A DNA stretch of 64,000 nucleotides, from contig NZ_FTMY01000004.1 in NCBI RefSeq assembly GCF_900156165.1, positions 186,001 through 250,000 on the forward strand. The letters run 5' to 3'. Made by a program: the position numbers and the translations under genes. The number at the start of each line of letters is the position of its first letter. The stretch's first letter is position 1. Shown in pieces: positions 1 through 64,000 of the stretch. The notes beneath the pieces are model-generated. The model was not told the origin of the DNA, made no database searches, and was given only the letters and a program-made list of their open reading frames with translations. The stretch is from Pseudacidovorax sp. RU35E (GTDB lineage Bacteria > Pseudomonadota > Gammaproteobacteria > Burkholderiales > Burkholderiaceae_C).

Positions 1-483
1 GAAGCCGCCCGCTGGGCGCCGTCGGCCTACAACATCCAACCCTGGCGCTTCGTGTTCGCGCGCCGCGGCACCGATGCCTGGACGCCCATCTTCGACAGCC
101 TGGTCGAGTTCAACCGGATGTGGAGCCAGCGCGCCGCCGCGCTGGTGGTGATCGTCTCGGCCCGCGAGGCCCTGTTCCCGGGCAAGACCGAGCCGGTGCC
201 CAACCCCTCGCATGCCTTCGACGCCGGCGCGGCCTGGGCCAGCCTGGCTTTCCAGGCGCAGCTGTCGGGCTGGTCGGCCCATGCCATGGCCGGCTTCGAC
301 GCCGACAGACTGCGTACCGCCATCGCCCTGCCCGAGGGCTATGCCATCGACACCGTGGTGGCCGTGGGCCGCAAGGGCGACCCGGCCGTGCTGCCCGAGG
401 GCGTGCGCGCCCGCGAGCTGCCCAGCGACCGCCGGCCGCTCGCCGACTCGGCCTTCGAGGGCCGCTTCGGCGCGCAGGGCTGA
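1..483 (+). CDS. Nitroreductase family protein, 3' part only
   Basis: The reading frame is open from the first base of the window and ends at a TGA, so about 160 C-terminal residues are present and the start lies upstream. The motif ARWAPSAYNIQPWRF near the left edge is the FMN-contacting arginine/serine/asparagine segment of nitroreductase-fold proteins (usual length near 200 residues), so perhaps 30-40 residues are missing. These cytoplasmic flavoproteins reduce nitro compounds, quinones or similar electrophiles with NAD(P)H. The substrate cannot be told. The ATG at position 52 is internal to the conserved domain and is not the true start. The next gene on the same strand begins about 90 bases later and is unrelated. 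Confidence 0.8.
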   Translation, partial: EAARWAPSAYNIQPWRFVFARRGTDAWTPIFDSLVEFNRMWSQRAAALVVIVSAREALFPGKTEPVPNPSHAFDAGAAWASLAFQAQLSGWSAHAMAGFDADRLRTAIALPEGYAIDTVVAVGRKGDPAVLPEGVRARELPSDRRPLADSAFEGRFGAQG

Positions 484-572
484 GGCCGGGCCGGCGGAGC
501 CCCGGCGCGTTCGTGTGCTTTTTCACGTTTAATGGCCCCCTTCGGGTCATTACGCTCAACGCGCTTCGTGCC

Positions 573-2810
573 ATGCACATTCCTTTTTCCCGCCCCCTGA
601 CCGCCACGCTGGTCGCCGCTGCCGGCTGGCTCACCGGCTGCGGCGGCGGCTCCAGCCCCACCTTCACGCTCGCCGCACCGGCGCCGCAGCCGCCCTCGGC
701 AGGCACGCCGGCCCCTGCGCCTGCGCCTGCGCCTGGCGGGCAGGTGTCGCCGACCCGCACGGTCGCCTTCGACCCTGCGCGGTGCACCCTGCAGGCGGGC
801 GCGCCCTACGGCCAGACGGCGGGCATCGCCGGCACCAATGTGATGGTCACCTCGGCCGACGTGCAGGCCTCGCTGGCCGGCTGCCGGATCCTCGCCTCCG
901 GCGGCTCCGCCATCGATGCAGCCATTGCGGTACAGGCCATGCTCAACGTGACCGAGCCCTTCGCCTCGGGGCTGGGCGGCGGCACGGTCATCACCTACTA
1001 CGACGCCGCCACGAAGAAGGTGCGCGCCTTCGATGGCTTCTCGTCCGCGCCGGCCACCACGGGCGGCGTGGCGGACATCTACCGCGCCGTGGCGCAGGAC
1101 GTGAGCACCACGGGCGGCTTCAACGTCTGCAAAAGCGGGCTCACCGCGGGCGCCAGCATCTCCTCGCAGCAGGGCAACACCAACATCTCGGCCCGTGCCG
1201 CCGGGGTGCCCGGCACGCTGGCCGTGCTGGACCTCGTGCACAAGTCCTATGGCCGGCTGGCCTGGAACAGGCTGTGGGACGAGAGCATCGCCACGGCCAG
1301 CAACGGCTTCCCGATGACGGCGTACATGTACCAGACGCTGTATTCCGATTCGGGCGAGTTCGACGACGACGGCAACCTGGTGTCGGCCGGCAGCGGCGTG
1401 TCCGCCTGGGTCAACTCGGCCGGCACCGCCCGCGGCGCGGCCCGCTGCAAGTACCCGGACATCAATGCCCGCTACTGCCTGCCGTCGGACGCCACGCAGC
1501 AGAAGCCGCTGCCGGTGGGCACGCTCATCAGGAACGCCGAGCTGGCCGCCACCCTGACCAAGGTGCGCGATGGCGGCGCCGCCGCCTTCTACGACCCGGC
1601 CGGCACCATCGCGCCGGCCATCGTCGACAAGCTCACCGCCAAGCAGTTGCCTTGCGCATCGCTGCTGCCTGCGGCCGGCACGGTGAATGCGCCCAGCACC
1701 GCCGGCACCATCGCCCGCATTCCCAGCCTGATGACGGCGGCCGACTTCGCGAGCTATCGGGCCGTGGAGCGCAAGCCGCTGGTGGGCTCGCGCTTCGGCA
1801 TGACCATCTACACGCAGCCGGCACCCTCCTTCGGCGGTGTGGTCACGCTCTACAACCTGGGCCTGATGGAGCGCAAGGCCATCGCCAGCGTCGGCTTCAA
1901 CAGCACGCCATGGCTGCACCTGCTCACGGAAGGCAGCCGCCTCGCCAATGCCGACCGGCGCAACATCGTGGGCGATCCGGCGTACTCCAACGTCAATGCC
2001 CGCGTGGGTGTGCTGCTGTCGCCCGCCTACCTGGACGGCCGCGCCGCGCTGATCACCGGCACGGCCCTGGCGACGGTGCCCACGGGCGGCACGACCGAGG
2101 GCGTGCCGGCCTTCGGTGCCACCGACCCCACGGTCTATGACCCCATGGCCCGCGCGCCCGGCGCCCCGGTGGTGCTGGCCCGCGCGGCGGCGCCGCGCAG
2201 GGCCGCACCCGGCCAGCCGGACGCGCGCAGCGAGGACTGGAACACCACCAGCAACGTCGCCGTGATCGACGGCTGGGGCAATGCGCTGTCGATGACCACC
2301 ACCATCAACACGCACTGGGGCGCGCACATCGAGGCGGCGGGCATGATGATCAACAACGTCATGTCCAACTTCTCGGCCAGCACGCCCGGCCTGGACGTCA
2401 ACGGCTACGCGGCCTTCAAGCGCCCGCGCAGTTCCATCGCACCGGCCATCGCCTTCGATGCGGATGGCCGACTGCGGCTGGTGTGGGGCTCGGCCGGTGG
2501 CGGCCCGATCCCCGACTACATCGTCAAGACCTTCCTGGGCCACATGGTCTACGGCATGGACCTGCAGGCCGCGATCAACGCCGACAACTTCACCGGCCAG
2601 AACGGCATCGCCCAACTGGAGGCCGGCAAGCCCATCGCGGCCGAGGTGGCACGGCTGATCAGCGACTACGGCAACACCAGCGGCAACGCGCAGATCACCG
2701 GGCTCACCAGCGGGCTGTCGGGGATCGCCGTGGGCTACGACGCCAACGGCTTCCCGGTGTATCGCGGTGCGGCGGACAACCGCCGCAACGGGGGCGCCAG
2801 CGGGTATTGA
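573..2810 (+). CDS. ggt: Gamma-glutamyltransferase, lipoprotein type
   Basis: The protein has 745 residues, longer than the usual ~580. It opens with a signal peptide ending in the lipobox LTGC, then a Gly/Ser stretch and an Ala/Pro linker with PAPAPAPAP, so it is probably anchored in the envelope. The rest follows the gamma-glutamyltransferase order: GGSAIDAAIAVQAMLNV, the ASGLGGG segment, and the autoprocessing site NTTSNVAVID, whose first Thr (about residue 558) would become the nucleophile of the small subunit. MTTTINTHWG and a GSAGGG-like pocket follow. The family cleaves or transfers the gamma-glutamyl group of glutathione and similar peptides. An ATG at 573 gives a proper signal peptide, whereas the upstream open frame does not. 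It converges on the next gene with only 22 bases between them. Confidence 0.9.
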   Translation: MHIPFSRPLTATLVAAAGWLTGCGGGSSPTFTLAAPAPQPPSAGTPAPAPAPAPGGQVSPTRTVAFDPARCTLQAGAPYGQTAGIAGTNVMVTSADVQASLAGCRILASGGSAIDAAIAVQAMLNVTEPFASGLGGGTVITYYDAATKKVRAFDGFSSAPATTGGVADIYRAVAQDVSTTGGFNVCKSGLTAGASISSQQGNTNISARAAGVPGTLAVLDLVHKSYGRLAWNRLWDESIATASNGFPMTAYMYQTLYSDSGEFDDDGNLVSAGSGVSAWVNSAGTARGAARCKYPDINARYCLPSDATQQKPLPVGTLIRNAELAATLTKVRDGGAAAFYDPAGTIAPAIVDKLTAKQLPCASLLPAAGTVNAPSTAGTIARIPSLMTAADFASYRAVERKPLVGSRFGMTIYTQPAPSFGGVVTLYNLGLMERKAIASVGFNSTPWLHLLTEGSRLANADRRNIVGDPAYSNVNARVGVLLSPAYLDGRAALITGTALATVPTGGTTEGVPAFGATDPTVYDPMARAPGAPVVLARAAAPRRAAPGQPDARSEDWNTTSNVAVIDGWGNALSMTTTINTHWGAHIEAAGMMINNVMSNFSASTPGLDVNGYAAFKRPRSSIAPAIAFDADGRLRLVWGSAGGGPIPDYIVKTFLGHMVYGMDLQAAINADNFTGQNGIAQLEAGKPIAAEVARLISDYGNTSGNAQITGLTSGLSGIAVGYDANGFPVYRGAADNRRNGGASGY

Positions 2811-2832
2811 GGGCTGGCCGGGAGGGCCGGGT

Positions 2833-4143
2833 TCAGGCCAGCAGCGGCCGATAGCGCTGGATGAACCTGTCCACGGCCCCCACGAGCTTCTCGATGGCCT
2901 CGTCCGTCACGGGCAAGGACAGCACCATGAAGCCGCGCGGCGAGATGTAGATGCCCTGCGCCAGCAGATGGAAGAAGAACAGCTGGCGCAACCTCGGGTC
3001 GGCCGCGGCCAGGTCTTCCGACCGCAGCAGCGGCCCGCGCACGAAGTGGGCATTCATCGCCGACCCCACGCCGGTGAACTGCATCGCGACGTCGCTTGCG
3101 GTGCACAGCGCGTTGAGCCGCTGGCGCAGTGCCTCGCCCCGGGCCGACAGATGCGCCGCCGCCTCGGGCGGATACAGGCGCGTCAGGCCCGCATGGCCGG
3201 CGGCCATGGTCACCACGTTGTTGTTGAAGGTGCCCGAATGGAGCAGGGGGCCGCCGCGGGGGTCGAACAGGGCCATGATGTCGGCCCGTCCGCCGAAGGC
3301 CCCGAAGGACATGCCGCCGCCGATGTACTTGCCGAGCGTGGTGATGTCCGCACGGACGCCCGCCTGCATGAACAGGCCCTGCGGCGCGAGCCGCGACACC
3401 ATCACCTCGTCGGCGATGAGCAGGGCGCCCGATTCGTTGGTGGCCTCGCGCAATGCGGCCAGGAAGCCGGGCGCGGCGGGAATGCAGCCGCTGGCGCCGA
3501 GCATCGGCTCGACGAGCACGGCGGCGATCTCGGCGGCGTGTGCGCGGATCTCGGCGCGCGCGCGCTCGATGTCGTTGTAGGGCAGCACCAGGAAGTCGAA
3601 GGGCACGGTCGTCGGCGCCGCGGTCGTGCCGAAGCCCAGCACCCCGCCGTGGTAGCCGCCCGTGAACACCACGATCCGGCGGCGCCCGGTGAAGTGCAGG
3701 GCCGCCGTGATGGCCATGAGGTTGGCCTCGGTGCCCGAATTGGTGAAGCGCACCTGTTCGACCTGCGGGAAGCGCTCGCACAGCAGCCGTGCCAGCTTGC
3801 CTTCGTAGAGGTTGTGGCCCGTGAGGTTGATGCCGTTGTCCATGGCCGCCAGCACGGCCTCGCGGATCTCGGGCGCAGAGTGGCCGTACACGCCAGCGGT
3901 GTATTCGGCGATGAAGTCGCTGTAGGTGTGACCGTCCAGGTCGGTCAGCTCGGCGCCCCGGCCGCTGGCCATGGTGAGCGGGAACGGGGCATAGAAGAGC
4001 ACCGAGCGGCTGTTGCCGCCGGGCATGTCGCGGGTCTGCTGCTCGAACTGGCGCGCACTGGCGGGGTTGCGTTCGACGAAATCGGTCTTGAGCGCGTCGA
4101 GCGCCTGGTCGAGGTTCAGGTGGGTCTTGTCAGAAGGCGTCAT
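2833..4143 (-). CDS. Class III aminotransferase, glutamate-1-semialdehyde aminomutase-like
   Basis: The protein has 436 residues and the fold-type I PLP order: TNSGTEANLMA for cofactor phosphate binding, a central LIADEV Asp, and the Schiff-base lysine in TTLGKYIGGGMSFGAFGG (about residue 272). The TLGKxIGGG context is closest to glutamate-1-semialdehyde aminomutases. The neighbourhood is catabolic, however (a fumarase-family lyase and a Bug receptor upstream on the same strand), and the CYHGH-type loop of HemL is replaced by FTGGYHGG. I infer an amino-acid or amine transaminase rather than haem synthesis. The ATG at 4143 is preceded by GAGGA. An earlier in-frame start at 4194 lacks such a site. 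It is the last gene of the operon. Confidence 0.8.
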   Translation of the reverse strand: MTPSDKTHLNLDQALDALKTDFVERNPASARQFEQQTRDMPGGNSRSVLFYAPFPLTMASGRGAELTDLDGHTYSDFIAEYTAGVYGHSAPEIREAVLAAMDNGINLTGHNLYEGKLARLLCERFPQVEQVRFTNSGTEANLMAITAALHFTGRRRIVVFTGGYHGGVLGFGTTAAPTTVPFDFLVLPYNDIERARAEIRAHAAEIAAVLVEPMLGASGCIPAAPGFLAALREATNESGALLIADEVMVSRLAPQGLFMQAGVRADITTLGKYIGGGMSFGAFGGRADIMALFDPRGGPLLHSGTFNNNVVTMAAGHAGLTRLYPPEAAAHLSARGEALRQRLNALCTASDVAMQFTGVGSAMNAHFVRGPLLRSEDLAAADPRLRQLFFFHLLAQGIYISPRGFMVLSLPVTDEAIEKLVGAVDRFIQRYRPLLA

Positions 4144-4260
4144 CGGAAGTCCTCGCGCGATCCTAGGTTCGGCCCCCACCCCCGACAAGCGCATCCCTGT
4201 GAAACCATCGTTGCGTTTGGCGCAAACGAATGCCCATCCACCCGCGCGGGATCACCGCAT

Positions 4261-5604
4261 TCAGCCCGCTGCGCGCGGCGTCCGCGGGTGCACCCGCGCC
4301 ACGGCCGCGTCGGCGATCGCCACCGCCTGGCCCAGGTGGCTTGTGGCGTCGAACAGGCCCGGCAGTTCGGCCAGCAGCGGCGCCAGCGTGGCATCGGCCT
4401 GGGCCGCCTGCTGCAGCGAGCAGCCCTGCGCCTGCGCGGTGCGGGTGAGCTGCTTCATCTTCTCGTGCGCGGTGTGCTTGCCCAGGTGGCCGGCCAGGGC
4501 GAAGGTGATGGCTTCCGACAGCACCAGGCCCCGGCTGCGCGCGAGGTTGGCGGCCATGTTCTGCGGCATGACGACCAGCACGTCCAGCAGTTGCTGGAGC
4601 GTCGCCAGCAGGTCGGCCATGCCGACGCACATGTCGCGCAGCACCTCGCCATGCTGGGCCGAGTCGCGCTCGTACACGATGCCGATCCACGCCAGCAGCG
4701 GCTGCAGACGCGCGCTCACTTCCCGCGAACGCGACACCACCTCGATGCTCAGCGAGGGGTTGCTCTTGTGCGGCATCGTCGAGGAGCCGACCGCGCCCGT
4801 GGCCTCCCGCAGCTCGTCCAGGTCGTCGCCGCACAGCAGGAAGATCTCCTGGCCGACGTGGCCCGCGGTGGCGGCGGCCAGGGCCACCGCGCAACCGAAC
4901 TCGGCGAAGCGGTCGCGGCTGCCCTTCCAGTCCACACCCTCGGGCGTGTCCAGGCCCAGCTCGGCCATCACCTCGCGTTCGATGGCGGGGCCGGCGTCGC
5001 CGAAGGATGCATAGGTGCCCACGGCCCCGCTCAGGATGCCGGTGCGGTAGCGGGCCAGCCAGCCCTGCAGCCGTTCGATGCTGCGGCCATGCTCGGCGAG
5101 CCAGGTCGCCACCTTCATGCCGAAGGTGAAGGGCAGGGCGTGGCGGCCCAGCGTACGCGCCACCATGGGCGTGGCGCGGTGTTCGGCGGCGATGGCGGCC
5201 ATTCGCTCTTCGATGCCGCGCATCTGTGCCACCAGCTGCGCACCGGCCGCCTGCAGTTGCTGCACCAGCACCGTGTTGAAGAGGTCGGCCGTGGTGGCCC
5301 CGTAGTGCAGCCACTCGCGGCTTTCAGGCGCCAGTTGCCCGCGCCAGGTGTCGAGGATGGCCACCAGGGGATGGCCCACCTGCGCACGCCGGCGGGCCCA
5401 TTCGTCCTCGGGGAAGAAGGAGAGCTGCGCCTTGGCGGCCATGTCCTCGGCCGCGGCCTGCGGGATCAGTCCGCGCCGCGCCTGCACGCGGGCGAGCGCG
5501 GCCTCGAAGGCCAGGATGCCGGCCACGCTGGCGCGCGCCGAGAAGATCTGGCGCATTGCGGCGCCCTCGGGCGTGGCGCAGGCATCGTCGGACAGGCAGA
5601 GCAA
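4261..5604 (-). CDS. Fumarase/aspartase-superfamily lyase (PcaB / adenylosuccinate-lyase-like)
   Basis: The protein has 447 residues with the superfamily signature GSSTMPHKSNP at about residues 273-283 and the ATTADLFNT helix that contributes the active site. The opening segment ATPEGAAMRQIFS...FEAALARVQARRGLIP resembles 3-carboxy-cis,cis-muconate cycloisomerases and some C-N lyases. These enzymes add or remove amines or a carboxylate across a fumarate-like double bond in a homotetramer. The TTG start at 5604 is chosen because the family begins about 15 residues before MRxIFS and because GAGGACG stands nine bases upstream; the internal ATG at 5559 would cut the N-terminus. It lies 22 bases behind the Bug receptor gene. 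With no other protocatechuate genes nearby, true PcaB activity is unlikely. Confidence 0.82.
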   Translation of the reverse strand: MLCLSDDACATPEGAAMRQIFSARASVAGILAFEAALARVQARRGLIPQAAAEDMAAKAQLSFFPEDEWARRRAQVGHPLVAILDTWRGQLAPESREWLHYGATTADLFNTVLVQQLQAAGAQLVAQMRGIEERMAAIAAEHRATPMVARTLGRHALPFTFGMKVATWLAEHGRSIERLQGWLARYRTGILSGAVGTYASFGDAGPAIEREVMAELGLDTPEGVDWKGSRDRFAEFGCAVALAAATAGHVGQEIFLLCGDDLDELREATGAVGSSTMPHKSNPSLSIEVVSRSREVSARLQPLLAWIGIVYERDSAQHGEVLRDMCVGMADLLATLQQLLDVLVVMPQNMAANLARSRGLVLSEAITFALAGHLGKHTAHEKMKQLTRTAQAQGCSLQQAAQADATLAPLLAELPGLFDATSHLGQAVAIADAAVARVHPRTPRAAG

Positions 5605-5626
5605 GGCGGTCGTCCTCGGCGTGGGA

Positions 5627-6634
5627 TCAGCGGTCGAGCTTCACCGTGGCGGCGAGCTTGCGGTAGCGGGCGTCTTCGCGGGTCATGAGCTCGCCGAACT
5701 GCACCGGCGTGCCCGGCTCCACCCGGAAGCCCAGCTTGGCCAGGCCATCGCGCACCTCGGGCTTGGCCAGGGTCTGCGTCAGGGCTGCATTCATGGTCGC
5801 GATCACGGCGGCCGGTGTCCTGGCCGGCGCCAGCACGCCCAGCCAGGCATCGGTGGTGAAGCCCTTGATCTCGCGGCCTTCGTTGATGGTGGCGATGTCC
5901 CTGGAACGCTCGTCGCGGTTCAGGCTCATCAGGCCGAGGGACTTCATCTTGCCCTCCTGGATGTAGCCGACGGCCGACGGCAGCGTCACCACGGCCAGGT
6001 CGACCTGGCCGCCCAGCAGGTCGGCGTTGAGCGGCGCGGCGCCCTTGTAGGGTACGGTGAGCCAGTCGACCTTGGCCTGGCTCGCCAGCAGGGCGGTGGC
6101 GACATGCTGCAGCGTGCCCAGGCCGGGCACGCCCACGTTCAGGGTGCCGGGCTTCTGGCGCGCCAGGGCCAGCAGCTCGTCGATGGTGTTGGCCGGCAGC
6201 TTCGGATTGGCCACCAGCACGAAGGGCGTCACGCCGATCTCGCCGATGGGCGCCAGGTCCTGGTGCCGGTAGGGCGTGCCGGCGGTGAAGATGGGTGCCA
6301 GCACCACGTCGTTGACGGTGCCGGCCAGCAGCGTGTAGCCATCGGGCGCTGCGCGCACCACTTTCTGCGCCGCGATGGCGCCCGAGGCGCCGGCCACGTT
6401 GTCCACCACCACGGTCTGTCCGAGCGTCTGACCGAGGTGCTGCGCCACCAGTCGCGTGGCGGTGTCGGTGGCGCCGCCGGCCGGAAAAGGCACCACCAGG
6501 CTGATCGGCTTGGCCGGATAGGTCTGGGCGGCGGCCAGGCTGCCGGTGAGCGCCAGCGCGGCGCCGAGGGCGGCGCGGGCAAGAAGGGCACGGCGGGCGA
6601 GCCCGGCTCGGACGCAAGGGCGGAAGGTCTGCAT
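5627..6634 (-). CDS. Bug-family periplasmic receptor (tripartite tricarboxylate transporter type)
   Basis: The protein has 335 residues. It starts with an arginine-rich signal peptide ending near SLAAAQ, followed by the family opening YPAKPISLVVPFPAGGATD and the VVDNVAGASG and VPYKG segments typical of Bug (TctC-like) receptors. Such proteins bind carboxylates or other small acids in the periplasm and hand them to a TctAB-type permease, but no TctA or TctB gene is present in this window. It is the first gene of an operon with a lyase and an aminotransferase, so its ligand is probably the compound they degrade. The ATG at 6634 starts a normal signal peptide; an earlier in-frame start at 6760 is within the divergent regulator's promoter. 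Confidence 0.9.
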   Translation of the reverse strand: MQTFRPCVRAGLARRALLARAALGAALALTGSLAAAQTYPAKPISLVVPFPAGGATDTATRLVAQHLGQTLGQTVVVDNVAGASGAIAAQKVVRAAPDGYTLLAGTVNDVVLAPIFTAGTPYRHQDLAPIGEIGVTPFVLVANPKLPANTIDELLALARQKPGTLNVGVPGLGTLQHVATALLASQAKVDWLTVPYKGAAPLNADLLGGQVDLAVVTLPSAVGYIQEGKMKSLGLMSLNRDERSRDIATINEGREIKGFTTDAWLGVLAPARTPAAVIATMNAALTQTLAKPEVRDGLAKLGFRVEPGTPVQFGELMTREDARYRKLAATVKLDR

Positions 6635-6715
6635 GCGGTCGTCTCCGGCGGTGTGTTGTGCGGCGGATTCTTGGCGCGCGATGTCCAGGCAGCAACCCAC
6701 GACTGGGCCTAAGCT

Positions 6716-6730
6716 ATAGGGCTGCCCTAT
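6716..6730. promoter_or_regulatory. Perfect 15-bp palindrome, probable LysR operator
   Basis: ATAGGGC-T-GCCCTAT is a perfect inverted repeat with 7-bp arms and a single central base, placed in the 118-bp gap between the Bug gene start and the LysR gene start. Its form (ATA-centred arms around a GC core) fits a LysR recognition site. The regulator gene begins 22 bases further on, so binding here could control both directions. Confidence 0.6.
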
Positions 6731-6752
6731 GGGTGCTCCAACACGCGCTGCC

Positions 6753-7730
6753 ATGTCCATCTCTTCCGCCGACGCCCCTGCCGCCCTGGCCCGCCGGCTG
6801 CTGCACTACGTCCGCCCGCGCCAGTTGCAGCTGGTGGTGCGCATGGCCGAGCTGGGCGCCATGCAGAAGGCCGCCGCCGACCTGGGCATGAGCCAGCCCT
6901 CGGCCACCGAGGCGCTCAACCGGGTCGAGGCGCTGCTGGACCTGACGCTCTTCGACCGCCACGCCCGCGGCGTGCGCCTCACGCCCGAAGGTGCGCTGCT
7001 GCTGCCCGCCCTCAAGCGGGCCCTGGCGGCCATCGACCTGCTGGCCGGCGACGCGGCCCGCATCGCGGGCGGCGCGAGCGGCCTGGTGCGCATCGCCGGC
7101 ATCGCCGCGGCCAGCACCGCCGTGGCGGCGCCCGCGCTGCCGGCGATGTGCGCGGCGCAGCCCGCGCTGTGGATCGACTACCGCGAGATCGAGGCCGCCG
7201 ACATCGCGGCCCTGCTGCACGAACGCGCCGCGGACCTGGTGCTGTGCCGCGCCTCGGTGCAGGTGCCCGACGGCCACCGGTTCACGCCGCTGCGGCCCGA
7301 CCGCATCGGCCTCTATTGCGGCAGCGGCCATCCGCTTGCGCGGCTGCGGCGCCCGACGCTGGAGCGCTGCGCCCGGGAGACCTGGCTGCTGCCGCCCGAG
7401 GGTTCGCCTCCGCATGCGGCCTTCGCCGCGCTGTGCGAGCGGCTCGGCAGCAGCCCGGCGGTGGCGCGCGTGAGCACGCGCACGATGGCGCTCAGCGTCG
7501 CGCTGGTGTGCGAGCTCGGCCTGCTCTACGTGGGCCTGGGCAGCCACATGGACCGCTTCGTCGCGTCGGGCCGGCTGCACCGGCTGCCCATCGACGTGCC
7601 CGGCGCACCGGCACCTATCGGCTGCCTGCATCCGCAGCCGCCTGCCTCGGAGGCGGCGGCCACGGTGCTGGCGCACCTGGTGCGGTGGGGTGGGGGCGAG
7701 GGGCAGGCGGCCGGAGCCGGTGCGCCCTAG
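6753..7730 (+). CDS. LysR-family transcriptional regulator
   Basis: The protein has about 325 residues with the N-terminal LysR helix-turn-helix (QLQLVVRMAELGAMQKAAAD, then LGMSQPSATEALNRVEALL, LFDRHARGVRLTPEG), followed by a ligand-binding periplasmic-protein-like domain. It is divergent from the Bug/lyase/aminotransferase operon and very likely controls it in response to a pathway compound. The ATG at 6753 is preferred over the one at 6729, because the latter lies inside the palindromic operator. The C-terminus ends in a Gly/Ala-rich tail. The best guess of relatives is the GbpR/galactose-binding-protein-regulator side of the LysR family, but this is not secure. Confidence 0.85.
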   Translation: MSISSADAPAALARRLLHYVRPRQLQLVVRMAELGAMQKAAADLGMSQPSATEALNRVEALLDLTLFDRHARGVRLTPEGALLLPALKRALAAIDLLAGDAARIAGGASGLVRIAGIAAASTAVAAPALPAMCAAQPALWIDYREIEAADIAALLHERAADLVLCRASVQVPDGHRFTPLRPDRIGLYCGSGHPLARLRRPTLERCARETWLLPPEGSPPHAAFAALCERLGSSPAVARVSTRTMALSVALVCELGLLYVGLGSHMDRFVASGRLHRLPIDVPGAPAPIGCLHPQPPASEAAATVLAHLVRWGGGEGQAAGAGAP

Positions 7731-7830
7731 CGCCGGGCACCTGACGGCCGGCGGCTGAGGGTCCTGACCTACCCGGGCGGCGCAAGGCCTCCGCTAGCAT
7801 CGATCGGCCGATCACTGGAGGACCCGCCTC

Positions 7831-9255
7831 TTGCCCAGCACTTTCCACGACACCATCCCCGGCATGACCGAGGCGGGCCGCCTGCGGGCCCTCGCCGAAC
7901 TGCAGATCATGGACACGCCGCCCGAGGCGGCCTTCGACGACATCGCCTGGCTGGCGGCGTCGATCTGCCAGGTGCCGATCGCCCTGGTGACGCTGCTCGA
8001 CGGCGAGCGGCAGTGGTTCAAGGCCCGCTGCGGCATCGACTTCGACAGCACGCCCCGCCACGAGGCCTTCTGCACCCATGCCATCGCGCAGTCCGAGCTG
8101 CTGGAGGTGCGGGACATGCGCGCGGACCCGCGCTTCGCCGGTTATCCGTCGGTCGTGGGCGCGCCGCATCTGCGCTTCTATGCGGGCATGCCGCTCGTCG
8201 GCATCGAGGGCTGGCGCTATGGCACCTTGTGCGTCATGGACCGCAAGACCCGCACGCTCAACGAGACACAGCGCAGTTCCCTGCGCCGGCTGGCCGCGCG
8301 GGCCGCCGACCTGCTGGAGAACCGCCGTCTGCGCATCCTGGGCGAGAGCCGGGCCGCCGCCATCGGCGAGTTGCTCGAAGCCTTGCCCGACGGTGTGGTC
8401 ACCTGCGACGGCGGCGGCACGCTGCAGGAATTCAACAAGACCGCCCGCGAGTGGCACGGTGTGGACCCGCGCGCCCTGCCACCGACGCAGTGGCCGGCCT
8501 ATTTCGGCCTGTGCGAGCCCGACGGCCGCACGCTGCTGGAGCCGCAGCGGGTGCCGCTGGCGCGCGCCTATGCGGGCGAGAAGGTGCGTGGTCAGGCCAT
8601 CGTGATCCGCACGCCGGGCATGGAGCCGCGCACCGTCAGCTGCAATGCGAGCCCGCTGCTCGCGCCCGATGGGCACAGCCTGGGCGCCGTGTGCACCATG
8701 CACGACATCACTGCGCACGCGCGCGACTCGCGGCAGATGGAAATGCTGGCGATGACCGATTCGCTGACCGGCCTGCCCAACCGCCATGCCTGGTTCGCCG
8801 AGCTGGACCGGGCGCTCGCCCGCGCCCGCCGTGCCGGACAGCCGGTGGTGGTCGCCTTCATCGACCTGAACGGCTTCAAGGGCATCAACGACGCGCATGG
8901 CCACGGGATCGGTGACCAGGTGCTGCAGGAATGCGCCCTGCGCCTTCAGACCAGCTGCCGCAAGGGGGACTATCTGGCGCGGCTGTCGGGCGACGAGTTC
9001 GTGCTCTTCCTCGACCATGCCAATCCGGCCTCACAGGATCTGGCGGTGGTCGCACAGCGCATCCAGGCGGCGCTGCAGGCGCCGCTGCAGGTCGGGCGCC
9101 TCGTGCTCACGGTCGGCTGCAGCATCGGCTTCGCCACCGCGCCCGCCGACCGGGCCGAGCCGGATGCCCTGCTGCAACAGGCCGATGCCGCCATGTACCG
9201 CGCCAAGCGCGACAAGTCATTGCCGTTCGCGGTGGTCGACGCCAGCGCGCCCTGA
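7831..9255 (+). CDS. GAF-PAS-GGDEF diguanylate cyclase
   Basis: The protein has 474 residues. A GAF domain (about 15-165, with [21 protein letters not shown] and FCTHAI) is followed by a PAS domain (about 175-300, [16 protein letters not shown]) and a GGDEF domain (about 305-470). The active-site motif reads SGDEF at residues 386-390 rather than GGDEF, a variant found in some active enzymes. An RKGD inhibitory site stands exactly five residues before it, so product feedback by cyclic di-GMP is expected. There is no membrane segment, so it senses a cytoplasmic ligand. Translation starts at TTG 7831, supported by GGAGGA eight bases upstream; ATG 7864 is the alternative. Its last 39 bases overlap the convergent bufD gene. 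Confidence 0.88.
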
Positions 9256-9732
9256 GGGCGTCGCCTGCGCCGCCCGGCGGCGCTGCAGCAGCCCGTCGAC
9301 GGACCAGCGGCCGCCGCCCTGGACCAGCAGGTACAGCAGCAGGCCCGCCCACGACAGGTGCGTGGGCCAGGCCGACGGGTACACGAAGAGCTGGATCACC
9401 AGCGTCATGCCCAGCAGACCGAGCGCCGGCAACCGTGTGAGAAGGCCCAGGGCCAGCAGCACGGGCAGCACGTGCTCGGCGGTGGCCGCCATCTGCGCGG
9501 CCAGCTCGGGTGGGATCAGCGGCAGCCGGTATTCGGTGCGGAACAGCTCGTAGGCGCTGTCGTTGATGTGGAACCATCCGTCGACCTTGGTGCGGCCCGA
9601 CTGCCAGAAGATGGCGGCGATGGCCATGCGGTCGACCAGGGCCAGCGCGTCGTGCCAGGCGGGGCGGCGGCCGAAGGCCGAGAGGCGTGCGCTGAGGGTG
9701 GCAACCGGAGGGGGCAGGGGGGTGGCGTTCAT
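9217..9732 (-). CDS. bufD: DoxX-family membrane protein (BufD-like)
   Basis: The protein has 171 residues with about four hydrophobic helices and the DoxX pattern [20 protein letters not shown], then [20 protein letters not shown] and [18 protein letters not shown]. In bufferin operons a DoxX-like membrane protein closes the set BufA-BufB-BufC-BufD; its role is not settled, possibly redox support or export at the inner membrane. Its ATG overlaps the end of bufC by four bases (ATGA), which shows translational coupling. At the other end its last 39 bases are antisense to the end of the GGDEF gene. The last residues ([10 protein letters not shown]) are therefore dictated by two genes at once. 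Confidence 0.85.
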
Positions 9733-10580
9733 GCTTCGTTCGTCCATGGAGGGTCGAGACACAGCACCTGCCAGCCGAGCAGCTGGCCGATGAGCGCGCC
9801 GATGGCGCAGCCGGGGTCGGCGGTGAGGGCCTGCGCGCTGGCGTCGAGCAGCGTCCGGCCCTCTGCGCAGGCGTCGAGGAAGGCGCAGCCCGCGCGGTCC
9901 AGCGCATGCCACTCGACCGCCTCGCCGGGCCGAAGGAGCAGGGCGCCGTCCGGCATGCCGGGCAGCAGCGCGGACAGCGCAGCGGCATCGGCCTGCGAGC
10001 GCGCGGCCTGCCAGATCGCGAAGGCCGGCAGATCGGCGTGCCAGGCCCAGCGGGCCGAAGGCAGGGGCCTCAGCCGCAGCTGCCCCAGGGCATCGTGCGG
10101 CAGGGCGGCCAGGGCACTGGCGCCCACCGGCTGCGCATCGGCCGCCTGGTGGGCCTCGAGCCACAGGCGGTCGAGACGGCACACCGCACGCAGCCAGGGC
10201 AGGCCCGCCGTGGACGGCAGCTCCGCCAGGAAGTCGGGCAGGCCCTCGCCATAGCGCAGCAGGCTGGCGTCGGTCGGCAGGTCGTGCCGCAGGTATTCGG
10301 CCGCGGCACTGCGCAGCCAATCCTCGCCCACGAGATGGGCGGTGGCCGGATGGTTGGCGACCAGCGCCTCGATGCACGCGCGGCGCCAGCCGTTGCGGTA
10401 GACGGCCAGACCCGGCTGGCCGGCCAGCGGCCCTTGGGCCTCGGGTGCGAGCAGGGCGGCATGCAGCAGGCGCTCGAAGTCTGCCGCGGGGTCGGGCGCT
10501 GGCGACCCCTGCAACACGGCGCCGGCCGGACCGGTGTGCTCCGCGACTGCAGTCGGCACGAATGCGGGCCGGGCGCTCAT
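9729..10580 (-). CDS. bufC: DUF2063 protein, BufC-like partner of the peptide-modifying enzyme
   Basis: The protein has 283 residues. The N-terminal DUF2063 region is clear from [20 protein letters not shown] and [18 protein letters not shown]. In the methanobactin and bufferin systems, proteins of this type (MbnC, BufC) bind the precursor peptide and form a complex with the DUF692 iron enzyme. It overlaps bufB upstream and bufD downstream by four bases each (ATGA both times), so the three are one translational unit. The ATG at 10580 is taken because of that overlap; the earlier in-frame start lies inside bufB. The C-terminal half is more variable, as usual for the family. Confidence 0.85.
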
Positions 10581-11431
10581 GCGAGGACCTCGGGCAGGGC
10601 GGCCTCGTCCAGGCATCGCTGGGCCCGGGTGCGCTCGGCCATCAGGTCGGTGAACGCGGGCACGTCCTCATCCCGTTCAAGCAGCACGGGACGCGGGCCA
10701 TGCCGGTGCAGAAACTGCGTCAGCAGGGTCCACACCTCGGGCGCCACGGCGCGGTCGTGCGTGTCCACGAGCAGGGCTTCGCCACGCACCGGATCGGGCG
10801 CATGGCCGGCGATGTGCAGCTCCATCACCGCCTGGGCCGGAAAGGCGTCGACATAGGCCCATGCGTCCTGCCCGAGGTTGCGACAGGAGACCTGCACGTT
10901 GTTCAGGTCCAGCAGCAGACCGCAGCCGGTGCGGGTCACCAGTTCGGCCAGGAAGTCGGCCTCGGGCCAGGCGTGGCCGTCCAGGCGCAGGTAGTGCGAC
11001 GGGTTCTCGATGGCCAGGCGCCGGCCCAGCGTCTGCTGCACCTCGTCTACGCGCGCGGCCAGACGCGAGAGGGCGGCGTCGGTGCGCAGCACCGGCAGCA
11101 GGTCGGGCAGGTAGCGGCCACCCATGCGCGACCACGCCAGGTGCTCCGAGACGAGCACCGGCCGCAGCCGGTCGACCAGGGCGCGGAAGCGCCGCAGGTG
11201 CGGCCGGTCGAGCGGCTCGGTGCCGCCCAGCGACATCGCCACGCCATGCAGCGACAGCGGATGCCGCGCGCCGATGCGCTCAAGCCAAGCCAGGCGCGGG
11301 CCGCCGTCGACCAGGTAGTTCTCGGGATGGACCTCGAACCACAGGCCCTCGACGTCGGCGGCCAGCGCGGCGTCGAAGTGCTGCGGCTTGAGGCCGAGGC
11401 CCGCGCCGGGCGTGGACGTTGCAGGGTGCAT
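10577..11431 (-). CDS. bufB: DUF692 TIM-barrel iron enzyme, bufferin-modifying (BufB)
   Basis: The protein has 284 residues and is a typical DUF692 (MbnB/BufB) enzyme. Acidic and histidine motifs sit at strand ends of the barrel: [54 protein letters not shown] and VDTHDRAV. Together these are the expected ligands of a multinuclear iron site. Family members use oxygen to convert cysteine residues of a ribosomal peptide into heterocycles (oxazolone/thioamide in methanobactin, thiooxazole in bufferins). It begins 21 bases after the precursor gene bufA and overlaps bufC by four bases. The substrate assignment rests on this gene order and on the four-cysteine precursor next door. Confidence 0.88.
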
Positions 11432-11452
11432 GGCGATGCGGCGCCCGGACGA

Positions 11453-11743
11453 TCAGGACTTCATCGGCGTCAGCGAGCCCATGCCCTTGGGCGTCTTCAT
11501 GCTGGTGCAGGTGCCGGCGGGCACGTTCTTCCAGGCGTTGGCCTGGTAGTCGACCTTGGAGGTGCCGGCGCAGGTGGTGCCGGGGCCGGCAGCGCAGTCG
11601 TTCTTGCCGGCCATCGCCACGCCGTAGCACTTCTCCATCTTGGCCATGGTGTCGGCGGGCTTGCTGTCCTGGGCATGGGCGATGCCGCCGGCCAGGGCGG
11701 CGAGCAGGAAGGCGGCGGAGGCGAGGGGACGGGTCGAGTTCAT
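11453..11743 (-). CDS. bufA: BufA-type (DUF2282) copper-binding precursor peptide
   Basis: The protein has 96 residues. A Sec signal peptide (about 1-24, ending AHA before QDS) is followed by a small core with exactly four cysteines at 39, 50, 58 and 79: KCYGVA, NDCAAG, TTCAG and GTCTSM. This is the DUF2282/BufA1 pattern, in which the two central cysteines are modified by BufB/BufC and the exported peptide binds copper. The ATG at 11743 is preceded by CAGGAG eight bases upstream; the in-frame ATG at 11788 would add 15 residues before the signal peptide. It is first in the operon and carries its own ECF-type promoter, with a leader of about 60 bases. Confidence 0.87.
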
Positions 11744-11807
11744 GGTGAAGGCTCCTGAATGGAAGGGGTTGGAAGCGGCCACCGCCATCGCGGCGACCGC
11801 TGGTTAA

Positions 11808-11833
11808 TTCAGCCCGGCCACGTCGCGGGTTAC
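11808..11833 (-). promoter_or_regulatory. ECF (SigF-type) promoter of the bufABCD operon
   Basis: Read on the minus strand, GTAACC (11833-11828) is followed by exactly 16 bases and TGAA (11811-11808). The SigF consensus known from Caulobacter is GTAACC-N16-CGAA, so this site has one mismatch in the -10 element. Transcription would begin near 11802, about 60 bases before bufA. The ten bases GTAACCCGCG are shared with the divergent sigma-factor promoter. Confidence 0.72.
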
Positions 11834-11876
11834 GTGGCCGGCACAATCGCCCGCAAAAAATAAAGTCCCGGCGCGT

Positions 11877-11902
11877 GTAACCCGCGTGCCGGCTGCGGCG
11901 AA
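11877..11902 (+). promoter_or_regulatory. ECF (SigF-type) promoter of the sigma/anti-sigma operon
   Basis: GTAACC at 11877-11882 is followed by exactly 16 bases and CGAA at 11899-11902, a perfect match to the SigF consensus GTAACC-N16-CGAA recalled from Caulobacter. It implies autoregulation of the sigma factor. The start codon lies only 18 bases after the -10 element, so the leader would be about 12 bases long, and the GAGAGG ribosome site would lie close to the 5' end of the transcript. Confidence 0.75.
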
Positions 11903-11920
11903 CTGAGAGAGGCTTTCCGA

Positions 11921-12478
11921 ATGAGTACCGCCGAAGCCCACCTGCGCACGCTGTTCCTTCGTGGACTCGATGGCGATGCCGCTGCCTACCGCCAGTTCCT
12001 GTCGGAGCTGGCGGCGCACCTGCGCGCCTTTCTGCGGCGGCGGCTGTTCGGCTGGCCCGACGACGTCGAGGACCTGGTCCAGGAGTGCCTTCTTGCCATG
12101 CACAACCAGCGACACACCTACCTGCGCGACCATCCGGTGACGGCCTGGGCGCACGCCATCGCGCGCCACAAGCTGATCGACCACCTGCGCCAGAAGTCCT
12201 CGCGCGAGGCGCTGCACGAGCCACTGGACGATGCGCTCGAACTGGTCGCCGATTCGGATACCGACGCCCAGGAGGCGCGTCGCGACCTGCTGGTGCTGCT
12301 GGACACGCTGCCCGACCGCCACCGCCTGCCCATCGTGCACACCAAGCTGCAGGGCCTGTCGGTGGCCGAGACGGCGCAGCTGACCGGCATGTCCGAATCG
12401 GCCGTGAAGGTGGGTGTGCACCGCGGCCTCAAGGCCCTGGCCGCCCGGCTCGGCATCGACAAGGAGGCCGCTGCATGA
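11921..12478 (+). CDS. sigF: ECF sigma factor, SigF-like
   Basis: The protein has 185 residues and only the two ECF domains. Region 2 is seen as DDVEDLVQECLLAMHNQRHTY with the WAHAIARHKLIDHLRQ helix. Region 4 is seen as TLPDRHRLPIVHTKLQGLSVAETAQ and SESAVKVGVHRGLKAL. The gene overlaps its anti-sigma partner by four bases and stands back to back with the bufferin operon. In Caulobacter a sigma of this group (SigF), released by NrsF, answers heavy-metal excess and drives bufferin genes. The matching promoters on both sides of this intergenic region support the same role here. GAGAGG eight bases before the ATG serves as the ribosome site. Confidence 0.88.
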   Translation: MSTAEAHLRTLFLRGLDGDAAAYRQFLSELAAHLRAFLRRRLFGWPDDVEDLVQECLLAMHNQRHTYLRDHPVTAWAHAIARHKLIDHLRQKSSREALHEPLDDALELVADSDTDAQEARRDLLVLLDTLPDRHRLPIVHTKLQGLSVAETAQLTGMSESAVKVGVHRGLKALAARLGIDKEAAA

Positions 12479-13116
12479 AGACCGACGATCTGGTGAACCT
12501 GCTGGCGCAGGACGCGGCGCCGGTGCCCGCCGGCACCGCGTCGCGCCGCCTGTGGCTGGCGCTGGCGTGCAGCCTGCCCCTGTCGCTGCTGCTCATGCAG
12601 GCGGGCTATGGGGTGCGCGGCGACCTCTGGCGCGTGATGGCGCTGCCCATGCTGTGGGTCAAGCTGGCCGTGTCGCTGTGCGTGGCCGTCGCCGGGCTGC
12701 TGATGGTGCGGCGTCTGGCCAGCCCCGGCGTGCGTCCGGGCCGGGCCGGCTGGCTGGCCGTGGTGGCCGTCGGGCTGCTGTGGGCGCTGGCCGTGTGGCG
12801 CTGGATCGACATGCCGCAGCCCGTGCGCATGCCCGCGCTGATGGGCCAGACCTGGCGCACCTGCGTGGTCAACATCGGCCTGATCGGGCTGCCCGTGTTC
12901 GTGGCCGCCTTCTGGATGCTGCGCGGCATGGCCGCCACGCGGCCGCGCCGGGCGGGGGCCGCGGCCGGCCTGCTGGCGGGCGGCGCGGGCGCGACCGTGT
13001 ACGCGCTGCACTGCCCCGAGCTGACCGCACCCTTCCTGGCCACCTGGTACGTGCTCGGGATGTTGCTGCCGGTGGCTGCCGGCGCCGCGCTGGGTCCGCG
13101 GCTGCTGCGCTGGTGA
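12475..13116 (+). CDS. nrsF: NrsF (DUF1109) membrane anti-sigma factor
   Basis: The protein has 213 residues with six hydrophobic segments (about 25-45, 55-78, 92-110, 132-150, 158-175 and 188-208) after a short cytoplasmic N-terminus MKTDDLVNLLAQDAAP that probably holds the sigma factor. Cysteines at 130 (WRTCVVN) and 180 (LHCPEL) lie at the positions of the metal-sensing pair reported for Caulobacter NrsF (C131 and C181, recalled). Two more cysteines (32 and 69) lie in membrane helices. It starts with an ATGA overlap on sigF. The role is to hold SigF at the inner membrane until metal binding or oxidation of the cysteine pair releases it. It is convergent with the next gene, six bases away. 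Confidence 0.85.
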   Translation: MKTDDLVNLLAQDAAPVPAGTASRRLWLALACSLPLSLLLMQAGYGVRGDLWRVMALPMLWVKLAVSLCVAVAGLLMVRRLASPGVRPGRAGWLAVVAVGLLWALAVWRWIDMPQPVRMPALMGQTWRTCVVNIGLIGLPVFVAAFWMLRGMAATRPRRAGAAAGLLAGGAGATVYALHCPELTAPFLATWYVLGMLLPVAAGAALGPRLLRW

Positions 13117-13122
13117 AGAAGT

Positions 13123-14079
13123 TCAGACGAGCGTGACGCCCGCCCAGCGCCCGTCCTCGACCAGCGCGCGCACGCTGTCGCGCATGACGCCACGCGCCGC
13201 CAGCACGGCCGGCGCCAGCTCTTCGTCGGCCCGGCTGCACAGCAGGTTGACTCGGCGGGCCACCGGCGCGTCCAGCCGCGCGTGGTGGAAGCGCCGGTCG
13301 GCATCCGGATAGCGGCCGAGCGCCGCCCAGGGCTGCAGCGTGGCGCCCAGGCCCGCATCCACGGCGGCCATCACCATCGCCAGCGAATCCACCTCCAGCG
13401 CCACCTGCGGCGCGATGCCTGCGCGGTCGAATGCGGCGTCGATGGCACTGCGCAGCCCGTGGGGGCCGGTGGGCAGGATCAGCGGCTCGGTGCGCAGCGC
13501 CTCGATGTCCACCTGCGGCGGCAGGGCGGGCTGGCCGATCGAGCGGATCAGGAACAGGGCTTCTTCCATCAGCGGCAGCACCTGCCAGCCGCGGCCCGCG
13601 CCGCCCGCCGGCTCGTGCAGCGCCAGGGCGTCGGGCCGGTGGCCGAAGAGGATGGCGAGGTCCAGCTCCCGGGCGCGCAGCATGGCCGCCAGGTGGCCCG
13701 ACATGCCCTCGACCATGTGCAGCCGCACTTCGGGGTAGCGCTCGCGCATGGCCTGCATCAGCGGCAGGCCGAGCAGCGCCGAGGTGGTGGGCGCCAGCCC
13801 GATGCTGACGCTGCCCGACAGCCGTGCCTGCTGCGCCGAACGCACCGCCTGTTCGGCATGGCGCAAGGTCAGCTTGGCCTCGTGGAAGAAGGCCAGCCCG
13901 GCCTCGGTGGGCGTGACGCCCTGCGGCGTGCGCTGCAGAAGCCGCGTGGCCAGTTCGCCTTCGAGGCGCGAGACCTGCTGGCTGAGCGCGGACTGCACCA
14001 CGTCCAGTTCCAGGGCGGCGCGGCTCATCGAGCCGGCCTCGACGATGCGGACGAAGTAACGCAGCTGGCGCAGTTCCAT
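13123..14079 (-). CDS. LysR-family regulator, probable TcuR-like
   Basis: The protein has 318 residues. The LysR helix-turn-helix is MELRQLRYFVRIVEAGSMSR, ALELDVVQSALSQQVSRLEGEL, LLQRTPQGVTPTEAG, followed by an effector domain with SIGLAPTTSALLGLPL and DLAILFG. It belongs to the Nac/CynR-like side of the family. It lies last in line behind tcuA, tcuB and a Bug receptor, all on the same strand with a 67-bp gap, so it may be co-transcribed with them and regulate them, as TcuR does in Salmonella. The assignment to that pathway is by position only. Confidence 0.85.
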   Translation of the reverse strand: MELRQLRYFVRIVEAGSMSRAALELDVVQSALSQQVSRLEGELATRLLQRTPQGVTPTEAGLAFFHEAKLTLRHAEQAVRSAQQARLSGSVSIGLAPTTSALLGLPLMQAMRERYPEVRLHMVEGMSGHLAAMLRARELDLAILFGHRPDALALHEPAGGAGRGWQVLPLMEEALFLIRSIGQPALPPQVDIEALRTEPLILPTGPHGLRSAIDAAFDRAGIAPQVALEVDSLAMVMAAVDAGLGATLQPWAALGRYPDADRRFHHARLDAPVARRVNLLCSRADEELAPAVLAARGVMRDSVRALVEDGRWAGVTLV

Positions 14080-14146
14080 GGGCCGCGATTGTCCTCAGCG
14101 GCCGGGCCGCCGTCGCCCGGTCATGCCAGAGGCTGCCTGCCGCCCC

Positions 14147-15145
14147 TCATTCCGCCGTCAGCTTGCGCGCCTGCGCGATGGCGCCCCACTGGTCGTACTC
14201 CTTGCGCATGAAGGCCGCGAACTCGGCGCGCGTGGTGGGCTGGGGCGTGAGGCCGTGCTTGGTGAGGGCCTCGCTCACGCCCGGGTCGTTCAGCACCTTG
14301 ACGATCTCGCGGTTCCAGCCGTCGAGGATGGGCGCGGGCGTCTTGCCCGGCGCGACGAAGGCATACCAGTTGAGTGCCTCGAAGCCCGGGTAGCCCGACT
14401 CCGCCATGGTCGGGATGTTGGGCAGGTAGGCCGGTCGCTTGAGGCTGGTGGTGGCCAGCGGGATCAGCGTGCCCGCTTCCACATGCGGCATGGCCGTGGG
14501 CGGCGCCGCGAAGTACGAGGCGATGCGCTCGCCCAGCAGGTCCTGCAGCGCCGGGGCGCCGCCCTTGTAGGGCACGTGCACCATGTTCACGCCGGCGCGC
14601 TGGTTGAACAGCTCGCCCGCCAGATGCGAGGCCGAGCCCGCGCCGGTGGAGGCGAAGTCAATGCTCTTGCGCTTGGCGAGCGCGACGAACTCCTGCAGGT
14701 TGTGCACGCCCAGGCCCTTGTGCACCACCAGCACGTTGGGAAAGTACACGCCGCCCGAGACGGGCGCCAGGTCCTTGAAGGGGTCGTAGCTCAGCTTCAT
14801 CAGGTGCGGCGCGATGGTGAGCGGCCCGACCGAGCCGAAGAGCAGCACCGTACCGTCGGTGCGCTGGCCGGCCACGTACTGGTGCGCGATGTTGCCGCCG
14901 GCGCCCGCCTTGTTGTCCACGATGACGGGCTGGCCGATGTTCTCGGCCAGCTTCTTGGCGATCAGCCGCGCGGCGGCGTCTGCCGCGCCGCCGGGCGCGA
15001 AGCCGACCACCAGGGTGACCGACTTGCGGGGCGGAAAGTCCTGCGCCTGGGCGGTCGAATGGAGGGCGGGTAGCAGCGCGGCGCCGCCCAGGGCGGTGCA
15101 GGCGATGCGCGCCAGCAGGGCGCGGCGGTGGGTGGAAGTCGTCAT
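14147..15145 (-). CDS. Bug-family periplasmic receptor next to tcuAB
   Basis: The protein has 332 residues with a signal peptide (RRALLARIACTALGGAALLPAL, cleavage near AQAQ). The Bug pattern follows: KSVTLVVGFAPGGAADAAAR, VIVDNKAGAGGNIA, VHVPYKGGAPALQDLLG and LNWYAFVAPGKTPAPI. By position it should deliver a tricarboxylate such as tricarballylate, citrate or aconitate to the TcuAB oxidation system, replacing the TcuC permease of enterobacteria on the uptake side. No TctAB membrane genes are near. The ATG at 15145 follows a GGAGACACC ribosome site. The gap to tcuB is 41 bases. Confidence 0.9.
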   Translation of the reverse strand: MTTSTHRRALLARIACTALGGAALLPALHSTAQAQDFPPRKSVTLVVGFAPGGAADAAARLIAKKLAENIGQPVIVDNKAGAGGNIAHQYVAGQRTDGTVLLFGSVGPLTIAPHLMKLSYDPFKDLAPVSGGVYFPNVLVVHKGLGVHNLQEFVALAKRKSIDFASTGAGSASHLAGELFNQRAGVNMVHVPYKGGAPALQDLLGERIASYFAAPPTAMPHVEAGTLIPLATTSLKRPAYLPNIPTMAESGYPGFEALNWYAFVAPGKTPAPILDGWNREIVKVLNDPGVSEALTKHGLTPQPTTRAEFAAFMRKEYDQWGAIAQARKLTAE

Positions 15146-15186
15146 GGTGTCTCCGAGCAGGGTCTGGAAAGGGGAAGGCGCGGGCG

Positions 15187-16368
15187 TCATTCGCCGCCGG
15201 CCGCGGCCGGGTTGGGCAGCCGCTTCTCGACGGCAAAGCGCAGCAGCGCGGCGCTGCGGAAGATGCCGTGGGCGAACTTGCCGTAGGGCAGGGTGGCGAA
15301 CAGCGCCATCACCGCGCCCAGGTGCAGGCACAGGGTGAGCGGCATGGCGGCGCTGCCGCGCGCCAGCCACAGGGCGAGGCCGCTGGCGCTGGTGAGGAAC
15401 AGCAGCGCGATGAAGCCGCGGTCCATCGGCCGCTGGGCCGCATCGCCATGCATCGGATGGCGCCGCAGGTGCAGCCAGCCCAGGCCGGCGCTGCCGGCCA
15501 TCAGCATCACGCCGCCCACGGCGCCCAGCAGCTTGGGCAGGCTGGGCAGGTCGTAGGGCGCGGGCAGCCCCAGCGCGTAGTGGTAGAGCGTCGCCACCGA
15601 CGTGGCCGCGAAGCACAGCAGGAACCCGTAGAAGGTCAGGTGGTGGAAACGCCGCCGCGCCAGGGTGGGGCCGTCGTCGGCCTCGTGGCAGCCCTCGCCG
15701 TGGCCGCCGTCCAGGTAACGCAATTGCGCGATGTCGCCGGCCGCCTCGGCACCTGCCGGGCCGCTCACCGCCACCGCGCCGGTGACCGGCGTCACGGCCC
15801 GCCAGAAGCGGCGCACGCCCAGGGCCAGCGCCAGCACCGCGAACAGGAACACGGGCGCGAACAGGCCCACCATCAGGTTGTGGGGGAACAGGTCGTAGAA
15901 ATTTCCACCCGCCGGCATGGCCCGCCACAGCCCGCCCTTCAGGGCCACGGCCAGCGCCAGGAACAGCCCCAGGCCCAGTGCCAGGGCCACCGACAGCGTG
16001 AGTCCGTTGCGCTCGTACAGCCGGCCGAGCGCCGGCGGCCAGGCGTAGTCCTGGTAGGTGCGAGCCCGCACCCGTGCCATGGCCTGCGGCACGTTGACCG
16101 CGAAGGCATGCGGCGGTGCGTACTGGCAGGCATGCAGGCAGGCGCCGCAGTTGTGGCAGAGGTTGGCCAGGTAGTGCACGTCGGCCACCGGAAAGGCCAG
16201 CCGCCGCGTCATGGCCGGAAAGACGGCGCAGAAGCCTTCGCAGTAGCGGCAGGCATTGCAGATCTGCAGCTGGCGGGCGACCTCGTCCTCGGCCGCGGTG
16301 GAGGCCGGCACCACCTCGCCCAGCGCCAGCTGCCGGGCCTCCTTGACCATGGCATCAAGCGCTTGCAT
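15187..16368 (-). CDS. tcuB: TcuB/CitB-like iron-sulfur membrane protein
   Basis: The protein has 393 residues. The N-terminus holds two cluster motifs, C37-x2-C40-x2-C43-x3-C47 and C71-x2-C74-x2-C77-x3-C81, as in bacterial ferredoxin domains. Six or so membrane helices follow from about residue 125, with histidines ([32 protein letters not shown]) that could bind haem. In Salmonella TcuB reoxidises the FADH2 of TcuA and passes electrons to the quinone pool. The ATG at 16368 overlaps the end of tcuA by 14 bases, so the two are translated together. Length and domain order match the family. Confidence 0.9.
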
Positions 16369-17815
16369 GGGCGTTCTTCTCCTTGTCGTCGGCGATCACG
16401 TTCGCCAGGGTGCAGAGGGGTTGCTGCCGGGCGGCCAGGGCCGCGTTCCGCCCGGCGATGCGGCCGAAGGCCGTGCCGATGCTCATGCCCACGCCGGCCG
16501 TGTAGCCCTTGCCCAGCACGTTGCCGGCCATCATTTCGCCGGCCACGAAGAGGTTGGCGCTGGCCGCGCCGCCGAAGCGCACGGCGGCGGTGTCGTCGGT
16601 CTGCAGGCCCAGGTAGGTGAAGGTCACGCCCGGGCGCACCGCATAGCCGTAGAAGGGCGCCTGCACGATGGGCCGGGCCCAATGCGTCTTGGCGGGCGCC
16701 AGGCCTTCGGTGTGGCAGTCGTCCAGTACCGTGTGGTCGAAGCGGCCCACGCGGCAGGCGTCGTTGTAGGCCTCAAGCGTCTGCATGAAGGTGTCGATCG
16801 GCAGGCCCAGCTGGGCGGCCAGCTCGGGCAGGCTGTCGGCCTTCACGCCCGGGAACACCGGCGGCATGAAGCGGCCGATGGCCTGGCTGTCGATGATCGA
16901 GTAGCCGATCTGCCCCGGCTGCATGGCCACGAGGCGGCCCCAGATGGCGTAGCGCTTGGGCCAGAAGTCCTCGCCCTCGTCGTAGAAGCGTTCGCCCTCG
17001 CGGTTGACCACCACGCCCAGCGACACGCAGTCGATGCGGGTGCAGATGCCGCCGTCGTACAGCGGCGCGCGGGCATCGATGGCCACCATGTGGGCCTGGG
17101 TCGGATCGCCGATGCGGTCGGCGCCGTGGGCCTCCAGCAGGTGGCGCAGCAGCACGCCCTGGTTGAAGGCGGTGCCGCGGATCAGGAAGTTGTCGGAGGG
17201 AAACTCGCCGCGCGCATTGCGGCCCCAGGCCTCGCGTAGCCAGTCGCGGTTGGACTCGAAGCCTCCCGCCGCCAGCACGCAGCTGCGGGCGGCGATGCGT
17301 TCGCCGGCCACGGTGTGCGCGGCGACGAAGCGACCGTCGGCATCGATCTCCAGCCGGTCGACCGGCGCCTCGTAGCGCACCTGCACGCCCAGGGCCTCGG
17401 CGCTGCGGTAGTAGGCATTGACCAGCGCCTTGCCGCCGCCCATGAAGAAGGCGTTGGTGCGCGCCACGTGCAGCGCGCCCGACAGTGGCGGCTGGAAGTG
17501 CACGCCGTGGCGGCGCATCCAGGGCCGGCAGTGGCCCGAATGGCGGATCGCCAGCCGCGCCAGCGGCTCCTGCGTCTGGCCGCCGGTGACCTTGAGCAGG
17601 TCCTGCCAGAACTCCTCTTCCGGGTAGGCCTCGACCAGCACGTCCTGCGGCGCATCGTGCATGCAGCGCAGGTTGCGGGTGTGGGCCGAATTGCCGCCGC
17701 GCCAGGCGCGGGGCGCGGACTCCAGCAGCAGCACGCTGGCGCCGGCCTCGCGCGCCATCAGCGCGGCGCACAGCGCGGCATTGCCGCCGCCGATGACGAG
17801 CACGTCGGGTTGCAT
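16355..17815 (-). CDS. tcuA: FAD-dependent tricarballylate dehydrogenase, TcuA-like
   Basis: The protein has 486 residues. It begins with the FAD dinucleotide fold [21 protein letters not shown] and has the succinate-dehydrogenase/fumarate-reductase flavoprotein pattern, with [55 protein letters not shown], and the C-terminal FAD segment [21 protein letters not shown]. In the known pathway it oxidises tricarballylate to cis-aconitate. It is the first gene of the operon tcuA-tcuB-Bug-lysR. The upstream kilobase is gene-free, so its promoter lies in 17816-17950. The exact tricarboxylate is inferred from the TcuB partner. Confidence 0.88.
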
Positions 17816-18013
17816 CGTGGGACTGTCTCTTCCTTGGAGTGGGTCTTCCTGGCCTCGGGGGCGGGCCGGACGAGGCGCACTGTAGGAATCGGAACGTCCG
17901 CGGTGCAGGGGGGTGCGGTCATGGGGGTATCACGCTGACAGATGGCTTGCGTATGCTGGGGCAGTGTGGGCTCATGTCGGCGGCGAGGCCGGCTCGGAGG
18001 GGCGTCTGGGGTG

Positions 18014-18264
18014 CGCGCCAGTGCCGGGCCCAGGGTGCGCGGGCTCATACGGGGTCGGTCGGCCCTGCGGGCCGACTCCGCTGCGGTGCTCGGATGGACG
18101 GGCACGCGGCAGAACTCGCTACGCGCTCACGCGCTGCGCTCAGACAACTGCCGCGAGTCAGATCACGAAGCAGGCCTGTCCTTCGGCAGGCCTGCAGCCC
18201 GTCCATCCTGCGCTCCTCGCCGACCCCGAAATCGCCCACGCACCCTGGGCCCGGCACCGGCGCG
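18014..18264 (+). repeat. Palindrome-bounded repeat, copy A
   Basis: A 251-bp element is bounded by 31-bp terminal inverted repeats (18014-18044 and 18234-18264, two mismatches; central part GCCGGGCCCAGGGTGCG). Its core of about 175 bp (18052-18226) contains GGCAGAACTCGCTACGCGCT, GCCGCGAGTCAG and CCTGTCCTTCGGCAGGCC. The same core returns in inverted orientation at 18556-18722 but inside a different pair of terminal repeats. It looks like a small non-coding mobile or folded element. I find no target-site duplication with certainty. Confidence 0.75.
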
Positions 18265-18371
18265 TGGAAGCTGGCGTCGTGCATCCCGGCCTGACTGTCC
18301 GCGGGTTAACACGCTCTCCGCGCGATTCCCTTCCTCTTGCCGGCTTCCCATCCTCTCGGCCTGCCCCCCAA

Positions 18372-18444
18372 CCGTTCGGGCTGAGCCTGTCGAAGCCAGA
18401 GCAAGCGCTGGGGCAAAGCCCTTCGACGAGCTCAGGGCGAACGG
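18372..18444. repeat. REP-like inverted repeat (TTCGACAGGCTCAG type)
   Basis: The left arm CCGTTCGGGCTGAGCCTGTC (continuing GAAGC) and the right arm ending in CTCAGGGCGAACGG are imperfect reverse complements of about 25 bases around a 20-base centre. This is the widely scattered palindromic sequence seen between genes in many beta- and gammaproteobacteria (recalled). It can fold into a hairpin on either strand. Confidence 0.65.
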
Positions 18445-18515
18445 CTCCATTGACCGGCATTGCACGAGGGAGTCGCCGCGCACAGCACCAATGCCGGCCG
18501 ATCAACCGCAATGCA

Positions 18516-18762
18516 GGCCCTGGTGCCGGTGAGGGCGTGGCGGCGCGCCTGTGGGGCGCCGAGGAGCGCAGGGCGGACGGGCTGCGGGCCTGCCGAAGGA
18601 CAGGCCCGCTTCGTGAACTGACTCGCGGCGTTTGTTTGAGCGCAGCGCGAAGCGCGTAGCGAGTTCTGCCGCGGCCCGTGTGCCCGAGCACCGGAGGGAA
18701 GTCGGCGCGCAGCGCCGACCGCCCCACTGAAGCGCCGACGCGCCCTCACCGGCGCCAGGGCC
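18516..18762 (-). repeat. Palindrome-bounded repeat, copy B (inverted)
   Basis: A 247-bp element is bounded by 29-bp terminal inverted repeats (18516-18544 and 18734-18762, three mismatches; central part GCCGGTGAGGGCG). These differ in sequence from the ends of copy A. The core (about 18556-18722) is the reverse complement of the core of copy A with roughly 85-90% identity by eye, including the shared string GGCAGAACTCGCTACGCGCT on the minus strand. The conserved core inside two unrelated palindromic frames is unusual. Confidence 0.75.
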
Positions 18763-18796
18763 GGACCACCGCACCTCCCTGCCGGCCCCCATTTGC

Positions 18797-18815
18797 TTGA
18801 CAACTAAACTAATTG
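18797..18815 (+). promoter_or_regulatory. Promoter -35 and operator-like dyad before the 2-aminobenzoyl-CoA operon
   Basis: A perfect -35 hexamer TTGACA (18797-18802) overlaps the imperfect dyad CAACTAAACTAATTG (18801-18815), the only AT-rich stretch in the region. MarR-type repressors, which often control such operons, bind sites of this kind, but no MarR gene is in the window. A clear -10 element is not seen. The start codon is 43 bases further on, behind AAAGGAG. Confidence 0.4.
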
Positions 18816-18857
18816 CGGAGGAGACTCCACCCCAAGCCATCGCAAAGGAGCCTTTCC

Positions 18858-21197
18858 ATGAACATCGTCTGCATCGGCGGCGGGCCGGCCGGCCTGTACT
18901 TCGCACTGCTGATGAAGAAGCACAACCCCGGTCACCAGGTGACCGTGGTCGAGCGCAACAAGCCTTACGACACCTTCGGCTGGGGCGTGGTCTTCTCGGA
19001 CGCGACCATGGAGAACATGCGCGCCTGCGACCGCGAGACGGCCGACGAGATCGAGCAGGCCTTCAACCACTGGGACGACATCGAGCTGCTGTTCAAGGGC
19101 CGGCGCATCCGCTCGGGCGGCCACGGCTTCGTGGGCATCGGCCGCAAGAAGCTGCTGAACATCCTGCAGGCGCGCTGCGAGGCGCTGGGCGTCAACCTGG
19201 TGTTCGAGACCGAGGCCGGCAGCGACGCCGACTATCCCGACGCCGACCTCATCATCGCCAGCGACGGCGTCAACTCGCGCATCCGCGGCAAGTACGCTGA
19301 TGTCTTCAAGCCGGACGTCGTGACGCGGCCCAACCGCTTCATCTGGCTGGGCACCAACAAGGTCTACGAGGCCTTCACCTTCGACTTCCAGCGCACCGAG
19401 CACGGCTGGTTCCAGGCCCACATCTACAAGTTCGACGACACCACGTCGACCTTCATCGTCGAGACCACCGAGGACACCTGGAAGGCCCATGGCCTGGACC
19501 AGGCCGACCAGCAGCAGTCCATCGACTTCTGCGAAAAGATCTTTGCCGGCGACCTGCAGGGTGCCAAGCTGATGACCAACGCGCGGCACCTGCGCGGCTC
19601 GGCCTGGATCAACTTCCAGCGCGTGGTCTGCGAGCAATGGTCGCTGCAGAACGAGCACGGCAGCCATGTGGTGCTGATGGGCGACGCGGTGCACACGGCG
19701 CACTTCGCCATCGGCTCCGGCACCAAGCTGGCCATCGAGGACGCCATCGAGCTGGCCCGTCTGTTTGCGGCCCGGGGCGATACCCGCGAGCACATCCCCG
19801 AGGTACTCAAGGCCTACCAGGAAGCCCGCCGCGTGGAGACGCTGCGCATCCAGAACGCGGCCTGGAACGCCATGGAATGGTTCGAGGTCTGCGGCAAGCG
19901 CTATTGCGACCAGCTGGAGCCCGAGCAGTTCATGTACTCGATGCTCACGCGCAGCCAGCGCATCAGCCACGAGAACCTGCGCCTGCGCGACCGCGGCTGG
20001 CTCGAGGGCTACGAGCGCTGGTTCGCGCAGCGCGCCGACGTGCCCGTGCCCGAGGGCAGGACGCCACCGCCTCCCATGTTCACGCCCTACACGGTGCGCG
20101 GCGTCACGCTCAAGAACCGCATCGTGGTCTCGCCCATGGCGCAGTACTCGGCGGTGGACGGTGTGGCCGGCGACTACCACCTGGTGCACCTGGGCGCGCG
20201 CGCCATGGGTGGCGCCGGCCTGGTCTTCGCCGAGATGACCTGCGTGAGCCCCGAGGGTCGCATCACCCCCGGCTGCCCGGGCCTGTACAAGCCCGAGCAC
20301 ACGGTGGCCTTCAAGCGCATCGCGGACTGGATCCATGCCAACACCGATGCGAAGTTCGCCATCCAGATCGGCCATGCCGGGGCCAAGGCCTCCACCCGCC
20401 TGGCCTGGGACGGCATCGACCAGCCGCTGGAGTCGGGCAACTGGCCGCTGCTGTCGGCCTCGCCGCAGCAGTACCTGGAGGGCGTGAGCCAGCTGTCGCG
20501 TGGCATGACGCACGAGGACATGGCCGAGGTGAAGGCGCAGTTCGTCGCATCCACCCGCGCCGCCGCCGAAGCCGGCGCCGACTGGCTGGAGCTGCACTGC
20601 GCGCACGGCTACCTGCTGTCGAGCTTCATCTCGCCGCTGACCAACCAGCGCACCGACGAGTACGGCGGTTCGCTCGAAAACCGTCTGCGCTATCCGCTAG
20701 AGGTGTTCGCCGCCGTGCGCGCCGCCTGGCCCGCCGACAAGCCGATCTCGGTGCGCATCTCGGCGCACGACTGGGTGGAAGGCGGTATCACGCCGGAAGA
20801 CGCCGTCGCCATCGCCAAGGCCTTCAAGGCTGCAGGCGCGGACATGATCGACTGCTCCTCGGGCCAGGTGAGCAAGAAGGAAAAGCCGGTCTACGGCCGC
20901 ATGTTCCAGACGCCCTTCGCCGACCGCATCCGGCAGGAGGCGGGTATCCCCACCATCGCCGTGGGCGCGATCAGCGAGGCCGACCATGCCAACAGCATCC
21001 TGGCCGCCGGCCGCGCCGACCTGTGCGCGGTGGCGCGTCCGCACCTGGCCAACCCGGCCTGGACGCTGACCGAGGCCGCCAAGATCGGCTACACGGCCAT
21101 CTCGTGGCCCAGGCAGTACCGCTCGGCCAAGCCGCAGATGGAAGCCAACTTCGCCCGCGAGAAGGCCCAGGCCGAGGCCGCGGGGGCCGCCAAGTGA
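18858..21197 (+). CDS. Two-domain 2-aminobenzoyl-CoA monooxygenase/reductase (salicylyl-CoA 5-hydroxylase fused to OYE-type reductase)
   Basis: The protein has 779 residues. Residues 1 to about 390 form a single-component FAD monooxygenase: [29 protein letters not shown], and [18 protein letters not shown]. Residues from about 410 form an Old Yellow Enzyme TIM barrel: [66 protein letters not shown]. This fusion is the known aerobic 2-aminobenzoyl-CoA monooxygenase/reductase of Azoarcus evansii, which hydroxylates and then reduces the ring of anthraniloyl-CoA without forming a catechol. The downstream ligase, hydratase, dehydrogenases, thioesterase and RidA fit. The ATG at 18858 with AAAGGAG seven bases before it is chosen over the open frame from 18813. 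Confidence 0.9.
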
Positions 21198-21964
21198 GCG
21201 GCGCCGCGGGCCCGCACCATGCACTGGTGACCGGTGGCGGGCGCGGCATCGGCGCCGCAGTCGCGCGGCGCCTGGTGGCCGAGGGCTGGCAGGTGACGGT
21301 GCTGGGCCGCAGCGCCGAGGCCGTGCAGGCCGTGGCGGCGGAGGATGCCGAGCACCTGTTCGCCGTCAGCGCCGACGTGGCCGACGCCGAGGCGGTGGCC
21401 GCCGCACTGACCCAGGCCGAAGGCCGCTTCGGCCCGGTGGCCGCCCTTGTCAACAACGCCGGCCAGGCCGAGAGCGCGCCCTTCCACAAGATGGACATGG
21501 CCCTGTGGCAGCGCATGCTGGCGGTCAATCTGACCGGCACCATGGTCTGCAGCCAGGCCGTGCTGCCCGGCATGCTGGCGGCGGGATGGGGCCGCATCGT
21601 CAACGTGGCGAGCACGGCGGGGCAGGTGGGCTATGCCTACGTGTCGGCCTACTGCGCGGCCAAGCACGGCGTGGTGGGGCTCACGCGCTCGCTCGCGCTG
21701 GAGCTGGCCACCAAGGGCATCACGGTCAACGCCGTGTGCCCGGGCTACACCGAGACCGACATCGTGCGCCAGAGCATCGAGCGCGTGGTCGCCAAGACCG
21801 GTCGCAGCCCCGAGGCCGCGCGGGCCGAATTCGTCAAGAGCAATCCGCAGGGCCGCCTGGTGCAGCCCGACGAGGTGGCCGACGCCGTCGCCTGGCTGTG
21901 CGGCCAGGGCGCGGGCGCCGTGACCGGCCAATCCATTTCCGTGGCGGGCGGCGAGGTCATATGA
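21194..21964 (+). CDS. SDR-family 3-hydroxyacyl-CoA dehydrogenase
   Basis: The protein has 256 residues. It has the NAD(P) motif [12 protein letters not shown], the catalytic Ser...Tyr-x3-Lys in [20 protein letters not shown], and PGYTETDIV; all catalytic residues are present. It starts at GTG 21194, whose last bases form the stop codon of the upstream gene (GTGA), so the two are coupled. In the 2-aminobenzoyl-CoA pathway a dehydrogenase of this kind would oxidise the hydroxyacyl-CoA formed after hydration of the ring or of the opened chain. It could equally act directly on the cyclic intermediate. Confidence 0.85.
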
Positions 21965-22016
21965 CCGCGCCTTCGCCTTCCACCCCCCAACGCAGACAGC
22001 AAAGAACGGAGACCGC

Positions 22017-22877
22017 ATGAGCGACAGCATTCCCCGCGTGGACCCGGCCCTGGTGGCCGGCAACCAGCGCCCCCTGGCCGGCTACGAGGCCAAGCACTTT
22101 CTCTGGTCGGTGAAGGACGGCGTGGCCACCGTCGTGCTCGACCGCCCCGAGCGCAAGAACCCGCTCACCTTCGACAGCTATGCCGAGCTGCGCGACCTGT
22201 TCCACCAGCTCAAGTGGGCCGACGACGTGAAGGCGGTGGTGCTCGCCGGTTCCGGCGGCAACTTCTGCTCCGGCGGCGACGTGCACGAGATCATCGGCCC
22301 GCTGGTGCGGCTGAAGGCGCCCGAGCTGCTGATGTTCACCCGCATGACCGGCGAGCTGGTCAAGACCATGCGCGCCTGCCCGCAGCCCATCGTGGCCGCC
22401 ATCGATGGCGTGTGCGCCGGCGCCGGCGCCATCCTGGCCATGGCCTCGGACCTGCGCCTGGGCACGGCCCGCAGCAAGACCGCCTTCCTGTTCAACCGCG
22501 TCGGTCTGGCCGGCTGCGACATGGGCGCCTGCGCCATGCTGCCGCGCATCGTGGGCCAGGGCCGCGCCAGCGAGCTGCTCTACACCGGCCGCAGCCTGGG
22601 CGGCGAGGAGGGCGAGCGCTGGGGCTTCTTCAACCGCCTGTGCGCGCCCGACGAGGTGCTGGCCGAGGCGCAGAAGCTGGCCGCCCAGCTGACCGAAGGG
22701 CCCAGCTTCGCCAACGGCATCACCAAGACCATGCTGCACCAGGAATGGGCCATGACCATCGAGCAAGCGATCGAGGCCGAGGCCCAGGCCCAGGCGCTGT
22801 GCATGCTGACGCAGGACTTCACGCGGGCCTACGAGGCCTTCGTCGCCAAGCAGAAGCCCGTCTTCGAGGGGAACTGA
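22017..22877 (+). CDS. Enoyl-CoA hydratase/isomerase
   Basis: The protein has 286 residues of the crotonase family. It has [20 protein letters not shown], the oxyanion-hole segment [15 protein letters not shown], and [19 protein letters not shown] with the second backbone NH loop; [18 protein letters not shown] follows. It acts in the cytoplasm on CoA thioesters from anthranilate ring cleavage. It is the third gene of the operon and starts 52 bases after the SDR. Directly behind its stop codon comes a dispersed intergenic repeat, and then the acyl-CoA dehydrogenase gene. Confidence 0.88.
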
Positions 22878-22879
22878 CA

Positions 22880-22952
22880 TGGACCCCCACGCTCATCACT
22901 TCGTGTATTCGCTGCCCCCCAAGGGGGCGCAGGCCTCCCTTGGGGCGGCCCG
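22880..22952 (+). repeat. Dispersed intergenic repeat, copy 1
   Basis: The 73-base segment begins GGACCCCCACGCT, continues with TCACTTCGTGTA and GCTGCCCCCC-AAGGGGGC, and ends near GGGGCGGCC. The C-run and G-run can pair as a hairpin. Nearly the same sequence is found at 58202-58272 on the opposite strand. It lies inside an operon, immediately after the stop codon of the hydratase gene. I recall it as a common intergenic repeat of Comamonadaceae. Confidence 0.75.
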
Positions 22953-22966
22953 GCGGGAGTCCTGAC

Positions 22967-24130
<1,164 letters not shown>

Positions 24131-24152
24131 ACGCGCACGGCTGGAGACCGCC

Positions 24153-25796
24153 ATGACCGCCAGCGCCCACGTCGACACCTTCGCGCGCGAGCACCTGCCG
24201 CCGCCCGAGCAGCAGCCGGAGTTCATCTTCGAGCTTCCCGAACTGCAGATGCCCGCGCGGCTGAACTGCGCCACCGAACTGCTGGACCGCCACGTGGCCG
24301 AAGGCCGCGGCGACCGGCCCTGCATCCTGGCGCCCGGCCTGCGCTGGACCTATGCCGAGCTGCAGGACAAGGCCAACCGCATCGCCAACGTGCTGGTCAA
24401 GCAGATGGGCCTGGTGCCGGGCAACCGCGTGCTGCTGCGCGCGCCCAACAACCCGATGCTCGCGGCCTGCTGGTTCGCGGTGATGAAGGCCGGCGGCATC
24501 GCCGTGGCCACCATGCCGCTGCTGCGCGCCAAGGAGCTGGTGCCCATCCTGGAGATCGGCCAGGTCACGCATGCGCTGTGCGACGTCGCCCTGGCCGAAG
24601 AGCTGGGCCTGGCCGCGCAGAAGACGGATGTGCTGAAACACGTCCGCCACTTCCATGCCGACGGGCCCGAGGGCCTGGAGGCCCTGATGGCCGAGGCCTC
24701 GCCCGTCTTCGACAACGTGGACACGGCCGCCGACGACACCTGCCTGTTCGGCTTCACCTCGGGCACCACCGGCGTGCCCAAGGCCACCATGCATTTCCAT
24801 CGCGATGTGATGGCGGTGTGCCATTGCTGGCCGCCCCACCTGCTGCGCGCCACGGCCGACGATGTGTTCATCGGCAGCCCGCCGCTGGCCTTCACCTTCG
24901 GGCTGGGCGGGCTGGTGCTCTTTCCCATGCACGTGGGCGCCTCGACCGTGCTGCTGGAAAAAGCCGGCCCGGCGCAGCTGCTGCAGGGCATCCAGGACTT
25001 CGGTGCCACGGTGCTGTTCACCGCGCCCACCTCGTACCGGCTGCTGGCGGAGCAGGGCGCCGCCCTGCGCGCCACGCCGCTGCGCAAGTGCGTGTCGGCC
25101 GGCGAGGCGCTGCCCGCCACCACCCGCGCGCTGTGGAAGCAGGCCACCGGCATCGAGCTGATCGACGGCATCGGCTCCACGGAGCTGCTGCACATCTTCA
25201 TCTCGCACGACGAGGCCACCGCGCGGCCCGGCGCCACGGGCAGGCCCGTGCCCGGCTATCGCGCCCGCATCGTGGACGAGGAAGGCCGCGAGTTGCCGCC
25301 CGGCACCGTGGGCCGGCTGGCGGTGCAGGGCCCCACGGGCTGCCGCTACCTGTCGGACCCGCGCCAGGCGCAGTACGTCCAGGGCGGCTGGAACCTCACG
25401 GGCGATGCCTACGTGATGGATGCCGACGGCTACTTCTTCTACCAGGCGCGCACCGACGACATGATCATCTCGGCCGGCTACAACATCGCCGCGCCCGAGG
25501 TGGAAGAGGCGCTGATGCAGCACCCGGCCGTGGCCGAATGCGCCGTCATCGGCGCGCCCGACGCCGACCGAGGCCAGATCGTGCAGGCCTTCGTGGTGCT
25601 GCGCGCCGGCCAGGGCGAGCCGGGCGACGCCATGGTGCGCACGCTGCAGGACTTCGTGAAGGCCACCGTGGCGCCCTACAAGTACCCACGCTCGGTGGTG
25701 TTCGTGGCGCAGCTGCCGCGCACGCAGACGGGCAAGCTGCAGCGCTTCGTGCTCAAGCAGGCGGCACAGGCGGCACCTGCAGGAGCGGCCTCGTGA
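24153..25796 (+). CDS. abmG: 2-aminobenzoate-CoA ligase
   Basis: The protein has 547 residues of the benzoate-CoA ligase family of adenylate-forming enzymes. It has the P-loop GFTSGTTGVPKATMHFHRD, IDGIGSTELLHIF, the hinge region YFFYQARTDDMIISAGYNIAAPEVE, and the C-terminal lysine motif PRTQTGKLQRF. It activates anthranilate with ATP and CoA, the entry step of the pathway. The assignment to 2-aminobenzoate rests on the adjacent monooxygenase/reductase fusion; benzoate or a hydroxybenzoate cannot be excluded from sequence alone. It follows the acyl-CoA dehydrogenase after 22 bases and overlaps the thioesterase gene by four. Confidence 0.88.
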   Translation: MTASAHVDTFAREHLPPPEQQPEFIFELPELQMPARLNCATELLDRHVAEGRGDRPCILAPGLRWTYAELQDKANRIANVLVKQMGLVPGNRVLLRAPNNPMLAACWFAVMKAGGIAVATMPLLRAKELVPILEIGQVTHALCDVALAEELGLAAQKTDVLKHVRHFHADGPEGLEALMAEASPVFDNVDTAADDTCLFGFTSGTTGVPKATMHFHRDVMAVCHCWPPHLLRATADDVFIGSPPLAFTFGLGGLVLFPMHVGASTVLLEKAGPAQLLQGIQDFGATVLFTAPTSYRLLAEQGAALRATPLRKCVSAGEALPATTRALWKQATGIELIDGIGSTELLHIFISHDEATARPGATGRPVPGYRARIVDEEGRELPPGTVGRLAVQGPTGCRYLSDPRQAQYVQGGWNLTGDAYVMDADGYFFYQARTDDMIISAGYNIAAPEVEEALMQHPAVAECAVIGAPDADRGQIVQAFVVLRAGQGEPGDAMVRTLQDFVKATVAPYKYPRSVVFVAQLPRTQTGKLQRFVLKQAAQAAPAGAAS

Positions 25797-26275
25797 TCCG
25801 CGTCGCCACTCCTGCCGACCAGGGCGAGACCATCACCGACACGCCGCCGGGCCGCTTCGCGCGCACCCAGCTCATCCGCTTTTCGCACTGCGACCCGGCC
25901 GGCATCGTCTTCTTTCCCCAGTACCTGGTGATGTTCAACCAGCTCGTCGAGGACTGGTTCAACGACGGCCTCGACGTGAGCTACGCCGGCATGATCGCCG
26001 GCCGCCACATCGGCCTGCCCATCGTGCGGCTGGAGTGCGACTTCCGCGCCATCAGCCGCCTGGGCGACACCGTCGAGCTGGGCCTGGCGGTGGAGCGCGC
26101 GGGTGGCCGCTCGCTCACGCTGGCGCTCCAGTGCGCCGGCGCCGACGGCGAATTGCGCGTGGCCTCGCGGCAGGTGCTGGTGTTCACCAGCCTGCAGACG
26201 CACCGCGCCATCGACATCCCGCCGGACGTGCGCGAGGCGCTGGCGCGCTTCGCGGCCGATCCGGCCCTGAACTGA
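25793..26275 (+). CDS. Hotdog-fold acyl-CoA thioesterase (4-hydroxybenzoyl-CoA thioesterase type)
   Basis: The protein has 160 residues. The motif FSHCDPAGIVFFPQYLVMFNQ contains the Asp-Pro-Ala-Gly active site of 4-hydroxybenzoyl-CoA thioesterases, and LPIVRLECDFRAISRLGDTVEL the second strand. It starts at GTG 25793, overlapping the ligase stop (GTGA). It probably recycles CoA by hydrolysing misdirected or dead-end thioesters. Aerobic CoA-dependent aromatic pathways often carry such a proof-reading enzyme. The longer open frame upstream is a shadow of the ligase gene. Confidence 0.85.
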   Translation: MIRVATPADQGETITDTPPGRFARTQLIRFSHCDPAGIVFFPQYLVMFNQLVEDWFNDGLDVSYAGMIAGRHIGLPIVRLECDFRAISRLGDTVELGLAVERAGGRSLTLALQCAGADGELRVASRQVLVFTSLQTHRAIDIPPDVREALARFAADPALN

Positions 26276-26304
26276 ATCCCCCGTTTTTTCCGCAGGAGTC
26301 CCGC

Positions 26305-26697
26305 ATGCAAGTTCTTCTTCCTCCCGGCTGGCCACGCCCCAAGGGCTATGCCAACGGCGTCACCGCCCGTGGCCGCATGGTCTTCGTGGCCGGCATGATC
26401 GGCTGGGATGCGCAGGGCGTGTTCCACACCGACGACCTGGGCGAGCAGGTGCGTCAGGCGCTGCAGAACATCGTGGAAGTGCTGCGCGAGGCCGGTGCCA
26501 GCCCCGAGCACATCGTGCGCATGACCTGGTACGTGACCGACAAGCGCGAATACGTGGCCGCCTATCCGGCCATCGGCAAGCACTTCCGCGAGCTGATCAA
26601 CTGCTACAACGCCGCCATGACGGCGGTGGAGGTGTCGGCGCTGGTGGAGGACCGCGCCAAGGTGGAGATCGAGGTCACGGCGGTCGTGCCGGACTGA
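26305..26697 (+). CDS. RidA-family enamine/imine deaminase
   Basis: The protein has 130 residues of the YjgF/YER057c/UK114 fold. It has KGYANGVTARGRMVFVAGMIGWD, QALQNIVEVLREAGASPEHIVRMTWYVTDKREY, and the end VEVSALVEDRAKVEIEVTAVV with the conserved Glu. RidA proteins hydrolyse enamines to ketones and ammonia. In this pathway the reduced 2-amino ring intermediate is an enamine, so release of ammonia is its natural job here; that is inference. The A. evansii cluster also holds a family member. It is the last gene of the operon, followed by a strong terminator. Confidence 0.85.
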   Translation: MQVLLPPGWPRPKGYANGVTARGRMVFVAGMIGWDAQGVFHTDDLGEQVRQALQNIVEVLREAGASPEHIVRMTWYVTDKREYVAAYPAIGKHFRELINCYNAAMTAVEVSALVEDRAKVEIEVTAVVPD

Positions 26698-26725
26698 GCG
26701 TCCTCACGACCTCCGCGAAGCACAG

Positions 26726-26753
26726 AGCGGCCCGGCGCGGGCCGCTTTTTTTC
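26726..26753 (+). terminator. Rho-independent terminator of the 2-aminobenzoyl-CoA operon
   Basis: AGCGGCCCG-GCG-CGGGCCGCT forms a perfect 9-bp GC-rich stem with a three-base loop and is followed at once by a run of T. It stands about 30 bases after the ridA-like stop codon. Confidence 0.9.
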
Positions 26754-26780
26754 TGTTCGGGCGGCTGCCGGCCCCCAAGC

Positions 26781-26812
26781 AAAAAGCCGACATGCTTTCG
26801 CATGCCGGCTTT
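26781..26812 (-). terminator. Rho-independent terminator of the DUF4148-like gene
   Basis: On the minus strand a 13-bp stem (AAAGCCGGCATGC, loop GAAA, one G-T pair) is followed by TTTTTGC. It terminates transcription arriving from the small gene at 26885-27238, about 70 bases after its stop. Confidence 0.85.
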
Positions 26813-26884
26813 CCGGTGGCCCGAAGGCGGCTGCCCGGCGTGCGGCCTGCTGACAACAGGCCGACGACGGACGGCAGTGGCTGA

Positions 26885-27238
26885 TTACAGACCGGCCTTG
26901 CGGTAGACCGACAGGCTGCCCTGGGTGTACTGGGCCGGGATCGTGCTGTTCACGAAGGCGCGGGCATCCAGGCTGGCGGTGGGGTTGTGGGCAGCGGCCA
27001 CGGCTTCGGCCTGCACGGCAGCGCGGCTGCGGGGAGCGGCCGGGGCCACGGCGACCTGCTGGCCGACGTATTCCAGGTTCTGCTCGGCGCGGGCAGCCTG
27101 CACGCCCTGGGCGTTCACTTCGGCGCGGCTCAGGGCCGACACGGGGGCGGTGACGCCTTGGTATTCCTCGGCGCTGGCGCCGGCAACGGCGGCGAACGAC
27201 AGGGCGGCGAGGGCAATGATCTTCGAGGTCTTGGTCAT
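26885..27238 (-). CDS. Small exported DUF4148-like protein
   Basis: The protein has 117 residues. A clear signal peptide KIIALAALSFAAVAGASA (cleavage after ASA) is followed by about 95 residues rich in Ala, Gln and Val with SRAEVNAQGVQAARAEQ. The SRAEV element is typical of the short periplasmic DUF4148 proteins that are abundant in Burkholderiales. Function is unknown. It stands alone between its own terminator and a 250-bp upstream region, so it has its own promoter. AGGAGAAAAATC before the ATG is a strong ribosome site, and high expression is likely. Confidence 0.75.
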   Translation of the reverse strand: MTKTSKIIALAALSFAAVAGASAEEYQGVTAPVSALSRAEVNAQGVQAARAEQNLEYVGQQVAVAPAAPRSRAAVQAEAVAAAHNPTASLDARAFVNSTIPAQYTQGSLSVYRKAGL

Positions 27239-27377
27239 GATTTTTCTCCTGTAGGCAGGTACTGCGTTGAACAGAGCTGGCAGGGCACCTGCCCCGCTGG
27301 CTTCGGGTCTGCGTTCAATCGCTGGCCCGTGAGATGAATTGTGCGCCTCGAATCTAGGGAAAACCCTTGTCTTTGAC

Positions 27378-27390
27378 GAACGTCACGTTC
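27378..27390. promoter_or_regulatory. Perfect 13-bp palindrome upstream of the DUF4148-like gene
   Basis: GAACGT-C-ACGTTC lies 140 bases before the start codon in an otherwise featureless 254-bp gap between two small envelope-protein genes. It has the form of a dimeric repressor or activator site. No regulator gene is adjacent. Confidence 0.4.
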
Positions 27391-27442
27391 ACGCCAGCGA
27401 AACAATCGCGGCGCCATGACCTACGTCGTTGCATGTGTGGAA

Positions 27443-27459
27443 CTATGGGCGAGCCATAG
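27443..27459. terminator. Short hairpin after the DUF4337 gene
   Basis: CTATGG-GCGAG-CCATAG is a perfect 6-bp stem with a five-base loop, 34 bases beyond the stop codon of the minus-strand gene. It has no T-run, so it may be a weak terminator or an RNA-stabilising hairpin. Confidence 0.3.
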
Positions 27460-27492
27460 CGCCGGTGCCGCCGCCCGTCGTGAAGCGCTGCC

Positions 27493-28095
27493 TCAGACGT
27501 GGGCGAGGGCCAGGCCGCCGATGGCCAGTCCCAGCCCGGCGACGCCGAACATGCCCCACTCCAGCCAGCGCTTGCGGGTGAGCAGGGCGATGGCGGCCAG
27601 CGCGATGGACACCTGCAGCGCGGTGGTGGCCTGGGCCCAGCGGTGGTGCTCGTGCAGGGCGGCATCGGAGCGGTGGTCCCAGTCGTCGGCCTCCTTGTCC
27701 AGCTTCTGGGCGGCCAGCTGGATCTCGGCCTTCTCCTTGTCGTAGCGCGTCGCCTTTTCCTGCATGGCCGGCTTGCGGTCCTCGGGTGAGAGGTCTCGGG
27801 CGAACTCGGCCAGTGCCTGCTTGGTGCTCTTGGCCTGGTAGTAATTCCACTGGTTGGCGGCCTCGGTGCGCTTCATGCCGGCGTTGTTCTTGTAGAGGCC
27901 GGCATTGGCCTGCGTCAGCCCGCCCATGTAGGCAAAGATGGCGCCGACCGTGGCGATCACGGCGGTGAAGACGGCCACCTCGTTGGTGATGCTGCGCTGC
28001 TTCTTGGCGGCGGCGGCATGCTCGGCCTCGTGTTCGGCGGCATGCTGGAGTTCGTGGTCGTGCGGACCGTGGACGTGGAAACCGGAAGAGGACAT
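27493..28095 (-). CDS. DUF4337-like membrane protein with histidine-rich N-terminus
   Basis: The protein has 200 residues. The first 30 residues are full of His and Glu (FHVHGPHDHELQHAAEHE), which could bind a metal. A membrane helix follows at about 38-62 (VAVFTAVIATVGAIFAYMGG), then a long charged, probably coiled region, and two more helices near the C-terminus (TALQVSIALAAIALLTRKRW, MFGVAGLGLAIGGLALA). This matches the DUF4337 architecture, for which no function is known. The ATG at 28095 is chosen because the upstream frame is the shadow of other coding. It is monocistronic as far as can be seen, with an inverted repeat upstream. Confidence 0.75.
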   Translation of the reverse strand: MSSSGFHVHGPHDHELQHAAEHEAEHAAAAKKQRSITNEVAVFTAVIATVGAIFAYMGGLTQANAGLYKNNAGMKRTEAANQWNYYQAKSTKQALAEFARDLSPEDRKPAMQEKATRYDKEKAEIQLAAQKLDKEADDWDHRSDAALHEHHRWAQATTALQVSIALAAIALLTRKRWLEWGMFGVAGLGLAIGGLALAHV

Positions 28096-28102
28096 GGCTG
28101 AA

Positions 28103-28180
28103 GGCGTGCGTTCTTGGAGGTATCGGCGCTGCCGGATGGCCGCGGCCGGGGATCTTCCCAGCCTTCGATGAACGCACGCC
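28103..28180. repeat. 11-bp inverted repeat around the promoter of the DUF4337 gene
   Basis: GGCGTGCGTTC (28103-28113) and GAACGCACGCC (28170-28180) are perfect reverse complements separated by 56 bases. They fill most of the 107-bp gap between two minus-strand genes. They could be two half-sites of a looping operator, or the base of a long hairpin in the leader. Confidence 0.45.
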
Positions 28181-28202
28181 GTACGGCCGGCGCCGACTCC
28201 GC

Positions 28203-29351
28203 CTAGAGCGCGATGCGGAAAGCCTGGGCCGCGCCGAGGTCGGGCTGCACGCCCAGGCCGGGCGTCGTGCCCAGGTGCACGGCGCCTTCTTCCAGCGCGA
28301 ACACCGGCGTGGCCAGCAGGTCGCGCAGCGGGTTGGGGTTGGCATCCACCTCCACATAGCCCGGCCCGCCCACCGCCGCCTTGAGGTGGAAAGAGGCCGT
28401 GAGGCCGATGCCGGCCCCGAGCCAGTGCGGACAGAAGCGCTTGCCCTGCGCCAGCGTGCGCCGGCCCACGGCCAGGCAGCCGCTGAAGCCGCCCCATTTG
28501 CCCAGGTCCGGCTGGATGATCGACAGGCCCTCGGCGCCGATGTGGGCGTCGAAGGCATCCAGGCCGGCCAGGTTCTCGCCACCGGCCAGGGGCAACGGCT
28601 GCTCGCGCGCCAGCCGCGCCCAGTCGGCCAGCGGCGTGTCGGCGCGCACGGGCTCCTCCAGCCAGCCGAGGTCGTGGCGGGCCATGCGGCGGCCGGCGGC
28701 GATGGCCTCGTCCAGGTCCCAGCCCTGGTTGGCGTCGACCATCAGCGGCGCCGCGGGGCCGATCACCTCGCGCATGGCGGCCAGGTTGGCCTCGTCGCGC
28801 TCGGCGCCGAAGCCGACCTTGAGCTTGAAGGCGCGGTAGCCCTCCGCGCGCTTGGCCTCTGCCAGCTTCTCCGGTGCCGTCGGGTTGAGGCCGGAGGCAT
28901 AGAGCGGCACCGGTGCAGGCGCCGCCAGGTCGGGCGCGAGCAGCTTCCACACGGGCAGGCCATGGCGGCGGCCCAGCAGGTCCCACAGCGCGATGTCCAG
29001 GCCGGCCACGATCTGCGCCAGCGGGCCGGGCTCGCCGCACTGGATGGCCAGCACGGCCAGTTTGGCGCTGAGCGTCTCGAAGCAGTGCTGCGGGCTCGTC
29101 CATTGCGGCCCGCAGGCCAGCGGCGGCAGGTAGGTCAGCGCCATGCGCGCGCGGTGCTCCGCGCCCACGGTCGGAAAGTTGCACCAGACCTCGCCCCAGC
29201 CCTCGGCGCCGTCATCGGCGATGGCGCGCAGCAACAGGGCCGGCCGGTCGCGCATGATGCCGAAGGAGGTCTGCACCGGCGGATCGGCCGGCGCGCGGAA
29301 GACGAAGGCGTCGATGCGTTCGAGGCGCAGCTCGGTCGCCGCTGCCCTCAT
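28203..29351 (-). CDS. Enolase-superfamily enzyme (mandelate racemase/muconate lactonizing type)
   Basis: The protein has 382 residues. After the capping domain the barrel shows the KxK motif FKLKVGFG, the metal ligands VDANQGW (Asp), WLEEPV (Glu) and GGENLAG (Glu), the DLGKWGG loop, and a histidine in PHWLGAGIGL. This set places it in the mandelate-racemase subgroup, whose members mostly dehydrate acid sugars or epimerise. In this sugar operon, acid-sugar dehydratase is the best guess. Its ATG overlaps the aldolase stop by four bases. It is the last gene of the nine-gene operon. Confidence 0.85.
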   Translation of the reverse strand: MRAAATELRLERIDAFVFRAPADPPVQTSFGIMRDRPALLLRAIADDGAEGWGEVWCNFPTVGAEHRARMALTYLPPLACGPQWTSPQHCFETLSAKLAVLAIQCGEPGPLAQIVAGLDIALWDLLGRRHGLPVWKLLAPDLAAPAPVPLYASGLNPTAPEKLAEAKRAEGYRAFKLKVGFGAERDEANLAAMREVIGPAAPLMVDANQGWDLDEAIAAGRRMARHDLGWLEEPVRADTPLADWARLAREQPLPLAGGENLAGLDAFDAHIGAEGLSIIQPDLGKWGGFSGCLAVGRRTLAQGKRFCPHWLGAGIGLTASFHLKAAVGGPGYVEVDANPNPLRDLLATPVFALEEGAVHLGTTPGLGVQPDLGAAQAFRIAL

Positions 29352-30397
29352 CCCGCGTAGGCCAGGCAGAACTCGCCCTCGGCCTTGAGCGCGTCGAAAG
29401 CGCTGTAGTCGGCCTGCCAGGCGTTGCCGGCGCGGGCGGTGAGGGCGGCCAGTTCGGCCAGCGTGGCCGTGCCTTCGCGGCGCAATTGGGCCTCGAAGCC
29501 GGCCAGGTCGGGGAACTGCTGCAGCGCCTCCCACCACACGGCGCGGCCGGCCAGGAAGCCGTGGGCGCCCGCCGCATAGGCGTATTCCATGACGCGCAAG
29601 AACTGCTTGGGCGTGACGCCGGCCGACAGCATCACCCAGGGGATGCCGGCATCGCGGCAGATGCCGCCCATCTGGTCGAACAGGGCCTGGGCCTGGCGCG
29701 ACTCGGCACTGTCGCCATGCGCCGGCAGGCTGGCGCCGGGCAGCGGGCTTTCGAGCTTGAACAGGTCCACGCCGTAATGCGGCTTGGCGAACTCGCGCAC
29801 GCTGTCGAGCACCAGCTCGGGCAGCTTCTCGGGCGACTCCACATAGTCGGTGGTGTGGCGCTCGCTCTTGGGGAAGGGGTAGACCAGCAGCTCCAGCACC
29901 AGCGGGATGTCGTGGACGCGGCACTGCTCGCCGATCTCGGCCACGTAGCGCTGCTGGTGGGCCACGATGTCGGCGTCGGCATCGGGCCGGTACCAGGCCA
30001 GCACCTTGACGCCGTCGCCGCCGGCGCGCTTGATCTTCTCGACGCTCCAGTCCTTGATCGAATGCGACAGGCGGCCGCCGGGCTGGTCGCGGAAGCGGTG
30101 GTCCTCCAGCGTCACCACCAAGCCGGTGTGGGCCGGCAGCTTCTTCAGCCCGGCGGGGAAGGCGTAGTTGGGGTCGAACAGCATGGCGCTGGCATGCGGG
30201 CCCAGCACGTCCACCAGCACGCGCTTGACGGCGACCATGTCGGCAAAGGCCACGTCGGCCGGGGCAATGCCCTGCTTCTTGGCGATGAGGCTGGCGATGG
30301 GCGGGCGCTGGTCGAGCGCCACCATCGTGAAATGCCCGGCGGGCGTGGCCATGCGGCGCAGGCCCCATTGCTTGCCCAGACGGAGGTTGTTCGCCAT
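29348..30397 (-). CDS. Class I aldolase, LacD (tagatose-1,6-bisphosphate aldolase)-like
   Basis: The protein has 349 residues. It has MVALDQRPPIASLIAKKQG, SAMLFDPNYAFPAGL, and WSVEKIKRAGGDGVKVLAWY, in which Lys 131 (DGVKVL) aligns with the Schiff-base lysine of the LacD family; LELLVYPFP and WVMLSAGVTPKQF follow. These enzymes cleave ketose phosphates into two three-carbon units. With a PfkB kinase gene two bases upstream, the pair would phosphorylate and cleave a ketose. The same fold serves sulfofructose-1-phosphate in sulfosugar breakdown, so the sugar is open. The ATG at 30397 is preceded by GGAGCACTGAAC; the frame extension upstream belongs to the kinase gene's shadow. Confidence 0.8.
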   Translation of the reverse strand: MANNLRLGKQWGLRRMATPAGHFTMVALDQRPPIASLIAKKQGIAPADVAFADMVAVKRVLVDVLGPHASAMLFDPNYAFPAGLKKLPAHTGLVVTLEDHRFRDQPGGRLSHSIKDWSVEKIKRAGGDGVKVLAWYRPDADADIVAHQQRYVAEIGEQCRVHDIPLVLELLVYPFPKSERHTTDYVESPEKLPELVLDSVREFAKPHYGVDLFKLESPLPGASLPAHGDSAESRQAQALFDQMGGICRDAGIPWVMLSAGVTPKQFLRVMEYAYAAGAHGFLAGRAVWWEALQQFPDLAGFEAQLRREGTATLAELAALTARAGNAWQADYSAFDALKAEGEFCLAYAG

Positions 30398-30399
30398 GT

Positions 30400-31346
30400 T
30401 CAGTGCTCCTGGATCTCTTGAAGGAAGGTGAGTGCATCGCCCAGCCGGGGCGCGCCCGAGCGGCCCCCGGCCTGCCGGCACTTGAGTGCCGCGGCTGCGG
30501 CGGACAGACGGAAGGCCTGCGCCGGTGCCAGTCCGGCACCGAGGGCGAAGGCGAGGGCTCCGTGGAAAACATCGCCGGCACCGGTGGTGTCCACCGCGTC
30601 GACGGCAAAGGCGGGCAGGGTCTGCAGGGTGCCGGCTTCGTCCAGCCAGGCCACGCCGTGCTCGCCCAGGGTGACGGCGGCCAGCCGGCAGCCGCGCGCG
30701 CGGGCCACGCCCAGCTGCGCGTGCAGTGCGCCGCCGCCGCTGTAGGCAGCGAGCGCGGGCTCCGAGAAGGCGGCCACGTCGGTGTGCGGCAGCAGCTGGT
30801 CGAAGACCCAGGCCTCGGCCATGTCGCCGTCGAGCACCGAGGGCACGCCATGCCGGCGGGCGGCCTGGAAGAGGGCGAGCGCGCCCTCGGGCCAGCGCGG
30901 GTCGGCCAGCACCGCCTGGGCGCCGGCCACCGCGTCGAGCGGCAGCCAGGCGGGATCGGCGGGCAGGCCATCGCCGCGGAAGTTGACGATCATGCGTTCG
31001 CCGCGGGTGTCGACCACGATGCCCGAGACCGAGGAGCGGGCCCCGTCGAAGAGCCGGAACTGCGCCACGTCCACGCCATCGCGAGCCAGCTCGTCGCGCA
31101 TGGCGCGGCCGGCGCTGTCGTCGCCCGCACGGCCCCAGAAGCGCGCGTCGGCGCCCAGGCGGGCGGCGGCCACTGCGGCGTTGGCGGCCATGCCGCCGCC
31201 GCCTTCGCGGAAGTCGCCGGCACGTGTCTTGCCACCGCCCGTGGGCAGGGCGTCCACCCCCCAGGTCAGGTCGAAGGCCGACAACCCCAGGCAGATCACC
31301 ACGGGCCGTGCCTCGCGCAGCGAATCGGGCAAGAGGGACAGGGCGT

Positions 31347-31350
<4 letters not shown>
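30400..31350 (-). CDS. PfkB-family carbohydrate kinase
   Basis: The protein has 316 residues. It has the PfkB N-terminal glycine motif region (REGGGGMAANAAVAAARLGA), the FWGRAGDDSAGRAM signature and the catalytic anion-hole motif DAVDTTGAGDVFHGALAFA with its Asp base. It phosphorylates a sugar or keto-sugar acid with ATP. It starts with a four-base overlap on the transporter ATPase gene (ATGA) and ends two bases before the aldolase gene. Fructokinase, 2-keto-3-deoxygluconate kinase and sulfofructose kinase all belong to this family and cannot be separated by eye. Confidence 0.87.
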
Positions 31351-32417
<1,067 letters not shown>

Positions 32418-32427
32418 TCGCGCCGCC

Positions 32428-33402
32428 TCAGGAAAAAGCCAGCAGCGGCTTGACCAGCTCGCCCGCCACGAAGCGGCCGAACATCTCGGGCAGCTGCGCG
32501 ATGCCGAACTGCGCGTCCACCAGCTGGCGGTAGCGCGCCTTCTCCTTGCGCAGCAGCTCCACGTTGAGCGCGAAGTCCGACTTGGGGAAGTAGAAGGTGC
32601 GCACCATGTAGAAGTCCTTGCGGCGGATGGCCGGCGTCTCCTGCACGGGCCAGGGCGCGTCGCTCTCGCCGATGAGGATCAGCACGCCGCGCGGCAGCAC
32701 GATGTTCATGCCCAGCGAGCGCGCCGCATGCGAGCCGCTGCACTCGACGATGAGCTTGAAGCGCTTGCTGTTGTCGCCCACCGGGTGCCGGCGCGCGCCG
32801 AAGGATTCGGCCAACTGCAGGCGCTCCTCCTTCAGATCGGACACGTAGACCTCGGTGTAGCCCAGGTTGAGCAGCGCCACGATGGCGCCCATGCCCACCG
32901 GACCCGCGCCCGTGACCAGCACCGGGCCGGCGCCCTGCGGCGGCACCAGGTTCTGCACGAAGCGGATGCCGTGCGCGGCGGTGCCGATGGTGTCCAGCAG
33001 CAGCGGCGCGAGCGCGTCCTCGATGTCGTCGGGCACGGGCAGCAGGCACTGCTCGGGCACGGCCAGGTATTCGGCATAGCCGCCGGGGCGGTTCCAGCCC
33101 ACCAGTACCGACTCGTTCAGGCACATCTGCGTGTCGCCGCGGCGGCAGCTCTCGCAGTGGCCGCAATGCACCGGGATGTAGACCAGGCAGCGGCGGCCGT
33201 CGAGCGCATGGCCCGGCTGCTCGACCACGCCAAAGATCTCGTGGCCAGGCGTGAAGGTCGCGCCCTTGATCCAGAGCTTGGTGTCCGAGCCGCACAGCGC
33301 CGTGCGGCGCACGCGCAGAAGCACCTCGCCGGCGGCGGGCACGGGACGTTCGATGTCGGCGACCGTGATGGTCTTGTCGCCATGGAAGACAGCTGCTTGC
33401 AT
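32428..33402 (-). CDS. Zinc-dependent alcohol/polyol dehydrogenase (MDR family)
   Basis: The protein has 324 residues. The catalytic zinc ligands are in RTALCGSDTKLW (Cys) and PGHEIFG (His-Glu). The structural zinc site is the four-cysteine lobe HCGHCESCRRGDTQMC. The NAD-binding motif is VTGAGPVGMGAIVAL. It resembles threonine, sorbitol and other polyol dehydrogenases. Embedded between permease and ATPase genes of a sugar transporter, it probably oxidises a polyol or sugar. The ATG at 33402 lies eleven bases after the stop of the upstream permease gene and is preceded by AGGAG; the longer open frame is a shadow of the permease gene. Confidence 0.88.
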   Translation of the reverse strand: MQAAVFHGDKTITVADIERPVPAAGEVLLRVRRTALCGSDTKLWIKGATFTPGHEIFGVVEQPGHALDGRRCLVYIPVHCGHCESCRRGDTQMCLNESVLVGWNRPGGYAEYLAVPEQCLLPVPDDIEDALAPLLLDTIGTAAHGIRFVQNLVPPQGAGPVLVTGAGPVGMGAIVALLNLGYTEVYVSDLKEERLQLAESFGARRHPVGDNSKRFKLIVECSGSHAARSLGMNIVLPRGVLILIGESDAPWPVQETPAIRRKDFYMVRTFYFPKSDFALNVELLRKEKARYRQLVDAQFGIAQLPEMFGRFVAGELVKPLLAFS

Positions 33403-33413
33403 GAGATTGGCTC

Positions 33414-34229
33414 CTAACCCTTGACGGCACCGAGCGCGAGGCCCGACACCAGACGGCGTTGCACGAAGAAGGCGAGCACCAGCGGCGGCAGCGCGATGAG
33501 CGTGGCCGCGGCCATGAGGGCACCCCAGTTGGAGGCCCCCTCGCCGATGAAATTGAACGAGGCGGCGATCAGCGTCTTGGTGTCGCCGTTGGACAGCACC
33601 AGCGCGAAGAGGAAGTAGTTCCAGGAGAAGACGAAGGCCAGGATGGCCGACACCACCAGCCCCGGCATCACCAGCGGCAGCGCGATGCGCCACAGGATGC
33701 GCGGCACGCTGCAGCCGTCCACCTGCGCGCTTTCCAGCACGCTGCGCGGGATGTTGTCGAAGAAGGGCAGCAGCACCCAGATGACGATGGGCATGGTGAT
33801 GACCGCATGCGTGACCACCAGCGCCGTGTAGGTGCCGATCAGGTTCAGCTCGCGGAACATCACGTACCACGGCAGCAGGAAGAGCGTGCCCGGCGCCATG
33901 CGCGCCAGCAGCGTGACCGTGGCCGGCCAGGTGATGCGCGTCCACGACACCGCGAAGGCCGCCGGCACGCCCAGCACGATGCCGATGACCGTCGAGCCGA
34001 TGGTGATGACCAGGCTGTTCCAGGTGTAGTGGGCGAAGGGCGTGGTGCCGAAGAGCTGGCGGTAGTTGTCCAGCGTGGGCGTGAAGAACAGCTTGGGCGG
34101 GTAGGCCGTGACCTCGGCGGAGGGCTTGAAGGAGGCCAGCACCATCCAGGCGATGGGCGCCAGGATGATCAGGCCCACCAGCGCGATCTGCAGCGCGTTC
34201 AGGCGGCGGATGAGGGCGTCGTCGTGCAT
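33414..34229 (-). CDS. Sugar ABC transporter permease (MalG type)
   Basis: The protein has 271 residues with six membrane helices (first at about 15-33). The cytoplasmic EAA loop is ESAQVDGCSVPRILWRIALPL, which contacts the ATPase. The MAPGTLFLLPWYVMF segment and the C-terminal helix FVQRRLVSGLALGAVKG are typical of the MalG/UgpE side of the family. It pairs with the permease gene ten bases upstream to form the membrane channel. Confidence 0.93.
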   Translation of the reverse strand: MHDDALIRRLNALQIALVGLIILAPIAWMVLASFKPSAEVTAYPPKLFFTPTLDNYRQLFGTTPFAHYTWNSLVITIGSTVIGIVLGVPAAFAVSWTRITWPATVTLLARMAPGTLFLLPWYVMFRELNLIGTYTALVVTHAVITMPIVIWVLLPFFDNIPRSVLESAQVDGCSVPRILWRIALPLVMPGLVVSAILAFVFSWNYFLFALVLSNGDTKTLIAASFNFIGEGASNWGALMAAATLIALPPLVLAFFVQRRLVSGLALGAVKG

Positions 34230-34239
34230 GCGTGTCTCC

Positions 34240-35109
34240 TCACCAGGCGACGCGCTTGCGCGCCTGGGTCAGCACCACCACCGCGCCCAGCACCAGCGTC
34301 GAGAGCGTGATCATCAGCGCACTCGCATAGCCGATCTCGAAGAACTCGAAACCCTTGCGGAAGCCGTAGATGTTGAGCGTGTTCGAGGCATTGCCCGGCC
34401 CGCCCTGGGTGGTGATGTAGATGATGTCGAAGAAGCGCAGCAGGTCGACGCTGCGCAGGATGGCGGCCGTGACGATGGTGGGCATCAGCAGCGGCAGCGT
34501 GATGCGCCAGAAGGTCTTCCAGCGCGAGGCGCCGTCGATCTGCGCCGCCTCGTACACGTTGGGTGGCAGCGACTGCAGCCCGCCCAGCACGATCAGCGCC
34601 ACGTAGGGCGTCCATTGCCATGTATCGATGAAGGCGACGGTGGGGATCACCCACTGCGGCGAGGCCAGCCAGTCCGAGCGCGGCAGGCCCACGCTCTCCA
34701 GCAGCCAGTTGGCGGCGCCGATGGACGGGTCCAGCACCACCAGCCACATCATGCCCACCACCACCGGCGGCAGCACGAAGGGCGAGATCATGAGCGTGCG
34801 CACGATGCCCGAGAGCTTCTTGGACGAATGCAGCAGCAGCGCGACGTAGGTGCCCAGCACCAGCTGCAGCGCCAGCGAGAGCACGTACAGCACCAGCGTG
34901 ATCTTCAGGCCGTTCCAGAACTCGCCGTCCTGCAGCATGAGCAGGTAGTTCTGGCCGTAGTTGACCGTGGCGCTGCCGCCGAAGCTGAACTCGTGCAGGC
35001 TCAGCCAGATCGTGTACGCGAAGGGAAAGGCGATCAGCGCCAGCGTGAAGATCACGGCCGGCGTGGACAGCATGTTCAGCTGCCGGCGGGTTCCGATGGA
35101 TTGGCTCAT
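34240..35109 (-). CDS. Sugar ABC transporter permease (MalF/UgpA type)
   Basis: The protein has 289 residues with six membrane helices and the EAA loop YEAAQIDGASRWKTFWRITLPLLMP. The region PFVLPPVVVGMMWLVVLDPSIGAANWLL is typical for the first permease of carbohydrate-uptake-1 transporters. It follows the SDR gene after ten bases and precedes the second permease gene after ten. It forms the translocation pore with that partner. Confidence 0.93.
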   Translation of the reverse strand: MSQSIGTRRQLNMLSTPAVIFTLALIAFPFAYTIWLSLHEFSFGGSATVNYGQNYLLMLQDGEFWNGLKITLVLYVLSLALQLVLGTYVALLLHSSKKLSGIVRTLMISPFVLPPVVVGMMWLVVLDPSIGAANWLLESVGLPRSDWLASPQWVIPTVAFIDTWQWTPYVALIVLGGLQSLPPNVYEAAQIDGASRWKTFWRITLPLLMPTIVTAAILRSVDLLRFFDIIYITTQGGPGNASNTLNIYGFRKGFEFFEIGYASALMITLSTLVLGAVVVLTQARKRVAW

Positions 35110-35119
35110 GGGAAGGTCC

Positions 35120-35902
35120 TCATCCGGCCAGGAAGCCGCCGTCCACCGCCAGCACGGTGCCGGTCATGTAGTGGGCGGCCGGCGAGGCCAGGAAGAGCGC
35201 GCTGCCCGCGATGTCGGTGGGCTGGGCCCAGCGGCCCTGCGGAATGCGCGCGCGGATGCGTTCGTAATGGGCCGCGTCCTGGCGGCCTTCGGCGTTGATC
35301 GGCGTCTCGACATAGCCGGGCGCCACCGCGTTGACGCGGATGCCCTCGGCGGCCCAGGCCAGGGCCAGCGATTTGGTGAGCATCACCACGCCGCCCTTGC
35401 TGGCGCAGTAGGCCGGGATCCACGGCAGCGCCGCGAAGGCGTTCATCGAGGCGATGTTGACGATGCTGCCGCCGCCGGCATCGCCATGTGCCGCGAGCAG
35501 CGGCTTGCAGGCCGTGCACAGGCGGAAGGTGCCGGTGAGGTTGACGTCCAGCACGCGCTGGAAGGTGGCGACCTCGAACTCCTTGAAGCGCGCCAGGATG
35601 CCGGCGCAGTTGACCAGGGTGTGCAGGCCGTCCAGTTGGCCCACCAGCCGCGCCACGTCGTCGTCACGGGTCACGTCCAGCGTGGCCAGGCGCAGGTGCG
35701 CGGCCGGCTTCAAGGTGGACGCCGCCAGCGCTGCGTCGTCCACGCCGGTGGCGACCACCTCGCAGCCGGCGTCGGCGAAAGCCTGCGCGATGGCGCTGCC
35801 GATGCCGCCCGCGCCGCCCACCACCAGCACGCGGTGGCCCGGCGCGAAGGCGAAGGGGCTCCCGGCCGCCCGCGGGCGGCTGTCTTCGGCGATCGTGTCC
35901 AT
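35120..35902 (-). CDS. SDR-family sugar dehydrogenase
   Basis: The protein has 260 residues. It has VVGGAGGIGSAIAQAFADAG for NAD(P), NCAG, the Ser...Tyr-x3-Lys set in ASMNAFAALPWIPAYCASKGG, and PGYVETPIN. The C-terminal DIAGSALFLASPAAHYMTGTVLAVDGGF is standard for the family. In this operon it likely oxidises the imported sugar or a derived polyol. The ATG at 35902 overlaps the binding-protein stop by one base (TGATG), which fixes the start. Confidence 0.88.
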   Translation of the reverse strand: MDTIAEDSRPRAAGSPFAFAPGHRVLVVGGAGGIGSAIAQAFADAGCEVVATGVDDAALAASTLKPAAHLRLATLDVTRDDDVARLVGQLDGLHTLVNCAGILARFKEFEVATFQRVLDVNLTGTFRLCTACKPLLAAHGDAGGGSIVNIASMNAFAALPWIPAYCASKGGVVMLTKSLALAWAAEGIRVNAVAPGYVETPINAEGRQDAAHYERIRARIPQGRWAQPTDIAGSALFLASPAAHYMTGTVLAVDGGFLAG

Positions 35903-37200
35903 CAGTCCTTGGCGATCAGGGCGTCGAGCTGCTTGTCGGCGTCGGCGCAGGCCTGGGCGACGGTCTTCTGGCCCAGCAGCAGTTCGTTCACGGCCTGGCC
36001 CACGTACTCGCGCGAGGCCGGGTTGGCGACGATGGGGTAGCCCACTTCGGAGGTGCCGGTCTTGCCCAGCTCGCTGACCGTGGCGGCCCATTCGCGGCGC
36101 ACCGGCTCGCCGTCCATCCAGGCCTTGTAGTCGGCACCGTTGGCGACCGAGGCACGCGGGGGCGCCACGCCATCCAGCGCCAGCTTCTCCTGCACGGCGC
36201 GGCTGGTGGCCCACTGCACGAAGTACCAGGCGGCTTCCTTCTTCTTGCTGTAGGCCGAGACGGACATGGTCCAGCCGATCACCGTGGGGCGCGAGCCGCC
36301 GGGGCCGGCGGGCAGCACGGCGATGGCCGTGTCTTTGAGGCGGGCGCCGCCTTCCATCACGCTGCGCAGCTCGTTGGAGGACTCGAAGGCCATCGCCGCC
36401 TTGCCTTCGCGGTAAAGGCTGCTGATCTGATAGAAGCTGTAGTTCACCACGCCACGCGGGCCGTAGTCCTTGAGCAGCTTGGAATACAAGGCCAGCGACT
36501 CCTGGCCCGGCTTGCTGCACAGCTGCGACTTGCCGTCCTTCATGTAGTCGCCGCCGAAGTTGTGCAGGAACACGCTGTAGCTGAAGGGCAGGGCCGGCTT
36601 GAGGCCGCGCGAGACGAAGGGCGTCACGTCCGGCTCGCAGCTCTTGAGCTTGGCGGCCACGCCTTCGAGTTCCGGCAGGCTCTTGGGCAGCTGCACGCCG
36701 CACTTCTGGAACAGGTCCTTGCGGTAGTACAGCACCGGGCCTTCGATGTTGAGCGGCACGCCCATCACGCGGCCGTTGTAGCTCGCGTCCTTCACCAGGC
36801 CGGGGCTCAGGTCGGCGAAGTCGTAGCCGGGCGCGGCGGAGGTCTTGATGAGGTCGGTCAGGTCGGCATACCAGCCCGCCTTGGCGAACTGCAGGCCCTC
36901 GCGCGAGGGCAGGGACATGAACAGGTCCACTTCGTCGCTGCGCGAGTTCATCACCGTCACCATGCGCTGGCGCATCTGCTGCTCCTGGTAGCTGTCCACC
37001 TTGAGCGTCATGCCGGTCTGCTTCTCGAAGTCGTCCTTGTGCTTGAGCAGCGCCGCCGCCACCGGGTTGTTGTTGGCCAGGAAGGTGAGCGTGGTGCCCT
37101 GGTACTTCTTCCAGTTGAACTCCTGGGCGCCCGCCGTGAGCGACAGCGTGGCCAGGGCGACCGTGCCGAGCACGGCGATGGGACGGTGGATGGAACGCAT
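35902..37200 (-). CDS. Sugar ABC transporter periplasmic binding protein (family 1)
   Basis: The protein has 432 residues. The signal peptide HRPIAVLGTVALATLSLTAGA is followed by a family 1 solute-binding protein: KKYQGTTLTFLANNNPVAAALLKHKDDFEKQTGMTLKVDS, FMSLPSREGLQFAKAGWYADLTDL, and MAFESSNELRSVMEGGARLKDTAIAVLPAGPGGSRP. It delivers a sugar or polyol to the two permeases. It is the first gene of the nine-gene operon and is divergent from a LacI gene, with an operator palindrome 45-58 bases upstream of its start. Confidence 0.93.
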   Translation of the reverse strand: MRSIHRPIAVLGTVALATLSLTAGAQEFNWKKYQGTTLTFLANNNPVAAALLKHKDDFEKQTGMTLKVDSYQEQQMRQRMVTVMNSRSDEVDLFMSLPSREGLQFAKAGWYADLTDLIKTSAAPGYDFADLSPGLVKDASYNGRVMGVPLNIEGPVLYYRKDLFQKCGVQLPKSLPELEGVAAKLKSCEPDVTPFVSRGLKPALPFSYSVFLHNFGGDYMKDGKSQLCSKPGQESLALYSKLLKDYGPRGVVNYSFYQISSLYREGKAAMAFESSNELRSVMEGGARLKDTAIAVLPAGPGGSRPTVIGWTMSVSAYSKKKEAAWYFVQWATSRAVQEKLALDGVAPPRASVANGADYKAWMDGEPVRREWAATVSELGKTGTSEVGYPIVANPASREYVGQAVNELLLGQKTVAQACADADKQLDALIAKD

Positions 37201-37244
37201 GGATGTCTCCTTGTTCTGTCGGCCATGCCGACGGGTCGAAGCGA

Positions 37245-37258
37245 TGTAACCGTTTACA
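37245..37258. promoter_or_regulatory. LacI-type operator in the sugar operon promoter
   Basis: TGTAACCGTTTACA has inverted arms TGTAA/TTACA around a central CG, the standard layout of LacI-family operators. It lies 45 bases before the binding-protein gene, in the right place to block that promoter. Confidence 0.7.
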
Positions 37259-37369
37259 GAATTGTGGGTGATCGGCAGATGTCGATCAACCGTGAAAAGG
37301 CCCTGTATGGGTGGTTTTTGATTGGGGTTTGCCCTCGAAATGGATGCCTCAACCGATGTACCTGTTTTA

Positions 37370-37384
37370 TGTAAACTGTTTCAT
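37370..37384. promoter_or_regulatory. Second LacI-type operator, at the regulator's own start
   Basis: TGTAAACTGTTTCA contains AAAC-T-GTTT and resembles the operator at 37245. It ends three bases before the lacI-type start codon, suggesting autoregulation and perhaps looping with the first site 125 bases away. Confidence 0.5.
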
Positions 37385-37386
37385 CG

Positions 37387-38409
37387 ATGAAGAACAAATC
37401 CGTCGGCATCCGCGAAGTGGCGCAGCACGCGGGCGTGTCGACCGCCTCGATCTCGCGGGCGCTGAACAGCCCCGAATCCGTGAGCCCGGCTTTGCGCCTG
37501 AAGGTGGACGCGGCCATCGCCGCGCTGGGCTACATCCCCGACGCGGCGGCGCGGGCGCTGTCGTCGCGGCGCACGCGCACCATCGGCGCCATCATCCCGA
37601 CGGTGGACAACGCCATGTTCGCGCGCGGCATCGAGGCGCTGCAGCGCTACCTGTCGCTGCAGGGCTACCTGCTGCTGCTGGCCACCAGCGGCTACGACCC
37701 CGAGGTCGAATTCCGCCAGGCGCAGAACATGGTCAGCCGCGGCGTCGACGGCCTGATCCTGCGCGGCGACATGCACACCGAGGGCCTGCGGCGCCTGCTG
37801 GCCACCCAGCGCATGCCCTTCGTGAACGTGGGCGTCTACCACCCCGACAAGCCCTACGCCTCCATCGGCGCCGACAACGAGGACGCCGCCTGGCGCGCCA
37901 CGCGCTATCTGATCGGTCTGGGCCACACGCGCATCGCCATGGTGGCGGCCATGTCGGCCCACAACGACCGTGCCTCGGCCCGCGTGGCCGGCGTGCGGCG
38001 CGCGCTGAAGGAGCAGGGCCTGCCGCTGCCCGACGACTGGTACTACGAGGTGCACTACCGCCTGGACGATGCCCGCCAGGCCGCGCGGGCGCTCATGGCG
38101 CGCCCCGAGCGTCCGACGGCAGTGGTCTGCGGCAACGACGTGCTGGCCTATGGCGTGCTGCTGGAGGTCGAGCGCCACGGCCTGCAGGTGCCCGGCGACA
38201 TCTCGGTCATGGGCTTCGACGACCTGGAGTGGAGCCGCCACCTGCGGCCCAGCCTCACGACCATGCACCTGCCCACCGACGAGGTGTGGACGCGGGCCGG
38301 CGAGCACCTGGTCAAGCAGCTCAGTGGCCAGCCCTGCGTGCTGCACCACGAGGTGGATGCGACGCTGGTCGTGCGCGAATCGACCGCGCCGCCGCGCGCC
38401 AGTGCCTGA
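37387..38409 (+). CDS. LacI-family repressor of the sugar ABC operon
   Basis: The protein has 340 residues. The N-terminal helix-turn-helix and hinge are GIREVAQHAGVSTASISRAL...LGYIPDAAARALSSRRTRT, followed by a periplasmic-binding-protein-like effector domain with AVVCGNDVLAYGVLLEVERHG and SVMGFDDLEWSRHLRPSLTT. It is divergent from the nine-gene sugar operon, and two operator-like palindromes lie in the shared 186-bp region. It is very likely the local repressor, released by the imported sugar or a derivative. No clear ribosome site is seen before the ATG, because the second operator occupies that place. Confidence 0.92.
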   Translation: MKNKSVGIREVAQHAGVSTASISRALNSPESVSPALRLKVDAAIAALGYIPDAAARALSSRRTRTIGAIIPTVDNAMFARGIEALQRYLSLQGYLLLLATSGYDPEVEFRQAQNMVSRGVDGLILRGDMHTEGLRRLLATQRMPFVNVGVYHPDKPYASIGADNEDAAWRATRYLIGLGHTRIAMVAAMSAHNDRASARVAGVRRALKEQGLPLPDDWYYEVHYRLDDARQAARALMARPERPTAVVCGNDVLAYGVLLEVERHGLQVPGDISVMGFDDLEWSRHLRPSLTTMHLPTDEVWTRAGEHLVKQLSGQPCVLHHEVDATLVVRESTAPPRASA

Positions 38410-38432
38410 GGGTCGTCGGCGCGCAGGCCGTG

Positions 38433-39224
38433 TCAGTGGGCGTGCAGCGCCCCGATCGCCAGCGACCCACCCGTGGCCACCAGCAGCGCTGCCACGCCCC
38501 AGCGCAGCGCCGCGGCCGGCACATGCGGCTGCAGGCGCAGCGCCAGCCGCGTGAGGACCTGCACCAGCGGCAACGCGATGGCCGACAGCAGCACCGCCCG
38601 CAGCGAGAAGCCACCCGTGGGCACGTTCAGCACGATGCGGGTCAGCGCATTGCCCGCGAACATCAGCAGCAGGCTGCGGCGCACCACGTCCAGCCCCAGC
38701 GGCTGGCGGTAGAGGTGGTAGACGATGGGCGGCCCCGAGGTGCCGAACAGCCCGCCCATCAGCCCCGACAGCAGCCCGGCCACCGCGAACTGCCGCGGCG
38801 GCGCCAGCGTGGCCCGCACCGCGCCCCGGCGCAGCAGCACCAGCGCGCACAGCACGATCACCACGCCCAGCAGCAGCTTGAGCGCCGTGGTGGCACCCGC
38901 GCTCAGCCAGTGCAGCAGCACCAGGCCCAGGCCCACGCCGACGCAGCTCGTGAGCATGGCCGGCTTCATCAGCGCCCAGGGCACGGGCTGCCGGTGGGCG
39001 CGGAAATAGGCCCAGGCATTGGCCAGCGTGAGCACCGTCGCCACGTTGGCCGCATCGGCCACCGAGGCCAGGTCGAAGCTGGCCACCAGGCTCAAAAAGA
39101 CCAGCCCGAAGGCGAAGCCGGAGAGCGTCTGGGCGAAGGTGGCGATGGCGACGCACAGCAGGTACAGGGCCAGCGTGGCGGGCGAACCGAGAAGGGCGGC
39201 GAGCGAGGTGAGCGAGGGCGGCAT
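38433..39224 (-). CDS. TauE/SafE-family membrane transporter
   Basis: The protein has 263 residues with about eight hydrophobic helices in two repeats. It has the TauE/SafE pattern FAQTLSGFAFGLVFLSLVA near the N-terminus and AVAGLLSGLMGGLFGTSGPPIVYHL in the second half. Members export sulfite or sulfoacetate or carry other small anions. It is the last gene of a sugar-acid operon, 84 bases behind a Bug receptor gene. A role as anion exporter or as the permease partner of the Bug receptors is possible, but nothing in the sequence decides. Confidence 0.82.
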   Translation of the reverse strand: MPPSLTSLAALLGSPATLALYLLCVAIATFAQTLSGFAFGLVFLSLVASFDLASVADAANVATVLTLANAWAYFRAHRQPVPWALMKPAMLTSCVGVGLGLVLLHWLSAGATTALKLLLGVVIVLCALVLLRRGAVRATLAPPRQFAVAGLLSGLMGGLFGTSGPPIVYHLYRQPLGLDVVRRSLLLMFAGNALTRIVLNVPTGGFSLRAVLLSAIALPLVQVLTRLALRLQPHVPAAALRWGVAALLVATGGSLAIGALHAH

Positions 39225-39308
39225 GCGGGAGAGGAAGTCGGCCCGGCGGCCGGCACAGGAGCCTCGACGGCTGAGCCCGTTTCGGCCGACGCCGACGGGC
39301 TCAGGGGC

Positions 39309-40274
39309 TCAGTCCTTGTCGGCGAGGCCCAGGTCGCGGATGAGTTTTCCGTAGGCCTCGGATTGTTGCGCGGCGAAGGCCGCGAAGCGTGGGCCGTCCA
39401 TGTAGGCGGGCGGCGTCTCCAGGCGTTGGGCTTCGCTCTTGTACGCCTCGCCGGCCAGTGCGGCCTGACAGGCCGACTCCAGCCTCGCCAGCACGGGCGC
39501 GGGCAGGCCCTTGGGCGCGATCACGCCGCCCCAGATGGAGGCCGTGATGGGCCAGCCGGCCTCGGCCATGGTGGGCACGTCCGGATAGCCGGGCAGGCGC
39601 TGCTCGGCGAACACGGCCAGCGGCCGCAGGCCGTACTGCCTGGAGACGGTCGGCGTCTCGCTGAACAGCATGACCTGCTTGCCCAGCAGGCCGGTGACCA
39701 TCTCGCCCGAGCTCTTGTAGGGCACGTGCAGACCATTGGCCTGCGCCTTGTCGAGCAGCATCTCCATGGCCAGGTGCAGCAGCGTGCCGCGGCCGGACGA
39801 GCCGTAGGTGAGCGTGCCGGGGTTCTTGCGCGCAAACGCCAACACGTCGGCCACGCTCTGGAAGGGCGAGTCCTTGGGCACCATCATCATCAGCGGCACG
39901 GCGTAGGTGCGGCAAACGTGGTCGAAGTTCTGGTGGCCGTAGCCCGTCTTGCGGATGGCGGGCTGCAGCACCTCGGGCCCGATCACCGACAGGCCCACGG
40001 TGTAGCCGTCGGGCCGGGCGCGCATGAGCTGCAGCATGCCGATGGCGCCGCCCGCGCCGGCCTTGTTGTCCACCACCATGGCCTGGCCCAGCCGCTCGCC
40101 CATGTGGCGCTCCAGGATGCGGGCCATGATGTCCGAGGTGCCGCCGGGCCCGAAGGGCACGACCAGGGTCACGGGCTTGTCGGGATAGGCGGGCTGCGCC
40201 TGCGCCGGCAGTGCGGCGGCACAGGCCAGGGCGGCCCACAGCAGGCCGCGCACGGCGGCCGGTCGGATCTTCAT
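39309..40274 (-). CDS. Bug-family periplasmic receptor (second in the sugar-acid operon)
   Basis: The protein has 321 residues. The signal peptide GLLWAALACAAALPAQAQ is followed by YPDKPVTLVVPFGPGGTSDIMARIL, VVDNKAGAGGAIG, LHVPYKSSGEMVTGLLG and the rest of the Bug fold. It lies 31 bases after the aldolase gene. The same operon already begins with another Bug receptor, so the two may bind different acids of one pathway. No TctAB pair is nearby. Confidence 0.9.
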   Translation of the reverse strand: MKIRPAAVRGLLWAALACAAALPAQAQPAYPDKPVTLVVPFGPGGTSDIMARILERHMGERLGQAMVVDNKAGAGGAIGMLQLMRARPDGYTVGLSVIGPEVLQPAIRKTGYGHQNFDHVCRTYAVPLMMMVPKDSPFQSVADVLAFARKNPGTLTYGSSGRGTLLHLAMEMLLDKAQANGLHVPYKSSGEMVTGLLGKQVMLFSETPTVSRQYGLRPLAVFAEQRLPGYPDVPTMAEAGWPITASIWGGVIAPKGLPAPVLARLESACQAALAGEAYKSEAQRLETPPAYMDGPRFAAFAAQQSEAYGKLIRDLGLADKD

Positions 40275-40305
40275 CGTTGTCTCCTTGAATGTGGTCGGGC
40301 GCGCG

Positions 40306-41115
40306 TCAATACACGCTGCTCTCGAATCCCTTGGCGAGCGAAGGACGGATCGCCTCGATGAAGGCCGTGGCCTGCCGCATCATCATTCCCATGTCCGAGG
40401 CCACGGCCACGAAGTCGTAGCCGAGCTGCACGAAGCTGCCCACCATCTGCGGCGTGGGGCCCACGATGCCGCAGGGCTTGCCCACCGCGCGGCAGCGTTT
40501 GGCCACGTCGGCGATGACGGCCTGCACGTCCGGGTGAGCGATGTTGCCGATGTGGCCCATGTTGGCCGACAGGTCGCCGGGGCCGAGGAAGAGCGCATCC
40601 ACGCCCGGCACGGCGGCGATCTCCTCTAGCGCGGCGACCGCCTGCGGCGTCTCGAGCTGGATGATGGTGAACACCGAGTCGTTGGCGCGCTGGCCATAGT
40701 CGCGCGCCGTGCCGTAGCCCGAGGCGCGGTGCACGGCCGCGAAGCCGCGCACGCCCTGCGGCGGGTACTTGGCGTAAGAGACGGCACGCGCCGCTGCGTC
40801 GGCGCTGTCAACGAAGGGCACCATGACCGTCTGCGCACCCAGGTCCAGCGCACGCTTGAACAGCACGGCCTCGTTGGCGGCCAGGCGGGCCACCGGGCAG
40901 GCGTCGGTGCCGGCGATGGCCTGGAGCACGGCGAGCGTGTCCTTCTCGTCCATGGGCACATGCTCCAGGTCCACCAGCAGCCAGTCGAAGCCGGCGCGGC
41001 CCATGGCCTCGGCGGTGCTGGCGGCGCCGGACATGAGCCAGGTGCCCAGCGGCGCGCCGGGCTGGGCCAGGCGGCGGCGGAAGGGGTTGTCGAGCAGGTC
41101 GGGATAGGCAGGCAT
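40306..41115 (-). CDS. HpcH/HpaI-family class II aldolase
   Basis: The protein has 269 residues. It has GTWLMSGAASTAEAMGRAGFDWLLVDLEHVP, AQTVMVPFVDSADAA, FTIIQLETPQAV (metal-binding Glu), and PGVDALFLGPGDLSANMG (metal-binding Asp). Family members cleave 2-keto-3-deoxy sugar acids to pyruvate and an aldehyde with a divalent metal. Placed eight bases after an IlvD/Edd-type sugar-acid dehydratase gene, it completes a two-step route: dehydration, then retro-aldol cleavage. The ATG at 41115 is fixed by this spacing; the long open frame upstream is a shadow. Confidence 0.9.
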   Translation of the reverse strand: MPAYPDLLDNPFRRRLAQPGAPLGTWLMSGAASTAEAMGRAGFDWLLVDLEHVPMDEKDTLAVLQAIAGTDACPVARLAANEAVLFKRALDLGAQTVMVPFVDSADAAARAVSYAKYPPQGVRGFAAVHRASGYGTARDYGQRANDSVFTIIQLETPQAVAALEEIAAVPGVDALFLGPGDLSANMGHIGNIAHPDVQAVIADVAKRCRAVGKPCGIVGPTPQMVGSFVQLGYDFVAVASDMGMMMRQATAFIEAIRPSLAKGFESSVY

Positions 41116-41123
41116 GCGTCGGG

Positions 41124-42869
41124 TCAATAGATGGGCGGTTCGGGGGTGGCGGCGTTGCCGGCGAGCACGTCGAAGTCGCAGCCCAGGTGGGCCTGGGTGA
41201 CTTCGCGCTGGTAGATGCGGGTGAAGCCGCGCACATAGGGCTGGGGCGGCGGCATCCAGTCGCGCCGGCGGGCGGCGAGCTCCTCGTCGGGCACCAGCAG
41301 CTCCAGACGCCGCTCGCCGATGTCGATGCGGATCAGGTCGCCCGTGCGCACCAGGGCCAGCGGACCGCCGACGGCGGACTCGGGCGAGATGTGCAGCACG
41401 CAGGTGCCGTAGTGGGTGCCGCTCATGCGCGAGTCGGACAGGCGCAGGATGTCGCGAACGCCGCGCTGCAGCAGCTTCTTGGGCACGGGCAGGTTGCCCC
41501 ATTCGGGCATGCCGGGGCCGCCCACCGGGCCGCCGTTGCGCAGCACCAGCACGCTGTCCTCGGTGACGTCGAGGGCGGGGTCGTTGATGGCGGCCAGCAT
41601 GTCGGCGTTGGAGTCGAACACCAGCGCCGGCCCGGTGTGGCGCAGCAGTCGCGGGCTGGCGGCCGAGGGCTTGATCACCGCGCCGTCGGGCGCCAGGTTG
41701 CCGCGCAGCACGGCCAGCGCCAGGCCGGCCTCGGGGCATTCGGCGGGGGCGGCCACCACGGGCTGGTCGAGCGGGCGGATCACGGCGTCGTCCAGCGGCA
41801 CGGCGCCGGCGATGTTCTCGCCCAGCGTGCGGCCGGTGCAGGTCTGCGCGCCCAGGTCCAGCACGCCGGCGATGCGCTGCAGCAGCGCGGGCAGGCCGCC
41901 GGCGTAGTAGAAGTCCTCCATCAGCCGGTCGCCGGCCGGGAAGAGGTTGGCCAGCACCGGCACCCGGCGCGCCATGTCGTCGAAATCGTCCAGCCCGAGC
42001 GGGATGCCGGTGCGCCCCGCCATGGCCGGCAGGTGCACCGCCGCATTGGTCGAGCCGCCCAGCGCCATCCAGGTCGCCACGCCGTTGAGGAAGGACGCGC
42101 GGGTGATGAAGCGCGAGGGCTTGAGGTCGTCCCACACCATCTCGACGATGCGCTGGCCGCAGGCCCAGGCCATGCGCGTGTGGCTGGCATCCATGGCCGG
42201 GATGCTGCTGGCGCCCGGCAGCGTGAGGCCCATGGCCTCGACGATGGCCGTCATGGTGCTGGCGGTGCCCATGGTGTTGCAGGTGCCGGGCGCGCGCGTC
42301 ATGCGGGCCTCCAGGGCGATCCACTCGGCCTGGTCGATCTCGCCGACGGTGTACTTCTCCCAGTACTTCTTGGTGTGGGTGCCGGCACCGACGCTCTGGC
42401 CCTGGTAGCGGTCGTTGAGCATGGGCCCGGCCGGGCAGAAGAGGGCGGGCACGTCCATCGACAGGGCGCCCATCACCAGGCCCGGCGTGGTCTTGTCGCA
42501 GCCGCCCAGCAGCACCACGCCGTCCAGCGGCAGGCTGCGGATCAGCTCCTCGGCCTCCATGGCCAGGAAGTTGCGGTAGAGCATGGTGGTGGGCTTGACC
42601 ATCACCTCGCCCAGGCTCATGGCGGGCAGCTCCAGCGGATAGCCGCCGGCCTGCAGCACGCCGCGCTTGATGGCCTGCGCGCGCTCGCGCAGGTGGGCGT
42701 GGCAGGGCGAGAGGTCGCTCCAGGTGTTGAGGATGCCCACGATGGGCCGGCCCATGAATTCCTCCCGCGCCAGACCCTGCTGCTGCATGCGCTGGCGGTG
42801 GGCGAAGCCGCGGATGTCGTTGCTGGCGAACCAGCGCTGGCTTCGCAATTGATCGATGCTGCGGCGCAA
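41124..42869 (-). CDS. IlvD/Edd-family sugar-acid dehydratase
   Basis: The protein has 581 residues. It has the Fe-S cysteine motifs VVLLGGCDKTTPGLVMG and RAPGTCNTMGTASTM, preceded by GILNTWSDLSPCHAHLRERA. The C-terminal part GGPVGGPGMPEWGNLPVPKKLL and SDSRMSGTHYGTCVLH is characteristic. It resembles arabinonate/xylonate/galactonate-type dehydratases rather than biosynthetic IlvD. Product: a 2-keto-3-deoxy sugar acid for the HpaI aldolase downstream. No ATG fits the N-terminus. TTG 42869 is inferred, behind AAGGAAG in the 11-base gap after the Bug gene; ORF extension further upstream overlaps that gene. Confidence 0.9.
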   Translation of the reverse strand: MRRSIDQLRSQRWFASNDIRGFAHRQRMQQQGLAREEFMGRPIVGILNTWSDLSPCHAHLRERAQAIKRGVLQAGGYPLELPAMSLGEVMVKPTTMLYRNFLAMEAEELIRSLPLDGVVLLGGCDKTTPGLVMGALSMDVPALFCPAGPMLNDRYQGQSVGAGTHTKKYWEKYTVGEIDQAEWIALEARMTRAPGTCNTMGTASTMTAIVEAMGLTLPGASSIPAMDASHTRMAWACGQRIVEMVWDDLKPSRFITRASFLNGVATWMALGGSTNAAVHLPAMAGRTGIPLGLDDFDDMARRVPVLANLFPAGDRLMEDFYYAGGLPALLQRIAGVLDLGAQTCTGRTLGENIAGAVPLDDAVIRPLDQPVVAAPAECPEAGLALAVLRGNLAPDGAVIKPSAASPRLLRHTGPALVFDSNADMLAAINDPALDVTEDSVLVLRNGGPVGGPGMPEWGNLPVPKKLLQRGVRDILRLSDSRMSGTHYGTCVLHISPESAVGGPLALVRTGDLIRIDIGERRLELLVPDEELAARRRDWMPPPQPYVRGFTRIYQREVTQAHLGCDFDVLAGNAATPEPPIY

Positions 42870-42880
42870 GCGTCTTCCTT

Positions 42881-43873
42881 TCAATCCATCTTCACGCCGG
42901 CGTCCTTGACCAGGGCGCGCATGGCGGTGCCGTCCTTGCGGATCAGCGCTTCGAACTCGTCGGGGGTGGAGTTCAGCACCTCGTAGCCCTGGGCCTCCAG
43001 CGGCTGGCGGAAGGCCGGCTGCTGCAGCACGGCCACCGATTCGCGATGGAGCCGCTGCACGATGTCGGCCGGCGTGCCGCGGCGCACCAGGATGCCGTTC
43101 CACACCACCGAGACCACGCCCGGCACGCCGGCCTCCGCAAAGGTGGGCACGTCGGGCATCACGGCCGAGCGCTTGGTGTCGGCCACCGCCAGCACCCGCA
43201 CCTTGCCGGCCTGCCTGTGGCCTGTGACGGCCGGCAGGTTGTTGAACATCATGGGGATCTGCCCGCCCAGCACATCGGTGAGGGCCGGTGGGCCGCCCTT
43301 GTAGGGCGCATGCACGAGCTGCGTGCCGCTGTTCTTCTCGAACAGCACGCCCGCCAGGTGCATGGTGTTGCCGTTGCCGGCAGAGCCGAACACCAGCCGG
43401 CCGGGCTGCGCCTTGGCCGCGGCCACCACGTCGGCCACGCTGCGGTAGGGCGTCTGCGCGCCCACCAGCAGCACGTTGGGCATCTGGTGGGTGAGGGTGA
43501 TGGGCTGCAGGTCCTTCTGCGGCTCGTAGCCCATGCTGGCGTAGATCTGCGGATTGATGGCCAGCGTGCTCAGCGAGCCCAGCAGCAGCGTGTAGCCGTC
43601 CGCCGGCTGGTTGCGCGCCACGTAGGCCGAGCCGATGTTGCCGTTGGCGCCGGCGCGGTTGTCGATGACGACCGGCTGGCCGAGCCGCTCCGACAGGCCT
43701 TGCGCGAAGCTGCGCGCGAACTGGTCGGCCACGCCGCCGGCCGGGTAGGGCACCACCAGCGTCAATGGCCGCGTGGGGTAGGCGGTGGGCTCGGCGGCCG
43801 CGGCCGGCCCCAGGGCGCAGGCAGCGCAGGCGGCCAGGCCCAGCTGGGCGAACAGGCGGCGGTCGAGGGGCAT
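42881..43873 (-). CDS. Bug-family periplasmic receptor (first gene of the sugar-acid operon)
   Basis: The protein has 330 residues. The signal peptide RRLFAQLGLAACAACALGPAAA is followed by YPTRPLTLVVPYPAGGVADQFAR, VIDNRAGANGNIG, LVHAPYKGGPPALTDVLGG and VVWNGILVRRGTPADI. It leads the operon Bug-dehydratase-aldolase-Bug-TauE/SafE, so it probably binds the sugar acid or a related carboxylate. The ATG at 43873 follows GGAGACTCC. A 19-bp palindrome 25 bases upstream is the likely operator of the divergent LacI regulator. Confidence 0.9.
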   Translation of the reverse strand: MPLDRRLFAQLGLAACAACALGPAAAAEPTAYPTRPLTLVVPYPAGGVADQFARSFAQGLSERLGQPVVIDNRAGANGNIGSAYVARNQPADGYTLLLGSLSTLAINPQIYASMGYEPQKDLQPITLTHQMPNVLLVGAQTPYRSVADVVAAAKAQPGRLVFGSAGNGNTMHLAGVLFEKNSGTQLVHAPYKGGPPALTDVLGGQIPMMFNNLPAVTGHRQAGKVRVLAVADTKRSAVMPDVPTFAEAGVPGVVSVVWNGILVRRGTPADIVQRLHRESVAVLQQPAFRQPLEAQGYEVLNSTPDEFEALIRKDGTAMRALVKDAGVKMD

Positions 43874-43897
43874 CGGAGTCTCCTGATTGAGGATGTC

Positions 43898-43916
43898 AGC
43901 GGTAACTGTTACCGCT
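43898..43916. promoter_or_regulatory. Perfect 19-bp palindrome, LacI-family operator
   Basis: AGCGGTAACTGTTACCGCT is a perfect palindrome around a single central T. It is followed by the further dyad CTAAC-ATACT-GTTAG at 43915-43929. Both lie in the 96-bp gap between a Bug gene and a divergent lacI-type gene, so they probably form a double site controlling both promoters. Confidence 0.75.
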
Positions 43917-43969
43917 AACATACTGTTAGTCTAGGCGCCTGGGGCCCTTGGCGGCCATCGGTGCTAACC

Positions 43970-45055
43970 ATGAAGCCTGCTTCTTCCTCGTCTTCTTCCT
44001 CCTCCTCCACGCCGCGGGCGCCACGCCGCAAGGCGGGCACGCACACCATCCATGACGTGGCCGCCCTGGCCGGCGTCTCGGCGATCACGGTGTCGCGCTA
44101 CTTCAATGCGCCCGAGAAGGTGTCGGCCGCCGCGCGGGAGCGGCTCAAGGAGATCGTGGACCGCCTGGGCTACGTGCCCAGCCAGATGGCGGGCGGACTG
44201 GCCTCCGGCCGCGGCCGCGTGGTGTGCGCCGTGATGCAGAACATCGCCAGCAGCACCTTTGCCGACCTCGTCAACGGGATGACGGACGAACTGAAGGCCT
44301 CGGGCCTGCAACTGCTGCTGGCCAATGCCCAGTATTCGCGCGAGCTGGAGGAGGCGGCCATCCGCACCTTTGCCGGCTGGCATCCCAGTGCGCTGATCCT
44401 GACGCGCGACGACCACACGCCGGCGGCCGAAGCCATGCTGCAGGCGCTCGACATCCCGGTGGTAGAGGCCTGGGGGCTGGTCGAGGGCCGGCCCTTCCAC
44501 CAGGTCGGCTTTCCGCATCCCGAGGCGGGCGTGCAACTGGCCGAGCACTTCCTGGCGCAGGGCGCGACGCGCATCCGCTTCGTGCTGCCGCGGGCCAGCC
44601 AGGACTTCCGCGCCGAACAGCGGGCTGCCGGCTACCGCCAGGCCATGCAGGCTGCCGGCCTGCCGCCCGATGTGGCCGTGGCCGAAGTCGATGACGACTA
44701 TGAGGCGGGCGCGCGCGTGATGGCCGCCCATGCGGCGCAGGCGCCGGGTGCCCGGCCGCAGGCGTTGGTCTTCGCCAACGACAACATGGCGGCCGGCGCC
44801 ATCCTGGAAGCACCGGCCCGGGGTCTGGCGCTGCCGCGCGACGCCGCCATCGCGGGCTTTGGCGACGCACCGATCTCGGTGCGGCTGCGACCGGCGCTGA
44901 CCACGCTGCGCCCGGCCCGCTACGAGATCGGCCAGCAGACGGCCCGGCGCGTGTTGGGCCTGCTGGGGACGACACAGCCCGAGACACGGGCGGCGAGTTG
45001 CACGTTGGTGCCCTGCACGCTGGTCGTGCGGGAGAGCAGCCGCATCGTCCGCTGA
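43970..45055 (+). CDS. LacI-family regulator with a poly-serine N-terminus (GntR-like)
   Basis: The protein has 361 residues. Before the DNA-binding domain there is an unusual low-complexity stretch with nine consecutive serines after MKPA. The helix-turn-helix HTIHDVAALAGVSAITVSRYFNAPEKVS and hinge LGYVPSQMAGGLASGR follow, then the effector domain with RPQALVFANDNMAAGAILE. The VSRYFN helix and the overall pattern resemble gluconate-operon LacI members. It is divergent from the sugar-acid operon. The ATG at 43970 is chosen; an upstream in-frame GTG at 43961 is the alternative. No good ribosome site is seen for either. Confidence 0.9.
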   Translation: MKPASSSSSSSSSTPRAPRRKAGTHTIHDVAALAGVSAITVSRYFNAPEKVSAAARERLKEIVDRLGYVPSQMAGGLASGRGRVVCAVMQNIASSTFADLVNGMTDELKASGLQLLLANAQYSRELEEAAIRTFAGWHPSALILTRDDHTPAAEAMLQALDIPVVEAWGLVEGRPFHQVGFPHPEAGVQLAEHFLAQGATRIRFVLPRASQDFRAEQRAAGYRQAMQAAGLPPDVAVAEVDDDYEAGARVMAAHAAQAPGARPQALVFANDNMAAGAILEAPARGLALPRDAAIAGFGDAPISVRLRPALTTLRPARYEIGQQTARRVLGLLGTTQPETRAASCTLVPCTLVVRESSRIVR

Positions 45056-45074
45056 GGCGCGGCGCGGCCACTGC

Positions 45075-47669
45075 CTACCACGGGGCGGCGGATTGCTCCC
45101 GTTCCCCGCCGGCCGGCAACACCAGCGCCTCCACCGGAACCGGGGCACTGAAGAGGTAGCCCTGCAGTTCGTCCACGCCCAGCTCGCGCAGCAGCGCGGC
45201 CTGGGCCTCGGTCTCCACGCCTTCGGCCACCACGCGCTTGTCAAGCGCCGCGGCCAGCGCCACGATGGCCGAGGCGATGGCGTAGGCCGTGGTCTGCTGG
45301 CCGAAGGCCTGCACGAAGCTCTTGTCGATCTTGAGCGTGTCCAGGGGCAGGGTGCTCAGGTAGCTCATCGCCGAATAACCGACGCCGAAGTCGTCGAGCG
45401 CGATGTCGAAGCCCATGGCGCGCAGCCGGCCCAGCTTGTGCACGCAGCCCTCGATGTCGCGGAAGAAGGCGCCTTCGGTGATCTCCAGCTCGATGGCGCC
45501 GCGCGCCAGCGGAAAGGCGGCCGCCAGCGCCTCCACCTGCGGCACGAAGTCGCGGTGCGCCAGCTGCAGCGGCGACAGGTTGACCGACAGCCGCGTGAGC
45601 GGCGGATTCGCCTGCATGCGCCAGTGACTGACCTGCTGCATGGCCTCGCGCAGCACCCACAGGCCGATCTCGCCGATCAACCCGGCCTCTTCGGCGATGG
45701 GAATGAAGCGGTCGGGCGGGATGCGGCCCTTGACGGGATGCTGCCAGCGCAGCAGCACCTCGGCCGAGGCGACGACGCCATCGATGGCCCGCACACGCGG
45801 CTGGAAGAGCAGGAAGAGCTGACCCGCGGCCAGCGCGCCCGCCAGACTGCGGCGCAGCTCCAGGCGCTCGGCCGTGGACGCATTGAGCGTGCTGGTGTAG
45901 TCGACCACCCGGTTGCGGCCGCCCGACTTGGCGGCGTACATGGCGGCATCGGCGTTCTTGAGCAGCGTCTCGTGGTCGCGGCCATGGTCGGGGAAGGCCG
46001 CCACGCCAATGCTGGCGCCGATCTGCACGTCTAGGGCATCGATGCGGAAGGGCTGCTGCATGGCGGTGAGCACGCCCTGCAGCAAGGTGTGCAGGGCGTC
46101 GGAACTCTCGCCACAGACCATCAGCACGAACTCGTCGCCGCCCATGCGGGCAAGCCGCGCATCGGCACTGGCCAGGCTGGCGCGCAGGCGGTAGGCCACC
46201 TGCTGCAGCAGCCGGTCGCCCACGCTGTGGCCGTAGGCGTCGTTCACGTCCTTGAAGCCGTCCAGGTCGATGAAGGCCACGGCCAGCACATCGTCGCGCT
46301 GCGCGGCTTGCGCCATGGCCTGGTCGAGGGCATCGACCAGGCCCAGCCGGTTGAGCAGGCCGGTCAGGCTGTCCACCACGGCGCGCGAGACGAGCTGGCG
46401 CTCCCGCTCGTCGGCCTGCACCGCGACAGCCAGGCGGGCGCACAGGGCCTCGGTCTCCTGACGGCTGCGGGCGGGCCAGGGCGTGGCCTGCGTGGTGTCC
46501 ACCTGAAGCGTGAAGGTGCTGTCCGCGCGCTGCGCCACAGGCAGCACTTCGACGTGCACCGGCGTCGCGTTCGGCGCCGGCGCGCGGTGCTGCAGGTGCC
46601 GGTCGGCATCGAGCACCAGCTCGTCCGCCGGTCCGCCGTCCTTGGGCGTGATGCGGAATGCGAAGCGCCGCGCCGGATCCGAATCCGTCAGATGCAGGAG
46701 CGCAAGGGCCGCGATGTCCTGCAACGGTTGCCGCGCCAGGATGGCCGTGTCCATCTGGGCGAGCACCTGCGAGAAGGCAAGGTCTGCGCCGATCTCTCCG
46801 ACCATGCCGTTGAAGGAGTCGGCCAGCTCGCGGAATTCGTCCGTCATGACCGCGGCATCGACGCGCTGGCCGAAGTCGCCGGTGCGCACCGCGCGCGTGG
46901 CCTCGATCAACGCCTCCAGCGGCCGGGTGATGCGCCGCGAGTAGAAGGAGCTGGCAATCAGTGCCAGCAGGAAGGCCAGGCCCGTGGCCTGGGCCAGCGC
47001 GGCGCCGCTGCCCAGCGGAAGGAAGCGGTAGGCATCGCGCTGTGGCGCTGCGGTGATCAGCCAATCGGCGCCATCGAACACCGGCGCCATGTACAGCGGT
47101 CGCGCATGCGCCAGCTCGACCAGATGACCCTGCAGTGGCGAGAGGCAGTGCGGGCCTGGGGCCTGCTCGCTCTGGACGCAGACGGTATGACTGCTGCTGG
47201 CAAGGTTCTCCAGCAGATATTCGGGCCGTATGCGGCCTTCGATGCTGCCACCGCCCGGCGCGGCGATCCGCATCACCGGCTGCACGCCGATGCCGCCCGC
47301 CGCGGGCAGCAGCTGGACTTCGCTGCGCGGCCCCGCCAGCGCTTTGGCGGTGGGCACGACGCCGTCGAACACCGTCGCCGCCTGCAGTTCCAGCGCGTCG
47401 TTGGGCATGCCGCTGGCCTCGGCCTGGGCGCGCGCGCGAAGCAGCAGTTCGGCAGCGCGCAGCCGATCGTAGAGGTTCACGTTCGCCGCCTTGGTGGCCT
47501 CGGCCATCAGCCGCTGGGTGGCACGTCGCTGCAGCGCGTCGGTCAGCTCGTAGGAGATCAGCGACACGCCCAGCAACGGCAGCGCGACGATGACGAAGGC
47601 ACCCAGGAAGATCCGCCAGCCCCAGCGGCTGCGGAACACGACGGTGAAGCGCTGCCAGGGCCCGGCCAT
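45075..47669 (-). CDS. Membrane GGDEF-EAL cyclic di-GMP enzyme
   Basis: The protein has 864 residues. A membrane helix at about 19-41 and another near 235-260 flank a periplasmic sensor region of about 190 residues. A HAMP-like segment follows (SRRITRPLEALIEATRAVRTGDFGQRVD). Then comes a cytoplasmic linker, a GGDEF domain with an intact GGDEF at 510-514 (no RxxD inhibitory site five residues before it), and an EAL domain whose signature reads EVL at 637-639. The other EAL motifs are present: NLSP, ITEGAFF, DDFGVGYS, KIDKSFV and AEGVETE. The cyclase site looks active; the phosphodiesterase may be. It ends 19 bases from the convergent LacI gene. Confidence 0.92.
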   Translation of the reverse strand: MAGPWQRFTVVFRSRWGWRIFLGAFVIVALPLLGVSLISYELTDALQRRATQRLMAEATKAANVNLYDRLRAAELLLRARAQAEASGMPNDALELQAATVFDGVVPTAKALAGPRSEVQLLPAAGGIGVQPVMRIAAPGGGSIEGRIRPEYLLENLASSSHTVCVQSEQAPGPHCLSPLQGHLVELAHARPLYMAPVFDGADWLITAAPQRDAYRFLPLGSGAALAQATGLAFLLALIASSFYSRRITRPLEALIEATRAVRTGDFGQRVDAAVMTDEFRELADSFNGMVGEIGADLAFSQVLAQMDTAILARQPLQDIAALALLHLTDSDPARRFAFRITPKDGGPADELVLDADRHLQHRAPAPNATPVHVEVLPVAQRADSTFTLQVDTTQATPWPARSRQETEALCARLAVAVQADERERQLVSRAVVDSLTGLLNRLGLVDALDQAMAQAAQRDDVLAVAFIDLDGFKDVNDAYGHSVGDRLLQQVAYRLRASLASADARLARMGGDEFVLMVCGESSDALHTLLQGVLTAMQQPFRIDALDVQIGASIGVAAFPDHGRDHETLLKNADAAMYAAKSGGRNRVVDYTSTLNASTAERLELRRSLAGALAAGQLFLLFQPRVRAIDGVVASAEVLLRWQHPVKGRIPPDRFIPIAEEAGLIGEIGLWVLREAMQQVSHWRMQANPPLTRLSVNLSPLQLAHRDFVPQVEALAAAFPLARGAIELEITEGAFFRDIEGCVHKLGRLRAMGFDIALDDFGVGYSAMSYLSTLPLDTLKIDKSFVQAFGQQTTAYAIASAIVALAAALDKRVVAEGVETEAQAALLRELGVDELQGYLFSAPVPVEALVLPAGGEREQSAAPW

Positions 47670-47674
47670 CGTGC

Positions 47675-48151
47675 TCAGTAGTCGGAGGCCTTGCCGATGA
47701 AGGCGCCGTCGTTGGCGCGGATGATGTCGTCCTCGCTTGCCTTGGCGGTCAGGGGCGGCACGCTGCGGCCGTCCGGCCCCATGCTGTAGAGGTCGAAGTC
47801 GCTGTTGAGCGGGTGCAGCGAACGGTCCTTGCGCTTCTGGCCCACGGTGGCGCCCGCCATCGCCAGGTACTGGTAGTCGTTGCCCCAGGGGTCCGGCTGG
47901 GTCCAGCCGATCTGGGTGAGCGAGTCCGGGTAGCCGGCATTGGCCATGGCGTACATGCTGAGCTTGGCGGCGATCACGCCGATGTCACGCACGGCGTCGT
48001 TGACCTTCATGCGCTCCCGATAGTCGGCATAGCGCGGCAGGCCGATGGCCGCCAGCACGCCGATCAGCGCGATGACGATCAGCAATTCGAGAAGGGTGAA
48101 GCCAAGCAGCCACCGTCGCCGTGTGGTGGTGGTCCCCCATCGGTCTTTCAT
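47675..48151 (-). CDS. Type II secretion/type IV pilus pseudopilin, GspG-like
   Basis: The protein has 158 residues. After a short basic leader ([17 protein letters not shown]) the prepilin cleavage site [28 protein letters not shown] is unmistakable, with Glu at +5. The C-terminal part has [10 protein letters not shown] and [10 protein letters not shown], the GspG-type pattern, in which GspG binds calcium. No other secretion or pilus genes are next to it; it precedes the GGDEF/EAL gene by five bases and may share its transcript. The ATG at 48151 gives the usual leader length; an in-frame GTG at 48169 is possible. Confidence 0.88.
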
Positions 48152-48491
48152 GGGTGAAGTGATCCGCACGCAGTTGAGCAGTCAAGAAAGGCCAGAGCTT
48201 GCGATGAATGTAAACAAATGCAAGCAGGACAGCGCCCCATTTGGTGGAGAGGTCAGTCGGTTTGGGGGAAGGCGCGGCGAGCTCAACACGCTTTAAAGAA
48301 ATGCAATGTGTATTATGTCAACTAAAACGTCGACCCGGCGCAGCGGACGTCGCGGCGGTGAATCCGCCGCACCGCGGCAAGACGCACGCGCTCGGGTGAC
48401 TTGGCGGCACCCTGGGTTGGGCCGGCCTCGCCCCACCCCGCCGTAGCAGAATGATTCGTTCGAGCCTTCAACGACTACCCAGGACCACGAC
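48152..48491. other. 340-bp gap between divergent pilin and ankyrin genes
   Basis: The gap is clearly less GC-rich than the surroundings, with AT patches around 48195-48240 and 48290-48330 (TTTAAAGAAATGCAATGTGT then TATTATG). TATTAT at 48311-48316 could be a -10 element for the ankyrin gene. I see no convincing -35 element, operator palindrome or small gene. Confidence 0.4.
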
Positions 48492-49019
48492 ATGACCCAC
48501 CCAGGCGACGGCTCAGAGCCACCCAACGAAGAGTTTCTCGAGTTTGCACGCCAGGTCTTCCAGCTTGCACGCACCGGCGATGCTCAAAGGCTTGCGTCTT
48601 TGCTGGAGAAAGGTCTCCCGCCCAACATGAGCAACCACAAGGGCGACACGCTCCTGATGCTCGCGGCCTATCACGGACACATCGAGGCGACCAAGGCCTT
48701 GCTCGACGCGGGCGCAGAACCCGACCGGTACAACGACATGGCCCAGACGCCGATGGCGGCTGCCGCGTACAAGGGCTACGAGGCCGTCGTCGAGCGGCTT
48801 CTCGCTGCCGGCGCTCGTCCGAATTTCGCTCCTCCCGGCGGCAAGACGCCTCTGATGTTCGCCGCGATGTTCAACCGCCTCGAGATCGTCAAGCTGCTTC
48901 TGCAACACGATGCCGACCCCGCTGTTCTGAGCTCTGAGGGGCTGGACGCGCTGAGTCTTGCCCGAAGCATGGGCGCGGCCGACACCGCCGCGTTCCTCGA
49001 AATGCGGATGGCTGCTTAG
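48492..49019 (+). CDS. Ankyrin-repeat protein
   Basis: The protein has 175 residues and no signal peptide. Four ankyrin units follow an N-terminal helix: GDAQRLASLLEKGLPPNMSN, KGDTLLMLAAYHGHIEATKALLDAGAEPDRYN, AQTPMAAAAYKGYEAVVERLLAAGARPNFAP, and GKTPLMFAAMFNRLEIVKLLLQHDADPAVLS. Such short bacterial proteins are protein-binding scaffolds; near relatives accompany catalases or phospholipases, but no such gene is here. Its base composition is a little lower in GC than neighbouring genes. The ATG at 48492 lacks a strong ribosome site. Confidence 0.88.
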   Translation: MTHPGDGSEPPNEEFLEFARQVFQLARTGDAQRLASLLEKGLPPNMSNHKGDTLLMLAAYHGHIEATKALLDAGAEPDRYNDMAQTPMAAAAYKGYEAVVERLLAAGARPNFAPPGGKTPLMFAAMFNRLEIVKLLLQHDADPAVLSSEGLDALSLARSMGAADTAAFLEMRMAA

Positions 49020-49113
49020 CCAAACTGTCGCTTCGACCTCGCATCGCACCCATCTGCCCGCAGCGGCGAACGCGCTTTCCCCGAGCCGGCGCCGCGTCTT
49101 CCAGGTTTCTTCC

Positions 49114-50280
49114 ATGACTGCTGCCTCTCCCCCGATCCTTCCCTTGTCCGGTGTGCGCGTCGTCGAGTTCTGCTCGACCGCCTCGGGGCCGTTCTCGACC
49201 ATGCTGCTGTCCGACATGGGGGCCGAGGTGGTCAAGATCGAGCCGCCCGCCGGTGACGGCCTGCGCCAGTGGCCGCCGCTGAACCAGGGCTACAGCGAGA
49301 ACTTCGCCTCGCTCAACCGCAACAAGCGCTCGGCGGTGCTGGACCTCAAGAATGCCGACGATCTGGCCGTGGCGCGGCGGCTGATCCTCGAGGCCGATGT
49401 GCTGGTCGAGAACAATCGCCCCGGCGTGATGGACCGGCTCGGACTGGGCTACGCGGCCCTGTCGGCCGACAAGCCCACGCTGCTGTTCTGCTCGATCTCG
49501 GCGTATGGGCAGAGTGGCCCGCGGGCCACCGAGGGCGGCTTCGACCTGACGATCCAGGCCGCGGCGGGCGTGATGAGCGTGACCGGCGAGCCCGAGAGCG
49601 ATCCCGTCAAGTGCGGCGTGCCCCTGTCGGACTTCGCGTCCGGCCTGTATGCGGCCTTCTCCATCGCCGCCATGCTGGCCCATGTGCGCGCCGGCGGCCG
49701 CGGCGCCCACATCGACATCCCCATGTTCGGCTGCACGCTGGGCGTGGCCGCGTTGCAGACGAGCGAATACTTCGGCACGGGCCGAAGCCCGGCCAAGCTG
49801 GGCTCGGCCCACCCGCGCAACGCGCCCTACCAGGCCTTCCGCGCGCAGGACGGCCATTTCGCCATCGCCGCCGGCAACCACAAGCTCTGGCTCGATGTGC
49901 TCGGCGTGGTGGGCATGCCCGAACTCGCCCAGGACGCGCGCTTCGTCACCACCACCGACCGGGCGCGCCACCAGGCGGCCCTGCGCGACATTCTCGAAGC
50001 CGTGTTCACCACCCGGCCGGTGGCGCACTGGATCGACGCCTTCCAGGCCGCGGGCGTGCCGCATGCCCGCATCAACGACTACGCCGCGGCGCTGTCCGAC
50101 CCGCAGACCGAGCACATGGGCTGGGTGCAGCCGCTGCAGCTGCCGGGCGGCCAGACCACGCGCACCTTCGCGTCGCCGGTGCGGCTCAATGGCCAGGGCT
50201 TTCCGATCCGGCGTCCGCCGCCCGCCCTGGGTGAGCACACGGAGGCGCTGCGCACGGACAGCGGCTGGAGCGCCGCATGA
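49114..50280 (+). CDS. CaiB/BaiF (family III) CoA-transferase
   Basis: The protein has 388 residues. It has LSGVRVVEFCSTASGPFSTMLLSDMGAEVVKIEPP, SLNRNKRSAVLDLKN, and YGQSGPRATEGGFDLTIQAAAGVMSVTG, which holds the catalytic aspartate; the C-terminal part covers the interlocked dimer fold. It moves CoA between a thioester and a carboxylic acid. It overlaps the thiol-dioxygenase gene by four bases, which in turn overlaps a hydratase gene, so the trio is one pathway. Its substrate may be the sulfinic acid made by the dioxygenase (inference). The ATG at 49114 begins just before the conserved N-terminus. Confidence 0.88.
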   Translation: MTAASPPILPLSGVRVVEFCSTASGPFSTMLLSDMGAEVVKIEPPAGDGLRQWPPLNQGYSENFASLNRNKRSAVLDLKNADDLAVARRLILEADVLVENNRPGVMDRLGLGYAALSADKPTLLFCSISAYGQSGPRATEGGFDLTIQAAAGVMSVTGEPESDPVKCGVPLSDFASGLYAAFSIAAMLAHVRAGGRGAHIDIPMFGCTLGVAALQTSEYFGTGRSPAKLGSAHPRNAPYQAFRAQDGHFAIAAGNHKLWLDVLGVVGMPELAQDARFVTTTDRARHQAALRDILEAVFTTRPVAHWIDAFQAAGVPHARINDYAAALSDPQTEHMGWVQPLQLPGGQTTRTFASPVRLNGQGFPIRRPPPALGEHTEALRTDSGWSAA

Positions 50281-50879
50281 GCGCCGTCCGCGCCGAGAGC
50301 CGGCTGCTCGAATTCGTGCGTGGGATGACACGGCTGGTCGACACCCAGGGCCCCGACGAGCCGCGGCTGCTCGCCGGCGCTGCGCCGCTGATGAAGACGC
50401 TGGTGGCGCAGGACGACTGGCTGCCCGATGCCATGGCCCAGCCGCATCCGACGTACTACCAGCAGCACCTGCTCTACGGCGATCCGCTCGACCGGTTCTC
50501 GCTGGTGAGCTTCGTCTGGGGGCCGGGCCAGCAGACGCCGGTGCATGACCACACCGTGTGGGGCATCGTGGCCATGCTGCGGGGCCGCGAATCCAGCCAG
50601 CGCTTCACGCGCGACGCCGAAGGGCGGATGACCGCCAAAGGCGAAGCGCAGGTCCTCGTCCCCGGCGAGCTGGAGATCCTCTCGCCCACCGAGGGCGACG
50701 TGCACCAGGTGTGCAACGCCCTGCCCGACCGTGTCTCCATCAGCATCCACCTGTACGGCGGCAACATCGGCCGCATCGCGCGGCATGTCTATGTACCGGG
50801 CACGACCGAGGTCAAGCCCTTCGTCTCGGGCTATTCGAACGCGCTGGTGCCCAACCTCTGGGCGGGAGCGACCGCATGA
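50277..50879 (+). CDS. Cysteine-dioxygenase-family thiol dioxygenase (possible 3-mercaptopropionate dioxygenase)
   Basis: The protein has 200 residues with a cupin fold. The three iron ligands are visible: His 90 and His 92 in PVHDHTVWG and His 143 in GDVHQV. These match the spacing of mammalian CDO (86, 88, 140). The SxHxY triad is present in ISIHLYGG. The cross-linking cysteine of eukaryotic CDO is absent, as is usual in bacteria. Enzymes of this family oxidise cysteine or 3-mercaptopropionate to the sulfinic acid with O2. Between a CoA-transferase and a hydratase gene (ATGA overlap on both sides), an organic thiol acid is the likelier substrate. 3-Mercaptopropionate breakdown is known in Variovorax. 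Confidence 0.85.
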   Translation: MSAVRAESRLLEFVRGMTRLVDTQGPDEPRLLAGAAPLMKTLVAQDDWLPDAMAQPHPTYYQQHLLYGDPLDRFSLVSFVWGPGQQTPVHDHTVWGIVAMLRGRESSQRFTRDAEGRMTAKGEAQVLVPGELEILSPTEGDVHQVCNALPDRVSISIHLYGGNIGRIARHVYVPGTTEVKPFVSGYSNALVPNLWAGATA

Positions 50880-51649
50880 GCGCGCCGTCATCCGCGCAGG
50901 CGCCGCTGCGCACGGTGCGCACGGGCGACCTGCTGGAGATCTGGCTCGAGCGGCCCGACCGGGGCAACGCGCTGTCGGCGACGCTGGTGGCGCAGCTGCA
51001 CGAGGCCGTCGAGCAGGCCAGCGCCGACCCTCGGCTGCGCCTGCTGGTGCTGCGCGGTGCCGGTCGCCATTTTTGCACCGGTTTCGATCTGTCCGCGCTC
51101 GAGCAGGAGACCGACCACAGCCTGCTCGCCCGTTTCACCCGGGTGGAGCTGATGCTGCAGGCGGTGCATGCCGCGCCCTTCCCCACGCTGGCACTGGCGC
51201 AGGGGCGCACGATGGGCGCCGGCGCCGACCTGTTCGCGGCCTGCAGCGAGCGCTGGATCGTGGGCGAGGCCAGCTTCGCCTTTCCCGGTGCGGCTTTCGG
51301 GCTGGTGCTCGGCACGGCGCGGCTGGCCGACCAGGTCGGCGCCGGCACGGCGGCCGGGTGGGTGGAGAGCGGCGCAGTCATCGACGGACCTGCCGCACTG
51401 GCGGCAGGTCTGGCGACGCGGCAGGTCGAAATGACCGACCTCGAATCGGCGCTGGCTGCCCGGCGAGAACAGGCGCAGCGGCTGGACCTGCCGACGCACC
51501 GCGCCATCCATGCCGCAGTGGCCGACGACCGCCGCCGCCGCGGCACGGACGGCGATGCGCGGGACCTGGCCCGGCTGGTGCGCTCGGCCGCCCGCCCGGG
51601 CCTGCAGCAGCGCATCGCGGCGTATCGCGACGCCCAGCGCAAGGCCTGA
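50876..51649 (+). CDS. Enoyl-CoA hydratase/isomerase family protein
   Basis: The protein has 257 residues of the crotonase fold. It has LEIWLERPDRGNALSATLVAQL, the oxyanion segment GAGRHFCTGFDLSALE, and GRTMGAGADLFAACSERWIVGE, then FAFPGAAFGLVLGTARL. The C-terminal third is Arg/Ala-rich. It starts with an ATGA overlap on the dioxygenase gene. As the last of a three-gene unit, it should act on the CoA thioester made by the CoA-transferase, by hydration or elimination. It is convergent with the DUF1501 gene, 26 bases away. Confidence 0.85.
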   Translation: MSAPSSAQAPLRTVRTGDLLEIWLERPDRGNALSATLVAQLHEAVEQASADPRLRLLVLRGAGRHFCTGFDLSALEQETDHSLLARFTRVELMLQAVHAAPFPTLALAQGRTMGAGADLFAACSERWIVGEASFAFPGAAFGLVLGTARLADQVGAGTAAGWVESGAVIDGPAALAAGLATRQVEMTDLESALAARREQAQRLDLPTHRAIHAAVADDRRRRGTDGDARDLARLVRSAARPGLQQRIAAYRDAQRKA

Positions 51650-51657
51650 CCGGGCCC

Positions 51658-51673
51658 CGGCCCCGTCGGGCCG
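51658..51673. terminator. Short GC hairpin between convergent genes
   Basis: CGGCCC-CGTC-GGGCCG is a perfect 6-bp stem with a four-base loop, placed between two converging stop codons. It has no T-run on either strand, so at most it is a weak bidirectional terminator. Confidence 0.3.
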
Positions 51674-51675
51674 TC

Positions 51676-53139
51676 TCAGGCGGCCATGAACCCCAGGTCG
51701 CGCGGATAGGCGATGCCGTTCGCGCTGCCGCCGAAGTTGCGCAGGTTGGGCAGGATGCGCAGCTGGTCGGCATCGGCCACGCCGAACCACTTGGCCAGTG
51801 TGGCGGCGTACTGGTCCACCGAGGTGGTGGGCAGCAGGCGGCCCTGGCCCACGTGCCACTGGTCGGCCTCGGCGCTGGTGTTGCCCACGCTCACCGGCGG
51901 CGGCGTGCCATAGAAGGACTTGCCGCGCACGGCGCCGCCGACCACGAAATGGTGGCTGCCCCAGCCGTGGTCGCTGCCGTCGCCATTGCTCGACAGCGTG
52001 CGGCCGAAGTCCGAGGCGGTGAACTGCGTGACGCTGCCGCCCAGGCCCAGGTTGTCCATCTGCGCCTGGAAGGCGGCCATCGCGTCCGACACCTTGCCCA
52101 GCAGCCCGCCATGGTTGGCGATGAGGTTGTCGTGAAGATCGAAGCCGCCCAGCGAGACGAAGAACACCTGCCGACGCACGCCCAGGGTGCTGCGGCCGCG
52201 GATCAGTCGCGCCACCATGGCGAGCTGGTCGGCCAGACTGTTGTTGGCCGGGAAGGTGCCGCTGGCAAAGGCCGAGCCGATGGCGCCGTTGACGGTGTCC
52301 GCAGCGCCGATGGCGCGTGCCGTGACGCGGTTGTATTCGTTCTCCAGCACGTGGCTGCGCGGCTGCTGCACCAGCTGGGCGAGCGCGGTGTTGAGCTTGC
52401 GCGAGCCGAAGGTGCTGCCGCCGCTGCGTGCCGGGTTGATGGCCACCGCGCCGCTGGTGCCCACCTGGTAGCACAGCGCGTTGTCGCCCGAGAGGAAGAC
52501 CGCATTGCCACTGACCGAGATGCAGGTGAAGGTCGCGCCCGTGTTGCCGGCCAGGAACTCGTCGGCGATGTTGCCGCCCCAGCCCACGGTTGCGCCCTCG
52601 GGCGACGAGGCCTGCCACACCGACTGCTGGTCGTTGTGCGAGAACAGGTTGCGCGGCACCGGATAGGTGGTGCGGTTGCCGCCCGCGTACTGCGCCCGTG
52701 TCATGGGCACGACCAGCGGGCCCACGTTGAGCATCACCGCCGCCTGGCCGGCCTGGAAGAGTCGCGCCATGGCCGTCATGGACGGGTTGAGCGCGTACTC
52801 GCGGCCCCCGGCCAGGGCGGTGGTGGGTGCCAGCCGCGTGGCGGCCAGCGCCGAGTCCTTGGCCAGGGCGATGCCGCCCTGCGCCTGCGGGATGCGGATG
52901 GTGCTGTATGCGGAATGGCTGGCGTCGTCGTAGGTGACGACGGTGTTGGCGTAGTCGTTGCCGCCGTAGAGGAAGACGCAGACCAGCGCCTTGTAGTCGT
53001 TGGCGGACTGGGCCGCGGCATCGCCCATGGCGGCCAGGCTCAGGGCCCAGGGCATGGCGCTGCCCGCCAGGCCCAGGTGGCCGGCGCGGCGCAGGAAGGC
53101 GCGGCGGCTGTGCCGCGCGTCGGTGTCGATGAGATGCAT
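51676..53139 (-). CDS. DUF1501 exported protein (Tat substrate)
   Basis: The protein has 487 residues. The N-terminus SRRAFLRRAGHLGLAGSAMPWALSLAAM is a twin-arginine signal (RR at 12-13). The DUF1501 pattern follows: ALVCVFLYGGNDYANTVVTYDD, NPSMTAMARLFQAGQAAVMLNVG, and near the end VTQFTASDFGRTLSSNGDGSDHGWGSHHFVVGGAVRG, with His and Asp residues reminiscent of alkaline-phosphatase/sulfatase metal sites. Export folded through Tat fits a metalloenzyme. It starts 21 bases after a DUF1800 gene; the two families nearly always occur as a pair, with unknown function. Confidence 0.88.
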   Translation of the reverse strand: MHLIDTDARHSRRAFLRRAGHLGLAGSAMPWALSLAAMGDAAAQSANDYKALVCVFLYGGNDYANTVVTYDDASHSAYSTIRIPQAQGGIALAKDSALAATRLAPTTALAGGREYALNPSMTAMARLFQAGQAAVMLNVGPLVVPMTRAQYAGGNRTTYPVPRNLFSHNDQQSVWQASSPEGATVGWGGNIADEFLAGNTGATFTCISVSGNAVFLSGDNALCYQVGTSGAVAINPARSGGSTFGSRKLNTALAQLVQQPRSHVLENEYNRVTARAIGAADTVNGAIGSAFASGTFPANNSLADQLAMVARLIRGRSTLGVRRQVFFVSLGGFDLHDNLIANHGGLLGKVSDAMAAFQAQMDNLGLGGSVTQFTASDFGRTLSSNGDGSDHGWGSHHFVVGGAVRGKSFYGTPPPVSVGNTSAEADQWHVGQGRLLPTTSVDQYAATLAKWFGVADADQLRILPNLRNFGGSANGIAYPRDLGFMAA

Positions 53140-53160
53140 GGGGAACGGATCAGGCGGTGG

Positions 53161-55062
53161 TCACTTCTGGACCAGGTATTCGGGGCAGCTCATGACCAGC
53201 AGCACCGCGGCGGTGATGCGGTTGAGCTTGACGGCGTCGGTGCTCGATGCCGTCACGGGCGGGTCGCTCAGCGCGTCGACGACCAGCGCGCGGGTGGCAT
53301 TCGAGAGCTGGCTGGCGGTGAGCACCAGCGACAGCTGGTCCACCAGCGCCGCCGGGTCGAGCACCAGCGCCTTCTCGCGCGTGTACGCGGCCAGCACGTC
53401 GCGGCTGTTGAAGCCGGCCTGCAGGATGCTCGCCATGAAGTTGATGTAGCCGCCCACGCCCGTCTCGTTGACGATCTGGAACTCCGGCGCCACCAGCCCC
53501 TGCGTGGCCAGGGCGGTGGAAGGCGGCACATAGCCCGGCCGGAAGAAGTTGAACACCGAGGGCGAGCGCAGCGGGCTCTGGCCCAGCCCGAAGATGCTGC
53601 TCGACAGGTTGCCGATGCGCCAGGTGCCGGCCGCCGACGTGACGCCGAAGCTGCGCGCCCATTGCGCGAGCCGCACCATCGGCTCGCGCACGCGGCCCCA
53701 GGTGGGCGCCGTGAGGCCTTCGGGGCCGCGGGCCTCGTTGTCCAGCAGCACGGCGGCGACCACGCTCTTGATGTCGCCGCGCACGCCGGCGCCGTTGTCC
53801 ACGAACACGTCCGCCACCCGCCGTACATAGGCCGGCGAGGGATTGCTGCACACCAGCCGCTGGATCAGCTGCCGGCTGATGAAGGGCGCCGTGTTGGGAT
53901 GGTTGGTCAGCGCATCGAGCGCGATGCGCAGCGCCTCGGCGCCCGGGGTGCCGGCGGCGATGCTCGTGCCCAGAAAGCGCACGGCCAGGGTGGAATGCCG
54001 CGAGGCATTGAGCGCCATGGGCCGCTGCGTCCAGGCATTGCTCTCGATGGCGTTGGCGGCGCCGGGCAGCGTGACGCTGCCCGATTCGCCGCTGCGGATG
54101 TCCAGGTCGTAGCCGGTGAACACGCGGGCCAGGTTGGTGACGTCGTCCAGCGTGTAGGTGTCCAGCGGGCGGCCATTGGCGTCGACGCGCGCACGGCCGT
54201 CCTGCTCCAGCTGCACCAGGCCGATGGTCACCAGCTGCATCACCTCGCGCGCATAGTTCTCGTCTGGCTGGCGGCCGGTGGTGGCGTTTTCCTTCTGGTT
54301 GCCGCGGGTGTTGAGGAACAGGCCCATCGCCGGGTTCAGCGTCACGTCCTCCAGCAGCTGGCGGAAGCTGCGGCGCGTGCCGGCCACCAGCATGTCCCAG
54401 TACTGCGCCATGGCATGCACCGGCCAGTTGCTGCCGATGGAGCCGGCCGAAACCACGAAGATCTCCGACAGCGCCAGCGCCACCCGCTGGCGCACCGCAT
54501 CCGCGGGCACGATGAGCTGGCGCCACGCCATCGCATCCACATCGAGCGTGTTGGCCGTGGAGCGATAAGGCAGCGATTCGAGCCAGGCCCAGGCCGCCTG
54601 GCTGGCCGGCGCGTCGAACTGCGCAGACAGCCAGGCGCGGTAGCCCTGGCTGCGCACCGCGGCGATGTCCTCGGGCGTGGCCGAGAACTGGGCCTGCAGC
54701 AGAAAGCGCGCGGCTTCGGCGTCGTTCTGCGGCTGGAGGTAGCGGTAGGTCTGGGCCGTGGGGGTATTGGTCAGGGCACCGAGCGCGGGTCCGCCGCTGC
54801 GCGCCGGAGCCGCCGGCGCGGGCGCCGCCCCGGTCGACCCCACGCCGATCGGCAAGACGCCGCCGCCCCCTCCCCCGCCTCCGCCGCCTCCGCACGCGGC
54901 CAGTGCGGCCGATGCCAGTCCGGCTGCCCAGATCCCGGCGTGGCCGGTGGCCGCCGGTGGCGGCGGGGCTGCTGTGTCCGGCTCGTCGACCTTCATCGCC
55001 GACGCGGCGCGCGCCACAGTCGCTTGCCCGGCCTCGTCCGGGCATGCCATCACTTCACTCAT
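53161..55062 (-). CDS. DUF1800 protein with poly-glycine linker
   Basis: The protein has 633 residues. A 40-residue acidic and Ala/Pro-rich N-terminus precedes a hydrophobic segment GIWAAGLASAALAAC with a lipobox-like LAAC, followed by eleven consecutive glycines. The DUF1800 domain follows: EAARFLLQAQFSATPEDIAAVRSQGYRAWLSAQFDAP, DAVRQRVALALSEIFVVS, DENYAREVMQLVTIGLVQLEQDG, NHPNTAPFISRQLIQRLVCSNPSP. The long N-terminal region is odd for a lipoprotein, and a start closer to the hydrophobic segment cannot be excluded. It heads the DUF1800-DUF1501 operon. The upstream region holds a 40-bp imperfect palindrome. Confidence 0.85.
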   Translation of the reverse strand: MSEVMACPDEAGQATVARAASAMKVDEPDTAAPPPPAATGHAGIWAAGLASAALAACGGGGGGGGGGGVLPIGVGSTGAAPAPAAPARSGGPALGALTNTPTAQTYRYLQPQNDAEAARFLLQAQFSATPEDIAAVRSQGYRAWLSAQFDAPASQAAWAWLESLPYRSTANTLDVDAMAWRQLIVPADAVRQRVALALSEIFVVSAGSIGSNWPVHAMAQYWDMLVAGTRRSFRQLLEDVTLNPAMGLFLNTRGNQKENATTGRQPDENYAREVMQLVTIGLVQLEQDGRARVDANGRPLDTYTLDDVTNLARVFTGYDLDIRSGESGSVTLPGAANAIESNAWTQRPMALNASRHSTLAVRFLGTSIAAGTPGAEALRIALDALTNHPNTAPFISRQLIQRLVCSNPSPAYVRRVADVFVDNGAGVRGDIKSVVAAVLLDNEARGPEGLTAPTWGRVREPMVRLAQWARSFGVTSAAGTWRIGNLSSSIFGLGQSPLRSPSVFNFFRPGYVPPSTALATQGLVAPEFQIVNETGVGGYINFMASILQAGFNSRDVLAAYTREKALVLDPAALVDQLSLVLTASQLSNATRALVVDALSDPPVTASSTDAVKLNRITAAVLLVMSCPEYLVQK

Positions 55063-55225
55063 TCACATCCTCGTCATGACGCGGCGACCGCAGTCCTCAT
55101 TGGCCGCAACACGTCCCCACTGCTGAATCGGAGGCAACAGTCATGCCGACGGCCTAGTCCAACGGCAGGCGGCGAGGCAATACGCAAAAAGTTTTAGCAA
55201 GTCGAGCGCTTGCTGGCGGGAGCGG

Positions 55226-55265
55226 GACAATTGTGTCAATTCGTGAATTAATTGACAAAGTTGTC
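55226..55265. promoter_or_regulatory. 40-bp nested imperfect palindrome upstream of the DUF1800-DUF1501 operon
   Basis: Outer arms GACAA (55226-55230) and TTGTC (55261-55265) and inner arms TGTCAATT (55234-55241) and AATTGACA (55250-55257) share one centre at 55245.5. Fifteen of the twenty base pairs across the 40 bases are complementary. It is AT-rich in a GC-rich genome, lies 164 bases upstream of the DUF1800 start, and is outside any gene. It looks like a double operator for a dimeric or tetrameric regulator. A transcription terminator is unlikely because there is no T-run. Confidence 0.55.
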
Positions 55266-55358
55266 ACGTCCTGCCACTTTGGCATCTGGGCGCCCGGCCT
55301 GGCGTTGGCGGCCGAGTCGCCCCCACGGAGCCGCACGCAGGGCGCGCGGCCGAACGCA

Positions 55359-56390
55359 TCAATACGCAGCCGGGGCCGAAGTGGATGCACGCACGATCAA
55401 CTCCGGCCGCAGCACCACCGTCGAGGCCAGCAGCGCCTGCCCCTCGATGGCCTGGAACAGCATCTCCGCCGCCTGCCAGCCCAGCTCGCGGTGCGGCAGG
55501 CGGATGGTGGTGAGCGGCGGATCGACCATGTCCACCAGCGGCATGTCGTTGTGGCCGGTGATGGAGATGTCCTGCGGAATGCGCAGGCCGGCCGCGCGCA
55601 GCACGTCGTAGGCGCCCAGCGCCACCAGGTCGTTGCAGCAGACCACCGCGCCGGGCCGCTCGCCCTCGCCCTCCAGCAGCGCGTGCATGGCCTGCTGGCC
55701 GGCCTCTCGGCTGTAGCTGTCGCATTCGACGATGCGCGGCGGCGGCAGGCGGTGGTCGCGCAGCGCCTGCTCCACGCCCTGGCGGCGGCCCACGCCGGTG
55801 GGCACGGTCTGCGGGCCCGCCAAGTGCGCGATGCGGCGATGGCCCAGTGCCACCAGGTGGTCGACGGCCAGCTTCATGGCCAGGCGGTCGTCGCTCACCG
55901 CCGCGGGCAGGCGTCCGCTCTCGTCGGCGCGGTTGACCATCACGGCGTGCATGCCGCTGTCGCGCACGAAGTCGATCAGCGGGTCCTCGCGCAGCGCGAT
56001 GGCCATCACCAGGCCGTCGATCTGCTGCGCCTTCATGCGCGCGAGGATGGGCTGCGCCAGCTTGGGGTCGCCCACGTTGGCCACGAAGACGAAGTAGCCG
56101 CGCGCCGCCGCCGCGGCCTCGATGCCCTGCAGGATGGGCGGGAACACCGGGTTGGTGATGTCCGGCAGCAGCACGCCGATGGTGTGGGTGCGGCCGGTGC
56201 GCAGCGCCGAGGCCGCGCGGTTGGGCTGGTAGCCCAGGCGGCGGGCCGTCTCTTCCACCAGCTCCAGCACCTCCTTGCTGATGCGCTTGCGCCGCGCCGG
56301 ATCGAGGGCGCGCGAGACGGTCGACACATGCACGCCGCTGGCGGTGGCGACATCGCGGATGGTGACTTTGGGCGTCTTGGCGGCAGTCAT
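55359..56390 (-). CDS. LacI-family repressor of the hydroxyquinol dioxygenase operon
   Basis: The protein has 343 residues. It has the helix-turn-helix VTIRDVATASGVHVSTVSRALDPARR, hinge LGYQPNRAASALRTGRTHTIG, and an effector domain with GAVVCCNDLVALGAYDVLRAAG and SITGHNDMPLVDMVDPPLTTIRL. The start at ATG 56390 is preferred because the longer open frame runs through the divergent promoter. Two copies of a GCAAACGTTTGC palindrome lie in the 123-bp intergenic region, one touching this gene's leader and one in front of the dioxygenase gene, so it controls itself and the catabolic operon. Confidence 0.92.
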   Translation of the reverse strand: MTAAKTPKVTIRDVATASGVHVSTVSRALDPARRKRISKEVLELVEETARRLGYQPNRAASALRTGRTHTIGVLLPDITNPVFPPILQGIEAAAAARGYFVFVANVGDPKLAQPILARMKAQQIDGLVMAIALREDPLIDFVRDSGMHAVMVNRADESGRLPAAVSDDRLAMKLAVDHLVALGHRRIAHLAGPQTVPTGVGRRQGVEQALRDHRLPPPRIVECDSYSREAGQQAMHALLEGEGERPGAVVCCNDLVALGAYDVLRAAGLRIPQDISITGHNDMPLVDMVDPPLTTIRLPHRELGWQAAEMLFQAIEGQALLASTVVLRPELIVRASTSAPAAY

Positions 56391-56394
56391 GTGT

Positions 56395-56406
56395 GCAAAC
56401 GTTTGC
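56395..56406. promoter_or_regulatory. LacI operator 1 (autoregulatory)
   Basis: GCAAACGTTTGC is a perfect 12-bp palindrome with the CG centre of LacI-family sites. It lies five bases upstream of the repressor start codon and shares TGTGCAAACGTTTGC with operator 2. Confidence 0.8.
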
Positions 56407-56482
56407 CTTTCTGGCAGCGGCATGTCAAGAGGGTCAATGCTGCGATTGTGCCCTTTGCTTTGCGCCAGATCAGGACCAATAA

Positions 56483-56500
56483 TGTGCAAACGTTTGCACA
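56483..56500. promoter_or_regulatory. LacI operator 2, in front of the dioxygenase operon
   Basis: TGTGCAAACGTTTGCACA is a perfect 18-bp palindrome ending 14 bases before the hydroxyquinol dioxygenase ATG. The distance between the centres of the two operators is about 91 bases, roughly nine helical turns, which would allow looping. Confidence 0.85.
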
Positions 56501-56513
56501 CGGAGCCCCGGTC

Positions 56514-57380
56514 ATGAACATCGTGACGACCCCCGACTCGGTGCTGCCCATCGCCCTGGATGCGATGGCCCGCACGCCCAACCCCCGGCTGCGCGAGGTG
56601 ATCGCCTCGCTCACCCGCCACCTGCATGCCTTCGTGCAGGAGGTGAAGCTCAGCGAAGAGGAGTTCGAGCAGGCGCTGGACTTCATTGTCGCCATCGGCC
56701 AGGCCACCGGCGAGAAGAAGAACGAGGTGGTGCTGGCCGCCGACATCCTCGGCATCTCGACCCTGGTGGCGCTGCAGAACAACCAGGATCCGCAGGGCGA
56801 GTCGCCCTCTGCCCTGCTGGGCCCCTTCTGGCGCGCCAATGCGCCGGACTGCGCCTGCGGCGATTCCATCGCCCGCTCGGGCACACCGGGCGTGCCGCTG
56901 TTCGTCTCGGGCGTGGTGCGCGACGGCCAGGGCCGGCCACTGGCCGACGCCATGGTGGACGTATGGCAGGCCTCGCCCGTGGGCCTGTACGAGAACCAGG
57001 ACCCGACGCAGGAGAACATGAACCTGCGCGGCCGCTTTCGCACCGATGCCGAGGGCCGCTACCACTTCCAGAGCGTGCGGCCCGCCGGCTACCCCGTGCC
57101 GGTGGACGGCCCCTGCGGCGTGCTGCTGAAGGCCCAGCGCCGCCATCCCAACCGGCCGGCGCACCTGCACTTCATGGTCAGCAAGCCGGGCTTCAAGGTG
57201 CTGGTCAGCCAGGTCTATGCCGACGACGACGAGAACCTCGAAAGCGACCCGACCTTCGGCGTCACGCGCCGGCTGATCGGCCGCTATGCGCTGCAGCCCG
57301 ATGGGCAGAGCGCCACGCTGGCCTACGACTTCCAGCTGGAGCCAGGCGAGACCAAGTTCCCGCGCCCGCCGATTCCCTGA
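56514..57380 (+). CDS. Hydroxyquinol 1,2-dioxygenase (intradiol)
   Basis: The protein has 288 residues. The N-terminal helical domain (LREVIASLTRHLHAFVQEVKLSEEEFEQALDFI) is typical of hydroxyquinol and catechol intradiol dioxygenases. The Fe(III) ligands are visible as Tyr 159 (VGLYENQ), Tyr 193 (PAGYPVP), His 217 and His 219 (PAHLHFMV), close to the known 164/197/221/223 set of the Nocardioides enzyme (recalled). It opens benzene-1,2,4-triol to maleylacetate. It is the first gene of the operon under the LacI pair of operators. The downstream genes do not include a recognisable maleylacetate reductase, so the true substrate may differ. Confidence 0.88.
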   Translation: MNIVTTPDSVLPIALDAMARTPNPRLREVIASLTRHLHAFVQEVKLSEEEFEQALDFIVAIGQATGEKKNEVVLAADILGISTLVALQNNQDPQGESPSALLGPFWRANAPDCACGDSIARSGTPGVPLFVSGVVRDGQGRPLADAMVDVWQASPVGLYENQDPTQENMNLRGRFRTDAEGRYHFQSVRPAGYPVPVDGPCGVLLKAQRRHPNRPAHLHFMVSKPGFKVLVSQVYADDDENLESDPTFGVTRRLIGRYALQPDGQSATLAYDFQLEPGETKFPRPPIP

Positions 57381-57429
57381 TCGTTCTTCTTCTTCCTCTT
57401 TCAACCCCTTCCTTCATGACTGCAAGACC

Positions 57430-58194
57430 ATGAGCTTCACCCCTGTTTCACGCCTGGACGGCAAGGTGGCCGTCATCACCGGCGGGCTGGGCGCCATCGG
57501 CTATGCCAGCGCGCAGCGCCTGGCCGCCCTGGGCGCCACCTGCGTGCTGCTGCACCGCAAGGCCGAGGACGCCGACGCCCGCGCCGCCGCCCTGCCCTCG
57601 GCCGAGGGCCAGCGCCACGGCGCGCTGCGCGCCGACATCGTCGACAGCGCCAGCCTGCAGGCCGCCGCCGCGCAGGTGAAGGCCGATCACGGCCGCTGCG
57701 ACATCCTGGTCAACAGCGCCGGCCACACCCGGCCGGTGGCTGCGGCCGACCTCGACGGCCTGACCGACGAACTGATCGACGAGCTGCTGCAGGCCAACTT
57801 CCGCGGCGTGTTCGCCACCATCCGCGCCTTCGCGCCGCTGCTCAAGGCGAGCGGCGACGGGCTGATCGTGAACGTGTCGTCCATCGCCGGCTTCACCGGC
57901 GTGGGCAGCAACCTGGCCTATGTGGCCGCCAAGGCCGGCCTGGACGTGGTGGGCGATGCGCTGGCCAAGGCGCTGGCGCCGGCCGTGCGGGTGGTGTCGG
58001 TCTCGCCCGGCGCGGTGGAGTCGGCCTTCGTGCCCGGCCGCGGCGAGGACTTCAAGGCCAAGATGGCCACCACCACGCCGCTGGGCCGCATCGGCCTGCC
58101 CGAGGACGTGGCCGCCACGGTCGAGGCGCTGGCCACCACGCTGCGCTTCGTGACCGGCACGCGCATCGTGGTGGATGGGGGGAGGCACCTATGA
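57430..58194 (+). CDS. SDR-family oxidoreductase
   Basis: The protein has 254 residues. It has VAVITGGLGAIGYASAQRLAALGA, NSAGH, and VSSIAGFTGVGSNLAYVAAKAG with Ser, Tyr and Lys of the catalytic set; the end VTGTRIVVDGGRHL is typical. It follows the dioxygenase gene after 49 bases and is followed by a dispersed repeat and the BKACE gene. It may oxidise or reduce a hydroxy or keto intermediate of the aromatic pathway. The substrate is not recognisable. Confidence 0.85.
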   Translation: MSFTPVSRLDGKVAVITGGLGAIGYASAQRLAALGATCVLLHRKAEDADARAAALPSAEGQRHGALRADIVDSASLQAAAAQVKADHGRCDILVNSAGHTRPVAAADLDGLTDELIDELLQANFRGVFATIRAFAPLLKASGDGLIVNVSSIAGFTGVGSNLAYVAAKAGLDVVGDALAKALAPAVRVVSVSPGAVESAFVPGRGEDFKAKMATTTPLGRIGLPEDVAATVEALATTLRFVTGTRIVVDGGRHL

Positions 58195-58201
58195 GCGCCG
58201 C

Positions 58202-58272
58202 ATGGCCGCCCAAAGGCGCGAAAGCCCCCTCGGGGGGCAGCGAAGTACACGAAGTGACAAGCGTGGGGGTCC
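58202..58272 (-). repeat. Dispersed intergenic repeat, copy 2
   Basis: Read on the minus strand this is GGACCCCCACGCT, TCACTTCGTGTA, TTCGCTGCCCCCC-GAGGGGGC, ending near GGGCGGCC, the same order as at 22880-22952. It fills the whole gap between two co-directional genes. Because it ends in GTGGGGGTCC right before the ATG of the next gene, it supplies that gene's ribosome-binding region. Confidence 0.75.
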
Positions 58273-58273
58273 A

Positions 58274-59164
58274 ATGAACAAGACGCTGATTACCTGCGCC
58301 GTGACGGGCAACCTGGTCAAGCCCGAGCAGACCCCGCACCTGCCCATCACCCCCACCCAGATCGCCGACGAATGCCTGGCCGCGGCCGAGGCGGGCGCGG
58401 GCCTGGTGCACATCCATGTGCGCGACCCCGGCACCGGCAAGCCGTCGATGGAGGTGGAGCTCTACCGCGAGGTGGTCGAGCGCATCCGCCGCCACGACCG
58501 CGAGCTCATCATCAACCTCACCACCGGCCCCGGCGGGCGCTTCGTGCCCAGCGATGACGACCCCAAGGTCTACGCGCCCGGCACCTCGCTGCTGCCGCCG
58601 GAGCGGCGCGTGGAACACATCGCGCTCATCAAGCCCGACGTCTGCTCGCTGGACCTCAACACCATGAACAGCGGCCCCGACGTGGTGATCAACACGCCGA
58701 AGAACGTGCGGCGCATGGCCAAGGTGATCCGGGAGGCGGGCGTGAAGCCCGAGCTGGAGATCTTCGACTCCGGCGACATCAACCTGGCGCTGGACCTGAT
58801 CGCCGATGGCACCCTCGACGGCCCCGGCATGTGGACCTTCGTGCTGGGCGTGAAGTACGGCTTTGCGCCCACGCCCGAGACGCTGCTCTACGCCCGCAAC
58901 ATGCTGCCGCGCGGCGCCTTCTGGAGCGCCTTCGGCATCGGCCGCATGGAGTTCCCGATCGTGGCCCAGGCCTGGCTCATGGGCGGCCATGTGCGCGTGG
59001 GCATGGAAGACAACATCTACCTGTCGCACGGTGTGCTGGCAGAAAGCAACGCCCAGCTGGTGGCCAAGGCGCGCGACATCATCCGCAGCCTGGGCGGCCA
59101 GGTGGCCAGCGCCGCCGAGGCGCGCCAGATGCTCGGCCTGCCGGCCGCAGGAGCCGCACGATGA
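58274..59164 (+). CDS. Beta-keto acid cleavage enzyme (BKACE, DUF849)
   Basis: The protein has 296 residues. It has ITCAVTGNLVKPEQTPHLPITPTQIADE, GAGLVHIHVRDPGTGKPS with the zinc-binding His-x-His, INLTTGPGG, PELEIFDSGDI and the late HVRVGMEDNIYLSHG segment. BKACE enzymes condense a beta-keto acid with acetyl-CoA and cleave it to acetoacetate and a new CoA thioester. In an aromatic pathway giving maleylacetate- or 3-oxoadipate-like acids, such a step could replace the CoA-transferase/thiolase route (inference). The ATG at 58274 sits directly at the edge of the dispersed repeat. Confidence 0.9.
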   Translation: MNKTLITCAVTGNLVKPEQTPHLPITPTQIADECLAAAEAGAGLVHIHVRDPGTGKPSMEVELYREVVERIRRHDRELIINLTTGPGGRFVPSDDDPKVYAPGTSLLPPERRVEHIALIKPDVCSLDLNTMNSGPDVVINTPKNVRRMAKVIREAGVKPELEIFDSGDINLALDLIADGTLDGPGMWTFVLGVKYGFAPTPETLLYARNMLPRGAFWSAFGIGRMEFPIVAQAWLMGGHVRVGMEDNIYLSHGVLAESNAQLVAKARDIIRSLGGQVASAAEARQMLGLPAAGAAR

Positions 59165-60168
59165 ACGCCGTTTCGAACCCGAACCCCCACGGCGCCGCCC
59201 GCGCCCTGCGCGTGGAGCAGAAGGCCACCGACCTCGCGTCGCTGCAGCTCGCCCTCGTCGACCAGCCGCCGCCCACGCCGGCCGCGGGCATGGCGGTGGT
59301 GCAGATCGGTGCCGCCGCCGTCAACCCGAGCGACGTGAAGGCCACGCTGGGCCTGATGCCCAAGGCCGTGTGGCCGCGCACGCCGGGCCGCGACTTTGCG
59401 GGCACCGTGATCGCCGGGCCCAGCGCCTGGATCGGCCGCGAGGTGTATGGCTCCGGCGGCGATGTGGGCATCACCCGCGACGGCTCGCATGCGCGCTACC
59501 TGCTGCTGCCCGAAGCCGCCTTGCGCGAACGCCCCCGCAACATCTCGATGGACGAAGCCGGCGCCGTGGGCGTGCCCTTCGTGACGGCCTACGAGGGCTT
59601 CCGTCGCAGCGGCATGCCGCAGGCGGGCCAGGTGGTGCTGGTGCTGGGCGCCAACGGCAAGGTGGGTCAGGCGGCGGTGCAGCTCGCGGCCCAGGGCGGC
59701 GCGAAGGTGATCGCCGTGCAGCGCCGGCCCGGGCCCTTCGAGGGCTTCGCCTGCGCGCCAGTGGATGTCATCGATGCCAGCCACGAAGACGTGGCCGCGC
59801 GCGTGCTCGAACTCACCGGCGGGCGCGGGGCCGACGTGGTCTACAACACCGTGGGCAGCGCCTACTTCGAGGCCGCCAACAAGGCCATGGCCAAGGGTGC
59901 GACGCAGATCTTCATCGCGACGCACGACCGCGCGGTGCCCTTTGACATCTTTGCTTTCTACCGGGGCATGCACACCTACGTCGGCATCGACTCGCTGGCC
60001 ATGGACTGCGTGGCCTCGACGGCGCAGCTGGACGCGATGCGCGAGGGTTTCGAGCGCGGCACGCTCAAGCCCTTTGCGGTGGCGCGCAGCTTCGGGCTGG
60101 ACGAGGCGCTGCAGGCCTACCGGCAGGTGCTGTCGGGCAGCACCGACCGCGTGGTGCTGCGGCCCTGA
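59161..60168 (+). CDS. Quinone-oxidoreductase-like medium-chain dehydrogenase
   Basis: The protein has 335 residues. It lacks the zinc ligands of classical alcohol dehydrogenases (AAVNPSDVKATLG instead of the Cys motif) and has the NADPH motif VLVLGANGKVGQAAVQLAAQGG and the GRGADVVYNTVGS segment, like zeta-crystallin/quinone reductases. It would reduce quinones or enones with NADPH, possibly the double bond of the ring-fission product, standing in for a maleylacetate reductase (inference). It overlaps the BKACE gene by four bases (ATGA). Confidence 0.85.
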   Translation: MNAVSNPNPHGAARALRVEQKATDLASLQLALVDQPPPTPAAGMAVVQIGAAAVNPSDVKATLGLMPKAVWPRTPGRDFAGTVIAGPSAWIGREVYGSGGDVGITRDGSHARYLLLPEAALRERPRNISMDEAGAVGVPFVTAYEGFRRSGMPQAGQVVLVLGANGKVGQAAVQLAAQGGAKVIAVQRRPGPFEGFACAPVDVIDASHEDVAARVLELTGGRGADVVYNTVGSAYFEAANKAMAKGATQIFIATHDRAVPFDIFAFYRGMHTYVGIDSLAMDCVASTAQLDAMREGFERGTLKPFAVARSFGLDEALQAYRQVLSGSTDRVVLRP

Positions 60169-60190
60169 CGCCGGCACGGAGACGACCGCC

Positions 60191-60556
60191 ATGCACGTCA
60201 CCCGCTTCGACCAGGCGCCCACCTATGAGGCGCCCCGGCATTTCGACATGCGCTGCCTGCGCCTGCAGGGCAAGGAGGCCGGGCCCTCCGAACAGATGTG
60301 GATGGGCATGAGCCAGATCCTGCCCGGTGGCCACACCGGCCTGGACGGCTCGCCCATGGAAAAACTCTACCTCGTGCTCGAAGGCCGGCTCACCGTCATC
60401 GGCGAGCTCGATGGCCAGACCGAGGAGCACGAGCTCGGCCCCTACGACTCCTGCTGCTTCGCGCCGGGCGAGAAGCGGCAGCTGGTCAACCGCAGCAACC
60501 GGCCGGTGCTGGTGGCGCTGGTGATGCCGCACGAGCCGCCAGGGCCAAAGACTTAG
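60191..60556 (+). CDS. Small cupin-domain protein
   Basis: The protein has 121 residues as a single cupin barrel. It has MSQILPGGHTGLDGSPMEKLYLVLEGRLTVIGELDG as motif 1 (His and Glu present) and PYDSCCFAPGEKRQLVNRSNRPVLVALVMPH as motif 2, with a weaker metal site. It has no signal peptide. It follows the quinone-reductase-like gene after 22 bases and so belongs to the operon. It may be an isomerase, dioxygenase or sensor domain for a pathway intermediate; the sequence does not decide. Confidence 0.82.
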   Translation: MHVTRFDQAPTYEAPRHFDMRCLRLQGKEAGPSEQMWMGMSQILPGGHTGLDGSPMEKLYLVLEGRLTVIGELDGQTEEHELGPYDSCCFAPGEKRQLVNRSNRPVLVALVMPHEPPGPKT

Positions 60557-60613
60557 CGCAGCCCCAACGGCTGATCGCCCATCCCCCACAGAAGACAAAG
60601 ACGGAGACAAGAC

Positions 60614-61603
60614 ATGACCTTCCCCTCGACCCGCGGCTTCGGCCGCCGCCTCTTCATCGCCGGCGCCCTGGCTGCCACGGCCTTTGCCTCTGCACACGCC
60701 CAGGGCGACTGGCCGCGCGGCCAGACCATCCGGCTGATCGTGCCGTTCACGGCCGGCAGCGGCACCGACATCGTGGCCCGGCTGGTGGCCGAGCGATTGG
60801 GCCCCGCGCTCGGCACCTCGGTGGTGGTCGAGAACAAGCCCGGCGCCGGCGGCACGCTGGGCGCGGTGCAGGTGGCGCGTGCGCCGGCCGACGGCTACAC
60901 GCTGCTGGTGCATTCGGCGGGGCACCTGGTCAACCCGTCGATCTATCCCAACCTGAGCTACGACACGCTCAAGGACTTCGCCGGCATCACGCCCATGGCC
61001 AGCCTGCCCAATGTGCTGGTCACGTCGCCCGGCAAGTTCGCCGACGTGAAGGACCTGGTCGCGCAGGTCAAGGCCAAGCCGGGTGGCTTCAACTACGCCT
61101 CGGCCGGCAATGGCTCGGCCACGCACATGAATGCTGAGGTTTTCCGCCTGGCGGCGGGCATCCAGGCGCAGCATGTGCCCTTCCGCGGCACGCCCGAGGC
61201 CATGACCGAGGTGATGGGCGGGCGCGTGGACTGGTTCTTCGCGCCCATGGTGTCGGCGCTGCCGCTCATCAAGGACGGCAAGCTCAAGGCACTGGCCGTG
61301 GGCACGGGCAAGCGCTCGTCGGTGCAGCCGGACCTGCCCACCACGGTGGAGGCCGGCGTGCCTGGCTCGGAGTACCTGTTCTGGGTCGGCCTGTTCGCGC
61401 CGGCCAAGACGCCGCGGCCCGTGATCGACCGCCTGCAGGCCGAGGTCGCAAAGATCATGGCCGCGCCCGACCTCAAGGACCGCCTCGACAAGCTGGGCGC
61501 CGAGCCCTTCACCATGCCCTCGGCCCAGTTCGACACCTTCCTGGCGGACGAGACGGCCAAGAGCGCGCGCATCGTCAAGGCCTCCGGCATCAAGGTCGAC
61601 TGA
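60614..61603 (+). CDS. Bug-family periplasmic receptor of the hydroxyquinol operon
   Basis: The protein has 329 residues. The signal peptide GRRLFIAGALAATAFASAHAQ is followed by IRLIVPFTAGSGTDIVARLVAERLG, VVENKPGAGGTLG, HVPFRGTPEAMTEVMGG and LFWVGLFAPAKTPRPV, the full Bug pattern. It probably captures the aromatic acid or a precursor used by this operon. It follows the cupin gene after 57 bases, with GGAGACAAGAC as ribosome site. Confidence 0.9.
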   Translation: MTFPSTRGFGRRLFIAGALAATAFASAHAQGDWPRGQTIRLIVPFTAGSGTDIVARLVAERLGPALGTSVVVENKPGAGGTLGAVQVARAPADGYTLLVHSAGHLVNPSIYPNLSYDTLKDFAGITPMASLPNVLVTSPGKFADVKDLVAQVKAKPGGFNYASAGNGSATHMNAEVFRLAAGIQAQHVPFRGTPEAMTEVMGGRVDWFFAPMVSALPLIKDGKLKALAVGTGKRSSVQPDLPTTVEAGVPGSEYLFWVGLFAPAKTPRPVIDRLQAEVAKIMAAPDLKDRLDKLGAEPFTMPSAQFDTFLADETAKSARIVKASGIKVD

Positions 61604-61621
61604 GCCCGGAGCCGCCTCGCC

Positions 61622-63673
61622 ATGAAGCGCTTCAGCCTGGGCGGCAACGCCGCCGCCACGACGACTTCTGACACGCCCCGCTACCGCCACTGGTGCGACC
61701 CCGCCTGCGGCCATGAGGCCGAGCCCGAGCCGCCGCGCCGGCAGTTCCTGCGCAGCTCGCTGGGCCTGGCCACGGCCGGCGGCGTCGCGGGCCTGGGCCT
61801 GGGCGGTGCGCTGGCCGGCTGTGCCAGCACCGCACCCGCCGGCCCGGCCGACGTGGTGCTGCTCAACGCCCGCATCGCCACGGTGGACCCCAAGCGCCCG
61901 CGCGCCCAGGCGCTGGCCATCGTGGGCGAGCAGTTCGCCGCCGTGGGCAGCGATGCCGACATGCAGCGCTGGATCGGCCCGCGCACCCGCGTCATCGACG
62001 CGCAGGGCCGCACCGTGGTGCCGGGCCTCATCGACTCGCATGCGCACTTCATCCGCGGCGGGCTCACCTACACGCAGGAGCTGCGCTGGGACGGCGTGCC
62101 CTCGCTGGCCGATGCGCTGGTCATGCTGCGCGACCAGGCGCGGCGCACGCAGCCGCCGCACTGGGTGCAGGTGGTGGGTGGCTTCTCGCCCTACCAGTTC
62201 CGCGAGAAGCGGCTGCCCACGCTGCAGGAGATCAATGCCGCCACCGGCGATGTGCCCTGCTTCGTCATGAACCTGTACGACCGCGCCTTCCTGAACCGCG
62301 CGGCGCTGCGGGTGCTGGGCTTCGACCGCAACACGCCCAACCCCATCGGCAGCGTGCTGGAGAAGGACGCTGCCGGCAACCCGACCGGCCTGGTGGTCAA
62401 CACCACCAGCCTGGGCGGCCTCGTGGCCCTGTTCGCGCGCGTGCCGAAGCTCTCGGACGACGACCAGGCGCTGTCGACCCAGCTCTACATGCGCGAGATG
62501 AACCGCCTGGGCCTGACCAGCGTGGTCGATGCCGGCGGCGGCGGGCAGAACTACCCCGAGCACTACAGCGGCATCGCCCAGCTCGCGGCCGAGCGCAAGA
62601 TGACGCTGCGCATCTCGTACAACCTGTTCGCGCAGCGCCCGGGGCAGGAGCTGGCCGACTACCAGGCCTGGTCGCAGCGCGTCGCGCCCGGCCAGGGCGA
62701 CGACTGGCTGCGCATGGTGGGCGCGGGCGAATACATCCTGTGGGCCGCCACCGACCCGGCCAACTTCGGCAAGAGCGTCGCGCCCGCCCCGGCCATCATG
62801 GAAAGCAAGCTCACCGAGGTGGCGACCTACCTCGTGGGCAAGGGCTGGCCGATCCGCATGCATGCCAGCTACGACAGCACGGCCACGCGCATCCTCGACG
62901 TGCTGGAGAAGGTCAACCGCGACGTGCCGATGAAGAATGTGCGCTGGGCGCTGGACCACTGCGAGACGCTGTCGCCGCGCTCCATGGAGCGCGTGGCCGC
63001 CATGGGCGGACGCATCGCCATCCAGAACCGCATGTCGCTGGACGGCGAGGTCTTCGCGCAGACCTGGGGCCGCGAGGCCGCGGCCGATGCGCCCGCCATC
63101 GGCCGCATGCGCGCCATGGGCCTGCCCGTGGCCTGCGGCACCGATTCGAGCCGCGCCACCAGCTACAACCCGTGGGTCTCGCTGCACTGGCTGGTCACGG
63201 GCAAGACCATGGGCGACACGCGCCTGAATGCCGACCGCAACCTGGTCAGCCGCGACGAGGCGCTGCGTATGTGGACGTTGGAGGGCGCCGCCCTGACCGG
63301 CGACGAGGCCCGCAAAGGCAGCATCCAGCCCGGCAAGCTGGCCGACTTCGCGCTGCTGTCGGACGACTACTTCGCCGTGCCCGAAGACGACATCCGCGAC
63401 ATCACCGCCGTGCTGACGGTGGTGGGCGGCGCGGTGGTGCACGGCAGCGGCGCCTTTGCCGCGCAGGCGCCGGCCGTGGTCAAGCCCATGCCCGACTGGC
63501 TGCCGGTGAACGTGTACGGCGGCTACCAGCAGCGGCGCAAGAGCGGTATGGCGCAGGCGCCCGGTGCGGCCGGGATGCATGGCGCCGGCTGCTGCGCCGG
63601 GTCGGCGTCGGCGCCGATCATCGTGGGCGACCGGGGGAACTGGCGCATGAGCTGCGGCTGCGCGGTGGTGTAG
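61622..63673 (+). CDS. Exported YtcJ-like amidohydrolase with cysteine-rich tail
   Basis: The protein has 683 residues. After 45 residues that include HWCDPACGHE comes a Tat-like signal RRQFLRSSLGLATAGGVAGLGLGGALAGC ending in a lipobox (LAGC), unusually far from the N-terminus. The amidohydrolase-3 (YtcJ) domain follows, with metal motifs LIDSHAHFIRGG (His-x-His), MHASYDSTATRI, LDHCETLSP and ACGTDSSRATS. The last 40 residues are odd, with GAGCCAGSASAP and MSCGCAVV, giving four cysteines in two pairs. It may hydrolyse an amide or ester of the aromatic substrate outside the cytoplasm. It is the last gene of the operon. Confidence 0.87.
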   Translation: MKRFSLGGNAAATTTSDTPRYRHWCDPACGHEAEPEPPRRQFLRSSLGLATAGGVAGLGLGGALAGCASTAPAGPADVVLLNARIATVDPKRPRAQALAIVGEQFAAVGSDADMQRWIGPRTRVIDAQGRTVVPGLIDSHAHFIRGGLTYTQELRWDGVPSLADALVMLRDQARRTQPPHWVQVVGGFSPYQFREKRLPTLQEINAATGDVPCFVMNLYDRAFLNRAALRVLGFDRNTPNPIGSVLEKDAAGNPTGLVVNTTSLGGLVALFARVPKLSDDDQALSTQLYMREMNRLGLTSVVDAGGGGQNYPEHYSGIAQLAAERKMTLRISYNLFAQRPGQELADYQAWSQRVAPGQGDDWLRMVGAGEYILWAATDPANFGKSVAPAPAIMESKLTEVATYLVGKGWPIRMHASYDSTATRILDVLEKVNRDVPMKNVRWALDHCETLSPRSMERVAAMGGRIAIQNRMSLDGEVFAQTWGREAAADAPAIGRMRAMGLPVACGTDSSRATSYNPWVSLHWLVTGKTMGDTRLNADRNLVSRDEALRMWTLEGAALTGDEARKGSIQPGKLADFALLSDDYFAVPEDDIRDITAVLTVVGGAVVHGSGAFAAQAPAVVKPMPDWLPVNVYGGYQQRRKSGMAQAPGAAGMHGAGCCAGSASAPIIVGDRGNWRMSCGCAVV

Positions 63674-63691
63674 ACCGGCGATAGTGGCGGC

Positions 63692-64000
63692 ATGAACATC
63701 CTCATCACCGGCGGCGCAGGCTTCCTCGGCACCCTGCTGGCGCGCAGCCTGCTGCAACGCGGCAGCCTGTGCGGCCAGCCCATCGACACGCTCACCCTGG
63801 CCGACCTGCATCCGGTCGGCGATCCCGCCCTGATGGCGGACCCGCGGGTCAAGTGCGAGGCCGGCGACCTGCTGGAGCGGCTGGACGGCCTGATGGTGGG
63901 CGACCATGACGCCGTCTTCCACCTGGCCTCGGCCGTGTCGGGCGAATGCGAGGCGGACTTCGAACTGGGCCTGCGCAGCAACCTCGAAGCCACGCGACGC
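63692..64000 (+). CDS. NAD-dependent epimerase/dehydratase family protein, 5' part
   Basis: The first 103 residues are present and the frame is open at the window edge. MNILITGGAGFLGTLLARSLLQRG is a full Rossmann motif, followed by LTLADLHPV, VKCEAGDLLE and VFHLASAVSGECEADFELGLRSNLEATRR, the extended-SDR pattern. The arrangement resembles D-erythronate dehydrogenase (DenD) and related sugar-acid dehydrogenases, but the catalytic Tyr-x3-Lys lies beyond the window. It starts 18 bases after the amidohydrolase stop and may belong to the same operon or begin a new one. Confidence 0.85.
   Translation, partial: MNILITGGAGFLGTLLARSLLQRGSLCGQPIDTLTLADLHPVGDPALMADPRVKCEAGDLLERLDGLMVGDHDAVFHLASAVSGECEADFELGLRSNLEATRR

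Follow-up and report, generated by a model that had tools for sequence, protein, structure and literature searches.

A Buf1 bufferin operon divergent from a sigF-nrsF pair in Pseudacidovorax sp. RU35E, with predicted SigF promoters at the divergon and before msrP

Introduction

Bufferins carry cysteine-derived thiooxazoles and sequester copper, and PMC12452194 places sigma and anti-sigma genes in Buf1 clusters, not in Buf2 clusters. In Caulobacter crescentus, a sigF-nrsF pair accompanies a DUF2282-DUF692-DUF2063-DoxX operon (CC3252-CC3257), and the promoters have the form GTAACC-N16-CGAA (PMC3511200, PMC8224329). The SigF regulon of that organism was given as CC3254-3257, CC2905-2907, CC2748, and sigF itself (PMC3511200); CC2905-2907 form a second, paralogous operon and CC2748 is an msrP homologue (PMC3511200, PMC8224329). 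Cupriavidus metallidurans, which belongs to the same order of bacteria as Pseudacidovorax, has the same six families in the same divergent layout, gigPABT opposite rpoQ-rsqA, described as a "divergon" (PMC10304878), and gig is induced by copper and gold (PMC10304878, PMC11022561). The EcfF/OsrA pair of Bradyrhizobium is a sigma factor and membrane anti-sigma factor of the same type, for which the reported inducer is H2O2 (PMC3420878). Here we describe a locus of this kind in Pseudacidovorax sp. RU35E, found in a window (the whole stretch of DNA analyzed) of 64,000 nucleotides.

Results

The locus contains six intact genes that together occupy exactly positions 9217 to 13116 of the window, with bufA-bufB-bufC-doxX on the minus strand diverging from sigF-nrsF on the plus strand (Table 1). 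All reading frames were open, and each product matched a Pfam family above its gathering score, in agreement with the original prediction of a complete, back-to-back set in this order and within these limits. The ATGA overlaps proposed from bufB to bufD were also present (10580-10577 between bufB and bufC, 9732-9729 between bufC and doxX), and a third joins sigF to nrsF (12475-12478); bufA and bufB are separated by 21 bases. A convergent GGDEF gene (7831-9255) overlaps doxX by 39 bases.

Table 1. Genes and predicted promoters of the divergon (positions within the window)
Feature	Position	Strand	Basis
doxX (bufD, gigT-like), DoxX-family membrane protein	9217..9732	-	Pfam DoxX PF07681
bufC, DUF2063 partner protein of MNIO enzyme	9729..10580	-	Pfam PF09836
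bufB, MNIO (DUF692) bufferin maturase	10577..11431	-	NF050167
bufA, Buf1 (DUF2282) precursor	11453..11743	-	PF10048, Cys spacing
Predicted SigF promoter for bufA, GTAACC-N16-TGAA	11808..11833	-	motif search
Predicted SigF promoter for sigF-nrsF, GTAACC-N16-CGAA	11877..11902	+	motif search, PMC3511200 consensus
sigF (rpoQ-like), ECF sigma factor	11921..12478	+	PRK12536, Sigma70_r2, r4_2
nrsF, membrane anti-sigma factor	12475..13116	+	PF06532

The Pfam scores were 89.7 bits for BufA (DUF2282; gathering score 22.4), 321.9 bits for BufB (PF05114; 25), 56.0 bits for BufC (27.2), 66.7 bits for the doxX product (23.6), 45.3 and 46.4 bits for the two SigF domains, and 229.8 bits for NrsF (26.8). Among NCBIfam models, BufB passed MNIO_BufB (349.5 bits, cut-off 310) and SigF passed PRK12536 (292.8 bits, cut-off 250). 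NrsF fell below the curated NrsF equivalog cut-off (150.8 versus 300) and the DoxX protein below that of HvfX (47.8 bits versus 80), and BufC had no NCBIfam match. Phmmer searches of the PDB with BufB returned 3bww, 8hci (DUF692 family), and MbnB chains, and those with BufC and BufA returned no match at E ≤ 0.1. A methanobactin-type or ChrH-type assignment of BufB was rejected, as it reached 70 bits against MbnB (cut-off 325) and 33.6 bits against ChrH (cut-off 600). In a genome search BufB was the single MNIO found, with no second one detected, which differs from the paralogous operons of Caulobacter (PMC3511200, PMC8224329). The four-cysteine DUF2282 precursor, the adjoining BufB-type MNIO, and the DUF2063 partner and DoxX protein in one operon identify a Buf1 cluster, and the ECF sigma gene followed with an ATGA overlap by an NrsF-type anti-sigma gene with two conserved cysteines identifies a SigF/NrsF pair. 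The locus thus adds an intact example of a published kind, a Buf1 cluster with its sigma/anti-sigma pair. Its closeness to the C. metallidurans divergon, which sits on a chromid, is reflected in identities over the matched parts of 61% for BufB, 60% for BufA, 60% for SigF, 58.5% for DoxX, 43% for NrsF, and 42% for BufC. The layout had been put forward as new ground, but it is the one published for C. metallidurans, and of 80 named NrsF loci, 42 have bufA and sigF diverging in the company of bufB, bufC, and doxX. Neither the gene set nor its arrangement is unusual, and taken alone they make this one further bufferin cluster.

BufA has a hydrophobic N-terminus that, by eye, ends in AHA-Q and is a putative signal peptide, followed by cysteines at positions 39, 50, 58, and 79, so that Cys50 and Cys58, singled out in the original prediction, are the two central ones. 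The Pfam match covers this cysteine core (residues 36-89), and the Pfam description of DUF2282 as an "integral membrane protein" was set aside for BufA. A Buf2 (BufA2) identity was likewise rejected, since NF050166, the sole NCBIfam match, scored 19.4 bits, below its cut-off of 60. That the peptide might carry a modification different from that of known Buf1 peptides, as had been proposed, appears very improbable. BufA passes no NCBIfam model, which leaves some room for such a difference; however, its cysteines follow C-x10-C-x7-C-x20-C, the arrangement most often met (63 of 81 precursors in the loci examined), and give no hint of a different modification, N48-D49-C50 and C58-x-G60 occur in every row of the precursor alignment, and BufB, with no second MNIO beside it, clears the bufferin maturase cut-off.

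The published SigF consensus, GTAACC-N16-CGAA (PMC3511200), recurs in the intergenic region between the two arms. The predicted sigF-side promoter is an exact match that begins 44 bases upstream of the sigF start codon, and the predicted bufA-side promoter, which begins 90 bases upstream of that of bufA, departs by one base in the -10 element (TGAA for CGAA). The looser pattern GTAACC-N17-GAA matched twice in the window compared to 0.04 matches expected, and none of 100 shuffles reached two. Among the 42 named loci with this divergent layout, an exact match stood on the sigF side in 39, on the buf side in 28, and on both in 25. These loci hold 67 exact matches in 518,592 bases (the reversed pattern gave 0), and as 39 and 28 sum to 67, no exact match lies elsewhere in them. 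Genome-wide, the exact motif was no commoner than its reversed control (29 versus 31 in the 11 genomes of the genus), and it is position alone that carries signal. A match in the genome at C10:115704 was rejected because it lies inside a reading frame, which we take to be that of ribosomal protein L20. The motif was absent from the Asticcacaulis plasmid cluster, which also has sigma and NrsF genes.

The buf-side site is the less constant of the two, being inexact in 14 of the 42 loci, among them the 4 Pseudacidovorax loci that hold bufA, whereas the sigF-side site is inexact in 3; among the 10 genomes of the genus that carry the motif, an exact buf-side site was found in G202 alone. One reading of this pattern, which we consider unlikely, is that in this clade SigF drives bufA weakly or not at all, the bufA-side promoter having drifted and control of the operon having passed to a paralogous sigma factor or some other regulator. 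In its favor, gig expression in C. metallidurans does not need rpoQ (PMC10304878, PMC11022561, PMC13192273). Further observations on that organism count against SigF control as we propose it below: metal-treated cells that had lost rpoQ expressed gig more strongly, the start site mapped for rpoQ-rsqA depended on RpoD (PMC10304878), and RpoQ has been called not essential for gig (PMC13192273). Unchallenged cells yielded no start site upstream of gigP (PMC10304878), and control of gig by RpoQ is presented in PMC10304878 and PMC11022561 as assumed or not demonstrated. Our motif search, however, located an exact SigF-type promoter on both sides of the divergon in C. metallidurans CH34, with CGAA on the buf side where Pseudacidovorax sp. 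RU35E has TGAA, so that drift cannot account for the rpoQ result in that organism. Moreover, all 42 loci keep a buf-side GTAAC-N16/17-NGAA with one or two departures, as judged on sites picked by a score that favored the consensus.

The exact motif also precedes msrP on another contig (G000:C9:185076; PRK05363, 486 bits). The module therefore cannot be called self-contained, as it originally was, because the promoter that stands before sigF recurs before a gene elsewhere in the genome. Of the 11 genomes examined in the genus, 10 carry an exact match at sigF as well as at msrP, and the eleventh (G203) is without NrsF, without an MNIO, and without an exact match, its msrP having no motif. Across the family, where all 60 msrP loci were placed, the exact motif preceded msrP at 11 of 30 loci in genomes with NrsF versus 0 of 30 in genomes without it (Fisher p = 3.2e-4, relatedness not corrected), and it was missing at the other 19 loci of NrsF-bearing genomes; 2 of the 11 motif-bearing loci come from the genus. 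We found no published report of the SigF motif or of the msrP link in Burkholderiales among the titles and abstract openings listed, which are weak evidence of absence.

NrsF contains Cys130 and Cys180, which are invariant in 7 aligned NrsF sequences including the one from this locus, and two further cysteines at positions 32 and 69. The corresponding residues of OsrA are Cys129 and Cys179 (PMC3420878). We read NrsF and OsrA as one family because OsrA is annotated as DUF1109 (PMC3420878), the name given to NrsF matches in plasmid records. For switches of this family, chromium, cadmium, gold, and H2O2 have been reported as inducers besides copper, and the copper-sensing role given to the module in the original prediction is a candidate only. 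One alternative, to which we assign somewhat less than an even chance, is that the switch is a sensor of thiol-reactive agents or oxidants for which copper is one of several inducers, the bufferin then being a general soft-metal or stress-protection peptide and msrP an equal target. The shared promoter of msrP and sigF and the invariant NrsF cysteine pair fit such a sensor, as do the requirement for Cys179 of OsrA in the H2O2 response of Bradyrhizobium (PMC3420878), the response of Caulobacter SigF to chromium and cadmium (PMC3511200), the reported impairment of the Caulobacter sigF mutant under stationary-phase oxidative stress (PMC8224329), and the response of gig to both gold and copper. 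A more specific role for copper is indicated by the homologous Caulobacter regulon, which was copper-induced in all conditions tested, and by the sigF mutant, which was sensitive to copper, not to chromium or cadmium (PMC8224329); in the 2012 paper, agents that generate reactive oxygen reportedly gave no induction (PMC3511200).

Discussion

We interpret the locus as a Buf1 bufferin operon under the control of a SigF/NrsF switch that also reaches msrP, and we place the probability of this explanation as a whole at about 0.88. By analogy with published relatives, the membrane protein NrsF would hold SigF at rest, and envelope stress, probably sensed through Cys130 and Cys180 of NrsF, would release it. 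SigF-bearing polymerase would then transcribe both arms of the divergon from the paired GTAACC-N16-(C/T)GAA promoters, together with msrP elsewhere in the genome. The chemistry expected from the known bufferins is that BufB and BufC convert Cys50 and Cys58 of BufA into thiooxazoles and that Cys39 and Cys79 form a disulfide; the exported peptide would bind excess periplasmic copper, and MsrP would mend oxidized methionines in the same compartment.

A bolder, two-part proposal is offered tentatively, as we doubt that both parts hold together. In Burkholderiales, a single SigF/RpoQ promoter class may tie a copper-buffering peptide to periplasmic methionine-sulfoxide repair by MsrP, so that the module would respond to thiol and methionine damage in the envelope rather than to copper itself. 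Within the Pseudacidovorax-Xenophilus-Variovorax group, moreover, the sigF-side promoter may be conserved and its bufA-side partner drifting, with the operon being detuned or passed to another regulator.

Control of gig by RpoQ is an open point in papers of 2023, 2024, and 2026, and the paired SigF-type promoters of this locus and of CH34 name the bases at which it can be tested. The msrP link points to where else SigF targets may be sought, and the promoter sequences offer a testable account of how the operon would be switched on in this bacterial group.

Genes of the bufferin module and their products

The six genes named in the original prediction proved to be intact and in the claimed order, with ATGA overlaps at bufB/bufC, bufC/doxX, and also sigF/nrsF. 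All six proteins exceeded their Pfam gathering scores, and in NCBIfam BufB scored 349.5 bits as a bufferin maturase (cut-off 310) and the sigma factor was assigned to PRK12536; NrsF, DoxX, and BufA had NCBIfam matches below cut-off only (BufA to BufA2, 19.4 versus 60), and BufC had none. Genome searches returned one DUF2282 protein and one MNIO protein. The NrsF of the window shares 87–99% identity with its counterparts in five named Pseudacidovorax loci and 66% or less with the named matches ranking next, which places the genome very probably within Pseudacidovorax. The module is an already known kind of system, of which the window copy is a further member. A GGDEF (diguanylate cyclase) gene is convergent with doxX and covers its final 39 bases.

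Coordinates of features in the window and in related loci
Sequence	Feature	Position	Strand
Window	bufA	11743-11453	minus
Window	bufB	11431-10577	minus
Window	bufC	10580-9729	minus
Window	doxX	9732-9217	minus
Window	sigF	11921-12478	plus
Window	nrsF	12475-13116	plus
Window	GGDEF gene	7831-9255	
Window	8-base inverted repeat	11816-11839	
Window	CACAAT region	11834-11876	
L164 (G071, same genus)	motif, six-Cys precursor, and MNIO gene	1501-2760	
L067 (Variovorax paradoxus plasmid, NZ_CP138516.1)	motif and bufferin operon	3583-3957	
L068 (Pseudomonas sp. p1(2021b), conjugative plasmid NZ_CP083747.1)	bufferin/nrsF locus with SigF-type promoters	2705-3961	
L066 (Asticcacaulis excentricus plasmid)	MNIO clusters	1-6017	

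The BufA precursor (96 residues; Cys39, Cys50, Cys58, and Cys79) gave no sign of the different modification pattern that had been proposed. Its 10-7-20 cysteine spacing was the commonest form, found in 63 of the 81 precursors from collected loci (10-8-20 in 17 and 10-6-20 in one); some of these loci share a genome, and counting each distinct sequence once (78 with that of the window) gave 60, 17, and 1, respectively. Four cysteines were present in 76 of the 81 and five in 5, and every row of the alignment had NDC at the second cysteine and C-x-G at the third. Family genomes also contain a second Buf1 type (e.g., L006, L009, and L014), mostly 42–53% identical to that of the window and with 10-8-20 spacing in most cases displayed; NrsF and the paired motif were both absent from the loci collected for this type.

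Predicted paired SigF-type promoters

The reported Caulobacter SigF consensus is GTAACC-N16-CGAA (PMC3511200), here termed the exact motif. A looser pattern, GTAACC-N17-GAA, matched the 64-kb window twice (0.04 expected; two matches reached in 0 of 100 shuffles), and both matches fall, oppositely oriented, within the 177 bases that separate bufA from sigF. The predicted promoter facing sigF is the exact consensus, and that facing bufA ends in TGAA. Across the whole genome the looser pattern gave 4 matches versus 11 for the reversed control, and the exact motif gave 2 (one at sigF, the other on contig 9) versus 2.

A perfect 8-base inverted repeat, GGCCACGT-N8-ACGTGGCC, lies over the −35 element of the predicted promoter facing bufA; it was not seen by eye in the same-genus loci L026 and L031. 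The spacer between the two −35 elements measured 41–46 bases in 40 of 57 central segments from the window and relatives, and 19 of the 57 have a CACAAT word there, next to an A/T-rich tract, that may represent a housekeeping −10 element of sigF.

Conservation of the divergon

DUF2282 proteins occurred in 117 and NrsF in 37 of 200 family genomes drawn; by eye comparison of the two lists, both lay at most 4 kb apart in 21 of the 37. Among the 29 best-scoring BufA loci of relatives, 10 had sigF and nrsF alongside, with the exact motif on both sides in 8 and on the sigF side only in two same-genus loci. The other 19 had one exact match before bufA, in L034, whose genome has NrsF ∼2.4 kb from the bufA locus.

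A set of named NrsF loci (the best 80 of 237, by title mostly Burkholderiales, partly overlapping the relatives' BufA set) had bufA divergent from sigF in 42, bufA in another layout in 6, and no bufA seen in 25; adjacent sigF was not found in 7. Matches to bufB, bufC, and doxX were present in all 42 divergent loci, with the exact motif on the sigF side in 39, on the buf side in 28, and on both in 25. These sites account for all 67 exact matches (39 + 28) in the 518,592 bases of the divergent loci, where the reversed pattern had none. The sigF-side motif was also present in 21 of the 25 loci without bufA, and 14 had an outward-facing motif.

The 14 divergent loci inexact on the buf side (4 Pseudacidovorax, 3 Xenophilus, 4 Variovorax, and 3 lacking a genus name) all retain a GTAAC element with GAA at 16 or 17 bases, in candidates chosen by a consensus-favouring score and hence not blindly. 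The departures were TGAA, as in the window (L072), GTAACG with GGAA (L071, L073, and L074), N17 (L076, L077, L081, L082, and L084), AGAA (L087), GTAACT (L078 and L079), and GTAACG (L080 and L100). G202, a genome of the same genus, matches the consensus exactly on each side. The sigF side departs in three of the 42, with GTAACT in two and no candidate in one.

msrP as a predicted second target

The contig 9 motif starts 72 bases upstream of the assigned start of msrP, encoding the catalytic subunit of the protein-methionine-sulphoxide reductase (486 bits); its Caulobacter homologue CC2748 (CCNA_02834) is reported to belong to the SigF regulon (PMC3511200, PMC8224329). Of 11 genomes sampled from a larger same-genus grouping, the window's own among them, ten contain the exact motif, each at both sigF and msrP. 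Their 29 matches (sigF 10, msrP 10, bufA side 1 in G202, and 8 elsewhere) do not exceed the 31 of the reversed control, so the signal lies only in motif position. The eleventh genome, G203, had no NrsF, no MNIO, and no exact motif anywhere, and its msrP is without the motif.

For the family, the 36 other genomes among the 37 NrsF-positive ones (own included) of the 200 drawn, at any completeness, were compared with the 36 lowest-numbered NrsF-negative genomes at ≥90% completeness; MsrP was found in 31 versus 34. Among the best-scoring 30 loci per group (one positive-group locus having only 252 bases upstream), the exact motif preceded msrP in 11 versus 0 (Fisher p = 3.2e-4, relatedness uncorrected), 2 of the 11 being of the window's genus. 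Thus, msrP is a frequent, not universal, predicted target.

Related loci with other arrangements

In L164, an exact motif ends 95 bases upstream of a six-cysteine precursor scoring above the BufA2 cut-off (97.9 bits versus 60), with an MNIO gene next in line. Buf1 clusters, but not Buf2 ones, are reported to carry sigma and NrsF genes (PMC12452194); L164 is perhaps a Buf2 operon under SigF in trans. L067 carries bufA-bufB-bufC-doxX with an exact motif before bufA, and neither sigF nor nrsF was matched within the 8.8 kb covered, so control in trans is possible. Plasmid locus L068 has SigF-type promoters on both sides and no sigF between the bufferin operon and nrsF; a sigF match lies ∼3.6 kb past nrsF on that plasmid. 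L066 has two back-to-back MNIO clusters, a tandem pair of NrsF-family genes, and a single sigma factor, and a search of it for a GTAACC-type motif found none. Bufferin-less SigF-NrsF pairs face an ArsS-type radical SAM gene in L060 (TIGR04167, 343 bits) and, by eye, L052, L053, and L058, or a cytochrome b-like gene in L038 (weak matches) and L043 (by eye); several of the six have a SigF-type motif.

Proposed mechanism and the Cupriavidus counterpart

Our observations concern gene content, layout, paired promoter sequences, promoter conservation, and the msrP link; the mechanism is drawn by analogy. NrsF would hold back SigF, with its cysteines mattering, as reported for SigF and NrsF (PMC3511200; the OsrA counterparts are Cys129/179, PMC3420878). 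Copper may induce the SigF regulon, which would be needed for copper tolerance, as described in Caulobacter (PMC8224329); inducers reported across SigF/NrsF-type switches are Cu, Cr, Cd, Au, and H2O2 (PMC3511200, PMC10304878, PMC3420878, PMC8224329). The central BufA cysteines would become thiooxazoles and the outer ones a disulphide, the peptide sequestering copper, as in reported bufferins (PMC12452194).

The gigPABT/rpoQ-rsqA divergon of Cupriavidus metallidurans CH34 (L065) has the exact motif in each direction, at locus positions 3204 (+) and 3169 (−), and the first aligned rpoQ codon is at 3389. A 2023 report identified no promoter upstream of gig and held RpoQ control to be assumable despite lacking evidence, gig having risen on rpoQ loss (PMC10304878). 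The 2024 account described RpoQ control as undemonstrated because of partial complementation by other sigma factors and named CupR as a likely master regulator at higher copper (PMC11022561), and a 2026 paper called the dispensability of RpoQ unexplained (PMC13192273). A paralogue such as RpoR using the same paired sites would fit, we infer. The paired CH34 sites are a direct prediction for the gig/RpoQ regulatory question; together with the connection to msrP in Burkholderiales, this prediction is what gives the finding its worth.
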